NCBI RefSeq assembly: GCF_016801775.1
Contig: NZ_CP069004.1
Location: forward strand, 3,410,001-3,474,000
Source of the DNA: Sulfitobacter mediterraneus
GTDB taxonomy: Bacteria; Pseudomonadota; Alphaproteobacteria; Rhodobacterales; Rhodobacteraceae
Direction: 5' to 3'
DNA: 64,000 nt
Shown here: piece by piece, positions 1 through 64,000 of the stretch
Layout of the letters: the number at the start of each line of letters is the position of its first letter
Position numbering within the stretch: the stretch's first letter is position 1
The notes under the pieces: model-generated
Databases searched by the model: none
The model's input: the letters and a program-made list of their open reading frames with translations, nothing else
Told to the model about the DNA's origin: nothing
Position numbers and translations under genes: made by a program

Positions 1-80
1 ATCACGGGGCGGCGCTTGTCCTGTCCTGCGATCTTGGGGGATGCAGGTGATTCTGTGCCCGTTCGCTCAGCTTTTGTCAT
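1..80 (-). CDS. N-terminus of an unidentified protein, cut by the window edge
   Basis: On the minus strand an ATG at 80-78 opens a frame with no stop to the window edge (26 codons). It is preceded by an AAGGAG-type ribosome binding site at about 91-97. The visible peptide begins MTKAERTGTE and ends DKRRPV. It is divergent from the solute-binding protein gene at 273, with a perfect palindrome between them. A divergent gene in this place is often the local transcriptional regulator, and a charged KRRP stretch would fit the lead-in to a LacI-type helix-turn-helix, but too little is visible to assign a family. Confidence 0.5.
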   Translation of the reverse strand, partial: MTKAERTGTESPASPKIAGQDKRRPV

Positions 81-154
81 TGTTTTCACACTCCTTGTTA
101 TTACGGACCGCCGTGATTGGGCTGTCATGCTAGGCCCATTTAATCCGATTATAT

Positions 155-170
155 ATCTTTGATCAAAGAT
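155..170. promoter_or_regulatory. Perfect 16-bp palindrome, probable operator
   Basis: ATCTTTGATCAAAGAT is its own reverse complement. It lies 103 bp before the start codon at 273 and between two divergent genes. The 14-bp core recurs upstream of the oxidoreductase gene at the other end of the cluster (14080-14093), also in an intergenic position. A TTGACG at 175-180 could be a -35 box just downstream, but no good -10 follows. Confidence 0.7.
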
Positions 171-272
171 TTTATTGACGTGATCAGTTTATGTGGGTTA
201 GCGTCGCTCCATGACAAGCGGTGCGCGGGAGGAATGCGCGGCGCACAGGTCATCAAACGGGAGGACACCAGA

Positions 273-1874
273 ATGACACTTAAGAACGGAATGACCCGCC
301 GCCGGTTCACCAAGGGCCTGCTTTACGGAACTTCGGCTGCGTTAGCATCGCCGTTGATCATGCCGCGCCGGGGCATCGCTCAAGAGGCTTTGGCAAACGG
401 CAAGATCGGTGGGCCAACAGGCTTCGAGGGCGCCGAAGCCTATCAGTACGGGGCAGACACACCTGAAGGCCGCGCAATGGAGGCGTTGCGCGCAATGGCC
501 GGCACCAACTCAGCACCGACCCGCATTCGTCTGGCGCTGTCAGAAGGATCCATTGGCCAATTGACCCAGGCTTTCCCCGAGGGCGCACCATCCATCAAAG
601 AACTGTTCGAAGCTGAAAGCGGTATCACGCTGGACATTATCGGGGTTCCGTCCGGGCAGGAATTTACCAAGGCGGTGCAAGATATCTCAACCAACGCTGG
701 TGAATACGACATCTACACCACTGACTTTAACCGTCTCGGCGACATCGTCGAAACCGGCGGCGTCGCAAATCTTGACGAGTTTGTCGAAAAGCATCAGCCG
801 GAATGGGCTGCTGAAAACGGCTATGTCGGCGGTGAGCAAGGCGTTAGCTTGCTCAACAAATATAGGGGCAGTTACTATGGTATCTCGCTCGATGGTGACT
901 TCCTCACATGGATCTATCGCAAAGATCTGTTTGAGGATGACGCGATGCGTCAGGCCCACAAGGCCGCGACAGGCCGCGAGCTGACCTTGCCTTCCACCTA
1001 TGCCGAACTTGATGAAACGGCGCTGTTCTTCACCAAACACACAAATGGTGAGATTCACGGCTGCACCGATCTGCGCAATCAGGGTTGGGGCTATATCAAC
1101 TGGTACGGCCGCTACACCACGATGGGCAATCCAAACCAGTTCCTGTTTGCCGACGATGGCAGCATGCTGATCAACTCCGAAGCTGGCGCACGGGCCACGC
1201 AAGAATATGTCGATAGCCTTGCCCACCATGCCCCGGATGCGATCTCTTGGAGCTGGCCAGAGCAATACGGGTCTATGGCGAACGGCACCTCTGCAATGAC
1301 GTGCGCATGGTCGAATATGCCCAAGTTCCTCGACAATCCGGCAAATGAAGGGTCCAAGGTTGTCGGGAAGCTGGGATCTTGGACGCCGCCAGGCCGCGAA
1401 GTCGATGGCGACCTGATCAGCCGCTCCCTTTTGTGGTTCTCGCTGGCCGCATCCGTATCCAATCAAGCGGACAATCCCGAAGCCTGCTATCTGTTCCTGC
1501 AGTGGCTGGGCGGGCCGCAAATCTCATCTTGGATGGTGGCAAACCCTGCGGGTTACTTCGACCCATGGCAGAACGCGCATCTGGATGATCCGTTGGTGCA
1601 GCGGACCTATCACGACTACCATGTGGACACGATCCGCAAATCGATTCAACGTGCAGTGCCGTCGATTAACTATCCCGGCGCGACAGCCTTCCACAACGCC
1701 CTGGACGAAAACCTCGTTGCGGCCCTCACCGGTGAAAAAACCGCCGAGCAGGCAATGGCGGACACCGAGCGCCAGTGGAAACGCATCACCCGCCGCGTGG
1801 GCGAAGACAAGTTGCTCGAAGCAATCCGCTTTAACAACGAGGCTTGGCCGACGATCACTGATCCGGTTACCTGA
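273..1874 (+). CDS. Tat-exported ABC sugar-type solute-binding protein (family 1)
   Basis: Periplasmic binding protein of a CUT1-like importer, 533 aa. The start at 273 is chosen because GGGAGGA (259-265) precedes it and because it places a twin-arginine signal at the N-terminus: T-R-R-R-F-T-K at residues 8-14, then a hydrophobic stretch and a likely cleavage after GIA36. The longer reading from 159 would bury the signal. Tat export implies the protein folds before export, which is uncommon but known for binding proteins. It is followed by two permease and two ATPase genes in one operon. The ligand cannot be read from sequence; the downstream SDR, epimerase-like and transketolase genes suggest a sugar or polyol. 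A hairpin follows the stop codon. Confidence 0.88.
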   Translation: MTLKNGMTRRRFTKGLLYGTSAALASPLIMPRRGIAQEALANGKIGGPTGFEGAEAYQYGADTPEGRAMEALRAMAGTNSAPTRIRLALSEGSIGQLTQAFPEGAPSIKELFEAESGITLDIIGVPSGQEFTKAVQDISTNAGEYDIYTTDFNRLGDIVETGGVANLDEFVEKHQPEWAAENGYVGGEQGVSLLNKYRGSYYGISLDGDFLTWIYRKDLFEDDAMRQAHKAATGRELTLPSTYAELDETALFFTKHTNGEIHGCTDLRNQGWGYINWYGRYTTMGNPNQFLFADDGSMLINSEAGARATQEYVDSLAHHAPDAISWSWPEQYGSMANGTSAMTCAWSNMPKFLDNPANEGSKVVGKLGSWTPPGREVDGDLISRSLLWFSLAASVSNQADNPEACYLFLQWLGGPQISSWMVANPAGYFDPWQNAHLDDPLVQRTYHDYHVDTIRKSIQRAVPSINYPGATAFHNALDENLVAALTGEKTAEQAMADTERQWKRITRRVGEDKLLEAIRFNNEAWPTITDPVT

Positions 1875-1891
1875 TCCACAAACACAATCCT

Positions 1892-1919
1892 ACAGGCCGG
1901 CCTTTGCGGGCTGGCCTGT
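1892..1919 (+). terminator. Intercistronic hairpin after the binding-protein gene
   Basis: ACAGGCCGGCC (1892-1902) pairs with GGCTGGCCTGT (1909-1919), an 11-bp stem with one G-U and a six-base loop. No long T-tract follows, so it is more likely a partial terminator or 3' mRNA-stabilising structure than a full stop. It would allow more binding protein than permease to be made. Confidence 0.6.
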
Positions 1920-1949
1920 GCTTTGATCCTGTCTCAAAGGGCTTTTTGC

Positions 1950-2810
1950 ATGCAGTTGTCACTGTCCTTCCGCGTATTTCGATTTTTTGCCATCGGGCTG
2001 GCATTGGTCTTCACGCTCATTCCGGTTTTGTGGATGATGTCGATGGCGTTCAAACCTATTCCCGAATGGTCTGCCAGTGGCGACAACCTGACATGGTGGC
2101 CCAAAGACCCGACGCTGGACAACTTCCGCTATATCTTCGGCGCAAGCTCAAGCGAGTTGTTGTCGACATTGGAGCGCACCGCGGGGCGCCCCATTTTGGC
2201 CTCCCTGCTGGCGGCGACAATCGGCACCTTGATCGCGATGGTTGTCGGATCGAGCGCGGCCTATGGCGTATCGCGTTACGGGTCAGGTAAGAACCTGCCG
2301 CTGGCATTGATTCAGCTCCGGCTGTTCCCCCCCCTCGCGGTCATGATCCCGGTGATGGTGATGTGGACGTTCTTAGGACTTACCGACACGTGGTACGGGC
2401 TGAGCCTGGTCTACGGCATCGTCACACTGCCCTTCGCCTTCTGGCTCATGAAAACCTATTTTGACGATATGCCGATTGAGATCGAAGAGGCTGCATTGGT
2501 CGAAGGGTGTTCGCGCTTTCGTGTCCTTACCCGCGTGACCCTGCCAATGATGCGCGGCCCGCTGGCCTCATCCGCGTTGCTGGTCTTTATCCTGAACTGG
2601 TCCGACTACCTGATCGCATTGATGCTCACGACGCGCGATTGGGTCACGATCCCCGTGTACATGGCGTCACTTTCATCTTCGATGACCGGACAACTTTACG
2701 GTGCCAAGGCGGCGCTGGGTCTGATTGCAGCTGTGCCGCCTGTGATTATGGGCATCTTGATTCAAAAACACCTCGTGCGTGGCCTGACATTCGGAGCGTT
2801 GAAGCAATGA
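1950..2810 (+). CDS. ABC transporter permease, MalG-like
   Basis: Inner-membrane subunit of the importer, 286 aa with about six hydrophobic segments. The MalG/EAA cytoplasmic loop that contacts the ATPase is visible as [20 protein letters not shown]. The ATG at 1950 is preferred over a TTG at 1923 because AAGG lies about ten bases before it and it gives a normal N-terminus leading into the first membrane helix. The stop overlaps the next start (ATGA). Here the MalG-like gene precedes the MalF-like gene, the reverse of the usual order. Confidence 0.9.
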
Positions 2811-3739
2811 CACATTCCTCGCCCCAAACCTCGAACGCTGCGAAAGACGCACCGAAATCCCGGCTTGGACTTTGGTTGACCCTGCCGGCACAGCTTCTGA
2901 TCCTCTTTGTCGCGGTTTTCCCGCTGCTGATGCAGCTCTACCTCAGCTTCTCCGACTGGACTCCGCTGGCCGGACGATCTTGGACCCGGGCGCATGAATT
3001 GTGGATCGGTTTTTGGAACTACTCGGACCTCTTTGCAGATCCGCGATTTTGGGGTGCCCTGTGGCGCACAATGATCGTGATCGGTATCGCAGTGCCGGTT
3101 GAATTCTTGTTGGGGCTGGGTCTCGCCACCCTGTTCATGCAAGATTTCCGCGGCAAGAAGGTGCTCTATTCCACGCTGCTGGTGCCGATGATGATCGTAC
3201 CTGCGGTTGCCGGATATATGTTCTTTTTGCTGTTCCAATCGGATGGTCCAATCAATGGTTTGCTCTCTGCGCTGACCGGGCTTGATGTGAGTATCCGCTG
3301 GCTGACAGACCCTGACCTTGCGATCTTTGCGGTTATGATTGCAGACATCTGGCAGTGGACGCCGCTGATGTTCTTGATCCTTTTGGCAGGGCTTTTGGGC
3401 GTGCCGCGCGAACAACTGACGGCGGCGACCCTTCTGGGCGCATCCCCGTGGCAGCGGTTCCGCACCATTGTGTTGCCCAAGATCAAAGTCATTATCGTGA
3501 TTGCGCTGGCGATCCGCGTGATCGAGGTTTTCAAGATCTTTGACACGCTGTTCATCATGACAGCTGGCGGTCCGGGCACAGCGACGGAAACGATTTCGGT
3601 GTTCTTTTATAAGATCATGACGCTGGAACTGGCCTGGAGCTATGTTGCGGCTGCAGGTCTGGTGATCCTGATTGCCCTGTCGATCCTCGCTGTTGCTGCG
3701 ATGTATTTCCTTCCCAAATCCAAGGAGGCAGGCAAATGA
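2807..3739 (+). CDS. ABC transporter permease, MalF-like
   Basis: Second membrane subunit, 310 aa. It has a short polar N-terminus, a first membrane helix around residues 23-43 and the EAA-type loop [17 protein letters not shown] near residues 205-222. The start overlaps the preceding stop by four bases, and its own stop overlaps the next ATPase start, so the five transporter genes are translationally coupled. It should pair with the preceding permease to form the channel. Confidence 0.9.
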
Positions 3740-4821
3740 CCAGCATCCACCTTGCTAATATCGTCAAGAAATTCGGAGATTTCACCGCGATCCAAACCAT
3801 GAACTTGGAAGTGCGCGATGGTGAGTTTCTCGCGCTGCTCGGGCCATCGGGTTGCGGTAAATCCACCACGATGAATATCATCGCGGGGATGGAAACCCCG
3901 ACCCACGGTACGGTCAAATTTGGCGAACGGGACATCACCCATGTGCCGATGCAAAAGCGCGGCGTTGGATTTGTATTCCAGAACTACGCGATCTTCACCC
4001 ATATGTCGGTCTATGAAAACCTCGCTTATGGGCTGCGGATGAACGGCACCCCCAAGGCTGAACTGGATCGCAAAGTTCAGGAGATCGCGGAGTTTCTGGA
4101 ATTGACCGCGATCCTGCATAGACCGTCTGCGGGACTGTCAGTGAACATCTTGCAGCGTCTGGCCATCGGTCGTTCCGCTATTCTGGAGCCGTCAATATTC
4201 TTGTTGGATGAACCCTTGTCCAACGTCGACGCCGCGTTCCGCGCGGTGATGCGTCAAGAGCTCAAGCAGCTGCAGCGCAAATTCAAACAGACCATGGTTT
4301 ACGTAACTCATGATCAGCTTGAGGCCATGACAATGGCGGACCGGATTGCGGTTATGGACCACGGCGTCCTGCAACAAGTTGGCACGCCGATTGATGTCTA
4401 CAACAACCCTCGCAATCTGTTTGTCGCGCAGTTTTTGGGCTCGCCGGGGATGAACTTGCTGCCGGGCGCCTTGGCAGATCGGGGCGGTGATATGTTTGTC
4501 GATCTTGAGCTGGGCGGCAGCATCGCGCTCAAAGGTAGTGATGCACAGGCCGGTCGCGCCGCAAAAAGCCGCGATGTGGTCTGCGGCTTCCGCCCCGAGG
4601 CCGTGCAGTTTGATGATGCGGGTGTCTCCCTCTCTGTGACCTTTGTCGAACGGATCGGCGCGCGGACAATTGTCCACATGGGCAAGGGTGCCGCATCGGT
4701 AAAGGCGGTTTTTGATAACAAGGTTGCTGTGAACGTCGGGGATCAAACCCGCATTGCCCCCCAGGACAATGCAATCCGTCTTTTCGCAGCGCAAAGCGGC
4801 GAAAGCCTGCAGGTGGCATAA
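3736..4821 (+). CDS. ABC transporter ATPase A with degenerate signature motif
   Basis: Nucleotide-binding subunit of the MalK/UgpC type, 361 aa with a C-terminal regulatory (TOBE-like) domain. Walker A is intact (GPSGCGKST, residues 36-44), Walker B has the catalytic glutamate (LLDEP, E159), and the H-loop His is present (YVTHDQ). The ABC signature, normally LSGGQ, reads LSVNILQR at residues 134-141: both glycines are lost. Its partner encoded next (4821-5876) has a normal signature but a changed Walker B. Paired ATPases occur in glycerol importers of the GlpST type; no glycerol kinase gene is present here. The gene starts inside the permease stop and ends in a TAATG junction with ATPase B. 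Confidence 0.92.
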   Translation: MTSIHLANIVKKFGDFTAIQTMNLEVRDGEFLALLGPSGCGKSTTMNIIAGMETPTHGTVKFGERDITHVPMQKRGVGFVFQNYAIFTHMSVYENLAYGLRMNGTPKAELDRKVQEIAEFLELTAILHRPSAGLSVNILQRLAIGRSAILEPSIFLLDEPLSNVDAAFRAVMRQELKQLQRKFKQTMVYVTHDQLEAMTMADRIAVMDHGVLQQVGTPIDVYNNPRNLFVAQFLGSPGMNLLPGALADRGGDMFVDLELGGSIALKGSDAQAGRAAKSRDVVCGFRPEAVQFDDAGVSLSVTFVERIGARTIVHMGKGAASVKAVFDNKVAVNVGDQTRIAPQDNAIRLFAAQSGESLQVA

Positions 4822-5876
4822 TGGCTAGTATTTCCTTTCGCAATGTAACCAAACGCTTTGGCGACACCATGGCGTTGAACGATGTGTCCTTTGATATTGA
4901 GGATAACGAATTCTTCTGCTTCTTTGGGCCGCCTCTGTCAGGCAAATCAACCATCCTTCGGATTATTCTGGGCCTGGACACCCCGGACAGTGGTGAGGTG
5001 TTGATCGACGGCAAACCGGTAACCCACATCGGGCCGGCAGAACGAAACATCGCAATGGTGTTCCAGAACCTCGCCTTGTTTCCGCATATGACTGCACGGG
5101 AGAATGTGATCTTCCCGCTGGTCGAACGCAAAACCGCTCCTGCGGAGATCGAGGCCAAGCTGGGCGATGTGGCGGAAAAACTGCATATGTCGCACATCCT
5201 GCACAAACATCCGGCGCAATTGTCGGGGGGCGAACGACAGCGGGTCGCGATTGCCCGTGCGCTGGTTCGCGATCCAGTGGCCTATCTGATGGACGATCCG
5301 ATCTCGGCCTTGGATGCACGTCTGCGTGAAGAGACCCGGATCGAGCTGAAACGCATTCAACGCGAGGTCGGACATACCCTGATCTATGTAACGCACGATC
5401 AGGAAGAGGCGATGTCGATCGCCGACCGTATGGCGATCCTGCGCGATGGGCAGGTGCAACAAATTGGCACTCCGATAGAAATCTACGATGCGCCTGCTAA
5501 TACCTATGTTGCTTCTATGCTCGGCGCGCCTGCGATCAACCTGTTCGATGTGGATGCCATCAGCGGTGTTACCAAAAACGGGGCACTTGATCTCAATGGA
5601 GTAGATCTGGACGGGGTTGAGCGGGTCGGCCTGCGTCCTGAAGACGGGCGGCTGATTGGTGTCGACAGCGGTCTAAGATCAACGGTCTCAATGGTGGAGC
5701 CTTTGGGCGGGGCGACAATCGTGACGCTGGACCCGCCCGAAGGTGGCACACCGATACGGTTGATGCTGCGCGGCCAGCCAACGATTGAGGTCGGCGCAGG
5801 AATAGCCATTGAATACACCCCAAGCGCATTGATGCGCTTTGACGCCAACAATGAGCGCATGGGAGACACAAAATGA
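4821..5876 (+). CDS. ABC transporter ATPase B with Walker B Glu-to-Asp change
   Basis: Second nucleotide-binding subunit, 351 aa, MalK/UgpC type. Walker A is GPPLSGKST (residues 36-44), the signature is canonical LSGGERQR (134-141), and the H-loop is YVTHDQ. The residue after the Walker B aspartate is Asp159 (LMDDP) instead of Glu, the general base for ATP hydrolysis. In a head-to-tail dimer with ATPase A, this Asp159 would face the damaged LSVNILQR signature. The other composite site would have DE plus LSGGE and be fully canonical. The start overlaps the previous stop by one base. Confidence 0.92.
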   Translation: MASISFRNVTKRFGDTMALNDVSFDIEDNEFFCFFGPPLSGKSTILRIILGLDTPDSGEVLIDGKPVTHIGPAERNIAMVFQNLALFPHMTARENVIFPLVERKTAPAEIEAKLGDVAEKLHMSHILHKHPAQLSGGERQRVAIARALVRDPVAYLMDDPISALDARLREETRIELKRIQREVGHTLIYVTHDQEEAMSIADRMAILRDGQVQQIGTPIEIYDAPANTYVASMLGAPAINLFDVDAISGVTKNGALDLNGVDLDGVERVGLRPEDGRLIGVDSGLRSTVSMVEPLGGATIVTLDPPEGGTPIRLMLRGQPTIEVGAGIAIEYTPSALMRFDANNERMGDTK

Positions 5877-6655
5877 AGTTCGAGGGTAAAACTGCCATCA
5901 TCACCGGGGCATCGCGGGGGATCGGGGCCGAGACCGCGCTGCACCTCTCGGATTTGGGGGCAAATGTGATCTTGCTGGCCCGATCCGGAGATGAGATCGG
6001 CGCGCTGGCAGATGACATCAAAGACCACGGCGGCGCTGCAGAGGCATTGACCTGCGACGTGGCCAATCCCACCGACGTGGCCAATGCCATTGCGGCCTGC
6101 AAGGACCGGTTTGGCGGCTTGGACATTCTGGTGAACAATGCCGGGTTGATTGACCCGATTGCCCGCCTCGAAGACAGCGATCCACAGGCATGGGCGCAAG
6201 TCATGAATGTGAACGTGCTGGGCGTTTACCACATGCTGCGCGAAGGCCTGCCCCTGATGGGGCAAAGCGGTGGCGGGACAGTGATCAACATCAGCTCCAT
6301 CGCGGCGGTCAAAGCATTGGAAGGTTGGTCGCATTACTGCGCTTCCAAAGCCGCGGTGCTGTCGCTGACCCGCAGTGTGATGGCCGAATGGGGCGATAGG
6401 GGCGTGACAGCTGTAGGACTCAGCCCCGGCACAGTCGCGACAGGCATGCAAAAATCCATCGCGCAATCGGGCCTCAATCCCGTCAGCCAAACCCCGTGGG
6501 AGGCACATATCCCGCCGCAATGGGTTGCCAAGGCGATCGCTTGGCTCGCGCAAGGCGGTGCGGTGGATTACGCGGGCCGCGATTTTTCAATCAAACACAA
6601 ATACGGACGACGGGCGGTGGGTCTGCCCGAAGACGGCGCATTGGACGGCGAATAG
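5873..6655 (+). CDS. SDR family oxidoreductase
   Basis: NAD(P)-dependent short-chain dehydrogenase, 260 aa. The cofactor motif TGASRGIG is at residues 11-18, NNAG at 88-91, the catalytic serine near 141 and YCASK at 155-159. The start overlaps the ATPase stop (ATGA), so it is in the transporter operon. It probably oxidises or reduces a hydroxyl of the imported substrate. Two further SDRs in the same operon suggest successive redox steps or an epimerisation through a keto intermediate. The specific substrate is unknown. Confidence 0.9.
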   Translation: MKFEGKTAIITGASRGIGAETALHLSDLGANVILLARSGDEIGALADDIKDHGGAAEALTCDVANPTDVANAIAACKDRFGGLDILVNNAGLIDPIARLEDSDPQAWAQVMNVNVLGVYHMLREGLPLMGQSGGGTVINISSIAAVKALEGWSHYCASKAAVLSLTRSVMAEWGDRGVTAVGLSPGTVATGMQKSIAQSGLNPVSQTPWEAHIPPQWVAKAIAWLAQGGAVDYAGRDFSIKHKYGRRAVGLPEDGALDGE

Positions 6656-6667
6656 GAGACATCACTC

Positions 6668-7204
6668 ATGAGCAACGACAAAGACGGAAAAGACCGCGGG
6701 TTTTACGATGGTAACGGGTTTGACAATTTGACCGGGCCGGGCGCACAGCAGGCCTATGATTTCTGGGACCGCCTGGAAGAGATGCGCAAGGATGAGCCGC
6801 TGAAAGGCAATCTGTACGATCCGCGGGTCTCTGCGGATTTCCCGCAAAACCCCTGCAATCTGCCGATCAACTTGATGTTGTGGCCAGAACGGATGATGGA
6901 CTTTGTCATGCTGCGCGGCGAGCCGGGCGGGGAATTTCCGCCACATACCCACGGCTATGGTGATGAGATTTATCTCATCATTAACGGCGAAGGTATCGTG
7001 ATTATTGACGGTGTCGAATACGAGGCCAAAAAGCACGATATTTTCTGGATCCCCGCAGGCACACCGCACACTTATCGCACACCAGCAGACAAAACTGAAA
7101 GTTTCGACATCTTTGCGGTCAATGTTCCGGGCGTCAAACACACGATGCGGTCCACCTATTGGGCAGGCCCGCCCAAAGGCAAAAAGGCGGGCGACAATGC
7201 TTGA
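6668..7204 (+). CDS. Cupin domain protein
   Basis: Single-cupin protein of 178 aa. The metal-binding cupin motif is visible: H93, H95 and E100 in PPHTHGYGDE, and H134 in the second motif (IPAGTPH). The first ~65 residues precede the barrel and are polar. Small cupins in sugar operons are often isomerases, epimerases or dioxygenases, but motifs alone do not separate these. The ATG follows an AGGAGA site at about 6655-6660, and the 3' end overlaps the next start by eight bases. Confidence 0.8.
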   Translation: MSNDKDGKDRGFYDGNGFDNLTGPGAQQAYDFWDRLEEMRKDEPLKGNLYDPRVSADFPQNPCNLPINLMLWPERMMDFVMLRGEPGGEFPPHTHGYGDEIYLIINGEGIVIIDGVEYEAKKHDIFWIPAGTPHTYRTPADKTESFDIFAVNVPGVKHTMRSTYWAGPPKGKKAGDNA

Positions 7205-8159
7205 TCCAGAAGACAAGAACCTGGGCAAGGCCGTGGTCGAGGCCCCCTTTGCCGCCGCATTGGAAGATCTGGCGCAAACCAGCGATGATCTGGTTGTGGT
7301 GACAGCGGATTTGTCCAAATGGACCGACGTTCTGCCTTTTGCCAAGGCGCACCCCGATCGGTTTGTACAGGTCGGCATGGCCGAGCAAAACCTCATGGGT
7401 GTGACCGCTGGTTTGGCCAAATCCGGTCTTTTGCCTGTCGCGGTGACCTTTGGCGTTTTTGCAACACGTCGCGCCTATGACCAGATCGCGATGAGCCTTG
7501 CGACCCAACCGTGCCACGCGATCATCGCTGGATTTTTGCCCGGTTTGGACAGCCGTTTCCGCGGTACGCATCAGGCTATCGACGATCTGGCGTTGATCCG
7601 CTCCTTGCCGGGTTTGACAGTGATTGACCCTGCCGATGCCACCGAGTTACGGGCCGCAGTTGTTGCCGCCGCTGAACACGAGGGCGTGATTTATATCCGT
7701 TGCAGCCGTGGCCGCGCCGAACAGCTATTCGACACTGGCACCGGATTTGAAATCGGGCCAGCACGGGAATTGCGCGAGGGCAGCGGCGATCTGGCGGTTG
7801 TGACCACTGGCGCCGCGACCCGCTGGGCCGTGGAAGCGATTGAAACGCTGGCCGATCAGGGCGGGGTGTCGCATTTGCATGTGCCGACGCTGAAACCCTT
7901 TCCCGATGCGCAAGTGGCTGCGTTTTGCGCCCGTAATGCACGGGTGATCACGGTGGAAAATCATCTGGTACATGGTGGCCTTGGTGCCAGCGTCAGTGCA
8001 GCCCTGGCGACACGCGGTATTGGTGTGCCCGTCCAGATCAAAGGGATCAACGACCGTTGGGGCGAATACGGGACACCCGAATTTTCTCGTAGCAAGCTTG
8101 GCCTTGGCTGCACAGACCTAGCTGCCGCGTTTGCGCAAAAACAACTGGAGGCATCATGA
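7197..8159 (+). CDS. Split transketolase, C-terminal (pyrimidine-binding and C) half
   Basis: 320 aa corresponding to the Pyr and C-terminal domains of transketolase. The glutamate that activates thiamine diphosphate is E63 in VGMAEQN, followed by the typical TFGVFATRRAYDQI strand. The start at 7197 sits within the end of the cupin gene; the longer reading from 7005 runs through the cupin gene in another frame and is not credible. The partner half is the next gene, overlapping by four bases. The order C-half then N-half is opposite to intact transketolase and to most split pairs. The two chains should form a heterotetramer transferring a two-carbon ketol unit. Confidence 0.9.
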   Translation: MLDPEDKNLGKAVVEAPFAAALEDLAQTSDDLVVVTADLSKWTDVLPFAKAHPDRFVQVGMAEQNLMGVTAGLAKSGLLPVAVTFGVFATRRAYDQIAMSLATQPCHAIIAGFLPGLDSRFRGTHQAIDDLALIRSLPGLTVIDPADATELRAAVVAAAEHEGVIYIRCSRGRAEQLFDTGTGFEIGPARELREGSGDLAVVTTGAATRWAVEAIETLADQGGVSHLHVPTLKPFPDAQVAAFCARNARVITVENHLVHGGLGASVSAALATRGIGVPVQIKGINDRWGEYGTPEFSRSKLGLGCTDLAAAFAQKQLEAS

Positions 8160-8980
8160 AACCCAATGCGCCCTCAACCGCAGAGCTTGCGCTGACTGCC
8201 GCGCGGATCCGCCGGATGGTGATCGAAATGTGCCGTCAACCCAAACAGGGCTATGCCGGACAAGGGCTTGAGCTGGCCGATATCATGACGGTGGTGTTTC
8301 ACGACATCAAGCGCCCACAAGATCGTTTTCTGTTGTCGACAGGCCATGCCGCCATCGCGCTTTATGCCGCGCTTTGGTCCGTTGGTGAATATGAACAAGA
8401 AGAGCTGATGACCTACGGCTTTGACGGGACCGAAATTGAAGAAAGCCCATTGGATGATCTCAAGGGGTTTGAGATGACGGGCGGGTCATTGGGGCAGGGG
8501 CCAAGTCAGGCCGCTGGTTTGGCGCTGGGTCTTCGGATGCAAGGCAGCAACGCGCGGGTCATTTGCGAAGTCTCTGATGGTGAGCTGCAAGAAGGCGCCG
8601 CTTGGGAAGGCTTTATGTTTGCGGCAGCCCGCGGCCTGTCTAATTTGGTTTTTGTGATCAATGACAATGGCGAACAGGCCGATGGCGCCACTGCTGAGGT
8701 CTTGGACATCGGTCCGCTTGCGCCCAAATTTGAGGCGTTTGGCATCAAAGCAATCGACGTGGACGGCCATGATCTCACCGCGCTCCGCACCGCCTTTCGC
8801 GACGCAGAAACCGCCGTTGGACCGGTTGCGTTGATCTGCAAAACGATACCCGGCAAAGGTATCAAAACCTTCGATCAATTTGCCCGCGTTCACTATGTGC
8901 GCACCACCGAAGAGATCTGGCAGGCCGCTGCCGATGAGTTGGATGCGCAGATCACTGAACTAGAGGGGGTGCCGGCATGA
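8156..8980 (+). CDS. Split transketolase, N-terminal (PP-binding) half
   Basis: 274 aa corresponding to the thiamine-diphosphate-binding domain. Visible are STGHAAIALYA (H64), GGSLGQGPSQAAG (109-121) and the ThDP/Mg motif SDGELQEG (140-147) with NDNG at 169-172. The first residue of the usual GDG motif is Ser here, while the metal-binding Asp and Asn are kept, so activity is still expected. It overlaps the previous and following genes by four bases each. The donor and acceptor sugars are unknown. Confidence 0.9.
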   Translation: MKPNAPSTAELALTAARIRRMVIEMCRQPKQGYAGQGLELADIMTVVFHDIKRPQDRFLLSTGHAAIALYAALWSVGEYEQEELMTYGFDGTEIEESPLDDLKGFEMTGGSLGQGPSQAAGLALGLRMQGSNARVICEVSDGELQEGAAWEGFMFAAARGLSNLVFVINDNGEQADGATAEVLDIGPLAPKFEAFGIKAIDVDGHDLTALRTAFRDAETAVGPVALICKTIPGKGIKTFDQFARVHYVRTTEEIWQAAADELDAQITELEGVPA

Positions 8981-9783
8981 GGCTTGATGGACAGGTCGCC
9001 TTGATCACTGGCGCTGCGCAAGGCATTGGCCGTGCCTGCGCCGAAGTGATGGCGGCACATGGGGCAAAAGTGGCCGTGACGGATATCGTCAAGGACGGGG
9101 CCGACGAGGTTGCGCATGCTATCGGAGCCGAGGCCGGATCATGGCAGCTGAACACCTCAGATCGCGGCGCAGTGTTTGAAACAGTCGCGGCAATCACCGC
9201 AGATCTTGGTGCGCCAACGATTCTCGTGAACAACGCAGGCATCCAACGCATTGGCGCCACAGAGGACCTGGACCGCGCTCTTTGGGACGAAAGTATCGCG
9301 GTCAATTTAACAGGCGTGTTTGACTGCATCCAAGCCGTGGTGCCGGGCATGTTTGCGGCAGGCTACGGATCGATCGTCAACCTCGCCAGCGTGAATGCCG
9401 AACGCGGCATGCCGGGGCGCACGCCCTATTGCGCGACCAAGACCGGGATCGTCGGAATGACCCGTGCCATGGCGGTGGAATGGGCCTCACGTGGCGTGCG
9501 TGTCAACGCGATAGAGCCGGGCTACGTTTTGACCCCGATGGTGCAATCGGCCATCGACGAAGGCCTCCTGGACCTGCCCCAATTGATCGACCGTATACCG
9601 ATGCGCGAACTGGCCGCTTGCGAAGATATCGCCAATGCCGCGCTTTTTCTATCGAGCCGCGAAGGCCGTTATATCACCGGTCAGGTTCTGCCGGTTGACG
9701 GTGGTTACCTCGCCTATGGCGCACCGCGCCCAACATCTGATCTTCCCACACGCACATACGAATTTGGAAAGGACCGTACATGA
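8977..9783 (+). CDS. SDR family oxidoreductase
   Basis: 268 aa classical SDR with TGAAQGIG near residues 11-18, NNAG, a serine in NLASV and YCATK as the catalytic Tyr/Lys. The C-terminus carries the common GQVLPVDGG motif. It overlaps the transketolase N-half and the next SDR gene (ATGA), so it is translated with them. It probably acts on an intermediate of the imported sugar or polyol; the substrate is not assignable. Confidence 0.9.
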   Translation: MRLDGQVALITGAAQGIGRACAEVMAAHGAKVAVTDIVKDGADEVAHAIGAEAGSWQLNTSDRGAVFETVAAITADLGAPTILVNNAGIQRIGATEDLDRALWDESIAVNLTGVFDCIQAVVPGMFAAGYGSIVNLASVNAERGMPGRTPYCATKTGIVGMTRAMAVEWASRGVRVNAIEPGYVLTPMVQSAIDEGLLDLPQLIDRIPMRELAACEDIANAALFLSSREGRYITGQVLPVDGGYLAYGAPRPTSDLPTRTYEFGKDRT

Positions 9784-10523
9784 GCAAACGTGTCGTCATC
9801 ATCACAGGGGCCGCCGGAGGCCTTGGCGCAGACATGGCTCATCACTTTTGCCAAAGCGGCCATGCGGTGGCTTGCGTCGGGCGTTCCTCGGAGCGCCTCC
9901 ATGCGTTGGCCAAAGAGCTGACAGATGCGGGACATGATGCAATTGCAGTGGAATGTGACCTTGCCATTCCGGCCCAGATCGAAGCCATGGCCGAGACTGT
10001 CGCGCAGGCCTTTGGCGGGATAGATGTGTTGGTCAATAACGCCGCGACTTACAAGCTGCGCCCCTGGCTTGAGATCAGCGCTGAAGAATTTGACCATATC
10101 ATTTCGGTCAATCAGCGTGGCTGTTTCCTGACCGCAAAGGCATGTTTTCCCTACCTTAAGAAAAGCGGCACTGGCCGGGTTGTGAACATTGTTTCGAACA
10201 CACTCTTTATCGGTTGGGAGGGGTTGATGAGCTATGTCAGTTCCAAGGGCGGTATCATCGGTCTGACCCGAACATTGGCCCGAGAAATCGGCAAAGAAGG
10301 CGTGACCGTCAACGCGGTTGCACCCGGCGCTATCCCGACCAAAGCCGAAGAACATCATCCCGATCAAGATGAATTCAACAAGAAAATCCTTGATTTCCAA
10401 TCTATGAAAGTGCGCGGAACACCTGGGGACATCTCCCGTGCGGTGGCCTATTTTGCAGATGAAGGATCAGGATTTGTCACCGGCCAGACTCTGATTGTTG
10501 ATGGCGGCGGAGCGATGATCTGA
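9780..10523 (+). CDS. SDR family oxidoreductase
   Basis: 247 aa classical SDR with TGAAGGLG near residues 9-16, NNAA, the catalytic tetrad including YVSSK, and a GQTLIVDGGG C-terminus. It directly follows another SDR and its TGATG junction leads into the DUF4432 gene. Three SDRs in one operon imply at least two distinct redox steps. Beyond this the role is inferred only from position. Confidence 0.9.
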   Translation: MSKRVVIITGAAGGLGADMAHHFCQSGHAVACVGRSSERLHALAKELTDAGHDAIAVECDLAIPAQIEAMAETVAQAFGGIDVLVNNAATYKLRPWLEISAEEFDHIISVNQRGCFLTAKACFPYLKKSGTGRVVNIVSNTLFIGWEGLMSYVSSKGGIIGLTRTLAREIGKEGVTVNAVAPGAIPTKAEEHHPDQDEFNKKILDFQSMKVRGTPGDISRAVAYFADEGSGFVTGQTLIVDGGGAMI

Positions 10524-11611
10524 TGCAGATTTTCGGCAACACGCTAAACCGCAAAGACCTGATGCGCCGTGTCGGCAGTTTGGATCAGGTCGCGGGAGTG
10601 CGGTTGGTCGAATTGTCTGATGGCGCCGGGCGCGGGGTGCGGATGCTTGAGTTCCGTTCTGGCGGCGGGCTTGAGTTTGAGGTGATCGTGGACCGGGCCT
10701 TTGATCTGGGCGCGGCGCGGATCGACGGGCGCCCGCTGAATTTTACTGCGCCGCTTGGTGTGCAGGCGCCATGGTATGGGGAAGCCCGGTGGCTGGAAAG
10801 CTGGCTGCGGTCCTTCGGCGGCGGTTTGATGGCGACAGGCGGGCTTGATCACACGATGTTCCCTACCGAGGATGACGCCAGCCATCTGAACTATCCGGCC
10901 AAACCAACGGAGACTTATCCGCTACATGGGCGGCTGACCAATATTCCAGCAAAGCTGACGGGTTATGGTACGCGGTGGGACGGCGATCAGCCAATTCTAT
11001 GGGCCGAAGGCGAGGTGCGACAAGCCTGCCTTTTTGGCGAAAACCTCAGCCTGACGCGCCGCATCGAGGTGGCGGTTGGCAGCAACACCATGTCTTTGCA
11101 CGACCGTGTGACCAATCACGCCCATACTGCCAATCCGCAACTTTCACTTTATCATGTAAACCTTGGCTTTCCCCTGATCGAAGAGGGCGCGCGGGTTATC
11201 GTTGACTATGAAAAAGCCGAGCCGCGCGGGACGTTTGACCCGGAAGGCTGGCAGGTTTTTGGGCCTCCCGAAGCTGGATTTTCCGAAGAGGTGATGGAGA
11301 TCTACCCGAAATCCATCGATGGCTGGGCCGAAGCATCGGTGGTGAATGCGCAAGAAGACTTGCTGTTTCACGAACGGTTCCGTTCGGACACCCTACCTTA
11401 TCTCTTGCTTTGGCGGATGTTTGGGGAAGGCACCTATGTTGTGGGGCTTGAGCCATCAAGTGTAGACACCACGCCCCGTGAGGCGCTGCGTGAGCAAGGC
11501 CGGTTGCCAATGTTGGGCGCCGGAGAAAGCCGCGACTACCACATGGAGTTCACCGCCCATTCGGGCCGCGATGCTGTGGCATCGTTTCTACAAAAAACGG
11601 AGGCGGATTGA
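10523..11611 (+). CDS. DUF4432 family, aldose-epimerase-like protein
   Basis: 362 aa protein matching the galactose-mutarotase-like superfamily as seen in DUF4432 proteins: a long beta-rich chain with conserved His residues in GGLDHTMFPT and TYPLHGRL, LYHVNLGFPL in the middle and VGLEPSS near the end. Members are associated with carbohydrate operons and probably act on the anomeric or a related carbon of a sugar or sugar acid. It overlaps the SDR stop by one base, and its stop overlaps the next gene. Confidence 0.8.
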   Translation: MQIFGNTLNRKDLMRRVGSLDQVAGVRLVELSDGAGRGVRMLEFRSGGGLEFEVIVDRAFDLGAARIDGRPLNFTAPLGVQAPWYGEARWLESWLRSFGGGLMATGGLDHTMFPTEDDASHLNYPAKPTETYPLHGRLTNIPAKLTGYGTRWDGDQPILWAEGEVRQACLFGENLSLTRRIEVAVGSNTMSLHDRVTNHAHTANPQLSLYHVNLGFPLIEEGARVIVDYEKAEPRGTFDPEGWQVFGPPEAGFSEEVMEIYPKSIDGWAEASVVNAQEDLLFHERFRSDTLPYLLLWRMFGEGTYVVGLEPSSVDTTPREALREQGRLPMLGAGESRDYHMEFTAHSGRDAVASFLQKTEAD

Positions 11612-12741
11612 TGGATGAACGCACACAAAAGGTGATCGCCGCTGCAGGCGCGGAACGATCGCAATGGGCGTTGCTGACTGCGCCAGACAGCGTGGCCTAT
11701 GCCGCCCGGCACGTGGCCGGTGTTGAAACCGGACCGTCGCCTTTTGACGGTGGTCCGACGGCAGCACTGATCAGTCCTGAAGGTGAGATCAGTGTTTTGT
11801 GCAATGAGTTAGAGGCCGCCGCGGCGCGATCTTCGGATGCAGATCATGTGTTCACCTATGAAAGCCTTGGCTTTGCCGATCTGCGCCATCTGACGCAAAA
11901 ATATGCCGAAGGGCTGGGTCAAATGCTGGACCGGACGAACGTTAAGGGCGCAATCGCGGTCGAGGCGGCAAACTGTCCGGCTTCCGTTATGGCTGCCATT
12001 GGCGGGCGCGCGCGCATCCGGTGGTTTGATGTGGAATTGGGCCGTGCCCGATCTATCAAAACCCCCCAAGAGATTGCCGCGCTGCGCCATTGCGCAGAGC
12101 TGACGGCCGCAGGGCAAGATGCCGTTGCCGCCGCTGTGACGGAAGGGAAAAGCGAACTGTTTGCATGGCGCGACATTCGGTTTGCAATGGAAGAGGCCGA
12201 GGGTACAAGGCTGCCCGTGGCGGGGGATTTCGTCAGTGGCGTGGCGCGCACCGCAGCAATCGGCGGCCCAGCGACGGGCCGTACTCTGGCGCACGGAGAT
12301 CCAATCATCTCGGATCTGGCGCCACGTGCGCGGGGCTACTGGGGCGACAGCTGCCGTACTGCTTGCTTGGGTGAGGCGTCGCCCGCGCTGATGCAGGCTT
12401 ACGACCTGGCTTATGAGTGCTACCAAATGGTGCGCGATACGCTGCGGCCGGGAATTACGGCACATGAATTTGACGCGCCGATACGCCAGCGCATCAAGGA
12501 CGCGGGGTATTTCAATCCTGTACATATGGGGCATGGCATCGGCACCTCAGTTCATGAGTGGCCGCGCCTTGTTCCGGGGGAACAGGCCTTGATCCAGCCC
12601 GGTATGGTGCTGATGGTTGAACCAGGTGTGTATCGCGAAGATATAGGCGGCGTGCGGTTGGAGCAGATGTTCTTGATCACGGAAACGGGGCACGAGGTGC
12701 TGTCGCCGTTTGATATTCCTGCGCAAATGCCGATCATCTGA
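11611..12741 (+). CDS. M24 family metallopeptidase (Xaa-Pro peptidase/creatinase fold)
   Basis: 376 aa. The N-terminal creatinase-like domain (about 1-135) is followed by the pita-bread catalytic domain. All five expected metal ligands are visible: Asp in IISDLAP, Asp in YWGDSCR, His in HMGHGIG, Glu in VEPGVY and Glu in GVRLEQM. The ATG at 11611 has GGAGG at 11599-11603, better spaced than the TTG at 11608. A peptidase in a sugar operon is unusual; a creatinase-like C-N hydrolase for an amide or N-substituted substrate is an alternative. It is the last gene of the + strand operon, before a terminator. Confidence 0.88.
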   Translation: MDERTQKVIAAAGAERSQWALLTAPDSVAYAARHVAGVETGPSPFDGGPTAALISPEGEISVLCNELEAAAARSSDADHVFTYESLGFADLRHLTQKYAEGLGQMLDRTNVKGAIAVEAANCPASVMAAIGGRARIRWFDVELGRARSIKTPQEIAALRHCAELTAAGQDAVAAAVTEGKSELFAWRDIRFAMEEAEGTRLPVAGDFVSGVARTAAIGGPATGRTLAHGDPIISDLAPRARGYWGDSCRTACLGEASPALMQAYDLAYECYQMVRDTLRPGITAHEFDAPIRQRIKDAGYFNPVHMGHGIGTSVHEWPRLVPGEQALIQPGMVLMVEPGVYREDIGGVRLEQMFLITETGHEVLSPFDIPAQMPII

Positions 12742-12790
12742 GCGACGCGTTGCTCTGCCTCTGCTTGTTCAGAAGCCCTTAATGAAAAAG

Positions 12791-12814
12791 GCCCGGCTCC
12801 TTTCAGAGCCGGGC
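12791..12814. terminator. Bidirectional rho-independent terminator
   Basis: GCCCGGCTC (12791-12799) pairs with GAGCCGGGC (12806-12814), a perfect 9-bp stem with loop CTTTCA. AAAAAG precedes it and CTTTGTGTTT follows, so it can end transcripts from both sides. It lies between the convergent M24 peptidase and Gfo/Idh/MocA genes. Confidence 0.9.
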
Positions 12815-12837
12815 TTTGTGTTTCTATGATGATCGCA

Positions 12838-14034
12838 TCAGGCGTCCATCAAGATGTCTTCTGTCTCACCTGTGTCCGGGTTGCGGACGATCAGGCGTTT
12901 GCGGCCATCTGGCAACAGTTCTGTCTTGAGGATGTCTTTGCCATCGTGCTGTTGTTTGTTGGGCGACAGATGCGGCGTTGTGCCATATCTCCAATCCAGC
13001 TCAACCGGTGCCCAGGCACGGGTTTCCAGGGACTTGTAGAACGCATCCAGAACCGCGGCGACGACATAGCCGTCATAGAAGGTTTCCTGCGGCTCACGGC
13101 CTTCTTCCAATGCGGCGAACTGATCGGTGAACATGTCGACATATCCAAGTGCCACGGCTTCGTCGCCTACTGGGAACAACCAGCCGCTGTCGGTTTCTGC
13201 CTTTTCGGCAACATATCCATCAGCGCCGCCTGAGCTGTACATCTCAAAGCCAGTGCGCAGGAAGTGATCCAACCGCACCATGCCTTGGGTGCCGCTGACC
13301 TCATCGCGCAGATCCATACCGCCACGGAATGTCCAGGAACATTCCATCTGCCCCACAGCACCACTTTCAAAGCGGATAAGGCCGATGGAATTGTCTTCGA
13401 TCGGGATCGGGTGATACAGCGTGTCGGCCCATGCCATCACTTCGACGGGGCGGTTGCCCTTACCGACAAAGTTACGAATGATTTCAACGCAATGACAGCC
13501 CATATCGATGGTACAGCCGCCGCCAGCGCGGTTCTTATCCCAGAACCAGGCGGAATGCGGGCCAGGGTGTGCCTCGCGGGAACGGACCCAGGTGATGTCA
13601 CCCAACGCACCCTTTTTAACGGCCTCCAACGCCTTGAGCGTCTTGGGGGTGTAGCAAAGGTCTTCGAGATAGCCAGCAAAGATACCAGCCTTTTCGACGA
13701 GCTCAAGCATCCGCTTGGCTTCTTCGGCATTCCGGGCCAGTGGTTTGGTACACAAGACCGCTTTGCCCGCTTCGGCGCAGAGGCGAATCGCCTCTTCATG
13801 CATTGAGTTGGGCAGGCCAACGACGACAACATCCGTTTCTGGATCGTTGATCGTTTCTTCCATGGATGTGGCATGGCGCGGAATGCCCCATTGCTCACAG
13901 AACGCCTGACCGCGTTCCTCGGTGCGTGAATAAACATTCATGACACGATCAGGATTTCGCTGCCCGTGCAGCACCTGTGTGTAGAAATTACATATCAGGC
14001 CTGTGCCTAACATGCTGATCTTATGCGGGGTCAT
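12838..14034 (-). CDS. Gfo/Idh/MocA family oxidoreductase
   Basis: 398 aa NAD(P)-dependent sugar dehydrogenase-like protein. The N-terminal Rossmann motif GTGLIC is at residues 10-15, and the usual EKP motif appears as CTKPLA near 94-99. The C-terminal domain has the [11 protein letters not shown] active-site helix. A polar tail of about 45 residues after the catalytic domain (rich in D, K and R, ending ILMDA) is longer than usual. It is convergent with the sugar operon but carries the same palindrome upstream, so it probably acts in the same pathway, for example oxidising or reducing a sugar or inositol-like ring carbon. Confidence 0.9.
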
Positions 14035-14064
14035 TTGAGGTCTCCTCCCTTCGACTCTGTTCCT

Positions 14065-14094
14065 ATCTTTGATTGTGCATCTTTGATCAAAGAA
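14065..14094 (-). promoter_or_regulatory. Operator-like palindrome plus adjacent half-site
   Basis: TCTTTGATCAAAGA at 14080-14093 is a perfect 14-bp palindrome identical to the core of the site at 155-170. An additional half-site ATCTTTGAT lies at 14065-14073, in the same orientation. Both are 30-60 bp upstream of the oxidoreductase start at 14034, where a repressor would be expected. The rest of the 251-bp gap up to the chemoreceptor stop shows an imperfect TGACGC/GCGTCA repeat at 14143-14161 and nothing else I can name. Confidence 0.7.
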
Positions 14095-14285
14095 TGCAAC
14101 AGGTATGTTCCACGGTGATGTTTTCGCGGAAAACGCCGTTTTTGACGCAATTTTGGCGTCAGGTCTGTGATGGGTTTATCGGCCAGCAGCGATTTCAAAG
14201 ATTGATTTGGAGCATTGCACCAGATCTGCGTTGGCTCGGATTGATCTGGAAATCCACCTGGCCACCAAGTGGAAACCCAAATCAA

Positions 14286-16331
14286 TCAGCTGGCGCGCAT
14301 GGCATTCTCTGAGGCCGTCCAGAGATCATCCGCTGCGGCTTCAGAAGACACAATGGCATCGGTCTGAGAAGAATTGACCCCGCCTTCGAACTTGAAATTC
14401 TCAATGAGTGCTTTCATCTGCTGGGCAGATTCCAGCAAAACTGCGGTCGCAGCTGAAGATTCCTCGCTCATCGCGGCGTTGGTCTGGGTCAATTGTTCCA
14501 ATTCAACAACAGTCCCTTCCATCTGCTTGATCTGATGCGCCTGATCTCCAGTGGAGACAGCAATGGCTTGCACCGCTTCGGCGGCTTTGGAAATGCGGGC
14601 GACCACCTCGTCCATTGCACTGCCAAGTTCAGTGATCAATTTGCTGCCCTGTTCTACGCCGCGTTGGCTGTTGGCGATCAGTTGGCCGATTTCATGGGCC
14701 GATTCCGCCGACCTTTGAGCAAGGGAGCGCACTTCGGTTGCGACAACTGAGAACCCTTTGCCACTTTCCCCCGCACGGGCCGCCTCAACGCCTGCGTTCA
14801 ACGCGAGCAGATTGGTCTGAAAGGCGATCTCATTGATTACATCGGTTGCGACGCTGATCTTGTTTGAATATTCCGCGATCTGCGCCATCGCTGTGACTGT
14901 TTTATCGACAACCTGTCCGCTTTGTTCGGCAGCGCTCTGGGCGCTGACAGCAAATTCGGTGGCTTTGTTGGCATGATCGGATGCGGACAATGAAGCAGAG
15001 TTGATTTCGCGCATCATGTCATTGGCTGTGCTGAGACGGCTCGCAGCGCCTTCGGTGCGCTGGGACAGGTCTTTGGCCGCATTGGACAACTCAGAAGAGC
15101 TGTTGGTAACGATCTGCGCGTTCTGCGAAATGTGACCAAGAGCAGCGCCAAGCGATGAGGTCCCCTTGTTCACATTCATTTTGAGTTTTGAAAATGCGCC
15201 TTGGAACTCACCTTCCATCTTGAGGGTGAGATCGCATTTTGCCAAAGCCTCAAGAACACGGGACGTTTCTTTGACACCAACCTCGACCGTCTCGACAAGC
15301 TGATTTACCGAGGCGCGGATGGCATCGTCGTCATCCTCTGACGCGGCGTTTTGCATTCTGCCGGTGAAATCCCCCGCCTGTGCCAATGCGATCACCCTCG
15401 CGAGTTCGGCTTGCATTGCTTCTGTTTTGCGCGATCGTTCCAAAGCGTCTTCTGCTTGTTGCCGTTCCAGATCGGCCTGTTCTTGCAAGGCTTGCAGACG
15501 CGCCGCTTCCGCTTCTCGGGCGGCGGCCTCTTTGGCTTTTTCGGCGTCTTGATGTTGGGCCTGTGCGATGGCCAAATCCCGTTTGGCCTGTTGGCCGTCA
15601 CGGAACACGACCAGGGCACCCGCCATCTGTCCCAATTCATCTTTTTGCCCGATATTGGGAATTTCGACATCATCCTGATCGGCGGCAATCGCGGTCATTG
15701 CATTGACCATCTTATGAATGCCACGTGACAGGCGGATGCTGACCGCAATGGAAATGAGCAGGCTTAACGCAATTGTGGAAATGCCGACGGTGAGGATCAC
15801 AAAAAGGGATCTGCTGATCGAGCTTTGCGCCCGCTTGATGGCATTCTCGGTCTCGGTTTTCGAATTTGTCAGGTTCTCTGAAATGACGCCAAATATCTCA
15901 CCATAGACAGAAAGCGCTCCGCGCAACCCGCCAAATGCGATCCTGGGGTTTCGTTCTGCCATGCCCAAAAGGCCGTTCAGTTTCTTCTTGAACTCGGTAT
16001 AGCTTTCTACGGGGACAAGACCCGCCTCAGCAAAACGGTCCAACTCGACGATCATCTGATCAATCTGACCGCGCATTTTCGCGGCATCTTCGGCTGGGCC
16101 GTTCATTTCAAGCCAGAGAAGGTACTGGTAAAGCTTCTGGATCAATGTCGCGAGCGCCGCGCTTGCCTCGTTGTTTGCTTTCTCCTGCGGCGCTGCAATA
16201 TCAGTCAAATATTGCATGGCGCCGGTGGCATCATTCAAGCCGCGATAGGAAAACATGGACACCACCGTCGCCCCGATAAAGGACAGCAGGGCGACAAAGA
16301 TGATTTTCTGCTTGATAGAGGTCGGGAACAC
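14286..16331 (-). CDS. Methyl-accepting chemotaxis protein
   Basis: 681 aa transmembrane chemoreceptor. Membrane helices lie near residues 8-27 and 175-198 and flank a helical periplasmic sensor of about 150 residues. Then come a HAMP domain (~198-250), a long Ala/Glu/Gln-rich helix (~250-310), a second HAMP-like segment (~310-385) and the signalling domain with its hairpin tip at 501-548 ([20 protein letters not shown]). It ends ENAMRAS with no CheR/CheB-binding pentapeptide. The start at 16331 has no obvious strong ribosome site. The neighbouring secreted Cache-like gene could provide a ligand-binding partner. Confidence 0.93.
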
Positions 16332-16359
16332 GGCTTGCGCCTTTCATTCGTGGCAGAGA

Positions 16360-16821
16360 TCAGCCGTTGGCCCAACTGCACAAGATATTTTGCGCATCAG
16401 CCCGCACACAGGAGCCGACAGATGGCGTGAGATCGCCGCTTTCCGGGTTCATGAATTTCAGCTGCACCTGATAGACTTCGCCGCTTTGCGGTGTGTTCGC
16501 AATGATGTCATGGCCAAACTCGAACCCGTCAAAGTCTGCCGCGGCGGTAAAATCTGTCCCGACAAATTCTGGCCAAACGTTATCGGCCCAGACGGTGCCA
16601 TCTACGTTCATGGCAAACATATGTAGAAAATACTTTTCGGCGTACCAGTCTTCGGATTTGTGGTTGAAATCCTTTTCGGCCTGCTCACGTCCGACTTTCT
16701 GATAATGGGTGACGGCGCGGGCCACCATTTCTTTGGACATATCGCCCATTTCCTGAAGATCGGCGGCTGCCACGGCGGTGGCGGTACACATCAGGCATGC
16801 TGTGATAAGCGGCTTGTTCAT
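16360..16821 (-). CDS. Secreted single-Cache-like sensor protein
   Basis: 153 aa. The start at 16821 is preferred because CAGGAG stands just before it and it gives a clean signal peptide (MNKPLITACLMCTATAVAAA). The mature part resembles a single Cache (sCache_2-like) domain: a long helix, then FLHMFAMNVDGTVWADN, PEFVGTDF, and YQVQLKFMNPESGDLTPS. No membrane anchor or output domain is present, so it is a free periplasmic ligand-binding module. It lies 28 bp upstream of the chemoreceptor gene on the same strand and is probably co-transcribed. Two cysteines near the C-terminus (SCVRADAQNILCSW) may form a disulfide. Confidence 0.68.
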   Translation of the reverse strand: MNKPLITACLMCTATAVAAADLQEMGDMSKEMVARAVTHYQKVGREQAEKDFNHKSEDWYAEKYFLHMFAMNVDGTVWADNVWPEFVGTDFTAAADFDGFEFGHDIIANTPQSGEVYQVQLKFMNPESGDLTPSVGSCVRADAQNILCSWANG

Positions 16822-16945
16822 ATTTTGCTCCTGCATTCGGATCACGGGTTGCAGAGCGGGGTGTAAGCCTAGGTCGCTAACATTGGCTTAATGGCCAGAA
16901 GACCATCTCAGGATTGTCCGAAAGTGAGGATGCCCAAACAAGAAC

Positions 16946-16967
16946 AGCCCCGCGAAACCGCGGGGCT
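16946..16967 (-). terminator. Hairpin terminator after the peroxiredoxin gene
   Basis: AGCCCCGCG (16946-16954) and CGCGGGGCT (16959-16967) form a perfect 9-bp stem with a four-base loop. Read on the minus strand it is followed by GTTCTTGTTT, a moderately T-rich tail, and it lies about 40 bp after the peroxiredoxin stop. Confidence 0.8.
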
Positions 16968-17007
16968 GGATAACGTGGCTCAGGCCATTCAGCTCAATAG
17001 CGCCGGA

Positions 17008-17562
17008 TCAGGAGGCAACCGCAAATGGGTTGTTGGCTTTGATGTGCTTGAGGATGTTCTCAGGGCTGCTTTCGCCGTAAGGATCATCCGCGCAATTGTC
17101 CTCGATGCCCGGCTCTTCGAACCAGGCGACGATTTTGCCGTCATCTACAACAGCCGCATAGCGCCAGCTGCGCAGGCCGAACCCAAGGTTGTCCTTCTGA
17201 ACCAACATCCCGATTTTACGCGTAAATTCTGCGGATCCATCGGGGATCACCTTGACGGTCTTGATGCCCTGATCTGCAGCCCATTTGTTCATCACAAAGG
17301 AATCGTTCACCGAGAGGCAGTAGATATCTTGCACGCCTTGTTCGGCAAATTCACCCGCCAGGGTTTCAAAGCCAGGCAGCTGATAGGTAGAACATGTCGG
17401 TGTAAATGCACCGGGCAGTGAGAACAGGATGGCACGGCGGCCACCGAAGTAATCCTGCGTTGTCATGTCTTTCCAGGTGAAAGGGTTTGGCCCATCGATG
17501 CTGTCGTCGCGCACGCGGGTGCGGAATGTCACATCAGGCAATTTCATACCGATACGAGGCAT
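17008..17562 (-). CDS. Peroxiredoxin (Prx5-like)
   Basis: 184 aa thiol peroxidase reducing hydrogen peroxide or organic peroxides. The catalytic motif PGAFTPTCS holds the peroxidatic cysteine around residue 57, in the Prx5/AhpE-like arrangement. Another cysteine follows in IYCLSV and a third near the C-terminus (EDNCADDP), the latter a possible resolving residue. There is no fused glutaredoxin domain. It is monocistronic, with a hairpin terminator downstream and the ferredoxin gene upstream on the same strand. Confidence 0.92.
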   Translation of the reverse strand: MPRIGMKLPDVTFRTRVRDDSIDGPNPFTWKDMTTQDYFGGRRAILFSLPGAFTPTCSTYQLPGFETLAGEFAEQGVQDIYCLSVNDSFVMNKWAADQGIKTVKVIPDGSAEFTRKIGMLVQKDNLGFGLRSWRYAAVVDDGKIVAWFEEPGIEDNCADDPYGESSPENILKHIKANNPFAVAS

Positions 17563-17829
17563 AATAGTACTCCGAATTTTATTTGATTTAAGTCATCGCT
17601 GGAACGCAGAAATTGACCTTGTTTTGAACGACAACTTTACTGGACAAACCGGGTGAAGCCGCCCTTTTTACGGGCGTTTCGGACGGACCATTCAGTGCCG
17701 CCTTCCTTGTGGGTGATGGGAGAATTGTCAACCCGATCTCGGGCTGATTCTCGCGATCCGGCCCGATCATTTCTGCAAGGCGCACTGAAAGGCGGGTGAA
17801 CTTTGATAAGGACTGCAGGGTATCTGCCC

Positions 17830-18159
17830 CTAAGCTTGCGCCTGACCAAAGAATAGTTCGAATTTGCCTGTCTCGCCATCGCGCTGCGCGGCGGTTTTAA
17901 GGGGCGGCTTGCGGGCCGTAATGACCGGCCAGATCTCTGCGTATAGCCGCGCATGTGCGACCCATTGGTCGCTGCCAGGCTCGGCATCTGTTCGGATCGC
18001 GTCCGCCGGGCATTCAGGCTCGCAAACACCGCAATCAATGCATTCGTCGGGATGGATCACCAGCATGTTTTCCCCCTCGTAGAAGCAATCAACGGGGCAA
18101 ACCTCAACGCAGTCGGTGTATTTGCAGGCGATACAATTATCGGTCACGACATAGGTCAT
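17830..18159 (-). CDS. fdxA: 7Fe ferredoxin FdxA
   Basis: 109 aa low-potential electron carrier with one [3Fe-4S] and one [4Fe-4S] cluster. The motifs are C-x2-C-x4-C-x3-CP near residues 9-21 and C-x2-C-x2-C-x3-CP near 40-50 ([12 protein letters not shown]), followed by the roughly 50-residue C-terminal extension usual for FdxA. The 267 bp between it and the peroxiredoxin gene contain only weak reading frames that I do not call. Monocistronic as far as can be seen. Confidence 0.95.
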
Positions 18160-18213
18160 GGCAAAGCTTTCTCATCTGTTTGGTAAAATAGCCGGGCGCG
18201 ATCTTTCAGGCGA

Positions 18214-18906
18214 TCATTCTGAAACGGTTAGGATCTCGCTTAGCGGTTTCTTGATCTTGGCGACACGCGGGATCGTGGCATCAGCCGCGGGATGGCCAAC
18301 CGCAAGGATCATCACCGGCTTTTCCGATTGTGGCCGGCCAAGCATATCGTTGAGAAACTTCATCGGGTTGGGGGTATGTGTCAAGGATGTCAGCCCGGCA
18401 TGGTGCAGCGCCGCAAGCAAAAATCCTGTGGCGATGCCAACGCTTTCAGGAACGTAGTAATTTTTGTAGCGCGTACCGTCGTCAAAATGGCCCCATCGCT
18501 GGGCAAAAATCACAATCAACCAGGGCGCATCCTCAAGATGGGGTTTGTTGTCATTGGTCCCGATCGGCTCAAGCGCCTTGAGCCATTCATCGCCTGCGCC
18601 GCCCTCATAGAATCTGCGTTCTTCTTCTTCCGAGGCATCGCGGATGCGTTTTTTGAACATAGGATCGGAGATGGCCACAAAATGCCATGGCTGGTGATTG
18701 GCACCCGATGGCGCGGTTCCGGCGGTTCGGATGCATTCCTCGATCACGGCTCGGTCAACGGGGCGGTCGCTAAAATCGCGCACCGTGTGCCGCTTGAGCA
18801 TTTTACCGTGAAAAGATTGCGCCTGTGCCAGTATTTCGGCGTCTGTCATATCTGCGCGGTCGGGCAGGGCAATCGGATCGAATGTGATGTTTTCGCGGGC
18901 AAACAT
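18214..18906 (-). CDS. Nitroreductase family protein
   Basis: 230 aa FMN-dependent flavoprotein. The start at 18906 is chosen for its AAAGGAGATC site; a longer reading to 19002 adds a cysteine-rich leader with no support. The FMN-contact motif KRHTVRDFSDRPVD is near residues 38-51, then SGANHQPWHFVAISD and, towards the end, VGIATGFLLAALHHAGL. The spacing recalls the iodotyrosine-deiodinase/BluB-like branch rather than NfsA/B. The ferredoxin gene lies downstream on the same strand. The physiological substrate is not assignable. Confidence 0.88.
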   Translation of the reverse strand: MFARENITFDPIALPDRADMTDAEILAQAQSFHGKMLKRHTVRDFSDRPVDRAVIEECIRTAGTAPSGANHQPWHFVAISDPMFKKRIRDASEEEERRFYEGGAGDEWLKALEPIGTNDNKPHLEDAPWLIVIFAQRWGHFDDGTRYKNYYVPESVGIATGFLLAALHHAGLTSLTHTPNPMKFLNDMLGRPQSEKPVMILAVGHPAADATIPRVAKIKKPLSEILTVSE

Positions 18907-19051
18907 GAGGGATCTCCTTTGGCAGTTCGTTTCGGCACAGCAGTGGCAGCAGCCGGGTTTAGCAAAGTCGTAGCCTGTGAAATGAACCAAGGCATTCCTC
19001 ATTGATGAGGAGCGGCGCCGCGACTACTTTAGGGCACAACCTAGGGCCAGA

Positions 19052-19852
19052 ATGCGCTCCATTTCGCCAAAGGAAATTGATTTGAAGCGGTCAAATCCAC
19101 CAGAGGACACAGAACTCAGCCTGACAGCGACCCAATGTGCTGCGCTGGTGGAATGCATCGGATCAACCCGGTGTGTGCCGGCACTGCTTGAGCTTGCGCA
19201 TGAGGTTTGCGGTGCCGATTTTGTGTCGGTCTTCTGCCAGGGAGATCGTGATCTGCCGCTTTTGGTTGGCACCGACGGCCGCAAAGGCAAACAACGGGCC
19301 GAACGGGCGGCGCAGGGCTACACCCGCCACATGGATGAAGACCCAAACACCGTTCTGCTGTCCGGTCGCAAGGGAGAGGGGGATTTCCTGACAAGCCAGA
19401 ACGCGGCTGACATCAAATCCTTCACTTACCGTCGGGATTGCTATGATCTGCCCGGCATCGCGGGGCGAATTTCCCTAGTGCGGCGCGCATCCACCTATGG
19501 CCTTTGTGTCAGTCTTTACAGCGCCGAAGAGAGTGGTGTTTTTGACCCTCCCAGCCACAAAAGGGCGGCGGCAGTATTGCCGTTCCTCTTGGCTGCGGTG
19601 GAGCGGCACGTGGCTTTTTCCCTGAAAGGCTCCGTCTGGATGGAGCAGGACATTCAAGCACGTCTCGCGCTCAGCTATCCAGGCCTCACGCACCGCGAAC
19701 GGGAAGTTGCCGCCATGGCCATCAAGGGACGTACTGCTGCGCAGACGGCTGAGATATTGGGGCTGGCAGAAACCACCATCATCACCCATCGGAAGAATGC
19801 CTATAAGCGCATGAACGTCGGATCACTGCGCCAGCTGGTCGCCAAATTCTAA
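19052..19852 (+). CDS. LuxR-type HTH transcriptional regulator
   Basis: 266 aa. The C-terminal 60 residues form a LuxR/GerE helix-turn-helix: LTHREREVAAMAIKGRTAAQ, then AEILGLAETTIITHRKNAYK. The N-terminal part has no response-regulator aspartate pattern, and I do not recognise an acyl-homoserine-lactone pocket, so the ligand is unknown. It is divergent from the nitroreductase gene and upstream of the broken GntR gene. A weak GCACAT/ATGTGC hairpin at 19864-19881 follows its stop. Confidence 0.85.
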   Translation: MRSISPKEIDLKRSNPPEDTELSLTATQCAALVECIGSTRCVPALLELAHEVCGADFVSVFCQGDRDLPLLVGTDGRKGKQRAERAAQGYTRHMDEDPNTVLLSGRKGEGDFLTSQNAADIKSFTYRRDCYDLPGIAGRISLVRRASTYGLCVSLYSAEESGVFDPPSHKRAAAVLPFLLAAVERHVAFSLKGSVWMEQDIQARLALSYPGLTHREREVAAMAIKGRTAAQTAEILGLAETTIITHRKNAYKRMNVGSLRQLVAKF

Positions 19853-19976
19853 GTTTGGCCAAGGCACATCCCGCCATGTGCGGTGAATGTGTGTTTGCCA
19901 ATCGGTTTATAGGATGAACCAAATGCCATGTGACAGTTGCGGCTCGGTATTTGCCTCGCCGCTCGAAAGAGGACGC

Positions 19977-20692
19977 ATGCCGGTTCGGGCTCTGAAACAG
20001 AACAAACTACATGACCAGATCGCGGAATTGTTGATCGAACTCAGCCTGGCGGGCGATTTTCCCCTGGAGACCGGTTGCCGTCCGAGCGCGACTTTGCGGA
20101 TCAGTTGAAGGTCAGTCGCGGATCGCTGCGGCAGGCTCTTGTTGTGCTTGAACTCAGCGGTGTTCTGGAAATTCGCACCTCCAGCGGGATCTTTGTCGCG
20201 GAGAATGCGCTGTCCAATGCCAACCGCTTGCCGTCACTGGATGTCAGTGGCAGACGGCCGCTGGATATTATTCAAGCCCGCCGTGCAGTCGAAGGAGAAA
20301 CCGCGTTTCTAGCGGCCAAGCTGGGAACTGAAGCGGATATTGAGCGGATCAAAGCCGCTGCAAAGGCGCTGGAAGAAGGCGAGCGGCGCTATGGTCTGCG
20401 CCACCCGTCGGACCGCCAGTCCCACCGCGAAATTGCCCGTGCAAGTCAGAATACTGTGCTGGGCGATATGGTGCGCGATCTGTGGAACATGCAGCGCGGC
20501 AAGTATTACCAGCGCCTTGAAGATCACTTTTCGACCGCCGAAATGCGGGACTATGCGGTTCGAGACCACCGGAAAATTCTGGCTGCGATCACGGCGGGCG
20601 ATCCCGATCTGGCCCGCCGGATGATGCATCGCCACATGGACCGGATCTACAATAACTTGGCCACCAGCGCGTTGGAGCTGCCAAAAAGTTGA
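19977..20692 (+). pseudogene. GntR/FadR-type (FCD) regulator interrupted by a one-base frameshift
   Basis: Two overlapping frames together make one GntR regulator. The first (from ATG 19977, after AGAGGA) reads MPVRALKQNKLHDQIAELL and on to DFPLETG; the second, one base back, continues LPSERDFADQLKVSRGSL and then a full FCD ligand domain to 20692. The join falls at about 20073-20077 (CCGGTTGCCG). Adding one T to the TT would restore T-G-L-P-S-E-R, the standard second-helix lead-in. A TTG start at 20075 would remove the first helix of the winged HTH. So this is a recent pseudogene, a phase-variable or frameshifted gene, or a sequencing error. It would regulate the adjacent ABC operon. Confidence 0.82.
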
Positions 20693-20730
20693 AAACGGGA
20701 GGGGCGGTTGACAGATCTTGTTTTGGTTAT

Positions 20731-20752
20731 ATGGTCCATTCAATGTACCAAT
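20731..20752. promoter_or_regulatory. GntR-type inverted repeat over a probable promoter
   Basis: TGGTCCATTCAATGTACCA (20732-20750, allowing for flanks) is an inverted repeat TGGT-N-CATT-N-AATG-N-ACCA with only the two N pairs unmatched. TGGT/ACCA ends are typical of FadR-subfamily GntR operators. TTGACA at 20708-20713 and TATGGT at 20730-20735 (16-bp spacer) form a promoter whose -10 is covered by the repeat, so binding would repress the ABC operon at 20838. Confidence 0.7.
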
Positions 20753-20837
20753 TTGCGATGAGGTGGATTTGATCCATTTTTCGCGCTTCTGCCGGTCCGA
20801 CAATCGGGACGGCGTACGGTGTTCAGGGAGGACCCAA

Positions 20838-21821
20838 ATGAAGTCAATTATCAAATCAACCCTCGCGGCTATTGCGCTATCGGCGGCGGCTGTGACAGGC
20901 GCCTATGCGGCGGATGTGTCGGATCAGAAATATGTTATGGTTGTTCCGATCTCGGGCCATCCGTTCTGGGTGCCGATCCGGCAGGGTGCACAAGATGCGG
21001 CTGATCAACTGGGCGTGCAGTTCGAATTCACCGGCCCCGTGGAGTTTGACAACATCGCAACGCAAAACCAGATGGAGCAGATCGCGCTGACCCAACCGTC
21101 CGCCTTCCTCACCGGCGCATTTGACCCGTCCATGTCCGAAACCATCAAGCGCGTGACGGAAATGGGTGTGCCCGTGGCCACGTTCGACAGCGACGCACCG
21201 GACAGCCCGCGCATCACCTTTGTTGGGCCAGATCACTACAATGTCGGCTTTCAGTACGGCAAAAAGATCGTTGAGTTGCTGCAAGGGCAAGGCAAAGAAG
21301 AGGGCCAGATCGGCCTGCTGACAGCCATCAACCAAACCAACCTGCAAGTGCGTATCCAAGGCCTGAAAGACTACCTGTCTGCCAATGCACCCGCATATGA
21401 GGTTGTCGCGATCGAAGACAACCAAGGCGATGATCAGATCACCGCCGAACGTACCAAGACAATGTTGCTTGGCAATCCCGATATCGACGGTCTGGTAGTG
21501 ATCAACGCAACCGGCACCGGCGTGGCAACAGCGCTGACCGAACTGGGCCGCAAAGGCGAAGTGATGGTTGTGGCGTCGGATGTCTTTGATCCCATCGTCT
21601 GCGGCATCAAGGATGGCGCGATTCAGACAACCTCGGCGGTCAACACCTATCTCGAAGGGTTTCTCGCGCTGAAGCTGGCCTATGAATATGTCAACAACAA
21701 CCTCGACGGCACGCCCGGTGCGGATGTGGGTGTCTCTGTTCTGCCACCAAAAATTGATCCCGGCATGTTCTTCATCACCAAAGAGAACGCCGATTCATTC
21801 CTCGTCGGGAGCTGTTCATAA
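20838..21821 (+). CDS. Sugar ABC transporter substrate-binding protein (RbsB/FrcB-like)
   Basis: 327 aa periplasmic binding protein of the CUT2 class. GGGAGGA at 20827-20832 supports the start at 20838. The signal peptide MKSIIKSTLAAIALSAAAVT ends near GAYA24. The mature chain has the two-lobe LacI/RbsB-type fold pattern: VMVVPISGHPFW near the N-terminus, DSDAPDSPRITFVG in the hinge area and VVASDVFD in the second lobe. It heads an operon with permease, single-domain ATPase, SDR and aldose epimerase, so a free aldose or ketose is the likely ligand. Confidence 0.93.
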   Translation: MKSIIKSTLAAIALSAAAVTGAYAADVSDQKYVMVVPISGHPFWVPIRQGAQDAADQLGVQFEFTGPVEFDNIATQNQMEQIALTQPSAFLTGAFDPSMSETIKRVTEMGVPVATFDSDAPDSPRITFVGPDHYNVGFQYGKKIVELLQGQGKEEGQIGLLTAINQTNLQVRIQGLKDYLSANAPAYEVVAIEDNQGDDQITAERTKTMLLGNPDIDGLVVINATGTGVATALTELGRKGEVMVVASDVFDPIVCGIKDGAIQTTSAVNTYLEGFLALKLAYEYVNNNLDGTPGADVGVSVLPPKIDPGMFFITKENADSFLVGSCS

Positions 21822-21831
21822 GCAGCCTCGC

Positions 21832-21858
21832 GTCCGGCTGGCAGATTGCTGGCCGGAC
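21832..21858 (+). terminator. Intercistronic hairpin after the binding-protein gene
   Basis: GTCCGGCTGGC (21832-21842) pairs with GCTGGCCGGAC (21848-21858), 11 bp including two G-U pairs, loop AGATT. It lies 10 bp after the binding-protein stop and 29 bp before the permease start. No T-tract follows, so it fits an mRNA-stabilising or attenuating element. Confidence 0.6.
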
Positions 21859-21887
21859 ATTACTGTCCTTTCTCATGAAGAGGTCCC

Positions 21888-22883
21888 ATGACCTTGCCCC
21901 AGACAAACACTGATCGGCTAGGCGATGCAGGAGGGTTTGACGTCAAACGCCTGCTGTTGAGCCGCGAGATTATCGTCGGCGTGATGATCCTGATCACCGC
22001 CATCGCCGCGACAATGCTGTCGCCCTATTTCCTGACGGCCGCCAACATCAAGAATGTGGTGATTGGTATGTCAATCGAGATGATCGTCGCCATCGGCCTG
22101 ACGATTGTTCTGCTGAGCGGTGGGATCGATCTTTCGGTTGGCTCTGTCGTCGCGCTAAGCGCGGTTGTCATTGCGCTGGCCTTTAATGCCGGCCTGTCCA
22201 TTCCTGTGGCCATCGCCGCGGGTCTTTGTGCCGGTGTCGTTGTGGGCTTGGTGAACGGATATCTGATCGCCTATGTCGGGCTCAATCCGCTGATCACGAC
22301 ACTTGGCACCATGACGATTTTCCGCAGCGCGGTGTACATCCTGTCCGGTGGATACGCGATGTCTTCGATCCCCGGCAGTTTCAAGGCTCTGGCCAACGGC
22401 GACGTTGTCTTTGGGCTGCCCAATCTGGTGGTACTGGTTGTGGTGCTGGTTGTGCTTTTTCACATGGCGATGTGGCAGAATGTCTGGTTCCGCAAATTCT
22501 CCTTTCTAGGCGGGTCCGAAATGGCAGCCCTGCGCGCAGGGATCAACGTCAAGCGTCTCAAGCTGATGGGCTATGTAATCTGTTCGGTTCTTGCGGCCTT
22601 GGGGGGTGTTGTTGTTGTGGCGCGGCTTGGCTCCGCATTTCCAAACACCGCGACGGGGATGGAACTGCGCGTGATCACCGCAGTGATCGTTGGCGGCTGT
22701 TCGATCTATGGCGGACGCGGCACGGTTCTGGGCGCGGCACTTGGTGTTTTGTTCCTGGCGCTGGTCAATAACATCCTCGTTTTGAATGCTGTGTCTGTCT
22801 ATTGGCAGGGGGTCGCATCGGGCTGTGTTCTGATCCTCGCTGTTCTGTCGGACGCCATTATCAACCGGGGGAAACGGTCATGA
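21888..22883 (+). CDS. Sugar ABC transporter permease (RbsC/FrcC-like)
   Basis: 331 aa inner-membrane protein with eight or more hydrophobic segments. Family hallmarks are IGLTIVLLSGGIDLSVGSVV near residues 64-83, NPLITTLGTM in the middle and GGCSIYGGRGTVLGAALGV near 264-282. It is presumably a homodimer in the CUT2 importer. Its stop overlaps the ATPase start (ATGA). Confidence 0.93.
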   Translation: MTLPQTNTDRLGDAGGFDVKRLLLSREIIVGVMILITAIAATMLSPYFLTAANIKNVVIGMSIEMIVAIGLTIVLLSGGIDLSVGSVVALSAVVIALAFNAGLSIPVAIAAGLCAGVVVGLVNGYLIAYVGLNPLITTLGTMTIFRSAVYILSGGYAMSSIPGSFKALANGDVVFGLPNLVVLVVVLVVLFHMAMWQNVWFRKFSFLGGSEMAALRAGINVKRLKLMGYVICSVLAALGGVVVVARLGSAFPNTATGMELRVITAVIVGGCSIYGGRGTVLGAALGVLFLALVNNILVLNAVSVYWQGVASGCVLILAVLSDAIINRGKRS

Positions 22884-23635
22884 CCGCACCAAACAAAGTG
22901 GTCGAAATGACCGGTATCGAAAAACGGTTTGGCCCTGTTGAAGTGTTGCGCGGTGTGGATTTCGAGCTCTATGAGAACGAGGTTCTTGCACTGCTGGGCG
23001 ACAACGGTGCGGGCAAATCGACGCTGATCAAGACCTTGTCGGGCTACTACCAACCTGACGCGGGGCAAATCCGTATCGGTGGGCAGCCGGTATCCTTTGG
23101 CACGCCGCACGAAGCCCGTGATCACGGGATTGAAACGATTTATCAGGATCTCGCGCTTTTTGACAATTTGGACGTGGCCGCCAATGTTTTTGCGGGCAAG
23201 GAAAAGGTCGGCGGCGGCTGGCGCAAGATGCTGGGATTTGTGGACCGCAAAGCGATGCGCAACGAGGCCCGCGAAGCGGTCAGCCAAATGGCAATCAATA
23301 TCCCCCGCATCGACCAGGAGGTCAGCGCCTTTTCAGGTGGTCAGCGGCAATGTGTGGCCATCGCCAAATCGGTGATGTGGGGCCGAAAAGTGGTGATCAT
23401 GGATGAACCGACAGCGGCCCTTGGGGTGCGCGAGACCGGAAAAGTGCTGGATCTGATACGGACGCTCAAGTCGCACAATCTGTCGGTGATCGTCATCATG
23501 CACAATATCGAACACGTCATGGAAGTGGCCGAGCGCGCCATCGTCATGCGCTCTGGCACGCGGCGCGGCACGGTCAATTTGAATGGGCCGGATGACCGCG
23601 AGAGCCATGACGCAATCATCAAAATGTTGATGTGA
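22880..23635 (+). CDS. Sugar ABC transporter ATPase (FrcA-like, single domain)
   Basis: 251 aa with one ABC domain, unlike RbsA, which has two; this matches the FrcA-type arrangement. Walker A GDNGAGKST is near residues 39-47, the Q-loop is YQDLAL, the signature FSGGQRQ, Walker B VVIMDEP and the H-loop IMHN. The start at 22880 is within the permease stop; the longer reading from 22802 is rejected because it runs through the permease. A homodimer is expected to energise the importer. Confidence 0.92.
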   Translation: MTAPNKVVEMTGIEKRFGPVEVLRGVDFELYENEVLALLGDNGAGKSTLIKTLSGYYQPDAGQIRIGGQPVSFGTPHEARDHGIETIYQDLALFDNLDVAANVFAGKEKVGGGWRKMLGFVDRKAMRNEAREAVSQMAINIPRIDQEVSAFSGGQRQCVAIAKSVMWGRKVVIMDEPTAALGVRETGKVLDLIRTLKSHNLSVIVIMHNIEHVMEVAERAIVMRSGTRRGTVNLNGPDDRESHDAIIKMLM

Positions 23636-23673
23636 ACGCAACCCGTTCCACAATGAATAACAAGGATAATATT

Positions 23674-24426
23674 ATGAACGCGCAAATTTTTTCAGGGCGC
23701 AAGGCGATCATCACGGGTGGCGCACGTGGCATGGGGGCGGCAGCAGCCCGCGCCATGCTGGAGCGGGGCGCAAAGGTCTGTCTTTGGGATGCCAACGCCG
23801 ATGTCCTGACCCAGAAGGCGCAGGAACTTGCCCCGCTTGGGCCTGTCATGCACCGGGTTGTAGATGTCAGCGACTATTCCGATGTGGCCGCTGCCGCACA
23901 AGAGGCAAATGATCAGATGGGCGGGCTGGATATCCTTGTGAACTCCGCAGGAATCGCAGGACCAAACGCCATGGTCGAGGTCTTTCCGCCCGAAGACTGG
24001 GCCCGCGTGATGCAGGTGAACCTGAACGGGGTGTTTCATTGCGCCCGCGCAGTGGTGCCGTTCATGAAAAAGCAGGACTATGGCCGCATCATCAATGTGG
24101 CCTCTGTCGCGGGCAAAGAGGGCAATCCCAACGCCTCGGCCTATTCGGCATCCAAGGCGGGTGTGATCAGCCTGACCAAATCCTTGGGCAAGGAGCTGGC
24201 GCAAACCGGCATCCGGGTGAATGCGATCACCCCAGCGGTGATCAAGACCGAGATGCTGGATGATGTGACTGAAGAACAGATTTCCTACATGCTTTCGAAG
24301 ATACCGATGGGCCGTATGGGCACTGTGGATGAGGTGGCCGAAATGGTGATGTTCCTGTCCTCAGAGGCGTGTTCCTATTCCACAGCTGCCGTGTTCGACA
24401 TGTCCGGCGGCCGTGCGACCTACTGA
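23674..24426 (+). CDS. SDR family oxidoreductase
   Basis: 250 aa SDR. The ATG at 23674 has AAGGA at 23662-23666 and starts right before the Rossmann motif TGGARGMG; a GTG at 23632 overlapping the ATPase stop is less likely. NSAG replaces NNAG, and the catalytic motif is YSASK with a preceding NVASV. As the first enzyme after the transporter it probably oxidises the imported sugar at C1, giving the lactone that the SMP-30 protein encoded on the other strand could open; this link is inferred from context. Confidence 0.9.
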   Translation: MNAQIFSGRKAIITGGARGMGAAAARAMLERGAKVCLWDANADVLTQKAQELAPLGPVMHRVVDVSDYSDVAAAAQEANDQMGGLDILVNSAGIAGPNAMVEVFPPEDWARVMQVNLNGVFHCARAVVPFMKKQDYGRIINVASVAGKEGNPNASAYSASKAGVISLTKSLGKELAQTGIRVNAITPAVIKTEMLDDVTEEQISYMLSKIPMGRMGTVDEVAEMVMFLSSEACSYSTAAVFDMSGGRATY

Positions 24427-24430
24427 CCCA

Positions 24431-25441
24431 ATGACAGAAGATTCTCGTCCACGCTCATTAGGGGTTCTGCCGGATGGCCAGACTGTCTGGCAAATCCCGA
24501 TTGCGGGGCAGGGGTTGCGCGCCAATGTCCTAAGCTATGGCGCAACCTTGCAGAGCCTCTACATCGCTGGTCATCCAAAATCCTTGGTCCTAGGGCTGGA
24601 TGATCTTGAGGGCTATCTGAACCAAGCCATCTATCTGGGCGCGACGGTCGGTCGCTGCGCCAACCGGATCGCAGAAGGGCGTTTTTCGATCGATGGAACT
24701 GACCATCAGACAGACCAGAACTTTCTAAATCGACACACGCTGCACGGCGGCGCGTGCGGCACCTCGCGGCTGAACTGGCAAGTTTTGGATCACCATCCTG
24801 ATCGGGTGACGCTCGGGATGGATTTGGCGGATGGGCATATGGGCTTTCCGGGGGCGATGGACGTCAGGCTGACCTTTAGCATCACCGCCGGACCCGCATT
24901 GAGCCTGGAGATCACCGCGCAGGCGGACAAACCGACCCTGTGCAACTTTGCCCATCATGGGTATTTTAACCTGGGCCTGACCGAAGATGTCACAGACCAT
25001 CTGTTGCATATCCCGGCGGGGTCATATCAACGCCCGGACGATACGCTGATTCCAGAAAACGATCCGGTGCCATTGGCGGGAACGGCTCTCGACTTTCGGG
25101 TGGCCAAACCATTGCGCGCGGCATTGCGGGACGGCGGGATTGATCACAACTTTTGTTTTGAGCATCAGCAGGGACAGGCCCTTTTGGCGCAGCTTTCCGC
25201 GCCGGACAGCGGGGTTCGCATGGCCATACACAGCACCGAACCGGGATTGCAGGTCTATGATGGCGAACTGACCGATCTGGTGAGGGAAGGGACGCGCAAC
25301 TGGAACAGCTATGCCGGTATCGCGCTTGAGCCGCAGAACTGGCCCAATGCCATCAACAACCCAAAGGCGCCATCGCCGATACTGCGGCCCGGTGAGGTCT
25401 ATCGGCAGCGGACGTCGTTTGTGTTCTCAACGCGGCGATGA
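24431..25441 (+). CDS. Aldose 1-epimerase (galactose mutarotase family)
   Basis: 336 aa enzyme interconverting alpha and beta anomers of aldoses. Visible motifs include GATVGRCANRIAEGRF, HTLHGG (first catalytic His region), NFAHHGYFNLG (second His) and GLQVYDGEL with the catalytic acid close by, ending at GIALEPQNWPNAINN. It starts 4 bp after the SDR stop. A mutarotase beside a sugar dehydrogenase makes sense because such dehydrogenases accept one anomer. It is convergent with the SMP-30 gene, only 9 bp away. Confidence 0.92.
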   Translation: MTEDSRPRSLGVLPDGQTVWQIPIAGQGLRANVLSYGATLQSLYIAGHPKSLVLGLDDLEGYLNQAIYLGATVGRCANRIAEGRFSIDGTDHQTDQNFLNRHTLHGGACGTSRLNWQVLDHHPDRVTLGMDLADGHMGFPGAMDVRLTFSITAGPALSLEITAQADKPTLCNFAHHGYFNLGLTEDVTDHLLHIPAGSYQRPDDTLIPENDPVPLAGTALDFRVAKPLRAALRDGGIDHNFCFEHQQGQALLAQLSAPDSGVRMAIHSTEPGLQVYDGELTDLVREGTRNWNSYAGIALEPQNWPNAINNPKAPSPILRPGEVYRQRTSFVFSTRR

Positions 25442-25450
25442 AGGCGCCTG

Positions 25451-26344
25451 TCAAAGATGGACCTGATGTTCCTCTTGGCCCCTGACAGCCGTCTGGACGT
25501 CATAGGTTTTGCCGTGAGCCGATGCGTCTTGAGGCAACCCGTCTGCCGCAGAAGTCGCGAACAAGCGGTCCAAACCTGAGCCGCCAAAAGCCGGGCAGCT
25601 GATTTGCGACGCAGGAAAGACAACCGCAGTTTGAAATCTGCCGTCAGGGGTATAGCGGGCAACCCTTGATGCGCCCCATTGCGCGTTCCACAGATGGCCA
25701 TCGGCATCGACGACTGCGCCATCCGGAAACAACCCGTCTTCCCGCAGATCCGCAAACACCTGCACCGGCCCTTGCGGCCAGCCGTGATCGTCCAATGCCT
25801 GTTTATGGATGATCTGTGTCAGCGTATCTGTGTAATAGGCCCAGGCGCCATCGGGCGAAAAGCAAATGGCATTCGGGATCGTCAGATCCGCGAAGATCTG
25901 GCGCAGAGTGCCATCGTGATACCGGTAGATCGCGCCTGCGCCATTTTCGGCTTTTTTGCCCATTGTGCCAATCCAGAACCCACCATAGGGGTCCGCTCGC
26001 CCGTCATTGGACCGCGTGACCGGATTGTCGGCTTCGAGCGGCACGACATCGCGCCGCGCACCGGAATCCGGATCAAAGGTGAATAAACGGCTTTCGCTGG
26101 CGATCAGGAGCGTATCATGGTCGATCCATCCGGCGGCGGAAACATGTTCGTCGAACATCCAAGTGATCGGTTTGCCGTTCCGCTTGCTGTGCATCTTGCG
26201 CCCGAGAATGTCGAACCAGAACAACTGCTGGCGCAGTGGATGCCAGAACACGCCTTCGCCCAGCCTGCAAATCCGTTGGTCAAACAGCTCAACCGACGGA
26301 TCGGAGAGGCCGGAAATTACTGTGCCACCACGCGCCTCGGTCAC
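25451..26344 (-). CDS. SMP-30/gluconolactonase family sugar lactonase
   Basis: 297 aa six-bladed propeller hydrolase that opens aldonolactones. Metal ligands expected of the family are visible: E30 in LGEGVFW, Asn in SNDGRADPYGG, Asn in IPNAICFSPDG and Asp in DGAVVDADG. A GTG at 26344 overlaps the SDR stop (GTGA) and is the best start; a longer frame from 26383 would run into the SDR gene. It is the last gene of the minus-strand sugar-acid operon and supplies the lactonase step of a non-phosphorylative pathway. Confidence 0.9.
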   Translation of the reverse strand: MTEARGGTVISGLSDPSVELFDQRICRLGEGVFWHPLRQQLFWFDILGRKMHSKRNGKPITWMFDEHVSAAGWIDHDTLLIASESRLFTFDPDSGARRDVVPLEADNPVTRSNDGRADPYGGFWIGTMGKKAENGAGAIYRYHDGTLRQIFADLTIPNAICFSPDGAWAYYTDTLTQIIHKQALDDHGWPQGPVQVFADLREDGLFPDGAVVDADGHLWNAQWGASRVARYTPDGRFQTAVVFPASQISCPAFGGSGLDRLFATSAADGLPQDASAHGKTYDVQTAVRGQEEHQVHL

Positions 26345-27138
26345 GTCCAACCACCATCGACGGTAAATTCCTGACCGGTGCACAAGGCGCTGTCATCCGC
26401 TGATAGGAAAAGCGCCATCGCTGCGGTGTCTTCAGGGGTTATCCGACCCGCAAGCGGTTGATTGGCCCGCAAGAACTGTTCGCCCTCTGCATCCAGATGC
26501 AGTGTTATCTGGCGCTCGGTCATCACCCATCCAGGCAATAACGTGTTGATCCGCACCCCGGCCGCGCCCAATGGTTTGACAAAGGATCTGGTCAACCCAT
26601 GCACGGCGGCTTTGGCCGTGGTGTAGGCTGGCATGCTGTCCACTTTGGCCTTCCAGGAGATCGAGCCGAAGTTGATGATGCTGCCCTGCTTGCGGGCGAT
26701 CATCTGTTCGGCCACCGCTTGAATGGCGAAAAACGCAGGGCGCAGGTTCACGTCAAACGATTGGTTCCAGACGTCAGGGGTCACATCCTGCATCTCATGA
26801 CGGCTATCATTGGCCACGTTGTTGACCAGAACATCAATCGGGCCTTCGGCCTTCGCAAAATCCGCAATCGCGGCCTGCATCGCGGCAATATCTGTGACGT
26901 CCACCTTGCGAAACCACGCCGCGCCCCCCGCATCGGTAATTGATCGGCAAAGCTGACGCCCCTCGGTTTCAGCGATGTCGATAAAGCCGACATGCACACC
27001 TTGATCTGCATAGGCCCGTACCATCGCCGCGCCGATACCGGTGGCGCCGCCCGTCACAAAGGCGCGTTTGCCTGACAGGCTTGGGTAAATCGCGTAGCTA
27101 AGACCGGGTGATGCGATGCTGGTATCAATGGTTGTCAC
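26341..27138 (-). CDS. SDR family sugar dehydrogenase
   Basis: 265 aa classical SDR with TGGATGIG near residues 30-37, NNVA, FGSISW and YTTAK. A GTG at 27138 preceded by AGGTG is taken as the start, overlapping the dehydratase stop by 14 bases; no better ATG is in frame. In pathways of this type an SDR oxidises the sugar (as L-fucose, L-arabinose or D-galactose dehydrogenase) or the 2-keto-3-deoxy acid. Both roles are open here. Confidence 0.88.
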
Positions 27139-28909
27139 GGGGCACCTGTCTTTTCTGGGCAATGGCGCGGTACTTGACCGCTGGTTTCAACACCATGCCG
27201 CGATCGAGCTGATCGACCATGCCGCGCTGGATCTCTTGCCAAGGGGTTTGATGGGCGGGGTATTGATAGCCGCCCGCTTTTGCCAAATCCTCCTTGCGCC
27301 GCGCCAACTCGGCATCGGGGATCAGCACATTCACCTTCCGGAGCGCCAGATCGACCCGGATGCGATCACCTGTCTGCAGCAGAGCCAATCCGCCACCTGC
27401 CGCCGCTTCGGGGCTGGCATTGAGAATGGACGGACTTCCGGATGTGCCCGATTGACGGCCATCGCCAAGGGTTGGCAGCTCTGAAATTCCGGCGCGGATC
27501 AGGGCGGCAGGCGGCTGCATGTTCACCACCTCGGCCCCACCGGGATATCCGATGGGCCCCGCGCCGCGGATCACCAGAATGCAATCTGCGTCGATCTGCA
27601 ATGCGGGGTCATCAATCCGGTCGTGATAATCCTCTGGCCCATCAAACACGATGGCGCGGCCCTCAAAGGCGTCGGGGTCTTCGGGGTCAGACAGGTATCT
27701 CTTGCGAAAGTCGGGCGAGATCACGGATGTTTTCATGATCGCACTGTCAAACAGATTGCCCGACAAATGCAGAAAACCCGCTGCCTCTTTCAGCGGATCA
27801 GCCACGGTGCGGATCACGTCCCGCTCTGACACCTTTGCATCGGCATAGATCTCGGCAATTGACTTGCCCGTGATCGTCATGGCGTCCGGATGCGGCAACA
27901 CCCCGGCGATCAGCAGTTCTTTGACAACCGCGGGCACTCCGCCGGCACGATAGAAATCTTCTCCCAGATAGTCACCGGCAGGCTGCACGTTACACAGCAG
28001 CGGAATGTGATGGCCCAACCTGTGCCAGTCATCATTGCTGAGAGGTACACCCAGTTGGGCGGCGACGGCATTCAGGTGGATCGGGGCATTGGTGCTGCCT
28101 CCAAGGGCGGAATTAACCACAATGGCATTTTCAAAGGCCGCGCGGGTCATCACGTCAGAGGGTTTGATGTCTTCATGCACCATGTCCACAATCCGCTGGC
28201 CGGTGTGATAGGCCATCTGCCCGCGTTCGCGGTAGGGCGCGGGAATGGCCGCCGCGCCGGGCAATTGCATGCCCAATGCCTCTGCCAGACTGTTCATCGT
28301 AGTGGCCGTGCCCATGGTGTTGCAAAACCCCACGGAAGGGGTGGATGCGGTGGCCATTGTCATGAACTCGGCATCATCGATCTCGCCCGCCGCCAGCATC
28401 TTGCGAGCCAGCCAAATAGATTGCCCTGTGCCCGATCGTTTTCCTTCGTGCCAGCCGTTCAACATGGGCCCAACCGAAAGCGCGACAGCGGGGATATCAA
28501 CCGTGGCTGCCGCCATCAGCAGCGCCGGAGTGGTCTTGTCGCAACCAATAGTCAGCACCACACCGTCCAGCGGATAACCATAAAGGCTTTCAACCAGTCC
28601 CAGATAGGCAAGGTTCCGGTCAAGCGCCGCCGTCGGGCGCTTGCCGGTTTCCTGAATCGGATGCACGGGGAACTCAAGGCAGATACCACCCGCAGCCGTA
28701 ATCCCGTCGCGCACCCGCTTGGCCAGCTCAATATGATGGCGGTTGCACGGGCTCAGATCGCTGCCGGTCTGGGCGATGCCGATGATCGGCTTGCCTGATT
28801 GCAGTTCTTCGAGTGTGAGCCCGTAGTTGAGGTAATGACCCAAATAAAGCGCGGTCATAGACGGGTTGTCTGGATTGTCGAACCACTGCTGTGACCGTAG
28901 CTTTTTCAT
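27125..28909 (-). CDS. IlvD/Edd family sugar-acid dehydratase
   Basis: 594 aa Fe-S dehydratase converting an aldonic acid to a 2-keto-3-deoxy acid. The three cysteines expected to hold a [2Fe-2S] cluster are C55 (DLSPCNRHH), C123 (IGCDKTTPA) and C196 (GFCNTMGTA), with K125 next to the second. This pattern and length fit the L-arabinonate/D-xylonate/galactonate dehydratase branch rather than IlvD or phosphogluconate dehydratase. The operon also has dehydrogenase, lactonase and FAH-type hydrolase, giving a full non-phosphorylative route. The exact sugar is not determinable. Confidence 0.93.
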
Positions 28910-28921
28910 CGGATGGCTGCC

Positions 28922-29764
28922 CTACAGTGCAACAACTGTCTGGGATTGTTCACCCAAACCATCAATGCCCAGCCGAACCACATCACCGGGGTTGAGCCAG
29001 ACCTGCGGTTTCATGCCCGCGCCCACACCCGGAGGGGTGCCGGTGCAGATCAGATCACCCGGTTCAAGGCGCAGAAACTCGCTGAGGTAGCTGACGATGG
29101 TTTCACAATCAAAGATCATGGTGTCAGTGTTGCCGGTCTGCATCCGCTGGCCGTTCACATCCAGCCACATCGGCAGGGCGGCCGCATCGCCAACCTCGTC
29201 ACCTGTCACAATCATCGGGCCGGTCGGACAGAAGTTGGGGAAGGATTTACCCTTGGACCATTGGCCAGAGCGTTCCTGCTGCCACGCCCGTTCGGACACA
29301 TCGTTGACCAGCGTATAGCCCAGAATGTGGTCCTTGGCCTCTGCCTTGGTGATGTTCAGCGCCGACTTGCCAATCACAATGCCCAGCTCGACTTCCCAAT
29401 CCAGTTTGGTCATCTTGGGGCTGTGCAGGATCGGATCATTGGGCGCGCAGAACGTGCCGGAGGATTTGGTAAACAGGATCGGCTCATCCGGAATAGGCAA
29501 ACCTGCCTCGGCTGCGTGATCGGAGTAGTTCAAACCAATGCAATAGATATTGCGCGGCTGGGCCATCGGGCTGCCGATCCGCGCCCCGTCTGCCGTGACC
29601 TCTGGCAAGGCTGCAAGATCGGTATTGGCGAGATTTGCCTGCAAGCCCTCAATCGTATCCGGCCCAATGTCGGCTGCAACACTGCGGATATCGCGGGCAA
29701 CCCCGTTTTGATCCAACACGCATGGCACTTCCTGCCCAGCATCACCCAATCGAAGAAATTTCAT
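28922..29764 (-). CDS. Fumarylacetoacetate hydrolase family protein
   Basis: 280 aa. The start at 29764 gives the standard MKFLRLG N-terminus; upstream codons of a longer frame lie in the end of the enolase-like gene. Metal-binding acids are seen in DWEVELGIVIG, and other family motifs are GLNYSDHAAEAG and GDLICTGTPPGVGAG. Relatives cleave 2,4-diketo-3-deoxy acids (as in L-fucose and L-rhamnose catabolism) or dehydrate 2-keto-3-deoxypentonates. It is placed between the dehydratase and the enolase paralogue in a single operon. Confidence 0.9.
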   Translation of the reverse strand: MKFLRLGDAGQEVPCVLDQNGVARDIRSVAADIGPDTIEGLQANLANTDLAALPEVTADGARIGSPMAQPRNIYCIGLNYSDHAAEAGLPIPDEPILFTKSSGTFCAPNDPILHSPKMTKLDWEVELGIVIGKSALNITKAEAKDHILGYTLVNDVSERAWQQERSGQWSKGKSFPNFCPTGPMIVTGDEVGDAAALPMWLDVNGQRMQTGNTDTMIFDCETIVSYLSEFLRLEPGDLICTGTPPGVGAGMKPQVWLNPGDVVRLGIDGLGEQSQTVVAL

Positions 29765-29774
29765 AATCTGTTCC

Positions 29775-31076
29775 TTAGTTCCTTTGTTTGCCCCACCAGG
29801 TCTGCGCCAGCGGCGCCCCCTGAACAAAGCTGTCTTTGCCCAGATCGCGCTGGATCCGCAGGCACTCATTCCATTTTACCATCCGTTCGGAGCGGGTAAA
29901 CGAGCCGACCTTAAGCTGGCCGCATCCCAAACCTGTGGACAGATGGCTGATCGAGACATCTTCTGTCTCGCCCGACCGCGCAGACACAATCGCGCCCCAG
30001 CTTTCTTTCACAGCGGCATCAAAACACGCAATGGATTCGCTCACGGTTCCGGCCTGGTTCACCTTGATCAGTGCCGCATTGCACGCCCCCTGCGAGATCG
30101 CCTCGCGCACCAGATCGGCGTTTGTGACCAGATAATCATCGCCAATGATTTGAACACGCCCCCCAAACCGGCGCGTGAACTCGGCCATGCCTTCTGGATC
30201 GTCTTCGCCCAGCGGATCTTCGATCGAAGCAATGGGGTATGTGTCCAGCCAACGCCCCAGCATGTCGATCATGCCGCTGCTGTCCAACTCGCGGTCTTCG
30301 AGGGACAGCCGGTATTGTCCCGCCGTGCCAAACTCGGACGCGGCGATGTCGAGTGAGATCACAACACGGTCCCCCGGCTTTTCGCCGGCCTTCTCGATGG
30401 CTGCGACCAAGGTTTCCAGCGCCTCTTCGTTGCTGTCAAACTGCGGCCACCAGCCGCCTTCGTCTGCCACACCTGCCAGCTTGCCGCGCTGGGCCATGAT
30501 ATCGCCGGCGGCAAAGTAGACCTCGTTGGTAATTTCCATCACTTCGTCAAAACTGGTCGCGCCAGGCACCATGATCATGAAATCCTGAATGTCGACGCGC
30601 CCGCCGGCGTGTGCGCCGCCGCCAAAGATCTGGATTTCTGGCAAGGGCAACTTGGGGGTGCGGTCATAACTGTCCGCGACATGACGCCAAAGCGGTTTGC
30701 CTGCATGATCGGCAGCGGCGTGCAGCATGGCCAACGAAGTGGCGACCATGGCATTGCCGCCAAGATTTTTCTTCAGTGTAGAGGCATCGGCGTTGATAAG
30801 TGTAGCGTCAACCGCAGCCTGGTCCAACCCATCCATCCCGCGGAGCCGGGGCGCGATGTGTCGTTCGATCCCGGCAAGCGCCTTCTGCACCCCCATGCCG
30901 CGCAGGGCTGTGCCGCCATCGCGCAGATCGACCGCCTCGCGTGTGCCCCGTGATGCCCCGGCCGGGGCAATCGCCCGACCTGTTGATCCATCTGCAAGGG
31001 TGACCTCGACCTCGATTGTCGGATTGCCACGCGAGTCCCAGACCCGCATGCCGTTGATGGATGCAATTTCACTCAC
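29775..31076 (-). CDS. Enolase paralogue with altered active site
   Basis: 433 aa, full-length enolase fold. Retained: metal ligands D243, E286 and D313; general base K338 in LIKVNQ; second lysine K389 in GQLKVG; H156 in GGGAHAGG; E206 in ADEGG. Changed: the loop-1 motif is PAGASRG instead of PSGASTG, the glutamate equivalent to yeast Glu168 is D165, and the histidine equivalent to His373 (SHRSGETED) is A366. These changes suggest a substrate other than 2-phosphoglycerate. The GTG start overlaps the kinase stop (GTGA), so the two proteins are made together; a phosphorylated hydroxy acid made by that kinase is a reasonable substrate guess. Confidence 0.88.
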   Translation of the reverse strand: MSEIASINGMRVWDSRGNPTIEVEVTLADGSTGRAIAPAGASRGTREAVDLRDGGTALRGMGVQKALAGIERHIAPRLRGMDGLDQAAVDATLINADASTLKKNLGGNAMVATSLAMLHAAADHAGKPLWRHVADSYDRTPKLPLPEIQIFGGGAHAGGRVDIQDFMIMVPGATSFDEVMEITNEVYFAAGDIMAQRGKLAGVADEGGWWPQFDSNEEALETLVAAIEKAGEKPGDRVVISLDIAASEFGTAGQYRLSLEDRELDSSGMIDMLGRWLDTYPIASIEDPLGEDDPEGMAEFTRRFGGRVQIIGDDYLVTNADLVREAISQGACNAALIKVNQAGTVSESIACFDAAVKESWGAIVSARSGETEDVSISHLSTGLGCGQLKVGSFTRSERMVKWNECLRIQRDLGKDSFVQGAPLAQTWWGKQRN

Positions 31077-32086
31077 GATTGGGCGTCCCTTATTGTTTTG
31101 TGGATGGTGGTGAATACCTCGGCCAAAGTTGCTGGCGGCGCCATAATCAACGATCGTGCCAGATCGCGTGTCAGGCTTTGTGAGGCGGTGTTCAAGTATT
31201 CAACCGGCGATTTTCCATCGATCCGCCCCAGCATCAGCGCAGGAAGCAACCGGCAAATTCGCTGTTCCAGCGCGGCATCGTCTTCCCAGGTGACATGGGC
31301 GCGGTAACTGTTCCAGAATGCAACGGCCTCTTGCAGATAGGCCTTGGCCATTCTCGGAAGATGGATGGATTTCAGCACCAGATGATTGAGACAGAAAGAG
31401 GGGTCAAAACTGGCATCGCCAAGGGTCGCACATTCGGCATCCAGCACCACGGGGCGACCGCCGCGCAACAGAATGTTTTTAGGGCTCACATCGCCATGCA
31501 CCAGCACGCGATCAGCCGAATAGAGCATATCCGCAAGCGCATGGAGGTTGTCGCGGCAATCGGGGTGCCGCCCTGCGGTAAACGTCAAATAGGGTTCGAT
31601 GCGCAGGGCGCGAAAATCGTCAGCATTGTGGAATGGCGCGGCATCGAAACCCGCTTGGGTCGATGCGGCATGAATGCGTCCGATCAGATCACCAACCACT
31701 GTGGCTTCGCCCTGCGGAGCATGCCCCGCCAACAGCGCATCTTTCCAAAGATAAACGTCCGACCCCTCCAAAAACTCCATGGTAAAACCATTCAGCGTGT
31801 CAGACCGCCCAAACAGCTTTACCGCGCCGTCCGGCGCAATGGCCGACGCCACGCGCAGCCACTCATATTCGGCGCGGTTGCGATGGACCGGCGCGAACCA
31901 GTCTTCGGCAACTTTCAGCTTGGCCAAGGCGAACTTGGCACAGACTTTGCGGCCCTCAAACTCCACCATGGCGATGTCGGAGGCCACACCGCCGGTCAAA
32001 GGCGTCGCGGTGCAGCTTTGCCCCTCTTTGATCAAGCCAAGCTCGACCAGTAGATCTGCGCATCTTTTCTCAATTCCGCTCGCCAA
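31073..32086 (-). CDS. Aminoglycoside-phosphotransferase-fold small-molecule kinase
   Basis: 337 aa. Kinase motifs are K51 (VCAKFA), the catalytic loop VLVHGDVSPKN (H197, D199, N204) and the metal-binding VLDAE (D216), followed by FDPSFCLNHL, as in methylthioribose- and choline-kinase-like members. The TTG at 32086 with GAGAGG upstream is the only plausible start. It is first in the minus-strand operon, directly downstream of the LacI operator, and coupled to the enolase paralogue. The substrate is likely a sugar, sugar acid or short hydroxy acid from this pathway; antibiotic resistance is unlikely in this context. Confidence 0.85.
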   Translation of the reverse strand: MASGIEKRCADLLVELGLIKEGQSCTATPLTGGVASDIAMVEFEGRKVCAKFALAKLKVAEDWFAPVHRNRAEYEWLRVASAIAPDGAVKLFGRSDTLNGFTMEFLEGSDVYLWKDALLAGHAPQGEATVVGDLIGRIHAASTQAGFDAAPFHNADDFRALRIEPYLTFTAGRHPDCRDNLHALADMLYSADRVLVHGDVSPKNILLRGGRPVVLDAECATLGDASFDPSFCLNHLVLKSIHLPRMAKAYLQEAVAFWNSYRAHVTWEDDAALEQRICRLLPALMLGRIDGKSPVEYLNTASQSLTRDLARSLIMAPPATLAEVFTTIHKTIRDAQS

Positions 32087-32107
32087 GGGCTTAGCCTCTC
32101 CGCATCG

Positions 32108-32121
32108 TGTTCACGTGAACA
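32108..32121. promoter_or_regulatory. LacI-type operator
   Basis: TGTTCACGTGAACA is a perfect 14-bp palindrome with the central CG typical of LacI-family sites. It is 22 bp upstream of the kinase start and 80 bp upstream of the divergent LacI gene, so it can serve both repression of the operon and autoregulation. Confidence 0.78.
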
Positions 32122-32200
32122 TATGCTGTAACGCAAACATAATTGTCAACACATCCAAACAAGAAATGCTAACGTCCGGCCAAACAAGTAGGATTCTTTC

Positions 32201-33214
32201 TTGAGCAATCGCGTCACCATCAAATCCATCGCCAGGGATCTGGGGATTTCCCATATGACGGTGTCACGGGCGCTTTCGGACCATCCGAATGTGCGTCCCG
32301 ACACCCGAAAGGCGGTGCAAGACCATGCCCGCAAAGTTGGCTACGTCAGGAATGCCGCAGCCAAGGCAATGCGCGGCGACGGGACCAAGATTGTTGGTCT
32401 GTTGCTCCCCAATATCGTCAATGAATTTTACGCCCGCTTTGCCAATACGCTGGCGCAGTCTTGCGAAGACCATTCGTTGCATTTGATCATCCACTTGACC
32501 AATGATGACCCCGACACCGAATTGCGCGCCTTTGAGCGGCTGCACGAAGTGCAGGCGATGTCGGTGATCCATGTTCCAGCTCCGGGCGCGGGGCAAGATG
32601 TGGCCGCCCACCTAGGTGGAGTAAATGTGATCCAGCTGATCCGGGAGCAGGATGTGGGCCAGCCTGTGTCGTCCATTCTTGTTGAAGATCACAGCGCCAT
32701 TGGCGCCGCCGTGCAGCATTTGGCGGAGTTGGGCCATCAAGCCATCGGCTATATCGGGGCGGACGGACGTTTGTCCTCGGGCCGGGTACGGCGCGCGGCG
32801 TTCGAGGCCGGTCTGGCGTCTGCAGGTCTTGCCCTTGACGCCAGTCGGATCGCGCTGGGCGCTCCGGATTTTATCACTGGCCAGAAAAATGCGGCCCGAA
32901 TGCTGGCGGCAGGCGACGTGACGGCGATTGTCTGTGGCGGTTTCGAAATCTCGAACGGGGCGCTCAGCGTTTTGTTGGAGGCGGACCAAGAGGTGGTGCA
33001 GGGTATAGGATTTGTCGGATATGGCGATCCGTCCTACTACGCCTGGCTGGGCGGAGGCGTTTCCACGATTGCGATGCAGGTGGACGAACTCGCGCAAGAG
33101 GCCGCCCGCCTTGCCGCTTGCCTGCCCGCAGAGCAACACATCAACAGACGGGTCTTTGACGCCTCATTTGTTATGCGAAACACCCATCTTGCGCTGGCGC
33201 GTCACCGCTCCTAA
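32201..33214 (+). CDS. LacI family transcriptional regulator
   Basis: 337 aa. The N-terminal helix-turn-helix reads VTIKSIARDLGISHMTVSRA with the hinge YVRNAAAKAMRG, followed by a periplasmic-binding-protein-like sensor domain (about 62-330). It starts at TTG 32201 after AGGA at about 32190. It is divergent from the kinase/enolase/dehydratase operon and is separated from it by a perfect LacI-type palindrome. The inducer is probably a sugar or sugar acid of that pathway. It ends 3 bp from the convergent hydantoinase gene. Confidence 0.93.
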   Translation: MSNRVTIKSIARDLGISHMTVSRALSDHPNVRPDTRKAVQDHARKVGYVRNAAAKAMRGDGTKIVGLLLPNIVNEFYARFANTLAQSCEDHSLHLIIHLTNDDPDTELRAFERLHEVQAMSVIHVPAPGAGQDVAAHLGGVNVIQLIREQDVGQPVSSILVEDHSAIGAAVQHLAELGHQAIGYIGADGRLSSGRVRRAAFEAGLASAGLALDASRIALGAPDFITGQKNAARMLAAGDVTAIVCGGFEISNGALSVLLEADQEVVQGIGFVGYGDPSYYAWLGGGVSTIAMQVDELAQEAARLAACLPAEQHINRRVFDASFVMRNTHLALARHRS

Positions 33215-33217
33215 TCC

Positions 33218-34627
33218 TCACGCAGGGCGCTGATTGCCCTGCCATGTCATGGGTTGCCATGCGCCGTGACCGGGCAGGCTGTGTAATGCGCGGTCGCGGA
33301 CTATCACTTGCCCCCGCGAAAGGACGGTCACCGGCATGCCTGTGACGGTGGTTCCTTCAAAGGGGTTGTAGCCAACATTGTCTTTGAGATCGTTGGCGCC
33401 ATAGGTGTAGCTCAATTCAGGGTTCCAAATGGCGATATCTGCATCGAACCCCGGCGCGATTGCGCCCTTGTTCATCAGGCCGAATGCCTGTGCAGGGGCC
33501 GTTGCGGTGACGCGTGCAAAGGCATCCAGCCCGCCGCGCCCTTCGCTTACCATTGCGTTGAACATCAGCGGCAGGCGTGTCTCAAGCCCCGGCATTCCGT
33601 TGGCAATCTTGTTGAACGGGGCATCACGTCCGTTGGCGAACTTGCCGCTTGCATCCATCCGATAGGGGGCGTGATCGGATGTAACCAACGACAAGGTGCC
33701 ATCGGCAATTGCCTCCCATAGCGCCTGCTGATCTTCGGGCGTGCGTTGCGGAGGAGAGCACATGAACCGCGCCGGATTGTCCTGCTCCAGAATATCCACC
33801 GTCATGAACAGGTAATGCGGACAGGTCTCGGCCTGAACATTCACCCCTTTCGCGCGCGCCTTGCGCACAATATCCGCCCCCTCGCGGGTGGATACGTGAA
33901 AGATCATGATCCGTGCCCCGGTGAATTTGGCAAAGCGGCACATGCGGTCAATCGCTTCAATTTCTGCTTCTCGTGGGTGTGACGCCGCGTGGTATTTTGG
34001 TGCTGTTTTGCCCTCGGCCAGCAATTTGTCGGTCATGTTGCGGATCAAGCCGTCATTCTCGGCGTGAAAACACACCAAGGCACCGTCGCGGGCCGCGAGA
34101 TCCAGAATGTCGAGAATGGATTTGTCGTCTTGTCGCACCTTGTCATAGGTGGTGAAAATCTTGATCGACCTGTGGTTCTGCGCGATCAGGTCGGGCAGAT
34201 CTTCGGTCAGGTTGCCATTACCCGTATCGGCGACGATCATGTGGAAGGCGTGATCAATCATCGCGCCCTTTTGGGCGAGCGCGGCGTAATCCGCCACGAC
34301 CTGTTTGATCTTCTGGCCCGGATGCTGTGCGGCAAAAGACACGACGCAGGTTGTGCCGCCAAAGACCGCTGAACGGGTGGCGGTTTCAAAGGTATCTGCA
34401 TTCATCAGACCTGCGCCCGAGATCTGTTCGATATGGCAATGGGTATCGACACCGCCGGGCACAACCAGATGGCCACCGGCGTCAATCACCTCGCCGGCAT
34501 CGCCGGGCAGGTCTGGTGCAACGGCAGTGATCCGCCCGCCTGCCACGCCCACGTCAGACCGCTGTGTCCCCTGGGGCGTCACCACCGTTCCGCCGCGAAT
34601 GATGAGATCGAAAGTAGTGCTGTTCAT
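33218..34627 (-). CDS. Dihydropyrimidinase/D-hydantoinase family cyclic amidohydrolase
   Basis: 469 aa zinc amidohydrolase that opens cyclic diamides (dihydropyrimidines, hydantoins). Metal motif D61-T-H63-C-H65, the carboxylated lysine K156 in RSIKIFTTYD, later histidines in CFHAEND and IFHVST, and the Asp in TSDHAPYR are all present, so activity is expected. It is divergent from a GntR regulator, with operator-like repeats in between. A hydantoin-racemase-like gene lies in the neighbouring operon; an N-carbamoyl amino acid hydrolase is not seen in the window. Confidence 0.92.
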   Translation of the reverse strand: MNSTTFDLIIRGGTVVTPQGTQRSDVGVAGGRITAVAPDLPGDAGEVIDAGGHLVVPGGVDTHCHIEQISGAGLMNADTFETATRSAVFGGTTCVVSFAAQHPGQKIKQVVADYAALAQKGAMIDHAFHMIVADTGNGNLTEDLPDLIAQNHRSIKIFTTYDKVRQDDKSILDILDLAARDGALVCFHAENDGLIRNMTDKLLAEGKTAPKYHAASHPREAEIEAIDRMCRFAKFTGARIMIFHVSTREGADIVRKARAKGVNVQAETCPHYLFMTVDILEQDNPARFMCSPPQRTPEDQQALWEAIADGTLSLVTSDHAPYRMDASGKFANGRDAPFNKIANGMPGLETRLPLMFNAMVSEGRGGLDAFARVTATAPAQAFGLMNKGAIAPGFDADIAIWNPELSYTYGANDLKDNVGYNPFEGTTVTGMPVTVLSRGQVIVRDRALHSLPGHGAWQPMTWQGNQRPA

Positions 34628-34668
34628 GCCCGGTCCAACGCCAAATTTTGCATATTGAAATACTCAGT

Positions 34669-34697
34669 GTATACCATTTCTCACATCTTTAAAGATG
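34669..34697. promoter_or_regulatory. Operator elements between hydantoinase and GntR genes
   Basis: GTATACCATT at 34669-34678 is the reverse complement of AATGGTATAC found at 35451-35460 upstream of the VOC/Dpp operon. Next to it, CATCTTTAAAGATG (34684-34697) is a perfect 14-bp palindrome. Both lie in the 118-bp gap between divergent starts. The shared 10-mer is the best candidate for the GntR recognition sequence. Confidence 0.6.
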
Positions 34698-34745
34698 CCT
34701 CGGATATAAATATGACATAGTCGAGCAAGCCACGAAGGAGAAACC

Positions 34746-35393
34746 ATGGCCGATCCCGTTCAAACCTTGGGGAATTCTGCGTTTGAGCGGATGAAGGCGA
34801 TGATTCTCGATGGCACGCTGGAGCCGGGCACCTTGCTGCGCGAAAAGAAGTTTGCCGACCGTCTTGGTGTGTCACGAACCCCGGTCCGAGAGGCGATTGG
34901 CCAGCTGATCAGCGAAGGCCTGGCGACCCGGTCTGCCGGCGGCACCCCTATGGTCAGCAGTGTGTCCCTAAGCGATATCATGGAGATCCTGCACGCCCGC
35001 AGCCTTCTCGAGTGCGAAGCCGCTAAAAAGGCCGCTCTTTCAAAGGGTTCATACGAGGGCTTATTGGCTTTGAGGGCGCAGATTGTAGGGTTTATCGAAG
35101 GGGAGCGGCCAGATGCGCGCACCCACTCAAAGCTTGACCGGGACCTGCATCTTGAAATCGCGCGTTTGGCCGGATCCAAAATACTGGTTGAGTTGATAGA
35201 AGGGCTTAAGAACAAGACCCGGATGTTCGACCAGGGGTCGATTCCCGACCGGCTTCTGCCCGGTTGTCATGAGCATTTGGCGATCATTGACGCCATCACC
35301 GCGCAAGCGCCAGATGCGGCCTCGGCTGCGATGAAGCTGCACCTGAGCAACGTGCGCGAAGCCATTATTTCACACATCTACCACCCGTTCTAA
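34746..35393 (+). CDS. GntR family (FCD) transcriptional regulator
   Basis: 215 aa. The winged helix (about 10-75) contains the family line KKFADRLGVSRTPVREAI, and the FCD ligand domain follows with its metal-binding-type residues (LDRDLHLEIA and a later H in LPGCHEHL). AAGGAG precedes the ATG. Flanked by the hydantoinase gene on one side and the VOC/ABC operon on the other, both with the AATGGTATAC element, it probably controls both. Confidence 0.92.
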   Translation: MADPVQTLGNSAFERMKAMILDGTLEPGTLLREKKFADRLGVSRTPVREAIGQLISEGLATRSAGGTPMVSSVSLSDIMEILHARSLLECEAAKKAALSKGSYEGLLALRAQIVGFIEGERPDARTHSKLDRDLHLEIARLAGSKILVELIEGLKNKTRMFDQGSIPDRLLPGCHEHLAIIDAITAQAPDAASAAMKLHLSNVREAIISHIYHPF

Positions 35394-35452
35394 CGCAGGC
35401 TCTTGCAGGTCTTTAGAGGATTCTGAGAGGGGCTATTGACTCGGTGTTCAAA

Positions 35453-35473
35453 TGGTATACCGTCCGGATACCA
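35453..35473 (+). promoter_or_regulatory. GntR-type inverted repeat upstream of the VOC/Dpp operon
   Basis: TGGTAT (35453-35458) and ATACCA (35468-35473) form an inverted repeat separated by nine bases, and the left arm is part of AATGGTATAC shared with the hydantoinase promoter region. TTGACT at 35436-35441 just upstream may be a -35 box, which would place the repeat over the -10 region. Confidence 0.65.
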
Positions 35474-35497
35474 AATTGACCCAGAGTGAGAAACCAG

Positions 35498-35899
35498 ATG
35501 ACTTCGACACAGGTAAAACGCCCGGATGACGGGATCGTGCTGGCCATCACCTTTCAGTATTATCGCGACCTTCCCGCGGCGATGGCCTTTTACGAGACTG
35601 TGCTGGGGTTCGATCTGGCCATCGATCAGGGCTGGTCAAAAATTTACCGGATCGACGGGCAGGCCCATGTCGGCCTCGTGGATGAAGCACGCGGTATGCA
35701 AAATTGGGCCGAGGACAAAACCGTTCAACTGTGTCTGCGGGTGCCGGATGTCGATGCGTGGCACGCATGGGCCGCGTCCCAAAACGTCGAAGGATTAACC
35801 GCGCCGCGCGACAGTGCGGAGCTAGGCATTCGGGCATTCGTGATGAACGATCCAGAGGGATACCAGATCGAGGTGCAGACCGCGAAACCGGGGCACTGA
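35498..35899 (+). CDS. VOC (glyoxalase/bleomycin-resistance fold) protein
   Basis: 133 aa single VOC module. The paired beta-alpha-beta units are recognisable (YYRDLPAAMAFYETVLGFDL; later FVMNDPEGYQIEVQ with the typical metal-ligand Glu). It is the first gene of the Dpp operon. Family members include lactoylglutathione lyases, epimerases and dioxygenases; nothing in the sequence decides. Ninety-one bases separate it from the binding-protein gene. Confidence 0.82.
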   Translation: MTSTQVKRPDDGIVLAITFQYYRDLPAAMAFYETVLGFDLAIDQGWSKIYRIDGQAHVGLVDEARGMQNWAEDKTVQLCLRVPDVDAWHAWAASQNVEGLTAPRDSAELGIRAFVMNDPEGYQIEVQTAKPGH

Positions 35900-35990
35900 T
35901 CAGCGCAAACCCAATTCAATCAAACCAAAACAAGGGCGGCAAACCGTCCGGTTCTACCTTTCGCAAACGCGACCAACCAGAGGAGTTTCC

Positions 35991-37550
35991 ATGAAATATC
36001 TGTCTCAAACCGCCCTGCGCGCCGGAGCTGTCGGAGTGGCTGTCCTAGCCGCGGCGGCCAGCATGGCCCAGGCCGATGGCAAGTCGGTGACCATCGGTCT
36101 GACATCCGATCCAAGCCACCTTTACCCCCTCGCGGGCGAAGAGCTGTCGTCCAATATCATGTATTACCACCTCTATGATCCGCTGGTGAAGCGAGCGGGG
36201 GATCTGTCCTTTGGGCCGGGTCTTGCAGAAAGCTGGGAGAACGTGGATGAGACCACATGGCGCTTCAAGCTGCGCGATGGTGTGACCTTCCACAACGGCA
36301 ATGCATTTACCGCGTCGGATGTTGTTTTCACCATTGAAAAGGCCCGTGAATCCATTCGGCCTGATCTGGTGGCAAACATCGCCTCCATCACCGCGGTGGA
36401 TGACACGACGGTCGAGATCAAAACGCCCAAGCCCTATGCGGTCTTGCCCAATGATCTGGCCGAGCTGTTGATCCTTGATGAAGAATATACCACCGCCACC
36501 GGTGACACCGATATGGACCTCAAGCCTATGGGCACCGGGCCCTATATGCTGGATCAATGGATCAAAGAGGAAAAGCTGGTTCTGAAAGCCTTTGATGGCT
36601 ATTGGGCCGGGGCTCCAAAGATCAAAGAGGTCACCTTCCGCCCGATCACCAATCCAGCCACCCGCACGGCGGCATTGCTGACCGGCGAAGTGGACGTGAT
36701 CCAGGATCTTGCCGTGCGTGATGTGGACCGCGTGAAGAAAGAGGGCGGGTTCAGCGTTATCACCCGGCCAAGTCTCTTGAATGTCGTTCTGGCCATGGAC
36801 ATGCGCGAAAACTCCCCGACCATCGAGGGCAAGAACCCAATGACGGATCAGCGTGTGCGTGCGGCAATTGCGCAGGCAATTGACGTGGACGCGATCAACA
36901 AGATCGTGATGAACGGGCTGGCGACACCTTCGGATCAATATGTACCAGCGTCCCACATTGGACATGTCGACGGGTTGAACTTCCGTGAGATGTATCCGCT
37001 GGATATCGAGGGGGCCAAGGCTTTGATGGCCGAGGCAGGCTATGCTGATGGCTTCACCATGACGCTGGATGCCACCAACAACCGATATGTGAACGATGCC
37101 CAGATTGCACAGGCGTTGGCGTCGATGCTGGCCAAGATCAACATTGACCTGCAACTGAACATCATGCCCAAGTCCAACTTCTGGGGCTACATCCGCGTGC
37201 CGACCGAGAACTCCAGCTTTATCATGAGTGGCTGGGACGTGCCGTCGGGCGATGCCGGATCCATGTATGGTGCGCTTTTTTACACGCGGGGCAAGAAGGA
37301 TGGCTATGGTCAGGTGAACCGTGGTTCCTATTCCAACGCTGAAATGGACGCACTGGTTGATAAGGCCGATTCCACCCCCAAGATCGAAGAACGTGACGCC
37401 CTTCTGCAAGAAGCGACCAAGATCCTGATGGCGGATGTGCCGATGATCCCCCTGCATTACGAGCAGGACATCTATGCCGCCCGTGATGGCGTGATGCTTG
37501 AGCCGCGCGTGGACAAGTTCCTGTGGGCCTACGACATGGACGTTAACTGA
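35991..37550 (+). CDS. ABC transporter substrate-binding protein, family 5 (DppA-like)
   Basis: 519 aa periplasmic protein with a Sec signal (hydrophobic run around 10-25, cleavage near AQA28). Family features are SWENVDETTWRFKLRDGVTF near 80-99, the GTGPYMLDQW strand and the YSNAEMDALVDKA segment near the C-terminus. AGAGGAG precedes the ATG. The ligand may be a peptide, an opine or a cyclic amide; the linked hydantoinase and racemase genes favour a nitrogen heterocycle or modified amino acid. A rho-independent terminator-like hairpin follows. Confidence 0.93.
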   Translation: MKYLSQTALRAGAVGVAVLAAAASMAQADGKSVTIGLTSDPSHLYPLAGEELSSNIMYYHLYDPLVKRAGDLSFGPGLAESWENVDETTWRFKLRDGVTFHNGNAFTASDVVFTIEKARESIRPDLVANIASITAVDDTTVEIKTPKPYAVLPNDLAELLILDEEYTTATGDTDMDLKPMGTGPYMLDQWIKEEKLVLKAFDGYWAGAPKIKEVTFRPITNPATRTAALLTGEVDVIQDLAVRDVDRVKKEGGFSVITRPSLLNVVLAMDMRENSPTIEGKNPMTDQRVRAAIAQAIDVDAINKIVMNGLATPSDQYVPASHIGHVDGLNFREMYPLDIEGAKALMAEAGYADGFTMTLDATNNRYVNDAQIAQALASMLAKINIDLQLNIMPKSNFWGYIRVPTENSSFIMSGWDVPSGDAGSMYGALFYTRGKKDGYGQVNRGSYSNAEMDALVDKADSTPKIEERDALLQEATKILMADVPMIPLHYEQDIYAARDGVMLEPRVDKFLWAYDMDVN

Positions 37551-37562
37551 CCCCGTAACTGG

Positions 37563-37597
37563 CCCCAGCGCGCAATGCGCGTTGGGGTCATTTTTTT
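37563..37597 (+). terminator. Intercistronic rho-independent terminator or attenuator
   Basis: CCCCAGCGCGC (37563-37573) pairs with GCGCGTTGGGG (37577-37587), an 11-bp stem with one G-U and a three-base loop, followed by TCATTTTTTT. It lies between the binding-protein and permease genes of the same operon, so partial read-through is expected. Confidence 0.85.
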
Positions 37598-37624
37598 CCT
37601 ATCAAACAAGGCTGATCGGCGCTG

Positions 37625-38590
37625 ATGTTCGGATACCTGCTCAAACGATTGATCCAGATGACCCTCGTTCTTTGGGTGGTTTCGGTGATTGTCTTCCTGA
37701 TGATGAGTTTCACTGGCGATCCAGTGTTCATGGTTGTCCCGATTGACGCCACCGACGCCGAGATCGCGCAGGCCCGCCGTTTGCTGGGGCTCGATCAGTC
37801 GTTGCTGGTCCAATACGGCAAGTTTTTGACCAGTCTGGTGCAGGGTGATTTTGGCAATTCATACGTGTTCCGCCAACCTGCCATGACCCTCATCCTTGAA
37901 CGGATGCCAGCCACGGTCGAAATGGTTCTGGTGGCGATGGCGCTCGCCATTGCCGTGGCAATCCCCTTGGGCGTCTATGCTGGGGCCAACCCCAACAGCC
38001 GGATCAGCCGGGTTATCATGGCCGGGTCTCTCTTGGGGATCTCCCTGCCGGGTTTTTGGGTCGGGATGGTGTTGATCTACCTCTTCGCAGTTCATTGGGG
38101 GGTCTTTCCCTCTTCCGGCCGCGGCGACACGGCAGAGCTTTTTGGTCTGCGGATCAGCTTGCTGACTTGGGATGGCTGGCATCACATCATGTTGCCCGCG
38201 ATCACCCTGTCCCTTGGAACCATGGCCATTTTGCTGCGCATGACCCGTGCCGGCATGATGGAAGTGGGGCGTCAGGACTTTATGAAATTTGCCCGCGCCA
38301 AAGGGGCGACGCGGCGCGATGTGCTGTATAAACACGGGCTGAAAAACGCGCTGATCCCGGTGGTGACAATCTTTGGTCTGCAATTGGGGGATCTGATTGC
38401 CTTTGCGACAATCACCGAAACGATCTTTTCCTGGCCCGGCATGGGCAAGCTTTTGATCGACAGCATCTACCGCGCCGATCGCCCGGTGATTGTGGTCTAC
38501 CTGATGCTGGTGGCGCTGATCTTTGTGGTCATCAACTTTATCGTCGATATCGTCTACACGATGATCGACCCGCGCATCACGCTGAAATGA
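37625..38590 (+). CDS. ABC transporter permease (DppB-like)
   Basis: 321 aa membrane protein. It has the typical N-terminus YLLKRLIQMTLVLWVVSVIV, a short-loop region ending in a large periplasmic segment, and the EAA-like coupling loop DFMKFARAKGATRRDVLYKH near residues 218-237. GTNHG-type changes are not seen. It precedes the DppC-like gene by four bases. Confidence 0.93.
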   Translation: MFGYLLKRLIQMTLVLWVVSVIVFLMMSFTGDPVFMVVPIDATDAEIAQARRLLGLDQSLLVQYGKFLTSLVQGDFGNSYVFRQPAMTLILERMPATVEMVLVAMALAIAVAIPLGVYAGANPNSRISRVIMAGSLLGISLPGFWVGMVLIYLFAVHWGVFPSSGRGDTAELFGLRISLLTWDGWHHIMLPAITLSLGTMAILLRMTRAGMMEVGRQDFMKFARAKGATRRDVLYKHGLKNALIPVVTIFGLQLGDLIAFATITETIFSWPGMGKLLIDSIYRADRPVIVVYLMLVALIFVVINFIVDIVYTMIDPRITLK

Positions 38591-38594
38591 GCAT

Positions 38595-39470
38595 ATGATG
38601 ACTGGCTTCTTCCGTTCCGAGTTTTTCCACAACTACAAGCGCAGCACCTCTGCTATCATTGGAAGTGCGCTTATGGCCTTTTTTGCCTTTGCGGTGCTGG
38701 CTGGCCCATTTCTGGTGGCGCAGGATCCCTATGATATTGCCGCGCTGAACCTGATGGACAGCTACAAACCACCCATGTGGCTGGAGGGCGGCGATCCACG
38801 CTTTCCGCTTGGCACAGACGGGCAGGGGCGGGATGTCTGGGCGTCGATTCTCTATGGTGCACGGATCTCGGTGTTTATCGGGCTGGTGGCGATGATTGCT
38901 TCTTGTACGCTGGGCACTCTGCTGGGTCTGGTTGCCGGGTTTTATGGTGGCATCGCCGATGCGATCATCATGCGCATTGCGGACATTCAGCTGTCCTTTC
39001 CGTCCATTCTAATTGCCCTGTTCCTGATGTCCGCGGTGGGCACCGGCATCGACAAGGTTCTGATTGCGCTGACCGCCGTGGGTTGGGTCGTCTATGCCAG
39101 AACGGTGCGGGGCTCGACCCTGTCGGAGATCGAAAAGGAATACGTGCAGGCGGCCAAGGTGGCCGGATTGTCCAACCGCAAGATCATTCGCAAACATGTC
39201 CTGCCCAATGTTCTGACCCCCTTGATCGTAATCGCCACGATTCAGGTCGGCACCTTCGTGTTGATCGAAGCATCACTGAGCTTTCTGGGGGTGGGTGTGC
39301 CGATCACCCAACCGTCGCTGGGCCTGCTGATCAAAAACGGTTTTGACGTGCTGTTCAGCGGCCTGTGGTGGACTTCGGTTTTCCCCGGTGTGGCGATCAT
39401 GACCTTGGTTTTTGGCATCAACCTGTTTGGCGATTTCCTGCGCGACGAACTTAATCCGAGGCTCAAATGA
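38595..39470 (+). CDS. ABC transporter permease (DppC-like)
   Basis: 291 aa. The N-terminal cytoplasmic region and first membrane helix are followed by the family line FPLGTDGQGRDVWASILYGA near residues 70-90, and the coupling loop EKEYVQAAKVAGLSNRKII near 180-198. It pairs with the DppB-like subunit, and its stop overlaps the next ATPase start (ATGA). Confidence 0.93.
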   Translation: MMTGFFRSEFFHNYKRSTSAIIGSALMAFFAFAVLAGPFLVAQDPYDIAALNLMDSYKPPMWLEGGDPRFPLGTDGQGRDVWASILYGARISVFIGLVAMIASCTLGTLLGLVAGFYGGIADAIIMRIADIQLSFPSILIALFLMSAVGTGIDKVLIALTAVGWVVYARTVRGSTLSEIEKEYVQAAKVAGLSNRKIIRKHVLPNVLTPLIVIATIQVGTFVLIEASLSFLGVGVPITQPSLGLLIKNGFDVLFSGLWWTSVFPGVAIMTLVFGINLFGDFLRDELNPRLK

Positions 39471-40465
39471 CCACGCAAACCAAGTCAAAGCCGTTGCTGG
39501 CGGTGCAGGATCTGCACACCCATTTCCACACCTTTGCCGGAACGGTCAAAGCGGTCAACGGTGTCAGCTTCGAAATCGGCGCAGGTGAGGTGATGGGCCT
39601 TGTCGGTGAAAGCGGCGGTGGCAAATCGGTTGTCGGTTTTTCCATTCTCGGCCTGATCGACAGCCCTGGAAAGATCGAGGGCGGGCAGATCCTGCTGGAC
39701 GGGCAAGACCTTGTAACCGCTGGCGAGGACCGTCTGAGACAGGTGCGCGGCCGCGAGATATCGATGGTCTTTCAAGATCCGATGACCTCGCTCAACCCGT
39801 TGCACACTGTGGGTCGGCAGATGGATGAGGTTTTGTGCCTGCACTCCGATCTGGACGCAGGCGCCCGCAAGCAGGCCTGTATCGACATGCTGGAAAGCGT
39901 CGGCATCAGCCGGGCTGAGGAACGTCTCAAGGCCTATCCGCACCAGTTCTCTGGCGGCATGAGACAGCGGGTCGTGATCGCCATTGCCATGCTGGCCCGA
40001 CCCCGGTTGATCATCGCGGATGAGCCGACAACTGCCCTAGACGTGACCATCCAAAGCCAGATCCTCAAGCTGATGCGCCAGCAGATCGCGGACAAGGGCG
40101 CGTCGATGATCCTGATCACCCATGATCTGGCGGTGGTCTCCGAAATGGCCGATCACATCACGGTCCTGTATTGCGGCAACGTGGTTGAGCGCGGCAAAAC
40201 CAGAGAACTGATTGAAACGCCGACCCATCCCTATACCCGCGGTCTGATTGACAGCATCCCAGACACCGCAGAACGCCATGACCGGTTGAAACAGATCCCC
40301 GGCTCGGTGCCGGACATTCGAAACCTGCCCAAAGGGTGCAATTTCAAGGATCGCTGCCCACGGGCGCAAGCGCTTTGCGCAGAGCGCGAGCCGTCCCTCA
40401 CGGCGCAGCATGGCTCGCTTTGGGCGGCTTGCCACTTCCCCCTCAAACCGGGAGAGCTTGCATGA
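39467..40465 (+). CDS. ABC transporter ATPase (DppD-like)
   Basis: 332 aa. Walker A GESGGGKS is near residues 45-52, then the signature FSGGMRQRV and Walker B LIIADEPTTALD. The C-terminal oligopeptide-transporter extension has the Fe-S-type cysteine cluster pattern GCNFKDRCPRAQALC. It forms a heterodimer with the next ATPase, and both composite sites look canonical, unlike the pair in the first locus. Confidence 0.93.
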   Translation: MTTQTKSKPLLAVQDLHTHFHTFAGTVKAVNGVSFEIGAGEVMGLVGESGGGKSVVGFSILGLIDSPGKIEGGQILLDGQDLVTAGEDRLRQVRGREISMVFQDPMTSLNPLHTVGRQMDEVLCLHSDLDAGARKQACIDMLESVGISRAEERLKAYPHQFSGGMRQRVVIAIAMLARPRLIIADEPTTALDVTIQSQILKLMRQQIADKGASMILITHDLAVVSEMADHITVLYCGNVVERGKTRELIETPTHPYTRGLIDSIPDTAERHDRLKQIPGSVPDIRNLPKGCNFKDRCPRAQALCAEREPSLTAQHGSLWAACHFPLKPGELA

Positions 40466-41496
40466 CTTCGATATCTGATCCCATGTTGGATGTGCGTGAT
40501 CTTGAGATGCACTTTGCCATCGGCGGCGGTCTTTTGGACCGGCTCAAGCTGGACAGGGGCGGCTTGCGGTTGGAAAACCCGGTTGTGCGGGCGGTGAATG
40601 GCGTGAGCTTTTCCATTGCCCGCGGCGAGATCATGGCTTTGGTTGGCGAAAGCGGATGCGGCAAATCCACGGTCGCCAAAACCATTGCCCGTATCTACAA
40701 ACCGACCGTGGGCGAAATCCATGTCGATGGCGAAGACATCGCCGGTCACGGGTTTGCAGAGATGCTGCCGGTGCGGGCCAAGATGCAGATGATCTTCCAA
40801 GATCCCTATGCTTCGCTGAACCCCCGCCAGAAGGTACGCGACATCGTGGCAGAGCCATTGTTGGAGCAGACCAAATCCGCGGCAGACCGCAAAGCCGTGC
40901 CCGCGCAGATCGAGAAACTCTTGGCGCGGGTCGGGCTGAACGCGGAACATGCGGGGCGTTATCCGCACCAGTTTTCCGGCGGGCAGCGGCAGCGGATCGG
41001 CATTGCCCGTGCACTGTCGGTGACGCCGGGATTGATCGTGGCGGATGAACCGGTCTCGGCTTTGGATGTGTCCATTCAGGCACAGATCCTGAACCTGATG
41101 AAAGATCTGCGTGACGAATTTGGGCTGGCCTATCTGTTCATCAGCCACGACCTCTCCGTTGTGCATCACATCGCGGACCGTGTGGGCGTGATGTATCTGG
41201 GTTTCATGGTCGAGAACGCGCCGCGCGATATTCTTTTCTCGCGCCCGCGGCACCCCTACACACGTGCGCTTCTTTCTGCAGCACCCAGTATCAAACCCAA
41301 GCGCAGCAGCGAAGAGATTGTCCTCAGCGGTGAGGTGCCATCGGCGCTTGATCTTCCGACGGGCTGCTGTTTCCGGACCCGTTGCCCCTTTGCATGGGAC
41401 CGCTGCGCCCGCGAACGACCCGCACTACAGGACGTGGGTGCAGGGCAAACTGTGGCGTGCCACCTGACGGATGAGCCGGAAAGGGATCGCCCATGA
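40462..41496 (+). CDS. ABC transporter ATPase (DppF-like)
   Basis: 344 aa. The start at 40462 overlaps the DppD stop; the longer frame from 40336 lies inside the previous gene. Walker A GESGCGKST, signature FSGGQRQRI, Walker B LIVADEPVSALD and the C-terminal CCFRTRCPFAWDRC cysteine cluster are visible. An insertion of about ten residues near 25-40 (GLLDRLKLDRGG) is common in DppF-type proteins. The stop overlaps the next start. Confidence 0.93.
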   Translation: MTSISDPMLDVRDLEMHFAIGGGLLDRLKLDRGGLRLENPVVRAVNGVSFSIARGEIMALVGESGCGKSTVAKTIARIYKPTVGEIHVDGEDIAGHGFAEMLPVRAKMQMIFQDPYASLNPRQKVRDIVAEPLLEQTKSAADRKAVPAQIEKLLARVGLNAEHAGRYPHQFSGGQRQRIGIARALSVTPGLIVADEPVSALDVSIQAQILNLMKDLRDEFGLAYLFISHDLSVVHHIADRVGVMYLGFMVENAPRDILFSRPRHPYTRALLSAAPSIKPKRSSEEIVLSGEVPSALDLPTGCCFRTRCPFAWDRCARERPALQDVGAGQTVACHLTDEPERDRP

Positions 41497-42926
41497 CCAC
41501 AATCGCACAGGCGCGTTTAGGCATTCACGACCCCCATGATTGCACCGATGCCAGCGATGAGCTGCCGATCCTGCACGCGATCTACGATACATTGGTGCGC
41601 CGGGTGGGCACCGAATTTGTTCCACATCTGGCACAAAGCTGGACGGTCAGCGAGGATGCACAGCACTGGGTTTTCGATTTGCAACCGGGCGTGACATTTC
41701 ATGACGGTTCTCCCTGTGACGCAGCAGCCGTGGCCTCAAGCCTTGAGCGTATGGCACGTGCGGACAAAGGCTATACCCTCGGTGCCCCAGCCGTTTGGCG
41801 GCAATTTCTTGGCGGCGCGGCGCTGGAGGTTCTGAACCCACTTCGGTTGTCGGTCCGGCTCGCCGCCCCGATGGCGGATCTGCTTGATGTGCTGGAGCAA
41901 GGCTTCATCGTGGCGCCATCCGCCTTTGCTGCCCTCGATACAAAGAATTACACCGTCCAGATCGGCAGCGGCCCTTACCGCCTTCAAGCGGTGTCGGATG
42001 GGCAGATCACCGCCACCCGCGTGGCGGATCATTTTGCCGGAACACCGGCCAACGCCCGGATCACCTGGAAGCTGGTTCAAGACCCGGCGGACCGATTGGC
42101 GCTGCTGGAACGCGGCGAGGTTGCGGTCGCCAACGGATTGGACTTTGACGCTTCTCGCGCCCTTGGCGCGATGCGTCATGAATTTCTGTCCCCGGTCGCA
42201 ATTATTTATCTGCTGAATGCCGCGCAGGGGCCGCTGGCCGATGCGCGGGTGCGCCGTGCCCTCAGCCTTGCTGTGGACCGCGATGCGATTGTGCAGACCG
42301 TGATGCAGGGCGCGGCCCGGCCGCTGCACGGTTTTGTCAGTCCAAATCACTATGGTTCCTGCCACACCGCGCCAATCACAATGGACCGAGAGACCGCGAA
42401 ACGGCTCTTGGCCGAAGCGGGATATGGCTCCGGTCTGACCCTGAACGTGGACTGCCCGACACGGCTCCCCGATGAGGCCGAAAGGCTCACTGCGGCTTTG
42501 GCGGTGCAATTGGCGGAGGTTGGGATCGCATTGGCGGTCACCGTCCATCCGGAACGTGAAGACTATGCCCATATGGTGCGCCGCAAGGAAATCGCAGATC
42601 TTTGTGTCTTTGATTCCAGCCCGATGAGCACCTACCGGGTACTTTATGAAAAGATCGACGCGCGCATCAAAGGATCGTGGTGGCAAGGCTATGAAAACCC
42701 CAAGATCGAGGCTTTGATCGACAAGGGCCGCATCACAACGGACCGCGCCGCGCGGGCGAAGATCTGGCAAGAGGCCTACCGGCTGTTGCAGGATGATCCG
42801 GCTTGGCTGACACTTTACAATCCGGTTCGGGTGATTGGTCTTTGGGGCGCGCACCCGGGTTTTAAGATGCCCGCGGACGGCGTGATTGACGTGGCAAGTT
42901 TGCCAAAACTGGAGGCACCAGAATGA
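41493..42926 (+). CDS. Family 5 solute-binding-like protein without signal peptide
   Basis: 477 aa. The chain matches the family 5 binding protein fold (LAQSWTVSEDAQHWVFDLQP, then FHDGSPCDAAAVASSLERMA, and GSGPYRL) but begins MTTIAQARLGIHDPHDCTDA, with no basic n-region or hydrophobic core. The start is fixed by its ATGA overlap with the DppF stop, and no upstream in-frame start gives a leader. It therefore looks cytoplasmic, or depends on another route. It is coupled to the amidohydrolase gene downstream. A genuine cytoplasmic binding protein, a degraded exported one, and an altered role are all possible. Confidence 0.82.
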   Translation: MTTIAQARLGIHDPHDCTDASDELPILHAIYDTLVRRVGTEFVPHLAQSWTVSEDAQHWVFDLQPGVTFHDGSPCDAAAVASSLERMARADKGYTLGAPAVWRQFLGGAALEVLNPLRLSVRLAAPMADLLDVLEQGFIVAPSAFAALDTKNYTVQIGSGPYRLQAVSDGQITATRVADHFAGTPANARITWKLVQDPADRLALLERGEVAVANGLDFDASRALGAMRHEFLSPVAIIYLLNAAQGPLADARVRRALSLAVDRDAIVQTVMQGAARPLHGFVSPNHYGSCHTAPITMDRETAKRLLAEAGYGSGLTLNVDCPTRLPDEAERLTAALAVQLAEVGIALAVTVHPEREDYAHMVRRKEIADLCVFDSSPMSTYRVLYEKIDARIKGSWWQGYENPKIEALIDKGRITTDRAARAKIWQEAYRLLQDDPAWLTLYNPVRVIGLWGAHPGFKMPADGVIDVASLPKLEAPE

Positions 42927-44374
42927 CAGAGGCTGATACGCTTTTCACTGGTGGTTGCCTTGTGACCATGAACGATCAACGCGAGGTGCTGGATCGCGGC
43001 GCGGTGGCCGTTTCTGGCGGGCGGATCGTGGCTGTGGGGGAGGCTGTGGCGCTGGCCGTTCAGGTGCGTGCAGCAAAGGTCATTGATTGCACCGACCAGA
43101 TCATTCTGCCGGGTCTTGTGGATGTGCATGCCCACGCCGGTCACGGGCTGATCAAATCTATCGGCATGCACAACGGCAATAGGTGGGAAGAGATCTGCGG
43201 CGAAGTTTACACGCAAGCCTCGGACACGGCGTTCTGGTATGCCGAGGCCCGCCTTGCCGCGTTGGAGCGGCTTCGGTTTGGCGTGACCACCGGGGTATCC
43301 CTGCTGGGCGGCGGTGACACAATCATGCGCACAGATGATCCGGCCTATGCCACGGCGCATTGCGAGGGGGTCATGACCGTCGGCACCCGTTCGGTTGTTG
43401 CCGTGGGGCCAACCCGCGCCCCGCATCCAATTGATTATGCCCATTACAAAGGCGGCAGCCGCACAACCTATCCGGTGCGCTTTGAGCAGCAGTTCGAGAC
43501 CTGTCAACATATCTTCGAGGCATGGCACGGCAAGGCAGATGACACGATCCGCATCGCCATGCTCTATCCCGTTTTACGCGATGAGCATGAGCGCGACATG
43601 GCGCCTGAAGACTACGTCGCCGCCTGTGCACAAAGCCAGGCAGTCCGTCAGTTTGCCAAAGACAATAGCGCGGTCTTCACCCAGGACGGTCACTGGCGCG
43701 GATCAGTGCGCAGGGCACATGAACTGGGGCTTTTGGGGCCGCAATCCTTGCTGTCCCACTGCATTGATCTGCACGAGGACGAGATCGCGCTGATTGCCGA
43801 GACAGACACCAAGGTGGCGCATAATCCATCCGCCAATGCCTCTATCATGGGGCGCTGCCCCGCGATTGAGATGATGGCGCAGGGGGCGACGGTTGCCCTG
43901 GGATCAGACGCCACAGCGCCGGACCGGTCGGCAGACATGTTCCGCCACATGCAGCAGGCGATGCATTACCACCGCAGGCATTTTCAGGATGCAGATGTCC
44001 TGCCCATCGGCAAGACGTTGGAAATGTGTACGATTGGTGGGGCGCGGGCCTTGGGCATGGAGGCCGATATCGGGTCTTTGGAGGTTGGCAAACGCGCGGA
44101 TGTGATCACCGTTGATCTGCGCCGTGCGCATTTGTTCCCGCCCAACATGCCGCTGCACCGGCTGGTCTGTTTTGCAAATGGCAATGATGTTAGCAATGTG
44201 ATGGTGGGCGGGGCCATGGTGCTTGAGGATGGCCGCGCAACGCAGGTGCACGAGGATGAGATCCTTGCCGATGCCGCGCGGCAATGTGCCGTGATGCTGG
44301 AACGTATCGGCGGCGGTCAGGCGGATATGGCCCTGCCGGATGACTTTTGGGGAAGAGAGGCAACACCCGCATGA
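42923..44374 (+). CDS. Amidohydrolase (TrzN/AtzB/SsnA-like deaminase or chlorohydrolase branch)
   Basis: 483 aa metal-dependent hydrolase. Motifs: VDVHAHAGHG (H69, H71), then SHCIDLHEDEI (His), HNPSANASIM and LGSDATAPDR (metal-binding Asp). This matches the subgroup that deaminates or hydrolyses aminopyrimidines, triazines and similar rings. The start overlaps the preceding stop. In this locus it may remove an amino or other group from a ring before or after hydantoinase action. Confidence 0.9.
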   Translation: MTEADTLFTGGCLVTMNDQREVLDRGAVAVSGGRIVAVGEAVALAVQVRAAKVIDCTDQIILPGLVDVHAHAGHGLIKSIGMHNGNRWEEICGEVYTQASDTAFWYAEARLAALERLRFGVTTGVSLLGGGDTIMRTDDPAYATAHCEGVMTVGTRSVVAVGPTRAPHPIDYAHYKGGSRTTYPVRFEQQFETCQHIFEAWHGKADDTIRIAMLYPVLRDEHERDMAPEDYVAACAQSQAVRQFAKDNSAVFTQDGHWRGSVRRAHELGLLGPQSLLSHCIDLHEDEIALIAETDTKVAHNPSANASIMGRCPAIEMMAQGATVALGSDATAPDRSADMFRHMQQAMHYHRRHFQDADVLPIGKTLEMCTIGGARALGMEADIGSLEVGKRADVITVDLRRAHLFPPNMPLHRLVCFANGNDVSNVMVGGAMVLEDGRATQVHEDEILADAARQCAVMLERIGGGQADMALPDDFWGREATPA

Positions 44375-45030
44375 CCATCTATGTGATCAACCCCAACAGC
44401 AGCCAACACGTCACGGATGGCATTAGCCGCGCTGTTGACCCAATGCGCGCTGCCGCTCCGGTTCCGATTGAAGCCCGGACTCTGGCCGAAGGGCCGCCGG
44501 GCATTGAAACGCAAGCGCATGTGGATGGGGTCGTGGCCCCGATGCTGGCCCATTGCGCGGCTCTTGAAGAAACCGCCAGCGCCTTCGTCGTGGCCTGTTA
44601 TTCCGATCCGGGATTGGCGGCGCTGCGCGAGCAATCAAACCATCCTGTGCTGGGCATTGCAGAGGCCTCCATCCTGACCGCGATGACCCTCGGCCAGCAG
44701 TTCGGCATTATCTCCATCCTGTCCACCAGCATACCGCGTCACATGCGCTATGTCGGGGCCATGGGCGTGATGGACCGGCTGGCGGGGGATCACCCGCTGG
44801 AGCTGGGCGTGGCCGAATTGGCCGATGAAACCCGCACGTTCGAGCGGCTCATTTCCGTCGGCGAACACCTGCGCGACACAGCACGGGCAGACGTTGTTAT
44901 TCTGGGCTGCGCAGGCATGACCGCTTTTCGCACCGATCTTGAAACCCATCTTGGCATTCCGGTGGTCGAACCTTGTCAGGCCGCCACTGCCATGGCGATC
45001 GGGCGGGTGGCACTTCAAAAGACACGATAG
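44371..45030 (+). CDS. Asp/Glu racemase family, hydantoin-racemase-like
   Basis: 219 aa. Two cysteines in the expected places for a two-base racemase are C76 (FVVACYSDPG) and C180 (VILGCAGMT). The N-terminal INPNSS motif and length match hydantoin racemases more than glutamate racemases. The start at 44371 is within the amidohydrolase stop. With the hydantoinase encoded at 33218 it suggests stereo-conversion of a 5-substituted hydantoin or similar ring; a maleate-isomerase-like role is the alternative. Confidence 0.88.
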   Translation: MTIYVINPNSSQHVTDGISRAVDPMRAAAPVPIEARTLAEGPPGIETQAHVDGVVAPMLAHCAALEETASAFVVACYSDPGLAALREQSNHPVLGIAEASILTAMTLGQQFGIISILSTSIPRHMRYVGAMGVMDRLAGDHPLELGVAELADETRTFERLISVGEHLRDTARADVVILGCAGMTAFRTDLETHLGIPVVEPCQAATAMAIGRVALQKTR

Positions 45031-45038
45031 GACCAACA

Positions 45039-45962
45039 ATGACTTTACTCACTCCCCAAGCCGCTGGCGTCTTTGTGATTGCCGTGACGCCCTTTCACCC
45101 GGACGGACGGATCGACATGGACAGCTGTGACAGGATGGTGGATTTCTACCTCGGCGCAGGTGCGACAGGGCTGACAGTCTTGGGCATGATGGGCGAAGCG
45201 CCCAAGTTAACCGTCGAGGAATCCCGCGATGTGGTGGCACGGATATTGGCCCGCGTGGATGGCCGGGTGCCGGTGGTTGTAGGTGTATCCGCCCCCGGCT
45301 TTGCCCAGATCGGCGGCTTGACGCAGATGGTGATGGATCTTGGCGCGGCAGGCGTGATGGTGGCGCCGCCAGGCAACCTGCGTACCGATGACCAGATCGT
45401 GACTTACTATACCCAAGTGGCCGAGCTGATTGGCGATGTGCCATTTGTCTTGCAGGACTTTCCGCTGGTCACAGGGGTGCAGATCGCGCCAAAGGTGATC
45501 GCCAGAATAGTTAACGATCTGCCAACCTGCGTTTGCCTCAAGCATGAGGATTGGCCGGGGCTTGAGAAGATCACAGCGCTACGCAAGGCAGGTGCGCTGA
45601 ACAGGCCGCTTTCGATCCTTTGTGGCAATGGTGGTCTGTTCCTGCCCGAAGAAATGGCGCGGGGGGCGGATGGGGCTATGACCGGCTTTGCCTATCCGGA
45701 GATGATGGTCAGCGTGGTGGAACACCACAACAAGGGAGAGGCCGAACGCGGGCGCGATATCTTTGATGCCTATCTGCCGCTGGCCCGTTTTGAACAGCAG
45801 CCGGGCATGGGGCTGGCGATCCGCAAATACACCTTGGCCAAACGCGGGATCATCGCCCATGACGCGCTGCGCAAACCGGGTGCGGCGCTTTCGGCAGACA
45901 GCCGCGCCGAAGTGGACCGATTGATCGAACGGCAAGAACGAAGATTGAAGGAACTGGGCTAA
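45039..45962 (+). CDS. DapA family aldolase/lyase
   Basis: 307 aa TIM-barrel protein of the dihydrodipicolinate synthase/N-acetylneuraminate lyase family. The Schiff-base lysine is K168 (CVCLKHEDW) and the substrate loop is GMMGEAPKL (49-57). The usual YNVP motif reads LQDFP, so the catalytic tyrosine position is Q139, arguing against lysine biosynthesis and for a different keto-acid lyase or dehydratase. An ATG at 45039 follows AGGACC; the start of a longer frame would lie inside the racemase gene. Confidence 0.87.
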   Translation: MTLLTPQAAGVFVIAVTPFHPDGRIDMDSCDRMVDFYLGAGATGLTVLGMMGEAPKLTVEESRDVVARILARVDGRVPVVVGVSAPGFAQIGGLTQMVMDLGAAGVMVAPPGNLRTDDQIVTYYTQVAELIGDVPFVLQDFPLVTGVQIAPKVIARIVNDLPTCVCLKHEDWPGLEKITALRKAGALNRPLSILCGNGGLFLPEEMARGADGAMTGFAYPEMMVSVVEHHNKGEAERGRDIFDAYLPLARFEQQPGMGLAIRKYTLAKRGIIAHDALRKPGAALSADSRAEVDRLIERQERRLKELG

Positions 45963-46732
45963 TGGATCTCGAACTGAACGGAAAACGGGCGCTGGTGCTG
46001 GGTGCCAGTCGCGGACTTGGCATGGCCATTGCCAAATCGCTTGCTGCCGAAGGTGCAACGGTCTTTGCCGCCGCACGCAGCCGCGACAAGATCGCAGATT
46101 GGGCGCAAGGCATGTCGAATGTGACGCCGCTGGCGTTGGATCTTGCGGATATTGGGCAAGTGGACTCTGTCGTCGATGATCTGCTCAAGGACGGCGGTGT
46201 CGATATCATCGTGAATAACGGCGGCGGCCCACCCCCGGGAACGGCACAAACGGCAGAACGCGGTCAGTGGTTGACCCATTTTGAGGCGATGGCCGCCAAT
46301 TTGTTCCACCTCAACACCCGTCTGCTGCCCGCCATGAAGAGGCGCGAATGGGGGCGGATTATTTCGATCACCTCATCCGGAGTAGAGCAGCCAATCCCGA
46401 ACCTTGCCCTGTCCAATGGTATCCGTTCTGCGGTTGTGGGTTGGTCCAAGACATTGGCCAATGAGGTGGCAGGGGACGGGATCACCGTCAATGTTGTGAT
46501 GCCGGGCCGCATCCATACTCAGCGGGTCGATGAACTGGACGCCGCAGCCGCCAAACGCACCGAAACTGATGTGACAGAGGTCGCGGCAAAATCCCGCGCC
46601 ACGATCCCTGCGGGCCGCTACGGAAAGCCGGAGGAGTTTGCCGATGTGGTCACATTCCTTGCTTCGGCGCGGGCGGGCTATGTGACAGGATCAAAAATCC
46701 GCATCGACGGCGGGTCGATCAAGAGCATCTGA
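45962..46732 (+). CDS. SDR family protein lacking the Tyr/Lys catalytic pair
   Basis: 256 aa Rossmann protein with GASRGLG at 14-20 and a serine at 138-139 (SITSSG). Where Tyr-x3-Lys is expected the sequence reads LALSNGIRSAVVG, giving Ser151 and Arg155. I have the impression that this LALSN variant is a recurring subfamily, so it is not random decay. Redox activity by the standard mechanism is doubtful. It overlaps the DapA-family stop by one base and ends the operon before a strong hairpin. Confidence 0.87.
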   Translation: MDLELNGKRALVLGASRGLGMAIAKSLAAEGATVFAAARSRDKIADWAQGMSNVTPLALDLADIGQVDSVVDDLLKDGGVDIIVNNGGGPPPGTAQTAERGQWLTHFEAMAANLFHLNTRLLPAMKRREWGRIISITSSGVEQPIPNLALSNGIRSAVVGWSKTLANEVAGDGITVNVVMPGRIHTQRVDELDAAAAKRTETDVTEVAAKSRATIPAGRYGKPEEFADVVTFLASARAGYVTGSKIRIDGGSIKSI

Positions 46733-46750
46733 CCTGCATCTGTTACGCCG

Positions 46751-46782
46751 CCATCCCCCAAGCCAAAAACCTTGGGGGATGG
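46751..46782. terminator. Strong hairpin between convergent genes
   Basis: CCATCCCCCAAG (46751-46762) pairs perfectly with CTTGGGGGATGG (46771-46782), a 12-bp stem with loop CCAAAAAC. It lies between the SDR stop (46732) and the SnoaL-like stop (46793). There is no clear T-tract on either side, but position and stability fit bidirectional termination. Confidence 0.75.
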
Positions 46783-46792
46783 TCGCCTGAAC

Positions 46793-47941
46793 TCAGGCTT
46801 CAGGCAAGACCGCGCTGGGCCGGTCCGCCATCTGTGCCAATTTTACCTGCATCAGGATCGACATTTCGTCGTAGTTCACCCATTCATCGACAATCCGGCC
46901 ATCGCGAATATGCAGATGGGTCATGCCCATGACCTGAACCCGTTTGCCAGTCGGTGCACCAAGATCATCCAGAATGCCCCAGCCAAGGTGATGCCCTTCC
47001 ACCACCCAGCGGATCGCCACCTTGTGACCGCCTTCATCGCAAGGCACGGAGCAGATGTGCTGTGGCATGAAATGGCCATCAGGAATGGATGCGTAAAAGC
47101 CAACCGTTTGATGGATCACTGCGGCCTGACCGTAAAGTTCCTTCATCAGCGGGCCGTGGTACTGAACGGTCGGCGCGTACACTTCATTGATTTTGCCGAA
47201 CATCCGGCGATTGTGAATGTCGTTCAGCCAGATCAACACCTGCTCTTCAAGATCGTTATGGGCGATCTCCAGGTCAGGCTTGGCCTCAGGCGGGTATTGC
47301 CCTGACAGGCGTCCGTTTTCGCCGATGTCGATGGACAGCAACCCTTTGTCGAAATACCCTTGTGCGAGGTTCTCGGCGTAGTCCTGCGGATCAAGGCCGA
47401 TCTGCTTGATCTGCGCCATGCTGTCGACAACAAGCCATTCGCGGTAAATCTTGTTCTCGAACACCATGCAATCGGCAATGGTCCGCGCGACAAAACTGCG
47501 CCCTGTCGGTTTGCCGTAAACGCCGGGCTGTGTGTGCCGGCCAGAGCCGGTGACCAGATGCGAGGTGTAAAATCCGTCATCCTCATTGCCGCGCCAGATC
47601 ACCTGGGTGGCCATCCCGCGCCGTTCCGGCAGCATGAACATCCGTTGAATGGTGTCCTGCACAACCTGCTCGCGCGTATAGATCGTGCCGGTCGCACCAT
47701 AGACCACGCAATCATGTGTATAATGGGTATAGATGAGCCCTACATCACGTTCATCCCAGATCTTGTGGGTACACCGAATGATATAGTCGACGATGTCGGT
47801 ATAGATCGGATCAAACCCGCGCATAGGTTGCGCACGTGGACGGTCTTCGGGGACCAGATCAACAAAATCAAGGCGCTCTGCCTGAAGAACGTCTGGGGTC
47901 TTTGCGGCCGGCGCTGGTTTCGTGGGCTGTTGTTTGTTCAT
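46793..47941 (-). CDS. Tandem SnoaL-like/NTF2-like domain protein
   Basis: 382 aa. Two related alpha+beta cone domains are apparent, about residues 45-190 and 230-365; the second resembles the ester cyclase (SnoaL) group (HGPLMKELYGQAAVIHQTVG and later MGMTHLHIRDGRIVDEWVN). The first 40 residues are Pro/Lys-rich and probably disordered. There is no signal peptide. It is divergent from the CUT1 ABC operon, and LacI-type sites lie between them, so it is probably in that regulon. The reaction is unknown; members include cyclases, hydrolases and dehydratases. Confidence 0.8.
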   Translation of the reverse strand: MNKQQPTKPAPAAKTPDVLQAERLDFVDLVPEDRPRAQPMRGFDPIYTDIVDYIIRCTHKIWDERDVGLIYTHYTHDCVVYGATGTIYTREQVVQDTIQRMFMLPERRGMATQVIWRGNEDDGFYTSHLVTGSGRHTQPGVYGKPTGRSFVARTIADCMVFENKIYREWLVVDSMAQIKQIGLDPQDYAENLAQGYFDKGLLSIDIGENGRLSGQYPPEAKPDLEIAHNDLEEQVLIWLNDIHNRRMFGKINEVYAPTVQYHGPLMKELYGQAAVIHQTVGFYASIPDGHFMPQHICSVPCDEGGHKVAIRWVVEGHHLGWGILDDLGAPTGKRVQVMGMTHLHIRDGRIVDEWVNYDEMSILMQVKLAQMADRPSAVLPEA

Positions 47942-48252
47942 AGGTCACCTTCAGAATCGGGGGTTTGGATGAAAGGCTATCTAGTTGTGAATACGCTTGC
48001 AAATATTTCTTTTTGATGTGGTTTGACCAGTTGCCATTTAGTGGCGATTTTGATCGCAAGGGCGAGTTTATAGCGAAAAAATGGAGATATGGTTGCAAAC
48101 AACAGCGAAGGGGTGGCGAATTCTGTTCTTGAATGCGTATTCAAAATATGCACAAATGTCACCACAACGAGACTCGGAATCGGGTTTCGCGTGGCGTTGG
48201 GAGCGGATCCGGACGCCAGAGGGGAAGACAAAAAACCAATGGGAGGTTTCAA
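47942..48252. promoter_or_regulatory. 311-bp divergent intergenic region with two LacI-type operators
   Basis: TGAATACGCTTGCA at 47988-48001 and TGAATGCGTATTCA at 48130-48143 are both 14-bp imperfect palindromes centred on CG, the LacI-family layout; the second extends to TTGAATGCGTATTCAA. Read on opposite strands they share GAATACGC. They are 142 bp apart, which would permit looping. GGGAGG at 48241-48246 is the binding-protein ribosome site. The LacI gene 54094-55116 is the obvious candidate regulator. Confidence 0.72.
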
Positions 48253-49491
48253 ATGAAATTCAAACTCACAACAGCACTCGTTGCCTGTGGTCTGGCGATG
48301 TCGACCACAGCGGCGTTGGCCGATTGCGGCATCGAAAGCGGCTCTGTCCGGATCTTGTCCAACGACTTTGAAGCGCTGCATGTCATTGCGGATGCGGCCA
48401 AGACTTGCGCAAGCGACAGTGTCGAAGTCACCAGCAACGCCACGACCGAGCACAAGAACATTCAGGTGCCAGCGCTGACCACAAATCCGGCCAGCTATAC
48501 CGTGCCGATTGTTGCGACCAACTCCATCGTGCCGTTGCTGAACGAAGATCTGATCCGCCCGCTGGATGCCTATGTTGAAAAGTTTGGTCAGCAATTGCTG
48601 CCGCAACAGCTGATCAAGGTGGATGGCAAGGTGATGGCGATTGCCTTTATGGCCAACGCGCAGCACCTGTTCTATCGCAAGGACATTCTTGATGAGCATG
48701 GCATCGCCGTTCCTGGCACCTATGCCGAACTGATCGAAGCTTCCAAAATGCTGAAAGACAAAGGCGTGATGGAATATCCGCTGGCGGCGAACTTCAAGCC
48801 CGGCTGGAACCTCGCGGCAGAGTTTGTGAACACCTACCTCGGCACCGGTGGCGATTTCTTCAAGGCGGGTTCTGCAGAGCTGGACATCGACAATGCCAAT
48901 GGCATCAAGACGCTTGAAACGCTCAAGGCGATGACCGACTACATGAGCCCCGATTACGTGACCTATGACACCAACGGCGTCAAACCGATCTGGGAGGCAA
49001 ATGAGCTTGCCTTTGCAACATCCTGGGGATCACGGGCCAGCGCCTATATCGGCGACGACAGCCCTGCACCAGAGATCGCCAAAGCAACAGCACTTGCCGC
49101 GATGCCGGCACTGACGGATGGCGGCGTGCCGTCCGCGGCGCTGTGGTGGGATGGGTTCACCATCGCCAAGAATATCTCTGACGAAGATGCCGAAGCTTCC
49201 TTCCGCGCAATGATGAAGGGAATCTCCCCCCAAGTGATCGCGGAAAACCAGGAGCTGGCTGTCTGGCTGGTGGATGGCTATGAGCCAACACCTGCTGCTG
49301 ATGGTGTTGTTGCCAACCTGCAAGGCAAGGCGCGCCCCTACCCGATGGTCCCTTACATGGGCCTCCTGCACACGGCTCTGGGGGACAATGTCATCGAATA
49401 TCTGCAAGGTAGCGAAAGCGCGGAGCAGGCATTGGATGACATTACCGCTGCATACAACACCGCAGCAAAAGAAGCTGGTTTCCTGAACTAA
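48253..49491 (+). CDS. ABC transporter substrate-binding protein (family 1)
   Basis: 412 aa periplasmic protein. The start at 48253 follows GGGAGG and gives a good Sec signal (MKFKLTTALVACGLAMSTTA, cleavage near ALA). The frame is open further upstream, but that part lacks a ribosome site and would hide the signal. It matches CUT1-type binding proteins (YRKDILDEHGIAVPGTYAEL; later WWDGFTIAKN). It is followed by a hairpin, two permeases and one ATPase. Ligand unknown; the HpsN-like gene downstream hints at a C3 sulfonate or polyol. Confidence 0.9.
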   Translation: MKFKLTTALVACGLAMSTTAALADCGIESGSVRILSNDFEALHVIADAAKTCASDSVEVTSNATTEHKNIQVPALTTNPASYTVPIVATNSIVPLLNEDLIRPLDAYVEKFGQQLLPQQLIKVDGKVMAIAFMANAQHLFYRKDILDEHGIAVPGTYAELIEASKMLKDKGVMEYPLAANFKPGWNLAAEFVNTYLGTGGDFFKAGSAELDIDNANGIKTLETLKAMTDYMSPDYVTYDTNGVKPIWEANELAFATSWGSRASAYIGDDSPAPEIAKATALAAMPALTDGGVPSAALWWDGFTIAKNISDEDAEASFRAMMKGISPQVIAENQELAVWLVDGYEPTPAADGVVANLQGKARPYPMVPYMGLLHTALGDNVIEYLQGSESAEQALDDITAAYNTAAKEAGFLN

Positions 49492-49508
49492 GCTTTGTGC
49501 CAGACATT

Positions 49509-49534
49509 GTAAGGGGGCGGCATAGCCCCCTTAC
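49509..49534 (+). terminator. Intercistronic hairpin after the binding-protein gene
   Basis: GTAAGGGGGC (49509-49518) pairs perfectly with GCCCCCTTAC (49525-49534), loop GGCATA, followed by GTTTATT. It sits 17 bp after the binding-protein stop and 42 bp before the permease start. Confidence 0.75.
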
Positions 49535-49576
49535 GTTTATTCGATCCGCATCCGGCAATTAGGGGGGCAGGGCGCA

Positions 49577-50605
49577 ATGACCCACAAAGAATTCATGGCC
49601 TTTATCTGGCCGTCACTTCTTGCGATGGCTTTGTTCATCGCCATTCCGATTATCTCGGTCGCCTATCAGTCGATGTTTGTCGAACACGAGCAGATCATGA
49701 TCGAAACCGAAACTTGCGGCCCGTTTGGGTGTACGCCTGAAGTCGCGGTTGATCAGGATGCGATGCGCAAAATACGCGAGGAGGCTCCCGCCGGGCGCTT
49801 CAATGGGTTGGAAACCTACACAAACTCCAGCCACCTCGCGACTGATGAGATCACCGAGATTGTAGCGACCTCTGAGAACTTTGGCGAAATCCGCGACCGG
49901 ATCATGAACCTGCCGTTCTACAAAGCGCTGATCTTTACGCTGTCTTATACCTTTATCGTCACGCCGCTGGTGATTGTTTTTGGGTTTATCATCGCCGTGG
50001 TGGTCAATTCGATCCCGAGTGTCCTCAAAGGACCGGTGATCTTCTTTTCTCTGTTGCCGATGATCGTCACGCCGCTGGTCGGCTCGCTGGTTCTCTTTTG
50101 GATGATCGACAGCCGCGGTGTTGTGGGGGCTTTCCTGCAATACCTCTTTGCCGATCCATCGCTATCGCTCAAGGCCTCCCCGACGCTGACCTGGGTCACG
50201 TTGTTTGTTTACGGCGTCTGGCACTCTGCGCCCTTTGCCTTTGTTGTCTTCTACGCCGGACTGCAAACCGTGCCCTCCGATACGCTGGAATCCTCCATGG
50301 TCGATGGCGCCAATCGGTGGGAGCAGATCCGCTTTGTGGTGATGCCCTATCTGCTGCCGCTGGCGACTTTTGTGGCGCTGATGCAGCTGATGGACAACTT
50401 CCGGATTTTTGAGCCAATCATCGGTTTCTCTGCTTCCGCCAGCGCCACATCACTGAGCTATCTGATCTACACCGACCTGCGCGAGGCCGAGACCCCGCTG
50501 TTTGGCTCCGCTGCTGCAACGTCGATGTTGACGATCGTCGGAGTGATCATCCTGCTGCTGCCGGTGCTGTTCCGCAACGCCCGCGAATTCAATCGAAAGG
50601 CTTGA
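49577..50605 (+). CDS. ABC transporter permease (MalF-like)
   Basis: 342 aa. The first membrane helix (about 8-30) is followed by an acidic periplasmic loop of about 85 residues (30-115) with two close cysteines (TCGPFGCTP), then five more helices. The coupling loop is DTLESSMVDGANRWEQIRFV near 238-257. The periplasmic insertion is reminiscent of, but shorter than, the MalF P2 domain. GGGGGGCAGGGCG precedes the ATG. Confidence 0.9.
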   Translation: MTHKEFMAFIWPSLLAMALFIAIPIISVAYQSMFVEHEQIMIETETCGPFGCTPEVAVDQDAMRKIREEAPAGRFNGLETYTNSSHLATDEITEIVATSENFGEIRDRIMNLPFYKALIFTLSYTFIVTPLVIVFGFIIAVVVNSIPSVLKGPVIFFSLLPMIVTPLVGSLVLFWMIDSRGVVGAFLQYLFADPSLSLKASPTLTWVTLFVYGVWHSAPFAFVVFYAGLQTVPSDTLESSMVDGANRWEQIRFVVMPYLLPLATFVALMQLMDNFRIFEPIIGFSASASATSLSYLIYTDLREAETPLFGSAAATSMLTIVGVIILLLPVLFRNAREFNRKA

Positions 50606-50608
50606 TCC

Positions 50609-51511
50609 ATGGCCCTCTTCAACACAACAAGCGACAATCCCGCGGCCCAGAAATCCACCGCTCTTGCAGTCCTTTCCGTGGCATTCGTTCTGGTCTGGCT
50701 GTTTATCGCGGCCTTTCCCTTCCTCTGGACGGCATGGGGATCGTTCAAGGCGGAGGGCGATTTCTTCTCCCGTGCTGATTGGATGAACGCAATCACCGGT
50801 CCCGCGACCACGGCGCAAACCGGCGGTGCCTTTACCCTCGATGGTTACCGCGGGGCATGGATCGAAAAGGAATTCTGGCGTGCCGCGATGAACACCGGCA
50901 TCGTGACGCTTTGCGTCACATTGATCTCCCTCACACTTGGCACGCTGGGCGGCTATGCCTTGGCGCGTTCAGGCTTCCGCTACACCTTTTGGATCCTCAT
51001 CGCCGCGCTGGTGTTTCGCGCCATGCCACATGTCACGCTGGTCTCTGGTTATCTGCTGCCGTTCTTTCAGTTGAATATCTGGGGCTATCTGCCGACCACC
51101 ATCATCGTTCTGGTGGCGATCAACCAACCCTTCACCCTCTGGATGCTGCACAGCTTTTTCCTGTCGATCCCCAAGGATCTGGATGAGGCCGCGATGGTCG
51201 ATGGATGCACAAGGTTTCAGGCCTTCCGTCTGGCCATCATCCCGGTGATGTGGCCCGGCGTTGTCACCACCGGATTGTTCAGCTTCCTGCTGGCCTACAA
51301 CGATTTCACCACCACCTCGATGCTGCTGACCGAAGAGAACGCCACGATGATTCCCAAGATCAACAGCTTCCTCGGCTCCACTCAGGAAGAGGGCAAGGTC
51401 ATGTATGCGGTCGCCGCCGTGGTCTCGGCCATCATCCCGCTCTTTGTGCTCATCATGTTTTTCCAACGCCAAATTGTCAGCGGCCTGACCGCTGGCGCAG
51501 TCAAAGGATAG
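50609..51511 (+). CDS. ABC transporter permease (MalG-like)
   Basis: 300 aa with six predicted helices. The coupling loop is DLDEAAMVDGCTRFQAFRLA near residues 190-209, and the family ending FFQRQIVSGLTAGAVKG is present. It starts 3 bp after the preceding permease stop. It pairs with the MalF-like subunit. Confidence 0.93.
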   Translation: MALFNTTSDNPAAQKSTALAVLSVAFVLVWLFIAAFPFLWTAWGSFKAEGDFFSRADWMNAITGPATTAQTGGAFTLDGYRGAWIEKEFWRAAMNTGIVTLCVTLISLTLGTLGGYALARSGFRYTFWILIAALVFRAMPHVTLVSGYLLPFFQLNIWGYLPTTIIVLVAINQPFTLWMLHSFFLSIPKDLDEAAMVDGCTRFQAFRLAIIPVMWPGVVTTGLFSFLLAYNDFTTTSMLLTEENATMIPKINSFLGSTQEEGKVMYAVAAVVSAIIPLFVLIMFFQRQIVSGLTAGAVKG

Positions 51512-51520
51512 GTCTCTGTC

Positions 51521-52576
51521 ATGGCCCGACTTCAACTCAAGAATATCAACAAGCGATGGGGCGCCTTTGTCGGCGTGAAAGACCTCAACCTCGATATTGC
51601 GGATGAAGAATTTCTGGTACTGCTGGGCCCATCCGGCTGCGGTAAATCCACCACCATGCGGATGATTGCGGGCCTTGAAGGGGTCAGCGAGGGCGAGATC
51701 CTATTGGGCGATAAGGTGGTGAACCATCTGCCCCCGAAAGACCGCGATATCTCCATGGTGTTCCAATCCTATGGTCTTTATCCAAACCTGTCAGTCTATG
51801 AGAATATCCGCTTTCCGTTGCGGGTGCGCCGCGTGCCCAAGGAACAACACGACGAGATGGTGATGCGGGCCGTGCGGATGGTCGAACTGGAAGACTTCAT
51901 GCACCGCCGCCCTGCCGAATTGTCGGGCGGACAAAGGCAGCGTGTGGCACTGGGCCGTGCCATCGTGCGCAAGCCCACAGTCTTTTTGATGGATGAACCC
52001 CTGTCCAATCTGGACGCCAAGCTGCGGGTCTCCACCCGTGCGCAGATCAAGAACCTGCAAAGCAAGCTGAAGGTGACAACGGTCTATGTGACCCACGATC
52101 AGATCGAAGCGATGACATTGGCCGACCGCGTTGTGGTGATGAATGCAGGCGAGATCCAGCAGGTCGGCACGCCCACGGAAATCTACAACACACCCGCCAA
52201 TACCTTTGTGGCCAGCTTCATTGGTTCACCCGCAATGAACCTGATCGACGGGCACATCGAGGGCGGCACCTTTACCGCTGAGGGGATGAAGATCCTGGGG
52301 CTGAACACCAAACACAATGGCCCCGTAACCTTGGGCTTTCGCGCTGAGGATGCCGATGTCTGCGACACTGGCGGCCAGATCACCGGCCCGGTCTATTCGG
52401 TGGAACTCTTGGGCGATGCGACCATGATCACATGGCGTCAGGGCGGCGCGTTGGTATCAATCAAAACCAACAAGGATTACCGCGCCGAAATCGACCAGAT
52501 CGTTGAAGGATCAATCCCAGCCGAGATTTGCCATCTGTTCGACCCGCAAACAGGTGCGCGCATTGCGCTGGACTAA
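51521..52576 (+). CDS. ABC transporter ATPase (UgpC/MalK-like)
   Basis: 351 aa with Walker A GPSGCGKST (about 38-46), signature LSGGQRQRV, Walker B FLMDEPLSNLD, H-loop YVTHDQ and a C-terminal TOBE/MalK regulatory domain. All catalytic residues are canonical, so a homodimer is expected. This contrasts with the asymmetric pair at 3736-5876. Confidence 0.95.
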   Translation: MARLQLKNINKRWGAFVGVKDLNLDIADEEFLVLLGPSGCGKSTTMRMIAGLEGVSEGEILLGDKVVNHLPPKDRDISMVFQSYGLYPNLSVYENIRFPLRVRRVPKEQHDEMVMRAVRMVELEDFMHRRPAELSGGQRQRVALGRAIVRKPTVFLMDEPLSNLDAKLRVSTRAQIKNLQSKLKVTTVYVTHDQIEAMTLADRVVVMNAGEIQQVGTPTEIYNTPANTFVASFIGSPAMNLIDGHIEGGTFTAEGMKILGLNTKHNGPVTLGFRAEDADVCDTGGQITGPVYSVELLGDATMITWRQGGALVSIKTNKDYRAEIDQIVEGSIPAEICHLFDPQTGARIALD

Positions 52577-52606
52577 GCAACACCAAGAATTTCAAGGATA
52601 AGAGCA

Positions 52607-53935
52607 ATGGCGATCGAATTTCTCAAACGCAGCAAGCCCGAGACAGAAAAAGCAGAAGATGACGCGAAGGTGCGGGATGTTGTGGCCTCCACTTTGGCGG
52701 ATATCGAGGCGCGCGGCGATGCTGCGGTGCACGAACTGGCGGTGAAGTTTGACGGCTATGACCGTCCGTCCTACCGCCTGTCGGATGACGAGATCGCGGC
52801 GATCATCGCCAAGGTGTCCGAGCGTGACATGGCCGACATCCGCTTTGCCCAGGAACAGGTGGTCAATTTCGCCAAGGCGCAGCGGGCCTCGATGACCGAT
52901 ATTGAAGTGGAAACGCTGCCCGGTGTGATCCTCGGCCACAAGAACATCCCGGTGCAATCGGTGGGCTGCTATGTGCCCGGCGGCAAATTCCCGATGGTCG
53001 CCTCGGCGCATATGTCGGTGGCCACGGCCAAGGTGGCGGGGGTGCCGCGCATCATCGCCTGCACACCGCCCTTCAACGGAGAGCCGAACCCGGCAGTGAT
53101 TGCCGCGATGCACATCGGCGGCGCGGATGAGATCTATGTTCTGGGCGGCATTCAGGCGGTGGGCGCGATGGCCATCGGCACCGAAAGCATCGCGCCGGTG
53201 CATCTGCTGGTCGGGCCGGGCAATGCCTTTGTCGCCGAGGCCAAGCGCCAGCTCTTTGGCCGGGTGGGCATTGATCTGTTTGCCGGGCCGACCGAGACCA
53301 TGGTGATTGCCGATGACACGGTGGATGCCGAGATGTGCGCCACCGATCTGCTGGGGCAGGCCGAACACGGCTACAACAGCCCCGCCTGTCTGATCACCAC
53401 CTCGCGCAAACTGGCCGAGGCGACGATGGGCGAGATCGAGCGTATCCTGAAGATCCTGCCCACCGCCAACACGGCGTCGGTGAGCTGGGAAGACTTTGGT
53501 GATGTGGTGCTCTGCGACAGCCATGACGAGATGCTGCAGGTTGCCAATGACATGGCCTATGAACATGTGCAGGTGATGACGGACCGCGATGATTGGTATC
53601 TGGAGAACATGCACAGCTATGGCGCGCTGTTTCTTGGTCCGCGCACCAATGTGGCCAATGGCGACAAGGTGATCGGCACCAACCACACGCTGCCCACCAA
53701 GAAGGCCGGTCGCTACACGGGCGGTCTGTGGGTTGGCAAATACCTCAAGACCCATAGCTATCAGAAAGTCACCACGGACGAAGCCGCCGCGATGATCGGC
53801 GCCTATGGCTCACGCCTGTGCCTGCTCGAAGGCTTTGTCGGCCACGCCGAACAATGCAACTTGCGCGTCCGCCGCTACGGTGGCCAGAACGTCCCATACG
53901 GCGAGGCGGCGCAGTGGCAGGACGCGGCGGAGTAA
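52607..53935 (+). CDS. hpsN: Histidinol-dehydrogenase family protein, HpsN-like (sulfopropanediol 3-dehydrogenase)
   Basis: 442 aa NAD-dependent, zinc-containing alcohol-to-acid dehydrogenase. Zinc and catalytic residues of the HisD family are present: Q251 and H254 in GQAEHG, the Glu-His pair in YEHVQV, Asp before GTNHTLPT, and His in [10 protein letters not shown]. The N-terminus ([10 protein letters not shown]) and C-terminus ([15 protein letters not shown]) differ from biosynthetic HisD and resemble HpsN, which oxidises 2,3-dihydroxypropane-1-sulfonate to sulfolactate. It follows an ABC transporter and precedes a LacI gene. No sulfolactate-degrading enzyme is visible here, so the substrate assignment stays tentative. 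Confidence 0.78.
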
Positions 53936-54093
53936 TCACGTTGGGCGAAGAATTTGGACAGGGCACTCCTATCCGTGGTGGTTTTGTTCTATCACGGAGC
54001 TACGGACCGATAGATGCCGGCCAAGGCATCCGGGGCGACATGTTGCCAGCGGCGACATCTGCCCTTGCAAGGCGGCCGCGCAAGGTGGGGAAA

Positions 54094-55116
54094 GTGAACA
54101 AATCCAGAGTGACGTCCATGCAGGTGGCCCACAAGGCGGGGGTCAGCCAGTCCGCCGTCAGTCGGGTCTTTACCCCCGGCGGCAGCGTGTCGGACAAGAC
54201 CCGCGAAAAAGTAATGCGGGCCGCCGAAAGCCTTGGCTATAGCCCCAACGTTCTGGCCCGCGCCATGACCACAGGCCGCAGCCAGATCATCGGGCTGGTC
54301 GTGGCATATCTGGACAACCAGTTCTATCCCGAAGCCATCGAACGGCTGGCCGTGGCCTTGCAGGAACAGGGCTATCACGCGCTGGTCTTCATGGCGACGC
54401 CCACGATTGGTGACACCGACGATGTGATGCGGCAGCTGCTTGATTACCAAGTCGACGGGATCGTGCTGGCCTCGGTTTCCATGTCCTCCAGCCTGGCCCG
54501 CAAATGTGAGGACCACGGTATTCCGGTGGTTCTGTTCAACCGCGACCAAGACGACGCACGGATGAGCGCGGTCACCACCGACAATATCGAAGGCGGACGG
54601 GCCATTGCGCAGCATTTTGCCGAACGCGGCGCGGAGCGCATTGGCTATGTCGCCGGCTTTGAAGGAGCCTCGACCCAGATCGACCGTGAGAAGGGCTTCT
54701 TGCAAGGATTGGAAGAGGCGGGGCTGTCCCTTGCCATGCGCGAGGTCGGCGGCTTTGAATACCCGCTGGCCCGTACCGCCGCGCTGGAATTTTGCGCGGG
54801 GCGGAACCGGCCTGATGCGGTCTTTGTCTGCAACGATCACATGGCCTTCGCCTTTGTCGATGCGGTGCGCCACAAAATCGGCCTGCGTATTCCCGAAGAC
54901 CTGCTGGTCGCCGGGTTTGACGACGTGCCGATTGCCGCCTGGCCTGCCTATGATCTGACCAGTTACCGCCAGCCCATCAACCGGATGGTGGCGCAGACTG
55001 TCGAAGTTCTGTTGGGCCAGATCGACAACGCTGATAGCCCTGCGCAAAAGCTGCGCCTCAAAGGGGAGCTGATCGTGCGTGGGTCAACGGGCGGGCCAAG
55101 CCAAAGACAAGGTTGA
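54094..55116 (+). CDS. LacI family transcriptional regulator
   Basis: 340 aa. A GTG at 54094 after AAGGTGGGG is preferred, since it puts the HTH (TSMQVAHKAGVSQSAVSRVF) at the N-terminus; the frame is open back to 53818, but that extra part overlaps the dehydrogenase gene. The sensor domain covers about 60-335 and ends with QPINRMVAQTVEVLLGQ, common in the family. It probably binds the two CG-centred sites at 47988 and 48130. Confidence 0.88.
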   Translation: MNKSRVTSMQVAHKAGVSQSAVSRVFTPGGSVSDKTREKVMRAAESLGYSPNVLARAMTTGRSQIIGLVVAYLDNQFYPEAIERLAVALQEQGYHALVFMATPTIGDTDDVMRQLLDYQVDGIVLASVSMSSSLARKCEDHGIPVVLFNRDQDDARMSAVTTDNIEGGRAIAQHFAERGAERIGYVAGFEGASTQIDREKGFLQGLEEAGLSLAMREVGGFEYPLARTAALEFCAGRNRPDAVFVCNDHMAFAFVDAVRHKIGLRIPEDLLVAGFDDVPIAAWPAYDLTSYRQPINRMVAQTVEVLLGQIDNADSPAQKLRLKGELIVRGSTGGPSQRQG

Positions 55117-55177
55117 GCAAGGCCGCATGAGATAACAAACCGCGCCAAAGGCGTGCGAAATAACAAAGGATAACCAG

Positions 55178-56143
55178 ATGACACCACAGGACATGGAAAG
55201 CCGCATCGTGCGCTATGGCGATTTACGCCCTTGCCGCACTGCATTTATCGACGCCCACACCCCCGGTAGCGATCAAAAGGAAAACTTCACGATTATCGGC
55301 GGCGGTGTCAGCGAAAGCCCGGACCAGCATGTGCATATCGGTATTCCGCATGGGTTCAACATTGGCGCAGCAGGCCAGCCGCCCAAGTGCCGCAATTCCC
55401 TGCACAACCACCGCACAGCAGAAGTGTTCTTCATCCTCAGCGGTCGCTGGCGGTTCTTCTGGGGTGAGCATGGCGATGCAGGCGAGGTCATCCTGGAAGA
55501 GGGCGACATCTTCAACATTCCCACGAACATCTTTCGCGGGTTCGAAAACATCGGTACCGACTATGGGATGATCATGGCGGTTCTGGGCGGCGACGATGCA
55601 GGCGGCGGCGTGATCTGGGCGCCCCATGTGATCGAAGACGCCAAGGCGCACGGGTTGATCCTTGGTGAGAACGGCAAGCTCTATGACAGCAAGAAAGGTG
55701 AAAACCTGCCCGATGGTGTTGGCCCAATGCCGCTGCTGACCCAAGCAGAGCTGGACAAGGTCGATTGCCCAAGCGCCATGCAGGTGATCGGCGGCTATGT
55801 GCGCCGCTATCTGGATATGGTCGCGCTGGCAGAGGAGGCACCGGTTAAGGTGATCGGCGAGAAGGGAATCATTCGGGATAAACCAGGGTTCGAGATTGAT
55901 TTCATCACCCGCGCCTGCGCCTCCGAAGAGATGCACAAACATGACCGGCCTTCGGTCCTGATGCCGGTCAAAGGCCATTGGCGCGTGGATTACGAGGGCG
56001 GGTCCGCCACATTGGCGCCCGGTGATACGATGTCTGTGCCAGAAGGGGTCATGCATCGCGCCTTGCCCTCAATGACCGGCGAGGCCGCGCTTTACCACAT
56101 CATCGCAACCGATGATGCGGCAGGGGCGACCTGGCAGGGGTGA
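55178..56143 (+). CDS. Bicupin protein
   Basis: 321 aa with two cupin barrels. The first (about 60-135) has LHNHRTAEVFFILSGRWRF with His-His and Glu, and the second (about 235-310) has EEMHKHDRPSVLMPVKGHWR and VPEGVMHRALP. The layout resembles gentisate/hydroxynaphthoate-type dioxygenases and other bicupins, but the substrate cannot be named. It lies two bases upstream of the amidase gene. Confidence 0.82.
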   Translation: MTPQDMESRIVRYGDLRPCRTAFIDAHTPGSDQKENFTIIGGGVSESPDQHVHIGIPHGFNIGAAGQPPKCRNSLHNHRTAEVFFILSGRWRFFWGEHGDAGEVILEEGDIFNIPTNIFRGFENIGTDYGMIMAVLGGDDAGGGVIWAPHVIEDAKAHGLILGENGKLYDSKKGENLPDGVGPMPLLTQAELDKVDCPSAMQVIGGYVRRYLDMVALAEEAPVKVIGEKGIIRDKPGFEIDFITRACASEEMHKHDRPSVLMPVKGHWRVDYEGGSATLAPGDTMSVPEGVMHRALPSMTGEAALYHIIATDDAAGATWQG

Positions 56144-56144
56144 G

Positions 56145-57533
56145 ATGCACAACATGCAGGCCATTCTCCAAGGCCCCGATGGCAACCCCGCAGATCTGAC
56201 GCTGGTGCAAATGGCGGCGGCGCTGCGGGCGGGGCGGCTTTCTTCGGTTGAGCTTGTCAGCGCATTTCTGACCCGCATCACGGACCGCAATCCGCAGATC
56301 GGTGCGTTTGTGCATGTTGATCAGCAAGGGGCACTTGCCGCCGCATCGGCGGCGGATGCCGCTTTTGCCGAAGATCTGGACCATGGTCCGCTGCAAGGCA
56401 TTCCCGTTGCCATCAAAGACGTGATCGACGTGGCGGGATGGCCGATACGCTGGGGCTCGTCTCTCTGTGAGGATCGGATTGCGGCGCAGGATGCACCGGT
56501 CGTTGAAATCCTACGGGAGCAATGCGCAGTGCTGGTGGGGGTGGTCGCCACCTATGAGATGGCCACCGTTGGGCCAGACCCCAGCAGTCTTTATGCCCAG
56601 CCGCGCAATCCGTGGCATGCCGATCATATCACCGGCGGATCCTCTTCGGGATCAGCAGCGGCAGTGGCGGGCGGGATGGTGCCCTTGGCGCTTGGCACGG
56701 ATACGGGCGGGTCTGTTCGCAGCCCGGCGGCCTTTTGCGGCGTCGTTGGGTTCAAGCCGACCTTTGACAGGTTCCCGATGGAAGGCGTCATGCCGCTGTC
56801 GCAATCCTTGGATCACATTGGGCTGCTCACGCAGACCGCGGAAGATGCGTCATTTGCAATGACGGCAATGGCCGGAATGCCAGTGCCCGACGGGCAATCG
56901 GAAAAGCTGCGTGTGGGTTTTGTTCGCAATTGGTGTGATGACCAGACCGTTCAGTATTTTGACAAAGCCGCCTCCGATCTCAGCTTGGCAGGCGCGTCAG
57001 TGACCCTCGTGGACTTGCCCGACTATGCGCCGCTGGAGACCGCGGCCTGTGACGTATTGCTGTATGAACAAGTGCGCAATCACTGGTCGGAGATTTCGCG
57101 GGCCTCTGATCAGGTCGGCCGAATGCTGCTTGATACGATGCAAGCCGGTCGTGGTGTGGACGATCAGACCTACGCGCAAGGACAAGCCGTGGTGCAGGAC
57201 TTTTCCCGGCAAGTCGAAGTGACGATGGCAAAGTTTGACGTGTTGATCCTGCCAACCACCTTGCGCCCCGCAGAGCGGTTCGACAGCTTTGAAGATGGCA
57301 AGGCGACATGGACCCCGATGCGAACCATCCCGTTCAACATGAGCGGTCAACCCGCGGTTTCCGTTCCGGTGGGGATGCAGGATGGCATGCCGCTCGGTCT
57401 CCAGATCGTCGGGGCGCGGCATGATGATATGAAGGTGTTGCAGGTGGCACAGATGTTCGAACGCGCCACCGATCACAGTTGTCAAAAGCCCGACTTTCGC
57501 GCGGTTGAATTGGCCGCGAGCGAAGATCAGTAA
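56145..57533 (+). CDS. Amidase signature family enzyme
   Basis: 462 aa amide hydrolase. The Ser-cisSer-Lys triad is visible: K91 in PVAIKDVID, the Ser cluster in [12 protein letters not shown] (165-176), and the nucleophile S190 in [12 protein letters not shown]. Two ATGs (56145 and 56154) are possible; the first is used because GGGGTGAG is directly before it. It overlaps the end of the convergent XRE gene by seven bases. Substrate unknown. Confidence 0.88.
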
Positions 57534-58075
57534 TTTGGCGGCGTGACCGCGCTGACGATCTTGCTTTCTCCATCTGACAAGTTCTCAAATGAATGGGGTA
57601 TGCGGCTGTCGAAGTAATATCCATCCCCTGCTTTTAGGACGCGCACCTCGTCGCCCACTGATACCCGCACTGCACCTTGAAGCACGAACCCGCCTTCTTG
57701 GGCCTTGTGGCTTAACGCTTCGGTCGACACCGCGCCGGGCTGATAGGTTTCCATCATCAAGAGCATCTGCCGCTCGGCAAAGTTCATTCCCACCATGCGG
57801 TAGGAGATTTGCTCGGTGGAGCCTATTTCGACCAAATCGGCCTCGCTATAGAAGGGGGGTATGCCTTCTTGCACACCTTCAATGCCGAAAAATGCGGTCA
57901 AGGTCGCGCCCAGTGCATCGACAATGGCGGCCAGTGTATCGACGGATGGGCTGACTTTATCCCTTTCAATCAGTGATATGGTCGAATGCGCGATGCCCGA
58001 TCGCGCTGCCAGCTCTCTCACTGTAAGCATCCGCCTTTGCCGCAATGTGGCAACACGTTTTCCGACTTTGGCCAT
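57527..58075 (-). CDS. XRE-type HTH regulator with C-terminal cupin
   Basis: 182 aa. The helix-turn-helix occupies about residues 8-62 (ELAARSGIAHSTISLIERDK) and a cupin sensor follows (about 105-180; EGGFVLQGAVRVSVGDE, then GDGYYFDSRIPHSFEN). Such proteins commonly control amine, amino acid or nitrogen-compound catabolism. It is divergent from the second HisD paralogue, which it may regulate. Confidence 0.9.
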   Translation of the reverse strand: MAKVGKRVATLRQRRMLTVRELAARSGIAHSTISLIERDKVSPSVDTLAAIVDALGATLTAFFGIEGVQEGIPPFYSEADLVEIGSTEQISYRMVGMNFAERQMLLMMETYQPGAVSTEALSHKAQEGGFVLQGAVRVSVGDEVRVLKAGDGYYFDSRIPHSFENLSDGESKIVSAVTPPNY

Positions 58076-58110
58076 GGAGAACTCCCTGTGGTGTCCATTA
58101 TCTTAACCAA

Positions 58111-58118
58111 GCGCTTCA
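58111..58118. promoter_or_regulatory. Short palindrome between XRE-cupin and HisD-paralogue genes
   Basis: AAGCGCTT within AACCAAGCGCTTCAAG lies midway in the gap between the divergent starts at 58075 and 58190. The position is right for an operator, but an 8-bp palindrome is weak evidence. Confidence 0.3.
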
Positions 58119-58189
58119 AGTCAATTGATTGGTGATCCGCTAGAGAGGATGATTGCGGCCAATGACCTTCACAGCAAAGAGTGACCACC

Positions 58190-59488
<1,299 letters not shown>

Positions 59489-59522
59489 TCGCCCCGCACC
59501 AAAGCTCAGCCGGCTGCGCGGG

Positions 59523-60665
59523 TCATCCTTTGATGGCCTGCGCGGCAACGGTATACCCACCAGACGCACCATCGACGAAGTGCACGTGATCGTCTGTCAT
59601 GATGGATGGGACGATGCAGGTCATCATCGCCTCTGACTGGGCATGAATGCCATATTTGACAACGCCCTCCGCCACGGCTTGATCCAAAAGGCTTCGTAAT
59701 TTGGCCTCTGTTCCAGGATCGCAATCAACGGTCATCTTCAGCCCGTCCTCAAATTTGCGGAAATCGGCGTTTTGGCCGACCACACGGCGGTAACGGCGCG
59801 CGTCAAATCCACCGATCTTGAGCCCTGTCTTGATCAGAAGCCAGGCGACGAAGCTTTCAAACAGCGCCTTGCGTCGCGCAGCGCCGAGCGATCCTGCACC
59901 GTGTTGAGCATGGGCTTCAAGCTGGGCGCCAGCAGGCGGCCAGTCCACGCCGGGGCCGCTGGTGTCGCCGGGATGACCGGACCGATCCAGACCGCCCGCC
60001 AAAGCAACAACCTTGCCGGCCAGCTTTGCAAATGCGGGGTCTTCTGCGGTGCGGGCGGGCATGATCACCACGGATAGGATCGCGCCATAGCGGCTTGGCA
60101 TATGACTCCAACGGCAGGACAATCCGGTGAGGTCCGGCTGTGTCCCCGGCGGTGCGGGCGGCACGCCGTTTGCGCCATCCTTCATACGCGCCTCCGCCCA
60201 GGCCAGCCCGCCACCTGCGAACATGGCGTAGTCCACGCCTGCCGCCGCGCCAAACCGGGCAATCCGCACATCATGACCTGCCGCGCGCACGTCTGAGATC
60301 CGAACCATGCCGATCCGCAGCGACATATCAAACTCCTCAGCGGCCCAAACCTGAACCGCGGCCAATGCTTCGGTCGCGCGGTCCTTCCATTCGGGCGGAA
60401 CAGCAAATCCTGCCCCGTCACCGCCAAAGATATAGGGAAAGGCGACCCCGCCATGGGCGTTGATCTGGGCAGAAATGACAGCCGCCCCAACCATGTTGAC
60501 CGTTTTGTATTTGCCTGCGGCAGCGGCCTGCGTTGATCCGACGATGTCCGATGTGCCAACCCACCAATCCTCGGGCAATGAAGTGTAATTCTCGGTGTCC
60601 GACAGGGCGGCAAAATCATCCTGAACGGGGACGGCGGCATAAAACGGAGGAAGGGGATCTGTCAT
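59523..60665 (-). CDS. DUF3095 family protein (nucleotidyl-cyclase-related)
   Basis: 380 aa. The N-terminal half has the DUF3095 hallmark WWVGTSDIVGSTQAAAAGKY and KTVNMVGAAVISAQI, then GGDGAGFAVPP, which recalls the class III adenylyl cyclase core (a metal-binding Asp after a beta strand, GGD later). The C-terminal half (about 200-370) carries FDARRYRRVVGQNADFRKFEDGL. Function is not established for this family. It is monocistronic and unrelated to its neighbours. Confidence 0.8.
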   Translation of the reverse strand: MTDPLPPFYAAVPVQDDFAALSDTENYTSLPEDWWVGTSDIVGSTQAAAAGKYKTVNMVGAAVISAQINAHGGVAFPYIFGGDGAGFAVPPEWKDRATEALAAVQVWAAEEFDMSLRIGMVRISDVRAAGHDVRIARFGAAAGVDYAMFAGGGLAWAEARMKDGANGVPPAPPGTQPDLTGLSCRWSHMPSRYGAILSVVIMPARTAEDPAFAKLAGKVVALAGGLDRSGHPGDTSGPGVDWPPAGAQLEAHAQHGAGSLGAARRKALFESFVAWLLIKTGLKIGGFDARRYRRVVGQNADFRKFEDGLKMTVDCDPGTEAKLRSLLDQAVAEGVVKYGIHAQSEAMMTCIVPSIMTDDHVHFVDGASGGYTVAAQAIKG

Positions 60666-61128
60666 TTGATCACGCTAGCCAATGCGCCCCGGATCACCAA
60701 ATCATTCTTTGGTGTACAAGCGGTTTCGCGCGGCCTGCTGTTTTGACGGCGGCACAAGATTTCCGCGCTTCGCTTCTTTCCTCCTTCAAAAAATGTGCGA
60801 TTCGCCTCTTTCGTACGCAATTTCACCATCAGTTGACGATTTGTCGCAGCGCGTTGGCGCGGCTTGAACCTGTGTCGCAGTATACGTTTGTATACTGTTA
60901 GCGCTGACCCCATTTTCCCGGCAGTTGACTATAGGTCAGTAAACTCTGCGGATTCTCGCGATTTGAGAAATTATTTACAAAGGCTTTCGGAGAATCGAAA
61001 AAAATTTACAGAAAGTGGCAATAAAGCCAACGGAAATCGCGGATTATTTACAAAGTTAAGTATGTTCCCTCAGAAGATGCTGTCTGTTTCTCACTGCGAG
61101 ACAGGCCGCGCAGCACGAGGAGGATACC
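60666..61128. promoter_or_regulatory. 463-bp upstream region of acs with inverted and direct repeats
   Basis: No gene is visible. CAGTATAC (60878-60885) and GTATACTG (60890-60897) form a perfect 8-bp inverted repeat around GTTT. TGTCGCAG occurs twice (about 60842 and 60873). Downstream, an AT-rich stretch contains ATTATTTACAAAG twice (60970-60982 and 61043-61055), with a related ATTTACAGAAAG between them (about 61004). GAGGAGG at 61117-61123 is the acs ribosome site. The repeats suggest complex control of acetate activation. Confidence 0.6.
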
Positions 61129-63102
61129 ATGACAACCGCAGATCCGCTGAACACGTCAAGCCAACCATCAGCCAAAGATTCATCCCGCACGCCCCATGTA
61201 ACCGCACAGGATTACGCGCGTATGTATGCGGCATCGGTAGCCGACCCTGACGCCTTTTGGGCAGAGGAAGGCAAGCGGATCGATTGGATCAAGCCGTTCA
61301 AGACCGTCAAGAACACCTCCTTCGCGCCTGGCAACATCGACATCCGCTGGTTTGAGGACGGCACGCTGAACGTCAGCGCCAATTGTATCGACCGTCATCT
61401 CGAAACCCGCGGCGACCAAACAGCGATCATCTGGGAACCGGATGATCCAAACAAGGAAGCGGCCCTGCACATCACCTACAAGGATCTGCACGCATCGGTC
61501 TGCAAGATGGCCAATGTCCTGACGGATCTGGGTGTCGCAAAAGGCGACCGCGTTGTTATCTATCTTCCCATGATCCCCGAGGCCGCCTACGCGATGTTGG
61601 CCTGCGCCCGGATCGGGGCCATTCATTCCATCGTTTTTGCAGGGTTCTCCCCGGACGCTTTGGGGGCGCGTATCAACGGTTGTGACGCGAAAGTTGTCAT
61701 CACCGCGGATTACGCCCCCCGAGGTGGTCGAGAAACGCCGCTCAAATCCAACACCGACACCGCGCTTTTGCATTGCAAGGACAGTGTGAAATGTCTGGTT
61801 GTCAAACGCACCGGAAGCCAGACCACTTGGACCGACCGCGATCACGATTGTAACGCCTTGATGGCCGCGGCGTCTGACGAATGCGCCCCTGCCGAGATGG
61901 GTGCCGAAGATCCGCTGTTTATCCTCTACACCTCAGGCTCCACCGGTCAGCCCAAAGGCGTGGTGCATACGTCAGGCGGCTATCTGGTCTATGCTTCCAT
62001 GACCCATGAAATCGTCTTTGACTATCACGATGGCGATGTCTTCTGGTGCACGGCAGATGTGGGCTGGGTCACGGGCCACAGTTATATCGTCTATGGACCG
62101 CTGGCCAATGGCGCGACCACGATCATGTTTGAGGGCGTACCGACCTATCCCGACGCGGGCCGCTTCTGGGAGGTCTGCGCCAAGCATAAGGTCAATCAAT
62201 TCTATACTGCTCCGACCGCGATCCGTGCCTTGATGGGCGCGGGCAAAAGCTGGGTGGAAAAACACGACCTGTCCGATCTGCGGGTGCTCGGATCTGTGGG
62301 GGAGCCGATCAACCCCGAAGCATGGAACTGGTACAATGAGGTTGTCGGCAAGGGCAATTGCCCTATCGTCGATACCTTCTGGCAGACCGAAACGGGCGGT
62401 CACATGTTGACCCCGCTGCCCGGCGCAACCCAGCTCAAACCCGGCGCTGCGCAACAGCCGTTCTTTGGTGTGCAACCGGTCGTGCTGGAACCCACCAGCG
62501 GTGAGGTGATCGAGGGCAATGGTGTCGAAGGTGTCCTGTGCATCAAAGACAGCTGGCCCGGCCAGATGCGCACCGTCTGGCAAGATCATGAGCGTTTCGA
62601 GAAAACCTATTTTGGCGATTACAAAGGTTACTATTTCTCGGGTGACGGGTGTCGCCGTGACGAGGACGGCGACTATTGGATCACGGGCCGCGTTGACGAT
62701 GTGATCAATGTCTCCGGTCACCGCATGGGCACGGCAGAAGTCGAAAGCGCCTTGGTCGCCCACGCCAAAGTCGCCGAAAGCGCCGTGGTCGGCTATCCGC
62801 ATGACGTCAAGGGGCAGGGGATCTACGCCTATGTCACCTTGATGAACGGTGAAGAGCCGTCCGATGCCCTGCGTAAAGAGCTGGAAACTTGGGTTCGTAC
62901 CGAGATTGGCCCAATTGCCAAGCCGGATCTGATTCAATGGGCGCCCGGCCTGCCCAAGACCCGGTCAGGCAAGATCATGCGCCGTATCCTGCGCAAGATT
63001 GCAGAAGACGATTTTGGTGCATTGGGCGATACCTCGACCTTGGCCGATCCATCCGTTGTGGATGATCTGATCAACAACCGCATGAACCGGAGCGCCTCGT
63101 GA
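61129..63102 (+). CDS. acs: Acetyl-CoA synthetase (acetate-CoA ligase, AMP-forming)
   Basis: 657 aa, full length. It activates acetate through acetyl-AMP to acetyl-CoA, releasing AMP and PPi. The AMP-binding motif [10 protein letters not shown] lies near residues 266-275, then FWQTETGG and the [13 protein letters not shown] hinge. The C-terminal catalytic lysine is in [11 protein letters not shown], the site regulated by acetylation in this family. Strong GAGGAGG site. Its stop overlaps the adenylate kinase start (TGATG), and a symporter small subunit follows. Confidence 0.97.
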
Positions 63103-63788
63103 TGGATGGCGCAGGCACACCGACCGCCGCACCCGTTCTTATTCTGCTTGGCCCTCCGGGCGCCGGCAAAGGCACGCAGGCGCGGATGCTCGAAGAGACT
63201 CACGGGCTGATCCAACTGTCCACGGGTGATCTGCTGCGGGCCGCTGTTGCGGCAGGCACCGACGCGGGAAAACAGGCCAAGGCCGTGATGGAAGCCGGCG
63301 ATCTGGTCAGCGATGACATCGTGATCGCGATCCTGCGTGACCGTCTGGCCGAGCCTGATTGCGCCAAGGGCGTGATCCTTGACGGCTTTCCCCGCACCAC
63401 GGTTCAGGCCGAAGCATTGGACGCCCTGCTTGCGGGCACGGGTCAGCGGATCAACGCCGCCATCAGCCTTGAGGTTGAGGACGCGGCGATGGTTGAACGG
63501 ATCTCGGGGCGGTTCACCTGCGGGGCATGCGGCGAAGGGTATCACGACAATTTCAAACCCACCGCCAAGGCTGGCGCCTGTGACAACTGCGGCTCAACAG
63601 ATATGAAGCGCCGCGCCGATGACAACGCGGCAACCGTGGCACAACGGCTTGAGGCCTATCACGCGCAGACCGCGCCACTGATTGATTATTACCAAACCAA
63701 AGGGGCGCTTTGTGCTGTCCCTGCGATGGGCGCAATTGACGATATTGCCGCCGAACTCAACGCCGTTGTGTCGCAAGCCACGGCATAA
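63102..63788 (+). CDS. adk: Adenylate kinase
   Basis: 228 aa. The P-loop GPPGAGKGT is at residues 17-25 after an N-terminal extension of about ten residues, followed by the LSTGDLLRAAV AMP-binding region and DGFPRT. The lid has a zinc-type Cys4 pattern (FTCGACGEG, then CDNCGS). Start ATG 63102 lies in the acs stop; a GTG at 63099 is possible. Translational coupling to acs makes sense, since acs produces AMP and this enzyme converts AMP + ATP to 2 ADP. It is probably a second copy beside a housekeeping adk elsewhere, which cannot be verified here. Confidence 0.93.
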   Translation: MDGAGTPTAAPVLILLGPPGAGKGTQARMLEETHGLIQLSTGDLLRAAVAAGTDAGKQAKAVMEAGDLVSDDIVIAILRDRLAEPDCAKGVILDGFPRTTVQAEALDALLAGTGQRINAAISLEVEDAAMVERISGRFTCGACGEGYHDNFKPTAKAGACDNCGSTDMKRRADDNAATVAQRLEAYHAQTAPLIDYYQTKGALCAVPAMGAIDDIAAELNAVVSQATA

Positions 63789-63800
63789 CGCTTGAACCCT

Positions 63801-63819
63801 AGGCCCGCCACCCGGGCCT
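63801..63819 (+). terminator. Short hairpin between adk and the symporter gene
   Basis: AGGCCCG (63801-63807) pairs with CGGGCCT (63813-63819), 7 bp with a five-base loop and a weak T tail. It probably reduces rather than stops read-through. Confidence 0.45.
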
Positions 63820-63850
63820 TGAGAAAGCAAACGAAGGAGGGCTCAAACAC

Positions 63851-64000
63851 ATGTCCCAACAAGACGAAAGCAATAACGCATACTGGAGCGCCAATGTGCG
63901 TCTGATCCTGATCAGCCTCGCCATCTGGGCGCTGGTCTCATTCGGGTTCGGGATCATCCTGCGCCCGGCATTGTCGGGCATCGCCGTGGGCGGGACCGAC
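63851..64000 (+). CDS. DUF4212 symporter small subunit, truncated by the window end
   Basis: The first 50 codons are visible. GAAGGAGGG (63832-63840) precedes the ATG. The peptide has the DUF4212 pattern: YWSANVRLILISLAIWALVS, then FGFGIILRP, with a membrane helix around residues 17-37. Such small proteins accompany an SSS-type solute (acetate/lactate) symporter encoded next; that gene would lie beyond the window. Confidence 0.85.
   Translation, partial: MSQQDESNNAYWSANVRLILISLAIWALVSFGFGIILRPALSGIAVGGTD

Follow-up and report, generated by a model that had tools for sequence, protein, structure and literature searches.

The window analysed here is a stretch of 64,000 nucleotides of Sulfitobacter mediterraneus DNA, and the importer genes and the dehydrogenase gene next to them lie on its forward strand. 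ORFs and Pfam matches delimit one operon encoding one binding protein, two permeases and two ATPases. The solute-binding protein gene (273..1874) matches SBP_bac_1 (PF01547, E 2.2e-19), and its probable start at 273 was placed by a Tat-like MTRRRFTKG signal within a mechanical ORF covering 159-1874. It is followed by permease 1, which is MalG/GlcU-like (1923..2810; BPD_transp_1, E 7.7e-15), and by permease 2, which is MalF/UgpA/GlcT-like (2807..3739; BPD_transp_1, E 1.4e-14); the best NCBIfam models are GlcU and GlcT respectively, each match falling under the cut-off of its model. Next come the genes for ATPase A (3736..4821, 361 aa) and ATPase B (4821..5876, 351 aa), where the ATG of B and the stop codon of A share one base (TAATG). 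Since a short-chain dehydrogenase gene (5873..6655; ORF and Pfam) overlaps the end of B, the importer belongs to a catabolic operon. Further downstream are genes for a cupin, a transketolase divided between two genes, two more dehydrogenases, a DUF4432 protein and an M24 peptidase. The neighbours are sugar-type enzymes as judged by Pfam, and the putative substrate is a carbohydrate.

Family searches and comparison with solved structures indicate that A and B are full-length ATPases of the MalK/UgpC type. UgpC/MalK models are their top NCBIfam matches, though under the model cut-offs, and Pfam finds a regulatory OB_MalK domain in A and a TOBE_2 domain in B. Single-chain models have a mean pLDDT of 93.8 (A) and 91.6 (B) with 2it1_A as the best PDB match of both, and these models and fold matches bear only on the identity of the two proteins as MalK-type ATPases. 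A C-terminal regulatory (OB/TOBE) domain on a MalK-type ATPase, together with the binding protein (SBP_bac_1) and the two permeases (BPD_transp_1) encoded in the same operon, places the system among the CUT1 (MalK-type) importers. CUT1 importers usually, though not obligatorily, contain the same ATPase twice, with both sites of the consensus type; here A and B share only 37% identity, and both are altered. Both proteins hold only ABC_tran and regulatory domains and have no transmembrane domain fused to the ATPase as in the exporter families, and they are encoded by two ORFs, not as two ATPase domains on one chain as in CUT2 (RbsA type).

The motifs of A comprise a canonical Walker A (GPSGCGKS, residues 36-43, 3841..3864), a degenerate signature with V136 and N137 where two glycines are usual (LSVNILQR, residues 134-141, 4135..4158), a Walker B with the catalytic E159 (LLDEP, 4201..4215) and an H-loop with H192 (VTHDQ, residues 190-194, 4303..4317). 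Those of B are a Walker A that retains its lysine and serine (GPPLSGKS, residues 36-43, 4926..4949), a canonical signature (LSGGERQR, residues 134-141, 5220..5243), a Walker B in which D159 replaces the catalytic glutamate (LMDDP, 5286..5300) and an H-loop with H192 (VTHDQ, residues 190-194, 5388..5402). We take the numbering of S135, G137, E159 and H192 to be the same as in MalK. The original prediction had read LSVNILQR with LLDEP in A and LSGGERQR with LMDDP in B, and every one of these motifs is where it had placed them. In MalK-type dimers, each ATP is sandwiched by the two subunits, one contributing its Walker motifs and the other its signature, and the available text of PMC10246721 describes the same arrangement for another ABC heterodimer. 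If this MalK-type geometry is assumed, the altered signature and the altered catalytic residue fall on the same composite site, as in a degenerate-site mechanism. Thus, the proposal that both defects would meet at one site of a head-to-tail heterodimer is borne out by the motifs, and the combination is fixed across a large family.

Homologues of A were taken as the best 120 of 7292 passing the cut-off, and those of B as the best 120 of 3531, with the own protein included in both sets. In an alignment-based count, 118 of the 120 A proteins carry LSVNILQR/LLDEP/SNVDA/THDQ; one differs in the D-loop only (SNIDA), and the other is a run-on protein with LSVNDLQK. LSGGERQR and THDQ are found in 120/120 of the B set, where the Walker B is LMDDP in 119 and LMDNP in one. 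The motifs are thus neither accidental nor a sequencing artefact. A scan of species genomes yielded 80 loci, mainly from Mesorhizobium, Rhizobium, Shinella and Rhodobacterales, to which other searches added more, and LSVN is also present in alphaproteobacterial, Chloroflexota and Actinomycetota proteins with 45-48% identity to A. Within the phylum, an A protein at E 1e-110 or better occurs in only 6 of 398 genomes, the own genome counted; with such a patchy distribution, lateral transfer of the A/B family is likely.

A total of 88 A/B pairs was assembled, of which 77 remained when redundancy over the core was removed. The 77 pairs had passed a filter for VN in the A protein and SGG in the B protein, which makes those four residues constant by construction; filter-free counts come from the best-120 sets for A and B and, for A, from 72 pairs sorted by alignment score alone, ignoring the motif. 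LSVN was found in the A protein of all 72 score-sorted pairs, and their B proteins have D159 in 61 cases and E159 in 11. Among the 77 non-redundant pairs, LSVN in A is accompanied by D159 in B in 60 and by E159 in 17. The residues of the site formed by the Walker motifs of A and the signature of B are the same in all 77 pairs (E159 and H192 of A, S135 of B). At the opposite site, K42 of B is kept in 76/76 aligned pairs, and D158 of B and S135 of A in 77/77. The two genes are separated by 40 nt or less in 72/77 pairs, and the distances within A and within B correlate (r 0.96 over 77 pairs), a value that partly reflects shared species history. Residue 138 of A is Ile in 60/60 pairs with D159 in B and Glu or Asp in 17/17 pairs with E159; since this match tracks one event, it is suggestive only.

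The two defects can be separated. A second A/B pair of the own genome, L011, consists of an A' with LSVNELQK and a B' with LMDEP and THDC. The 17 pairs with E159 include this one, pairs from marine alphaproteobacterial genomes, one from Chloroflexota (Ardenticatenia) and two from Thermoleophilia genomes. One E159 pair, L079, has lost the H-loop histidine of B (VTSDQ), and 16/77 pairs keep both E159 and H192 in B, so the composite site there is impaired on one side only. A profile search with E159-type B proteins listed at least 120 matches; leaving aside the run-on protein P0009, E159 was present in 119/119 and VTSDQ in 13. We considered whether P0009 (617 aa), an LSVN-type A reading into B, could be a natural fusion proving the pairing, and rejected this because the junction is rich in arginine and resembles a frameshift within the tail of A. 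Conversely, a B-type protein that has lost its catalytic residue beside an intact A signature was not seen among the loci read. In a B search of 385 genomes, 12 of which had a match, eight matches were B-type, each beside an LSVN A, and the remaining five were canonical single ATPases. The sampled genomes are alphaproteobacterial and the homologues are the best of longer lists, so that rare exceptions may exist elsewhere. Among the loci read, a single A lacks a neighbouring B, and this one lies at the end of a contig (L072); B-type proteins without A were not seen, five apparent cases being GlpS beside GlpT. The exact complementarity of the original prediction, which had named loci with a single defect as evidence against it, does not hold: strict co-occurrence is rejected by the 17/77 pairs, L011 among them, in which the A signature is defective and the B glutamate intact, while the reverse, a B-type defect alone, was not observed.

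A comparison with GlpS/GlpT, which had been suggested for the pair, revealed a second system that follows the same logic. GlpT was found at E 1e-110 or better in 31/289 genomes of the class, and 30 loci were read. All 30 pairs have a GlpT signature L[STG][PA]D and a GlpS H-loop A-T-[ST]-E-P, and in all 30 GlpT keeps DEP and THDQ and GlpS keeps LSGGQ and DEP. The pair of this type in the own genome (L012) has LSPDNKQK in GlpT and ATSEP in the GlpS H-loop, and a Rhizobium beringeri locus with glpD, glpK and DUF2160 has the same pattern, which supports the name GlpS/GlpT. GlpSTPQV thus resembles A/B in having two ATPase genes per importer, with the signature altered in one and a catalytic residue lost in the other, on the same composite site in 30/30 pairs. 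The second loss, however, is that of the H-loop histidine and not of E159 as in B, the altered signature is a different one, identity to A and B is 30-39%, and the system has its own gene set with glpD, glpK and DUF2160. None of these three genes was detected among the window neighbours searched in Pfam; GlpS and GlpT each make up a group distinct from A and B (support 100) and have their separate locus in the own genome, so A and B were not found to be GlpSTPQV orthologues. The available text of one open-access paper uses GlpS/GlpT for gene naming only (PMC11223650). As for other ATPases, of the 21 best matches to A in the own genome (E to 1.6e-38), some lie side by side as three pairs, each of them asymmetric, and the other 15 stand alone; eight of these 15 were read, and all eight are canonical. 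Together with 1 in L028, 17 in L082-L097 and 5 in L145-L149, these eight make 31 unpaired CUT1-type ATPases, of which 31/31 are canonical at the signature, Walker B and H-loop.

Quick maximum-likelihood trees were built from 119 and 95 proteins, the second without the motif columns. The D159 B proteins form one group (support 99, and 100 without motif columns), as do their A partners (support 99 and 100), and both groups are nested among pairs retaining E159. By parsimony, the fewest changes are 2 for the signature, 1 for E159 and 2 for H192. On the B side, the second loss is E159D, once, and H192S in the Chloroflexota branch. Because E159D is a single event in the tree, a single origin within the family is all that ties it to the LSVNILQR form of A. 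AU tests rejected none of the single groups A+GlpT (p 0.413), B+GlpS (p 0.605) and A+B (p 0.384), the tree constrained for B+GlpS scoring even slightly better. As A+GlpT and B+GlpS are both kept, GlpS/GlpT may not be independent of A/B. The signature losses of A and GlpT may have had separate origins, parsimony counting 2 changes, or a common one, the AU test keeping one group. The likely order of events is that the signature of A was lost first and the catalytic residue of B afterwards.

Both genes evolve under purifying selection. Using the Nei-Gojobori method on sequence pairs with a synonymous difference of 0.05-0.70, the median dN/dS was 0.21 for A (1619 pairs of 62 sequences) and 0.22 for B (1667 pairs of 62), and since many pairs are near saturation, these values are to be read as purifying selection and not as precise figures. 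With dN/dS of about 0.2 in both genes and the residues of the consensus site unvaried in 77 pairs, the argument for selection rather than decay stands. Pseudogene decay or a sequencing error has a negligible probability: we found no point in its support, and the same motifs recur in independent genomes, the ORFs are full-length and the folds confident.

Taking the motifs and their relatives together, we consider it probable that A and B are the heterodimeric motor of a CUT1 (MalK-type) importer, in which one ATP site follows the consensus and the other would hold its ATP, with slow hydrolysis or none. In this scheme, A and B would be the two ATPases of one importer, paired head to tail. Site 1, made of the Walker motifs and H-loop of A with the LSGGE signature of B, would be a complete consensus site that drives the cycle. 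Site 2, made of the Walker motifs of B with the LSVN signature of A, retains the residues needed to hold MgATP (a lysine, a serine and an aspartate); because its two signature glycines are missing and Asp stands in place of the catalytic Glu, ATP would be bound there and hydrolysed slowly or not. Site 2 may thus act as an ATP clamp that needs no reset in every cycle, with one hydrolysis per cycle. Since the defects share one ATP site and the relatives are alike, the importer is probably driven by one working site, as in some drug exporters. During evolution, a duplicated ATPase would have lost its LSGGQ signature, and with site 2 already impaired by this loss, the catalytic residue of its partner would have become free to change (E159D, H192S or the H-loop histidine of GlpS).

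Several observations on other ABC proteins are in line with this scheme. A MalK H192R variant retains <2% ATPase according to the available part of PMC6222333. For human transporters, the accessible text of PMC7756269 describes the signature as altered in all degenerate sites, E to D as the second commonest change and H-loop changes as often going along with such sites, and it argues that degenerate sites act as a lasting ATP scaffold. Recent exporter work, as far as covered by the available text of PMC7756565, indicates that one hydrolysed ATP is enough to reset the transporter.

Other readings of the same loci have to be weighed against the one-site importer. Both sites might hydrolyse ATP if LSVN is a working variant signature and Asp159 serves as a base that is slow yet sufficient; the asymmetry would then be mild only. 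The accessible text of PMC7756269 indeed reports that exporter sites with an E to D change can still hydrolyse, slowly, and the signature serine S135 of A in every pair as well as the 16/77 pairs with both catalytic residues of B point in the same direction. This reading is nevertheless unlikely, because both signature glycines are replaced in every A protein of the best 120 of 7292, and catalytic losses occur solely facing an altered signature, in three lineages and at two different residues, no such change being present in the 31 single ATPases read. The asymmetry could also be the useless by-product of a neutral ratchet, in which the catalytic residue of B drifted once the signature was lost. 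Such a course would fit the 17/77 pairs that have the first defect with E159 kept, set against none with the second alone, and a second loss that varies by lineage; LSVN is, however, frozen in proteins that share 45-48% identity with A and come from Alphaproteobacteria, Chloroflexota and Actinomycetota, and drift should have left more kinds of residue at position 159 than the D in 119 and N in one of the best 120 of 3531 B proteins. We therefore leave the ratchet a minor chance.

A different objection concerns the pairing itself: A and B might work as homodimers or serve other transporters, the complementarity being incidental. MalK-like ATPases shared between transporters exist, and the own genome has the 15 further unpaired matches of A type (E to 1.6e-38); the PDB matches include an MsmX structure, although this is silent on sharing. 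An A-A dimer would nonetheless have two altered signatures and a B-B dimer two altered Walker B motifs. The genes moreover abut, their distances correlate, A stands alone only at the contig end of L072, and no B-type without A occurs among the loci read, which makes unpaired action very unlikely.

Compared with known systems, the A/B importer shares the fold, length, regulatory domain and the permease and binding-protein types of E. coli MalFGK2, whose ATPase is a MalK homodimer, whereas A and B are two unlike ATPases with one composite site altered in both halves. TAP, TM287/288, BmrCD and the ABCC exporters also combine, on one composite site, an altered signature with an E to D change, as described in the available text of PMC7756269; these heterodimeric exporters have fused transmembrane domains, unlike the separate BPD-type permeases and binding protein of the A/B importer, and the likeness is one of mechanism only. 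RbsA and NupO of Bacillus subtilis are fused CUT2-type importers of sugars or nucleosides reported as asymmetric with one degenerate site (accessible part of PMC11466899); each is one polypeptide whose second Walker A has no lysine, in contrast to the two genes and two conserved lysines of A/B. The view that such asymmetry is unusual for sugar importers thus holds against the homodimeric MalK-type (CUT1) systems and needs correction for the fused CUT2 ones. The heterodimeric importer IrtAB, which has an exporter fold, was rejected as a precedent since it has the catalytic glutamate in both subunits, according to the available text of PMC10246721. Among the papers listed by searches of an open-access library, none described degenerate sites in CUT1 twin-ATPase importers or GlpS/GlpT. 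The degenerate-site principle is already known from exporters and fused CUT2 ATPases, and the A/B importer is best read as an exporter-like one-site solution reached by a type I importer. Whether the twin-ATPase CUT1 importers, GlpS/GlpT included, are a widespread class in which one site became an ATP clamp convergently with exporters, always by loss of the signature first and then, on the facing subunit, of either E159 or H192 as interchangeable catalytic residues, seems to us evenly balanced.

Whether an ABC importer hydrolyses one or two ATP per cycle is a long-standing question. In MalK homodimers, asymmetry is obtained only by engineering, and Davidson and Sharma are said to have found in 1997 that a single defective MalK subunit cripples MalFGK2 transport. 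The twin-ATPase importers offer a natural graded series on one fold, from two consensus sites (single MalK types) through a defect of the signature alone, with E159 kept, to an altered signature combined either with E159D or with H192S or the equivalent loss in GlpS. A comparison along this series would test which residue matters where, and whether the rules of degenerate sites in exporters apply to importers. If the reading of site 2 as a clamp is true, one ATP would be hydrolysed per transport cycle in these importers, unlike in MalFGK2.

Residues of the two subunits change together around site 2, the predicted ATP site made of the Walker motifs of ATPase B and the degenerate LSVN signature of ATPase A. 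B residue 159 (window 5295-5297) covaries with A residues 138 (window 4147-4149) and 164. Among the 77 non-redundant A/B gene pairs, D159 in B was accompanied by Ile at A138 and Val at A164 in 60 of 60 pairs, and E159 by Glu or Asp at A138 in 17 of 17, A164 being Leu in 16 of the latter and Val in one. Since the co-change of A138/A164 with B159 is a single event on the tree, it is no more than suggestive of a cross-subunit contact at this site.

A sub-branch (loci L130, L131, L132 and L136) shows a further group of minor changes near the H-loop of B: this ATPase reads MSGGERQR, LLDEP and VSHDE (H-loop), and its A partners LSVNEMQK or LSVNELQK. Two unusually long products, namely P0009, a 617-aa database protein in which an LSVN-type A continues into a B via an arginine-rich join, and a 634-aa ORF containing B (L077:1190-3094), both look like artefacts of a frameshift or run-on. 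Motif reading showed that an unpaired CUT1-type ATPase at about 51524-52465 of the window (G000:C1:3461524) is canonical (LSGGQRQR, LMDEP, THDQ).

Downstream of the second A/B pair of the genome (L011) lie genes for a 3-hydroxyacyl-CoA-dehydrogenase-like protein and a beta-keto acid cleavage enzyme (L011:6239-8108), a combination reminiscent of carnitine breakdown; the binding protein beside them is sugar-type. This importer may have a substrate other than sugar.

In the operon of the window, the binding protein probably starts at the ATG at 273 (273-300), which opens a Tat-like MTRRRFTKG signal, rather than at the mechanical TTG at 159. While the named relatives carry Gfo/Idh, sugar isomerase/epimerase, aldose epimerase and SDR genes 3' of the pair, the S. 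mediterraneus operon contains instead a split transketolase (window 7005-8980, C-terminal-half gene first, N-terminal-half gene second), which points towards a pathway for sugars or polyols.
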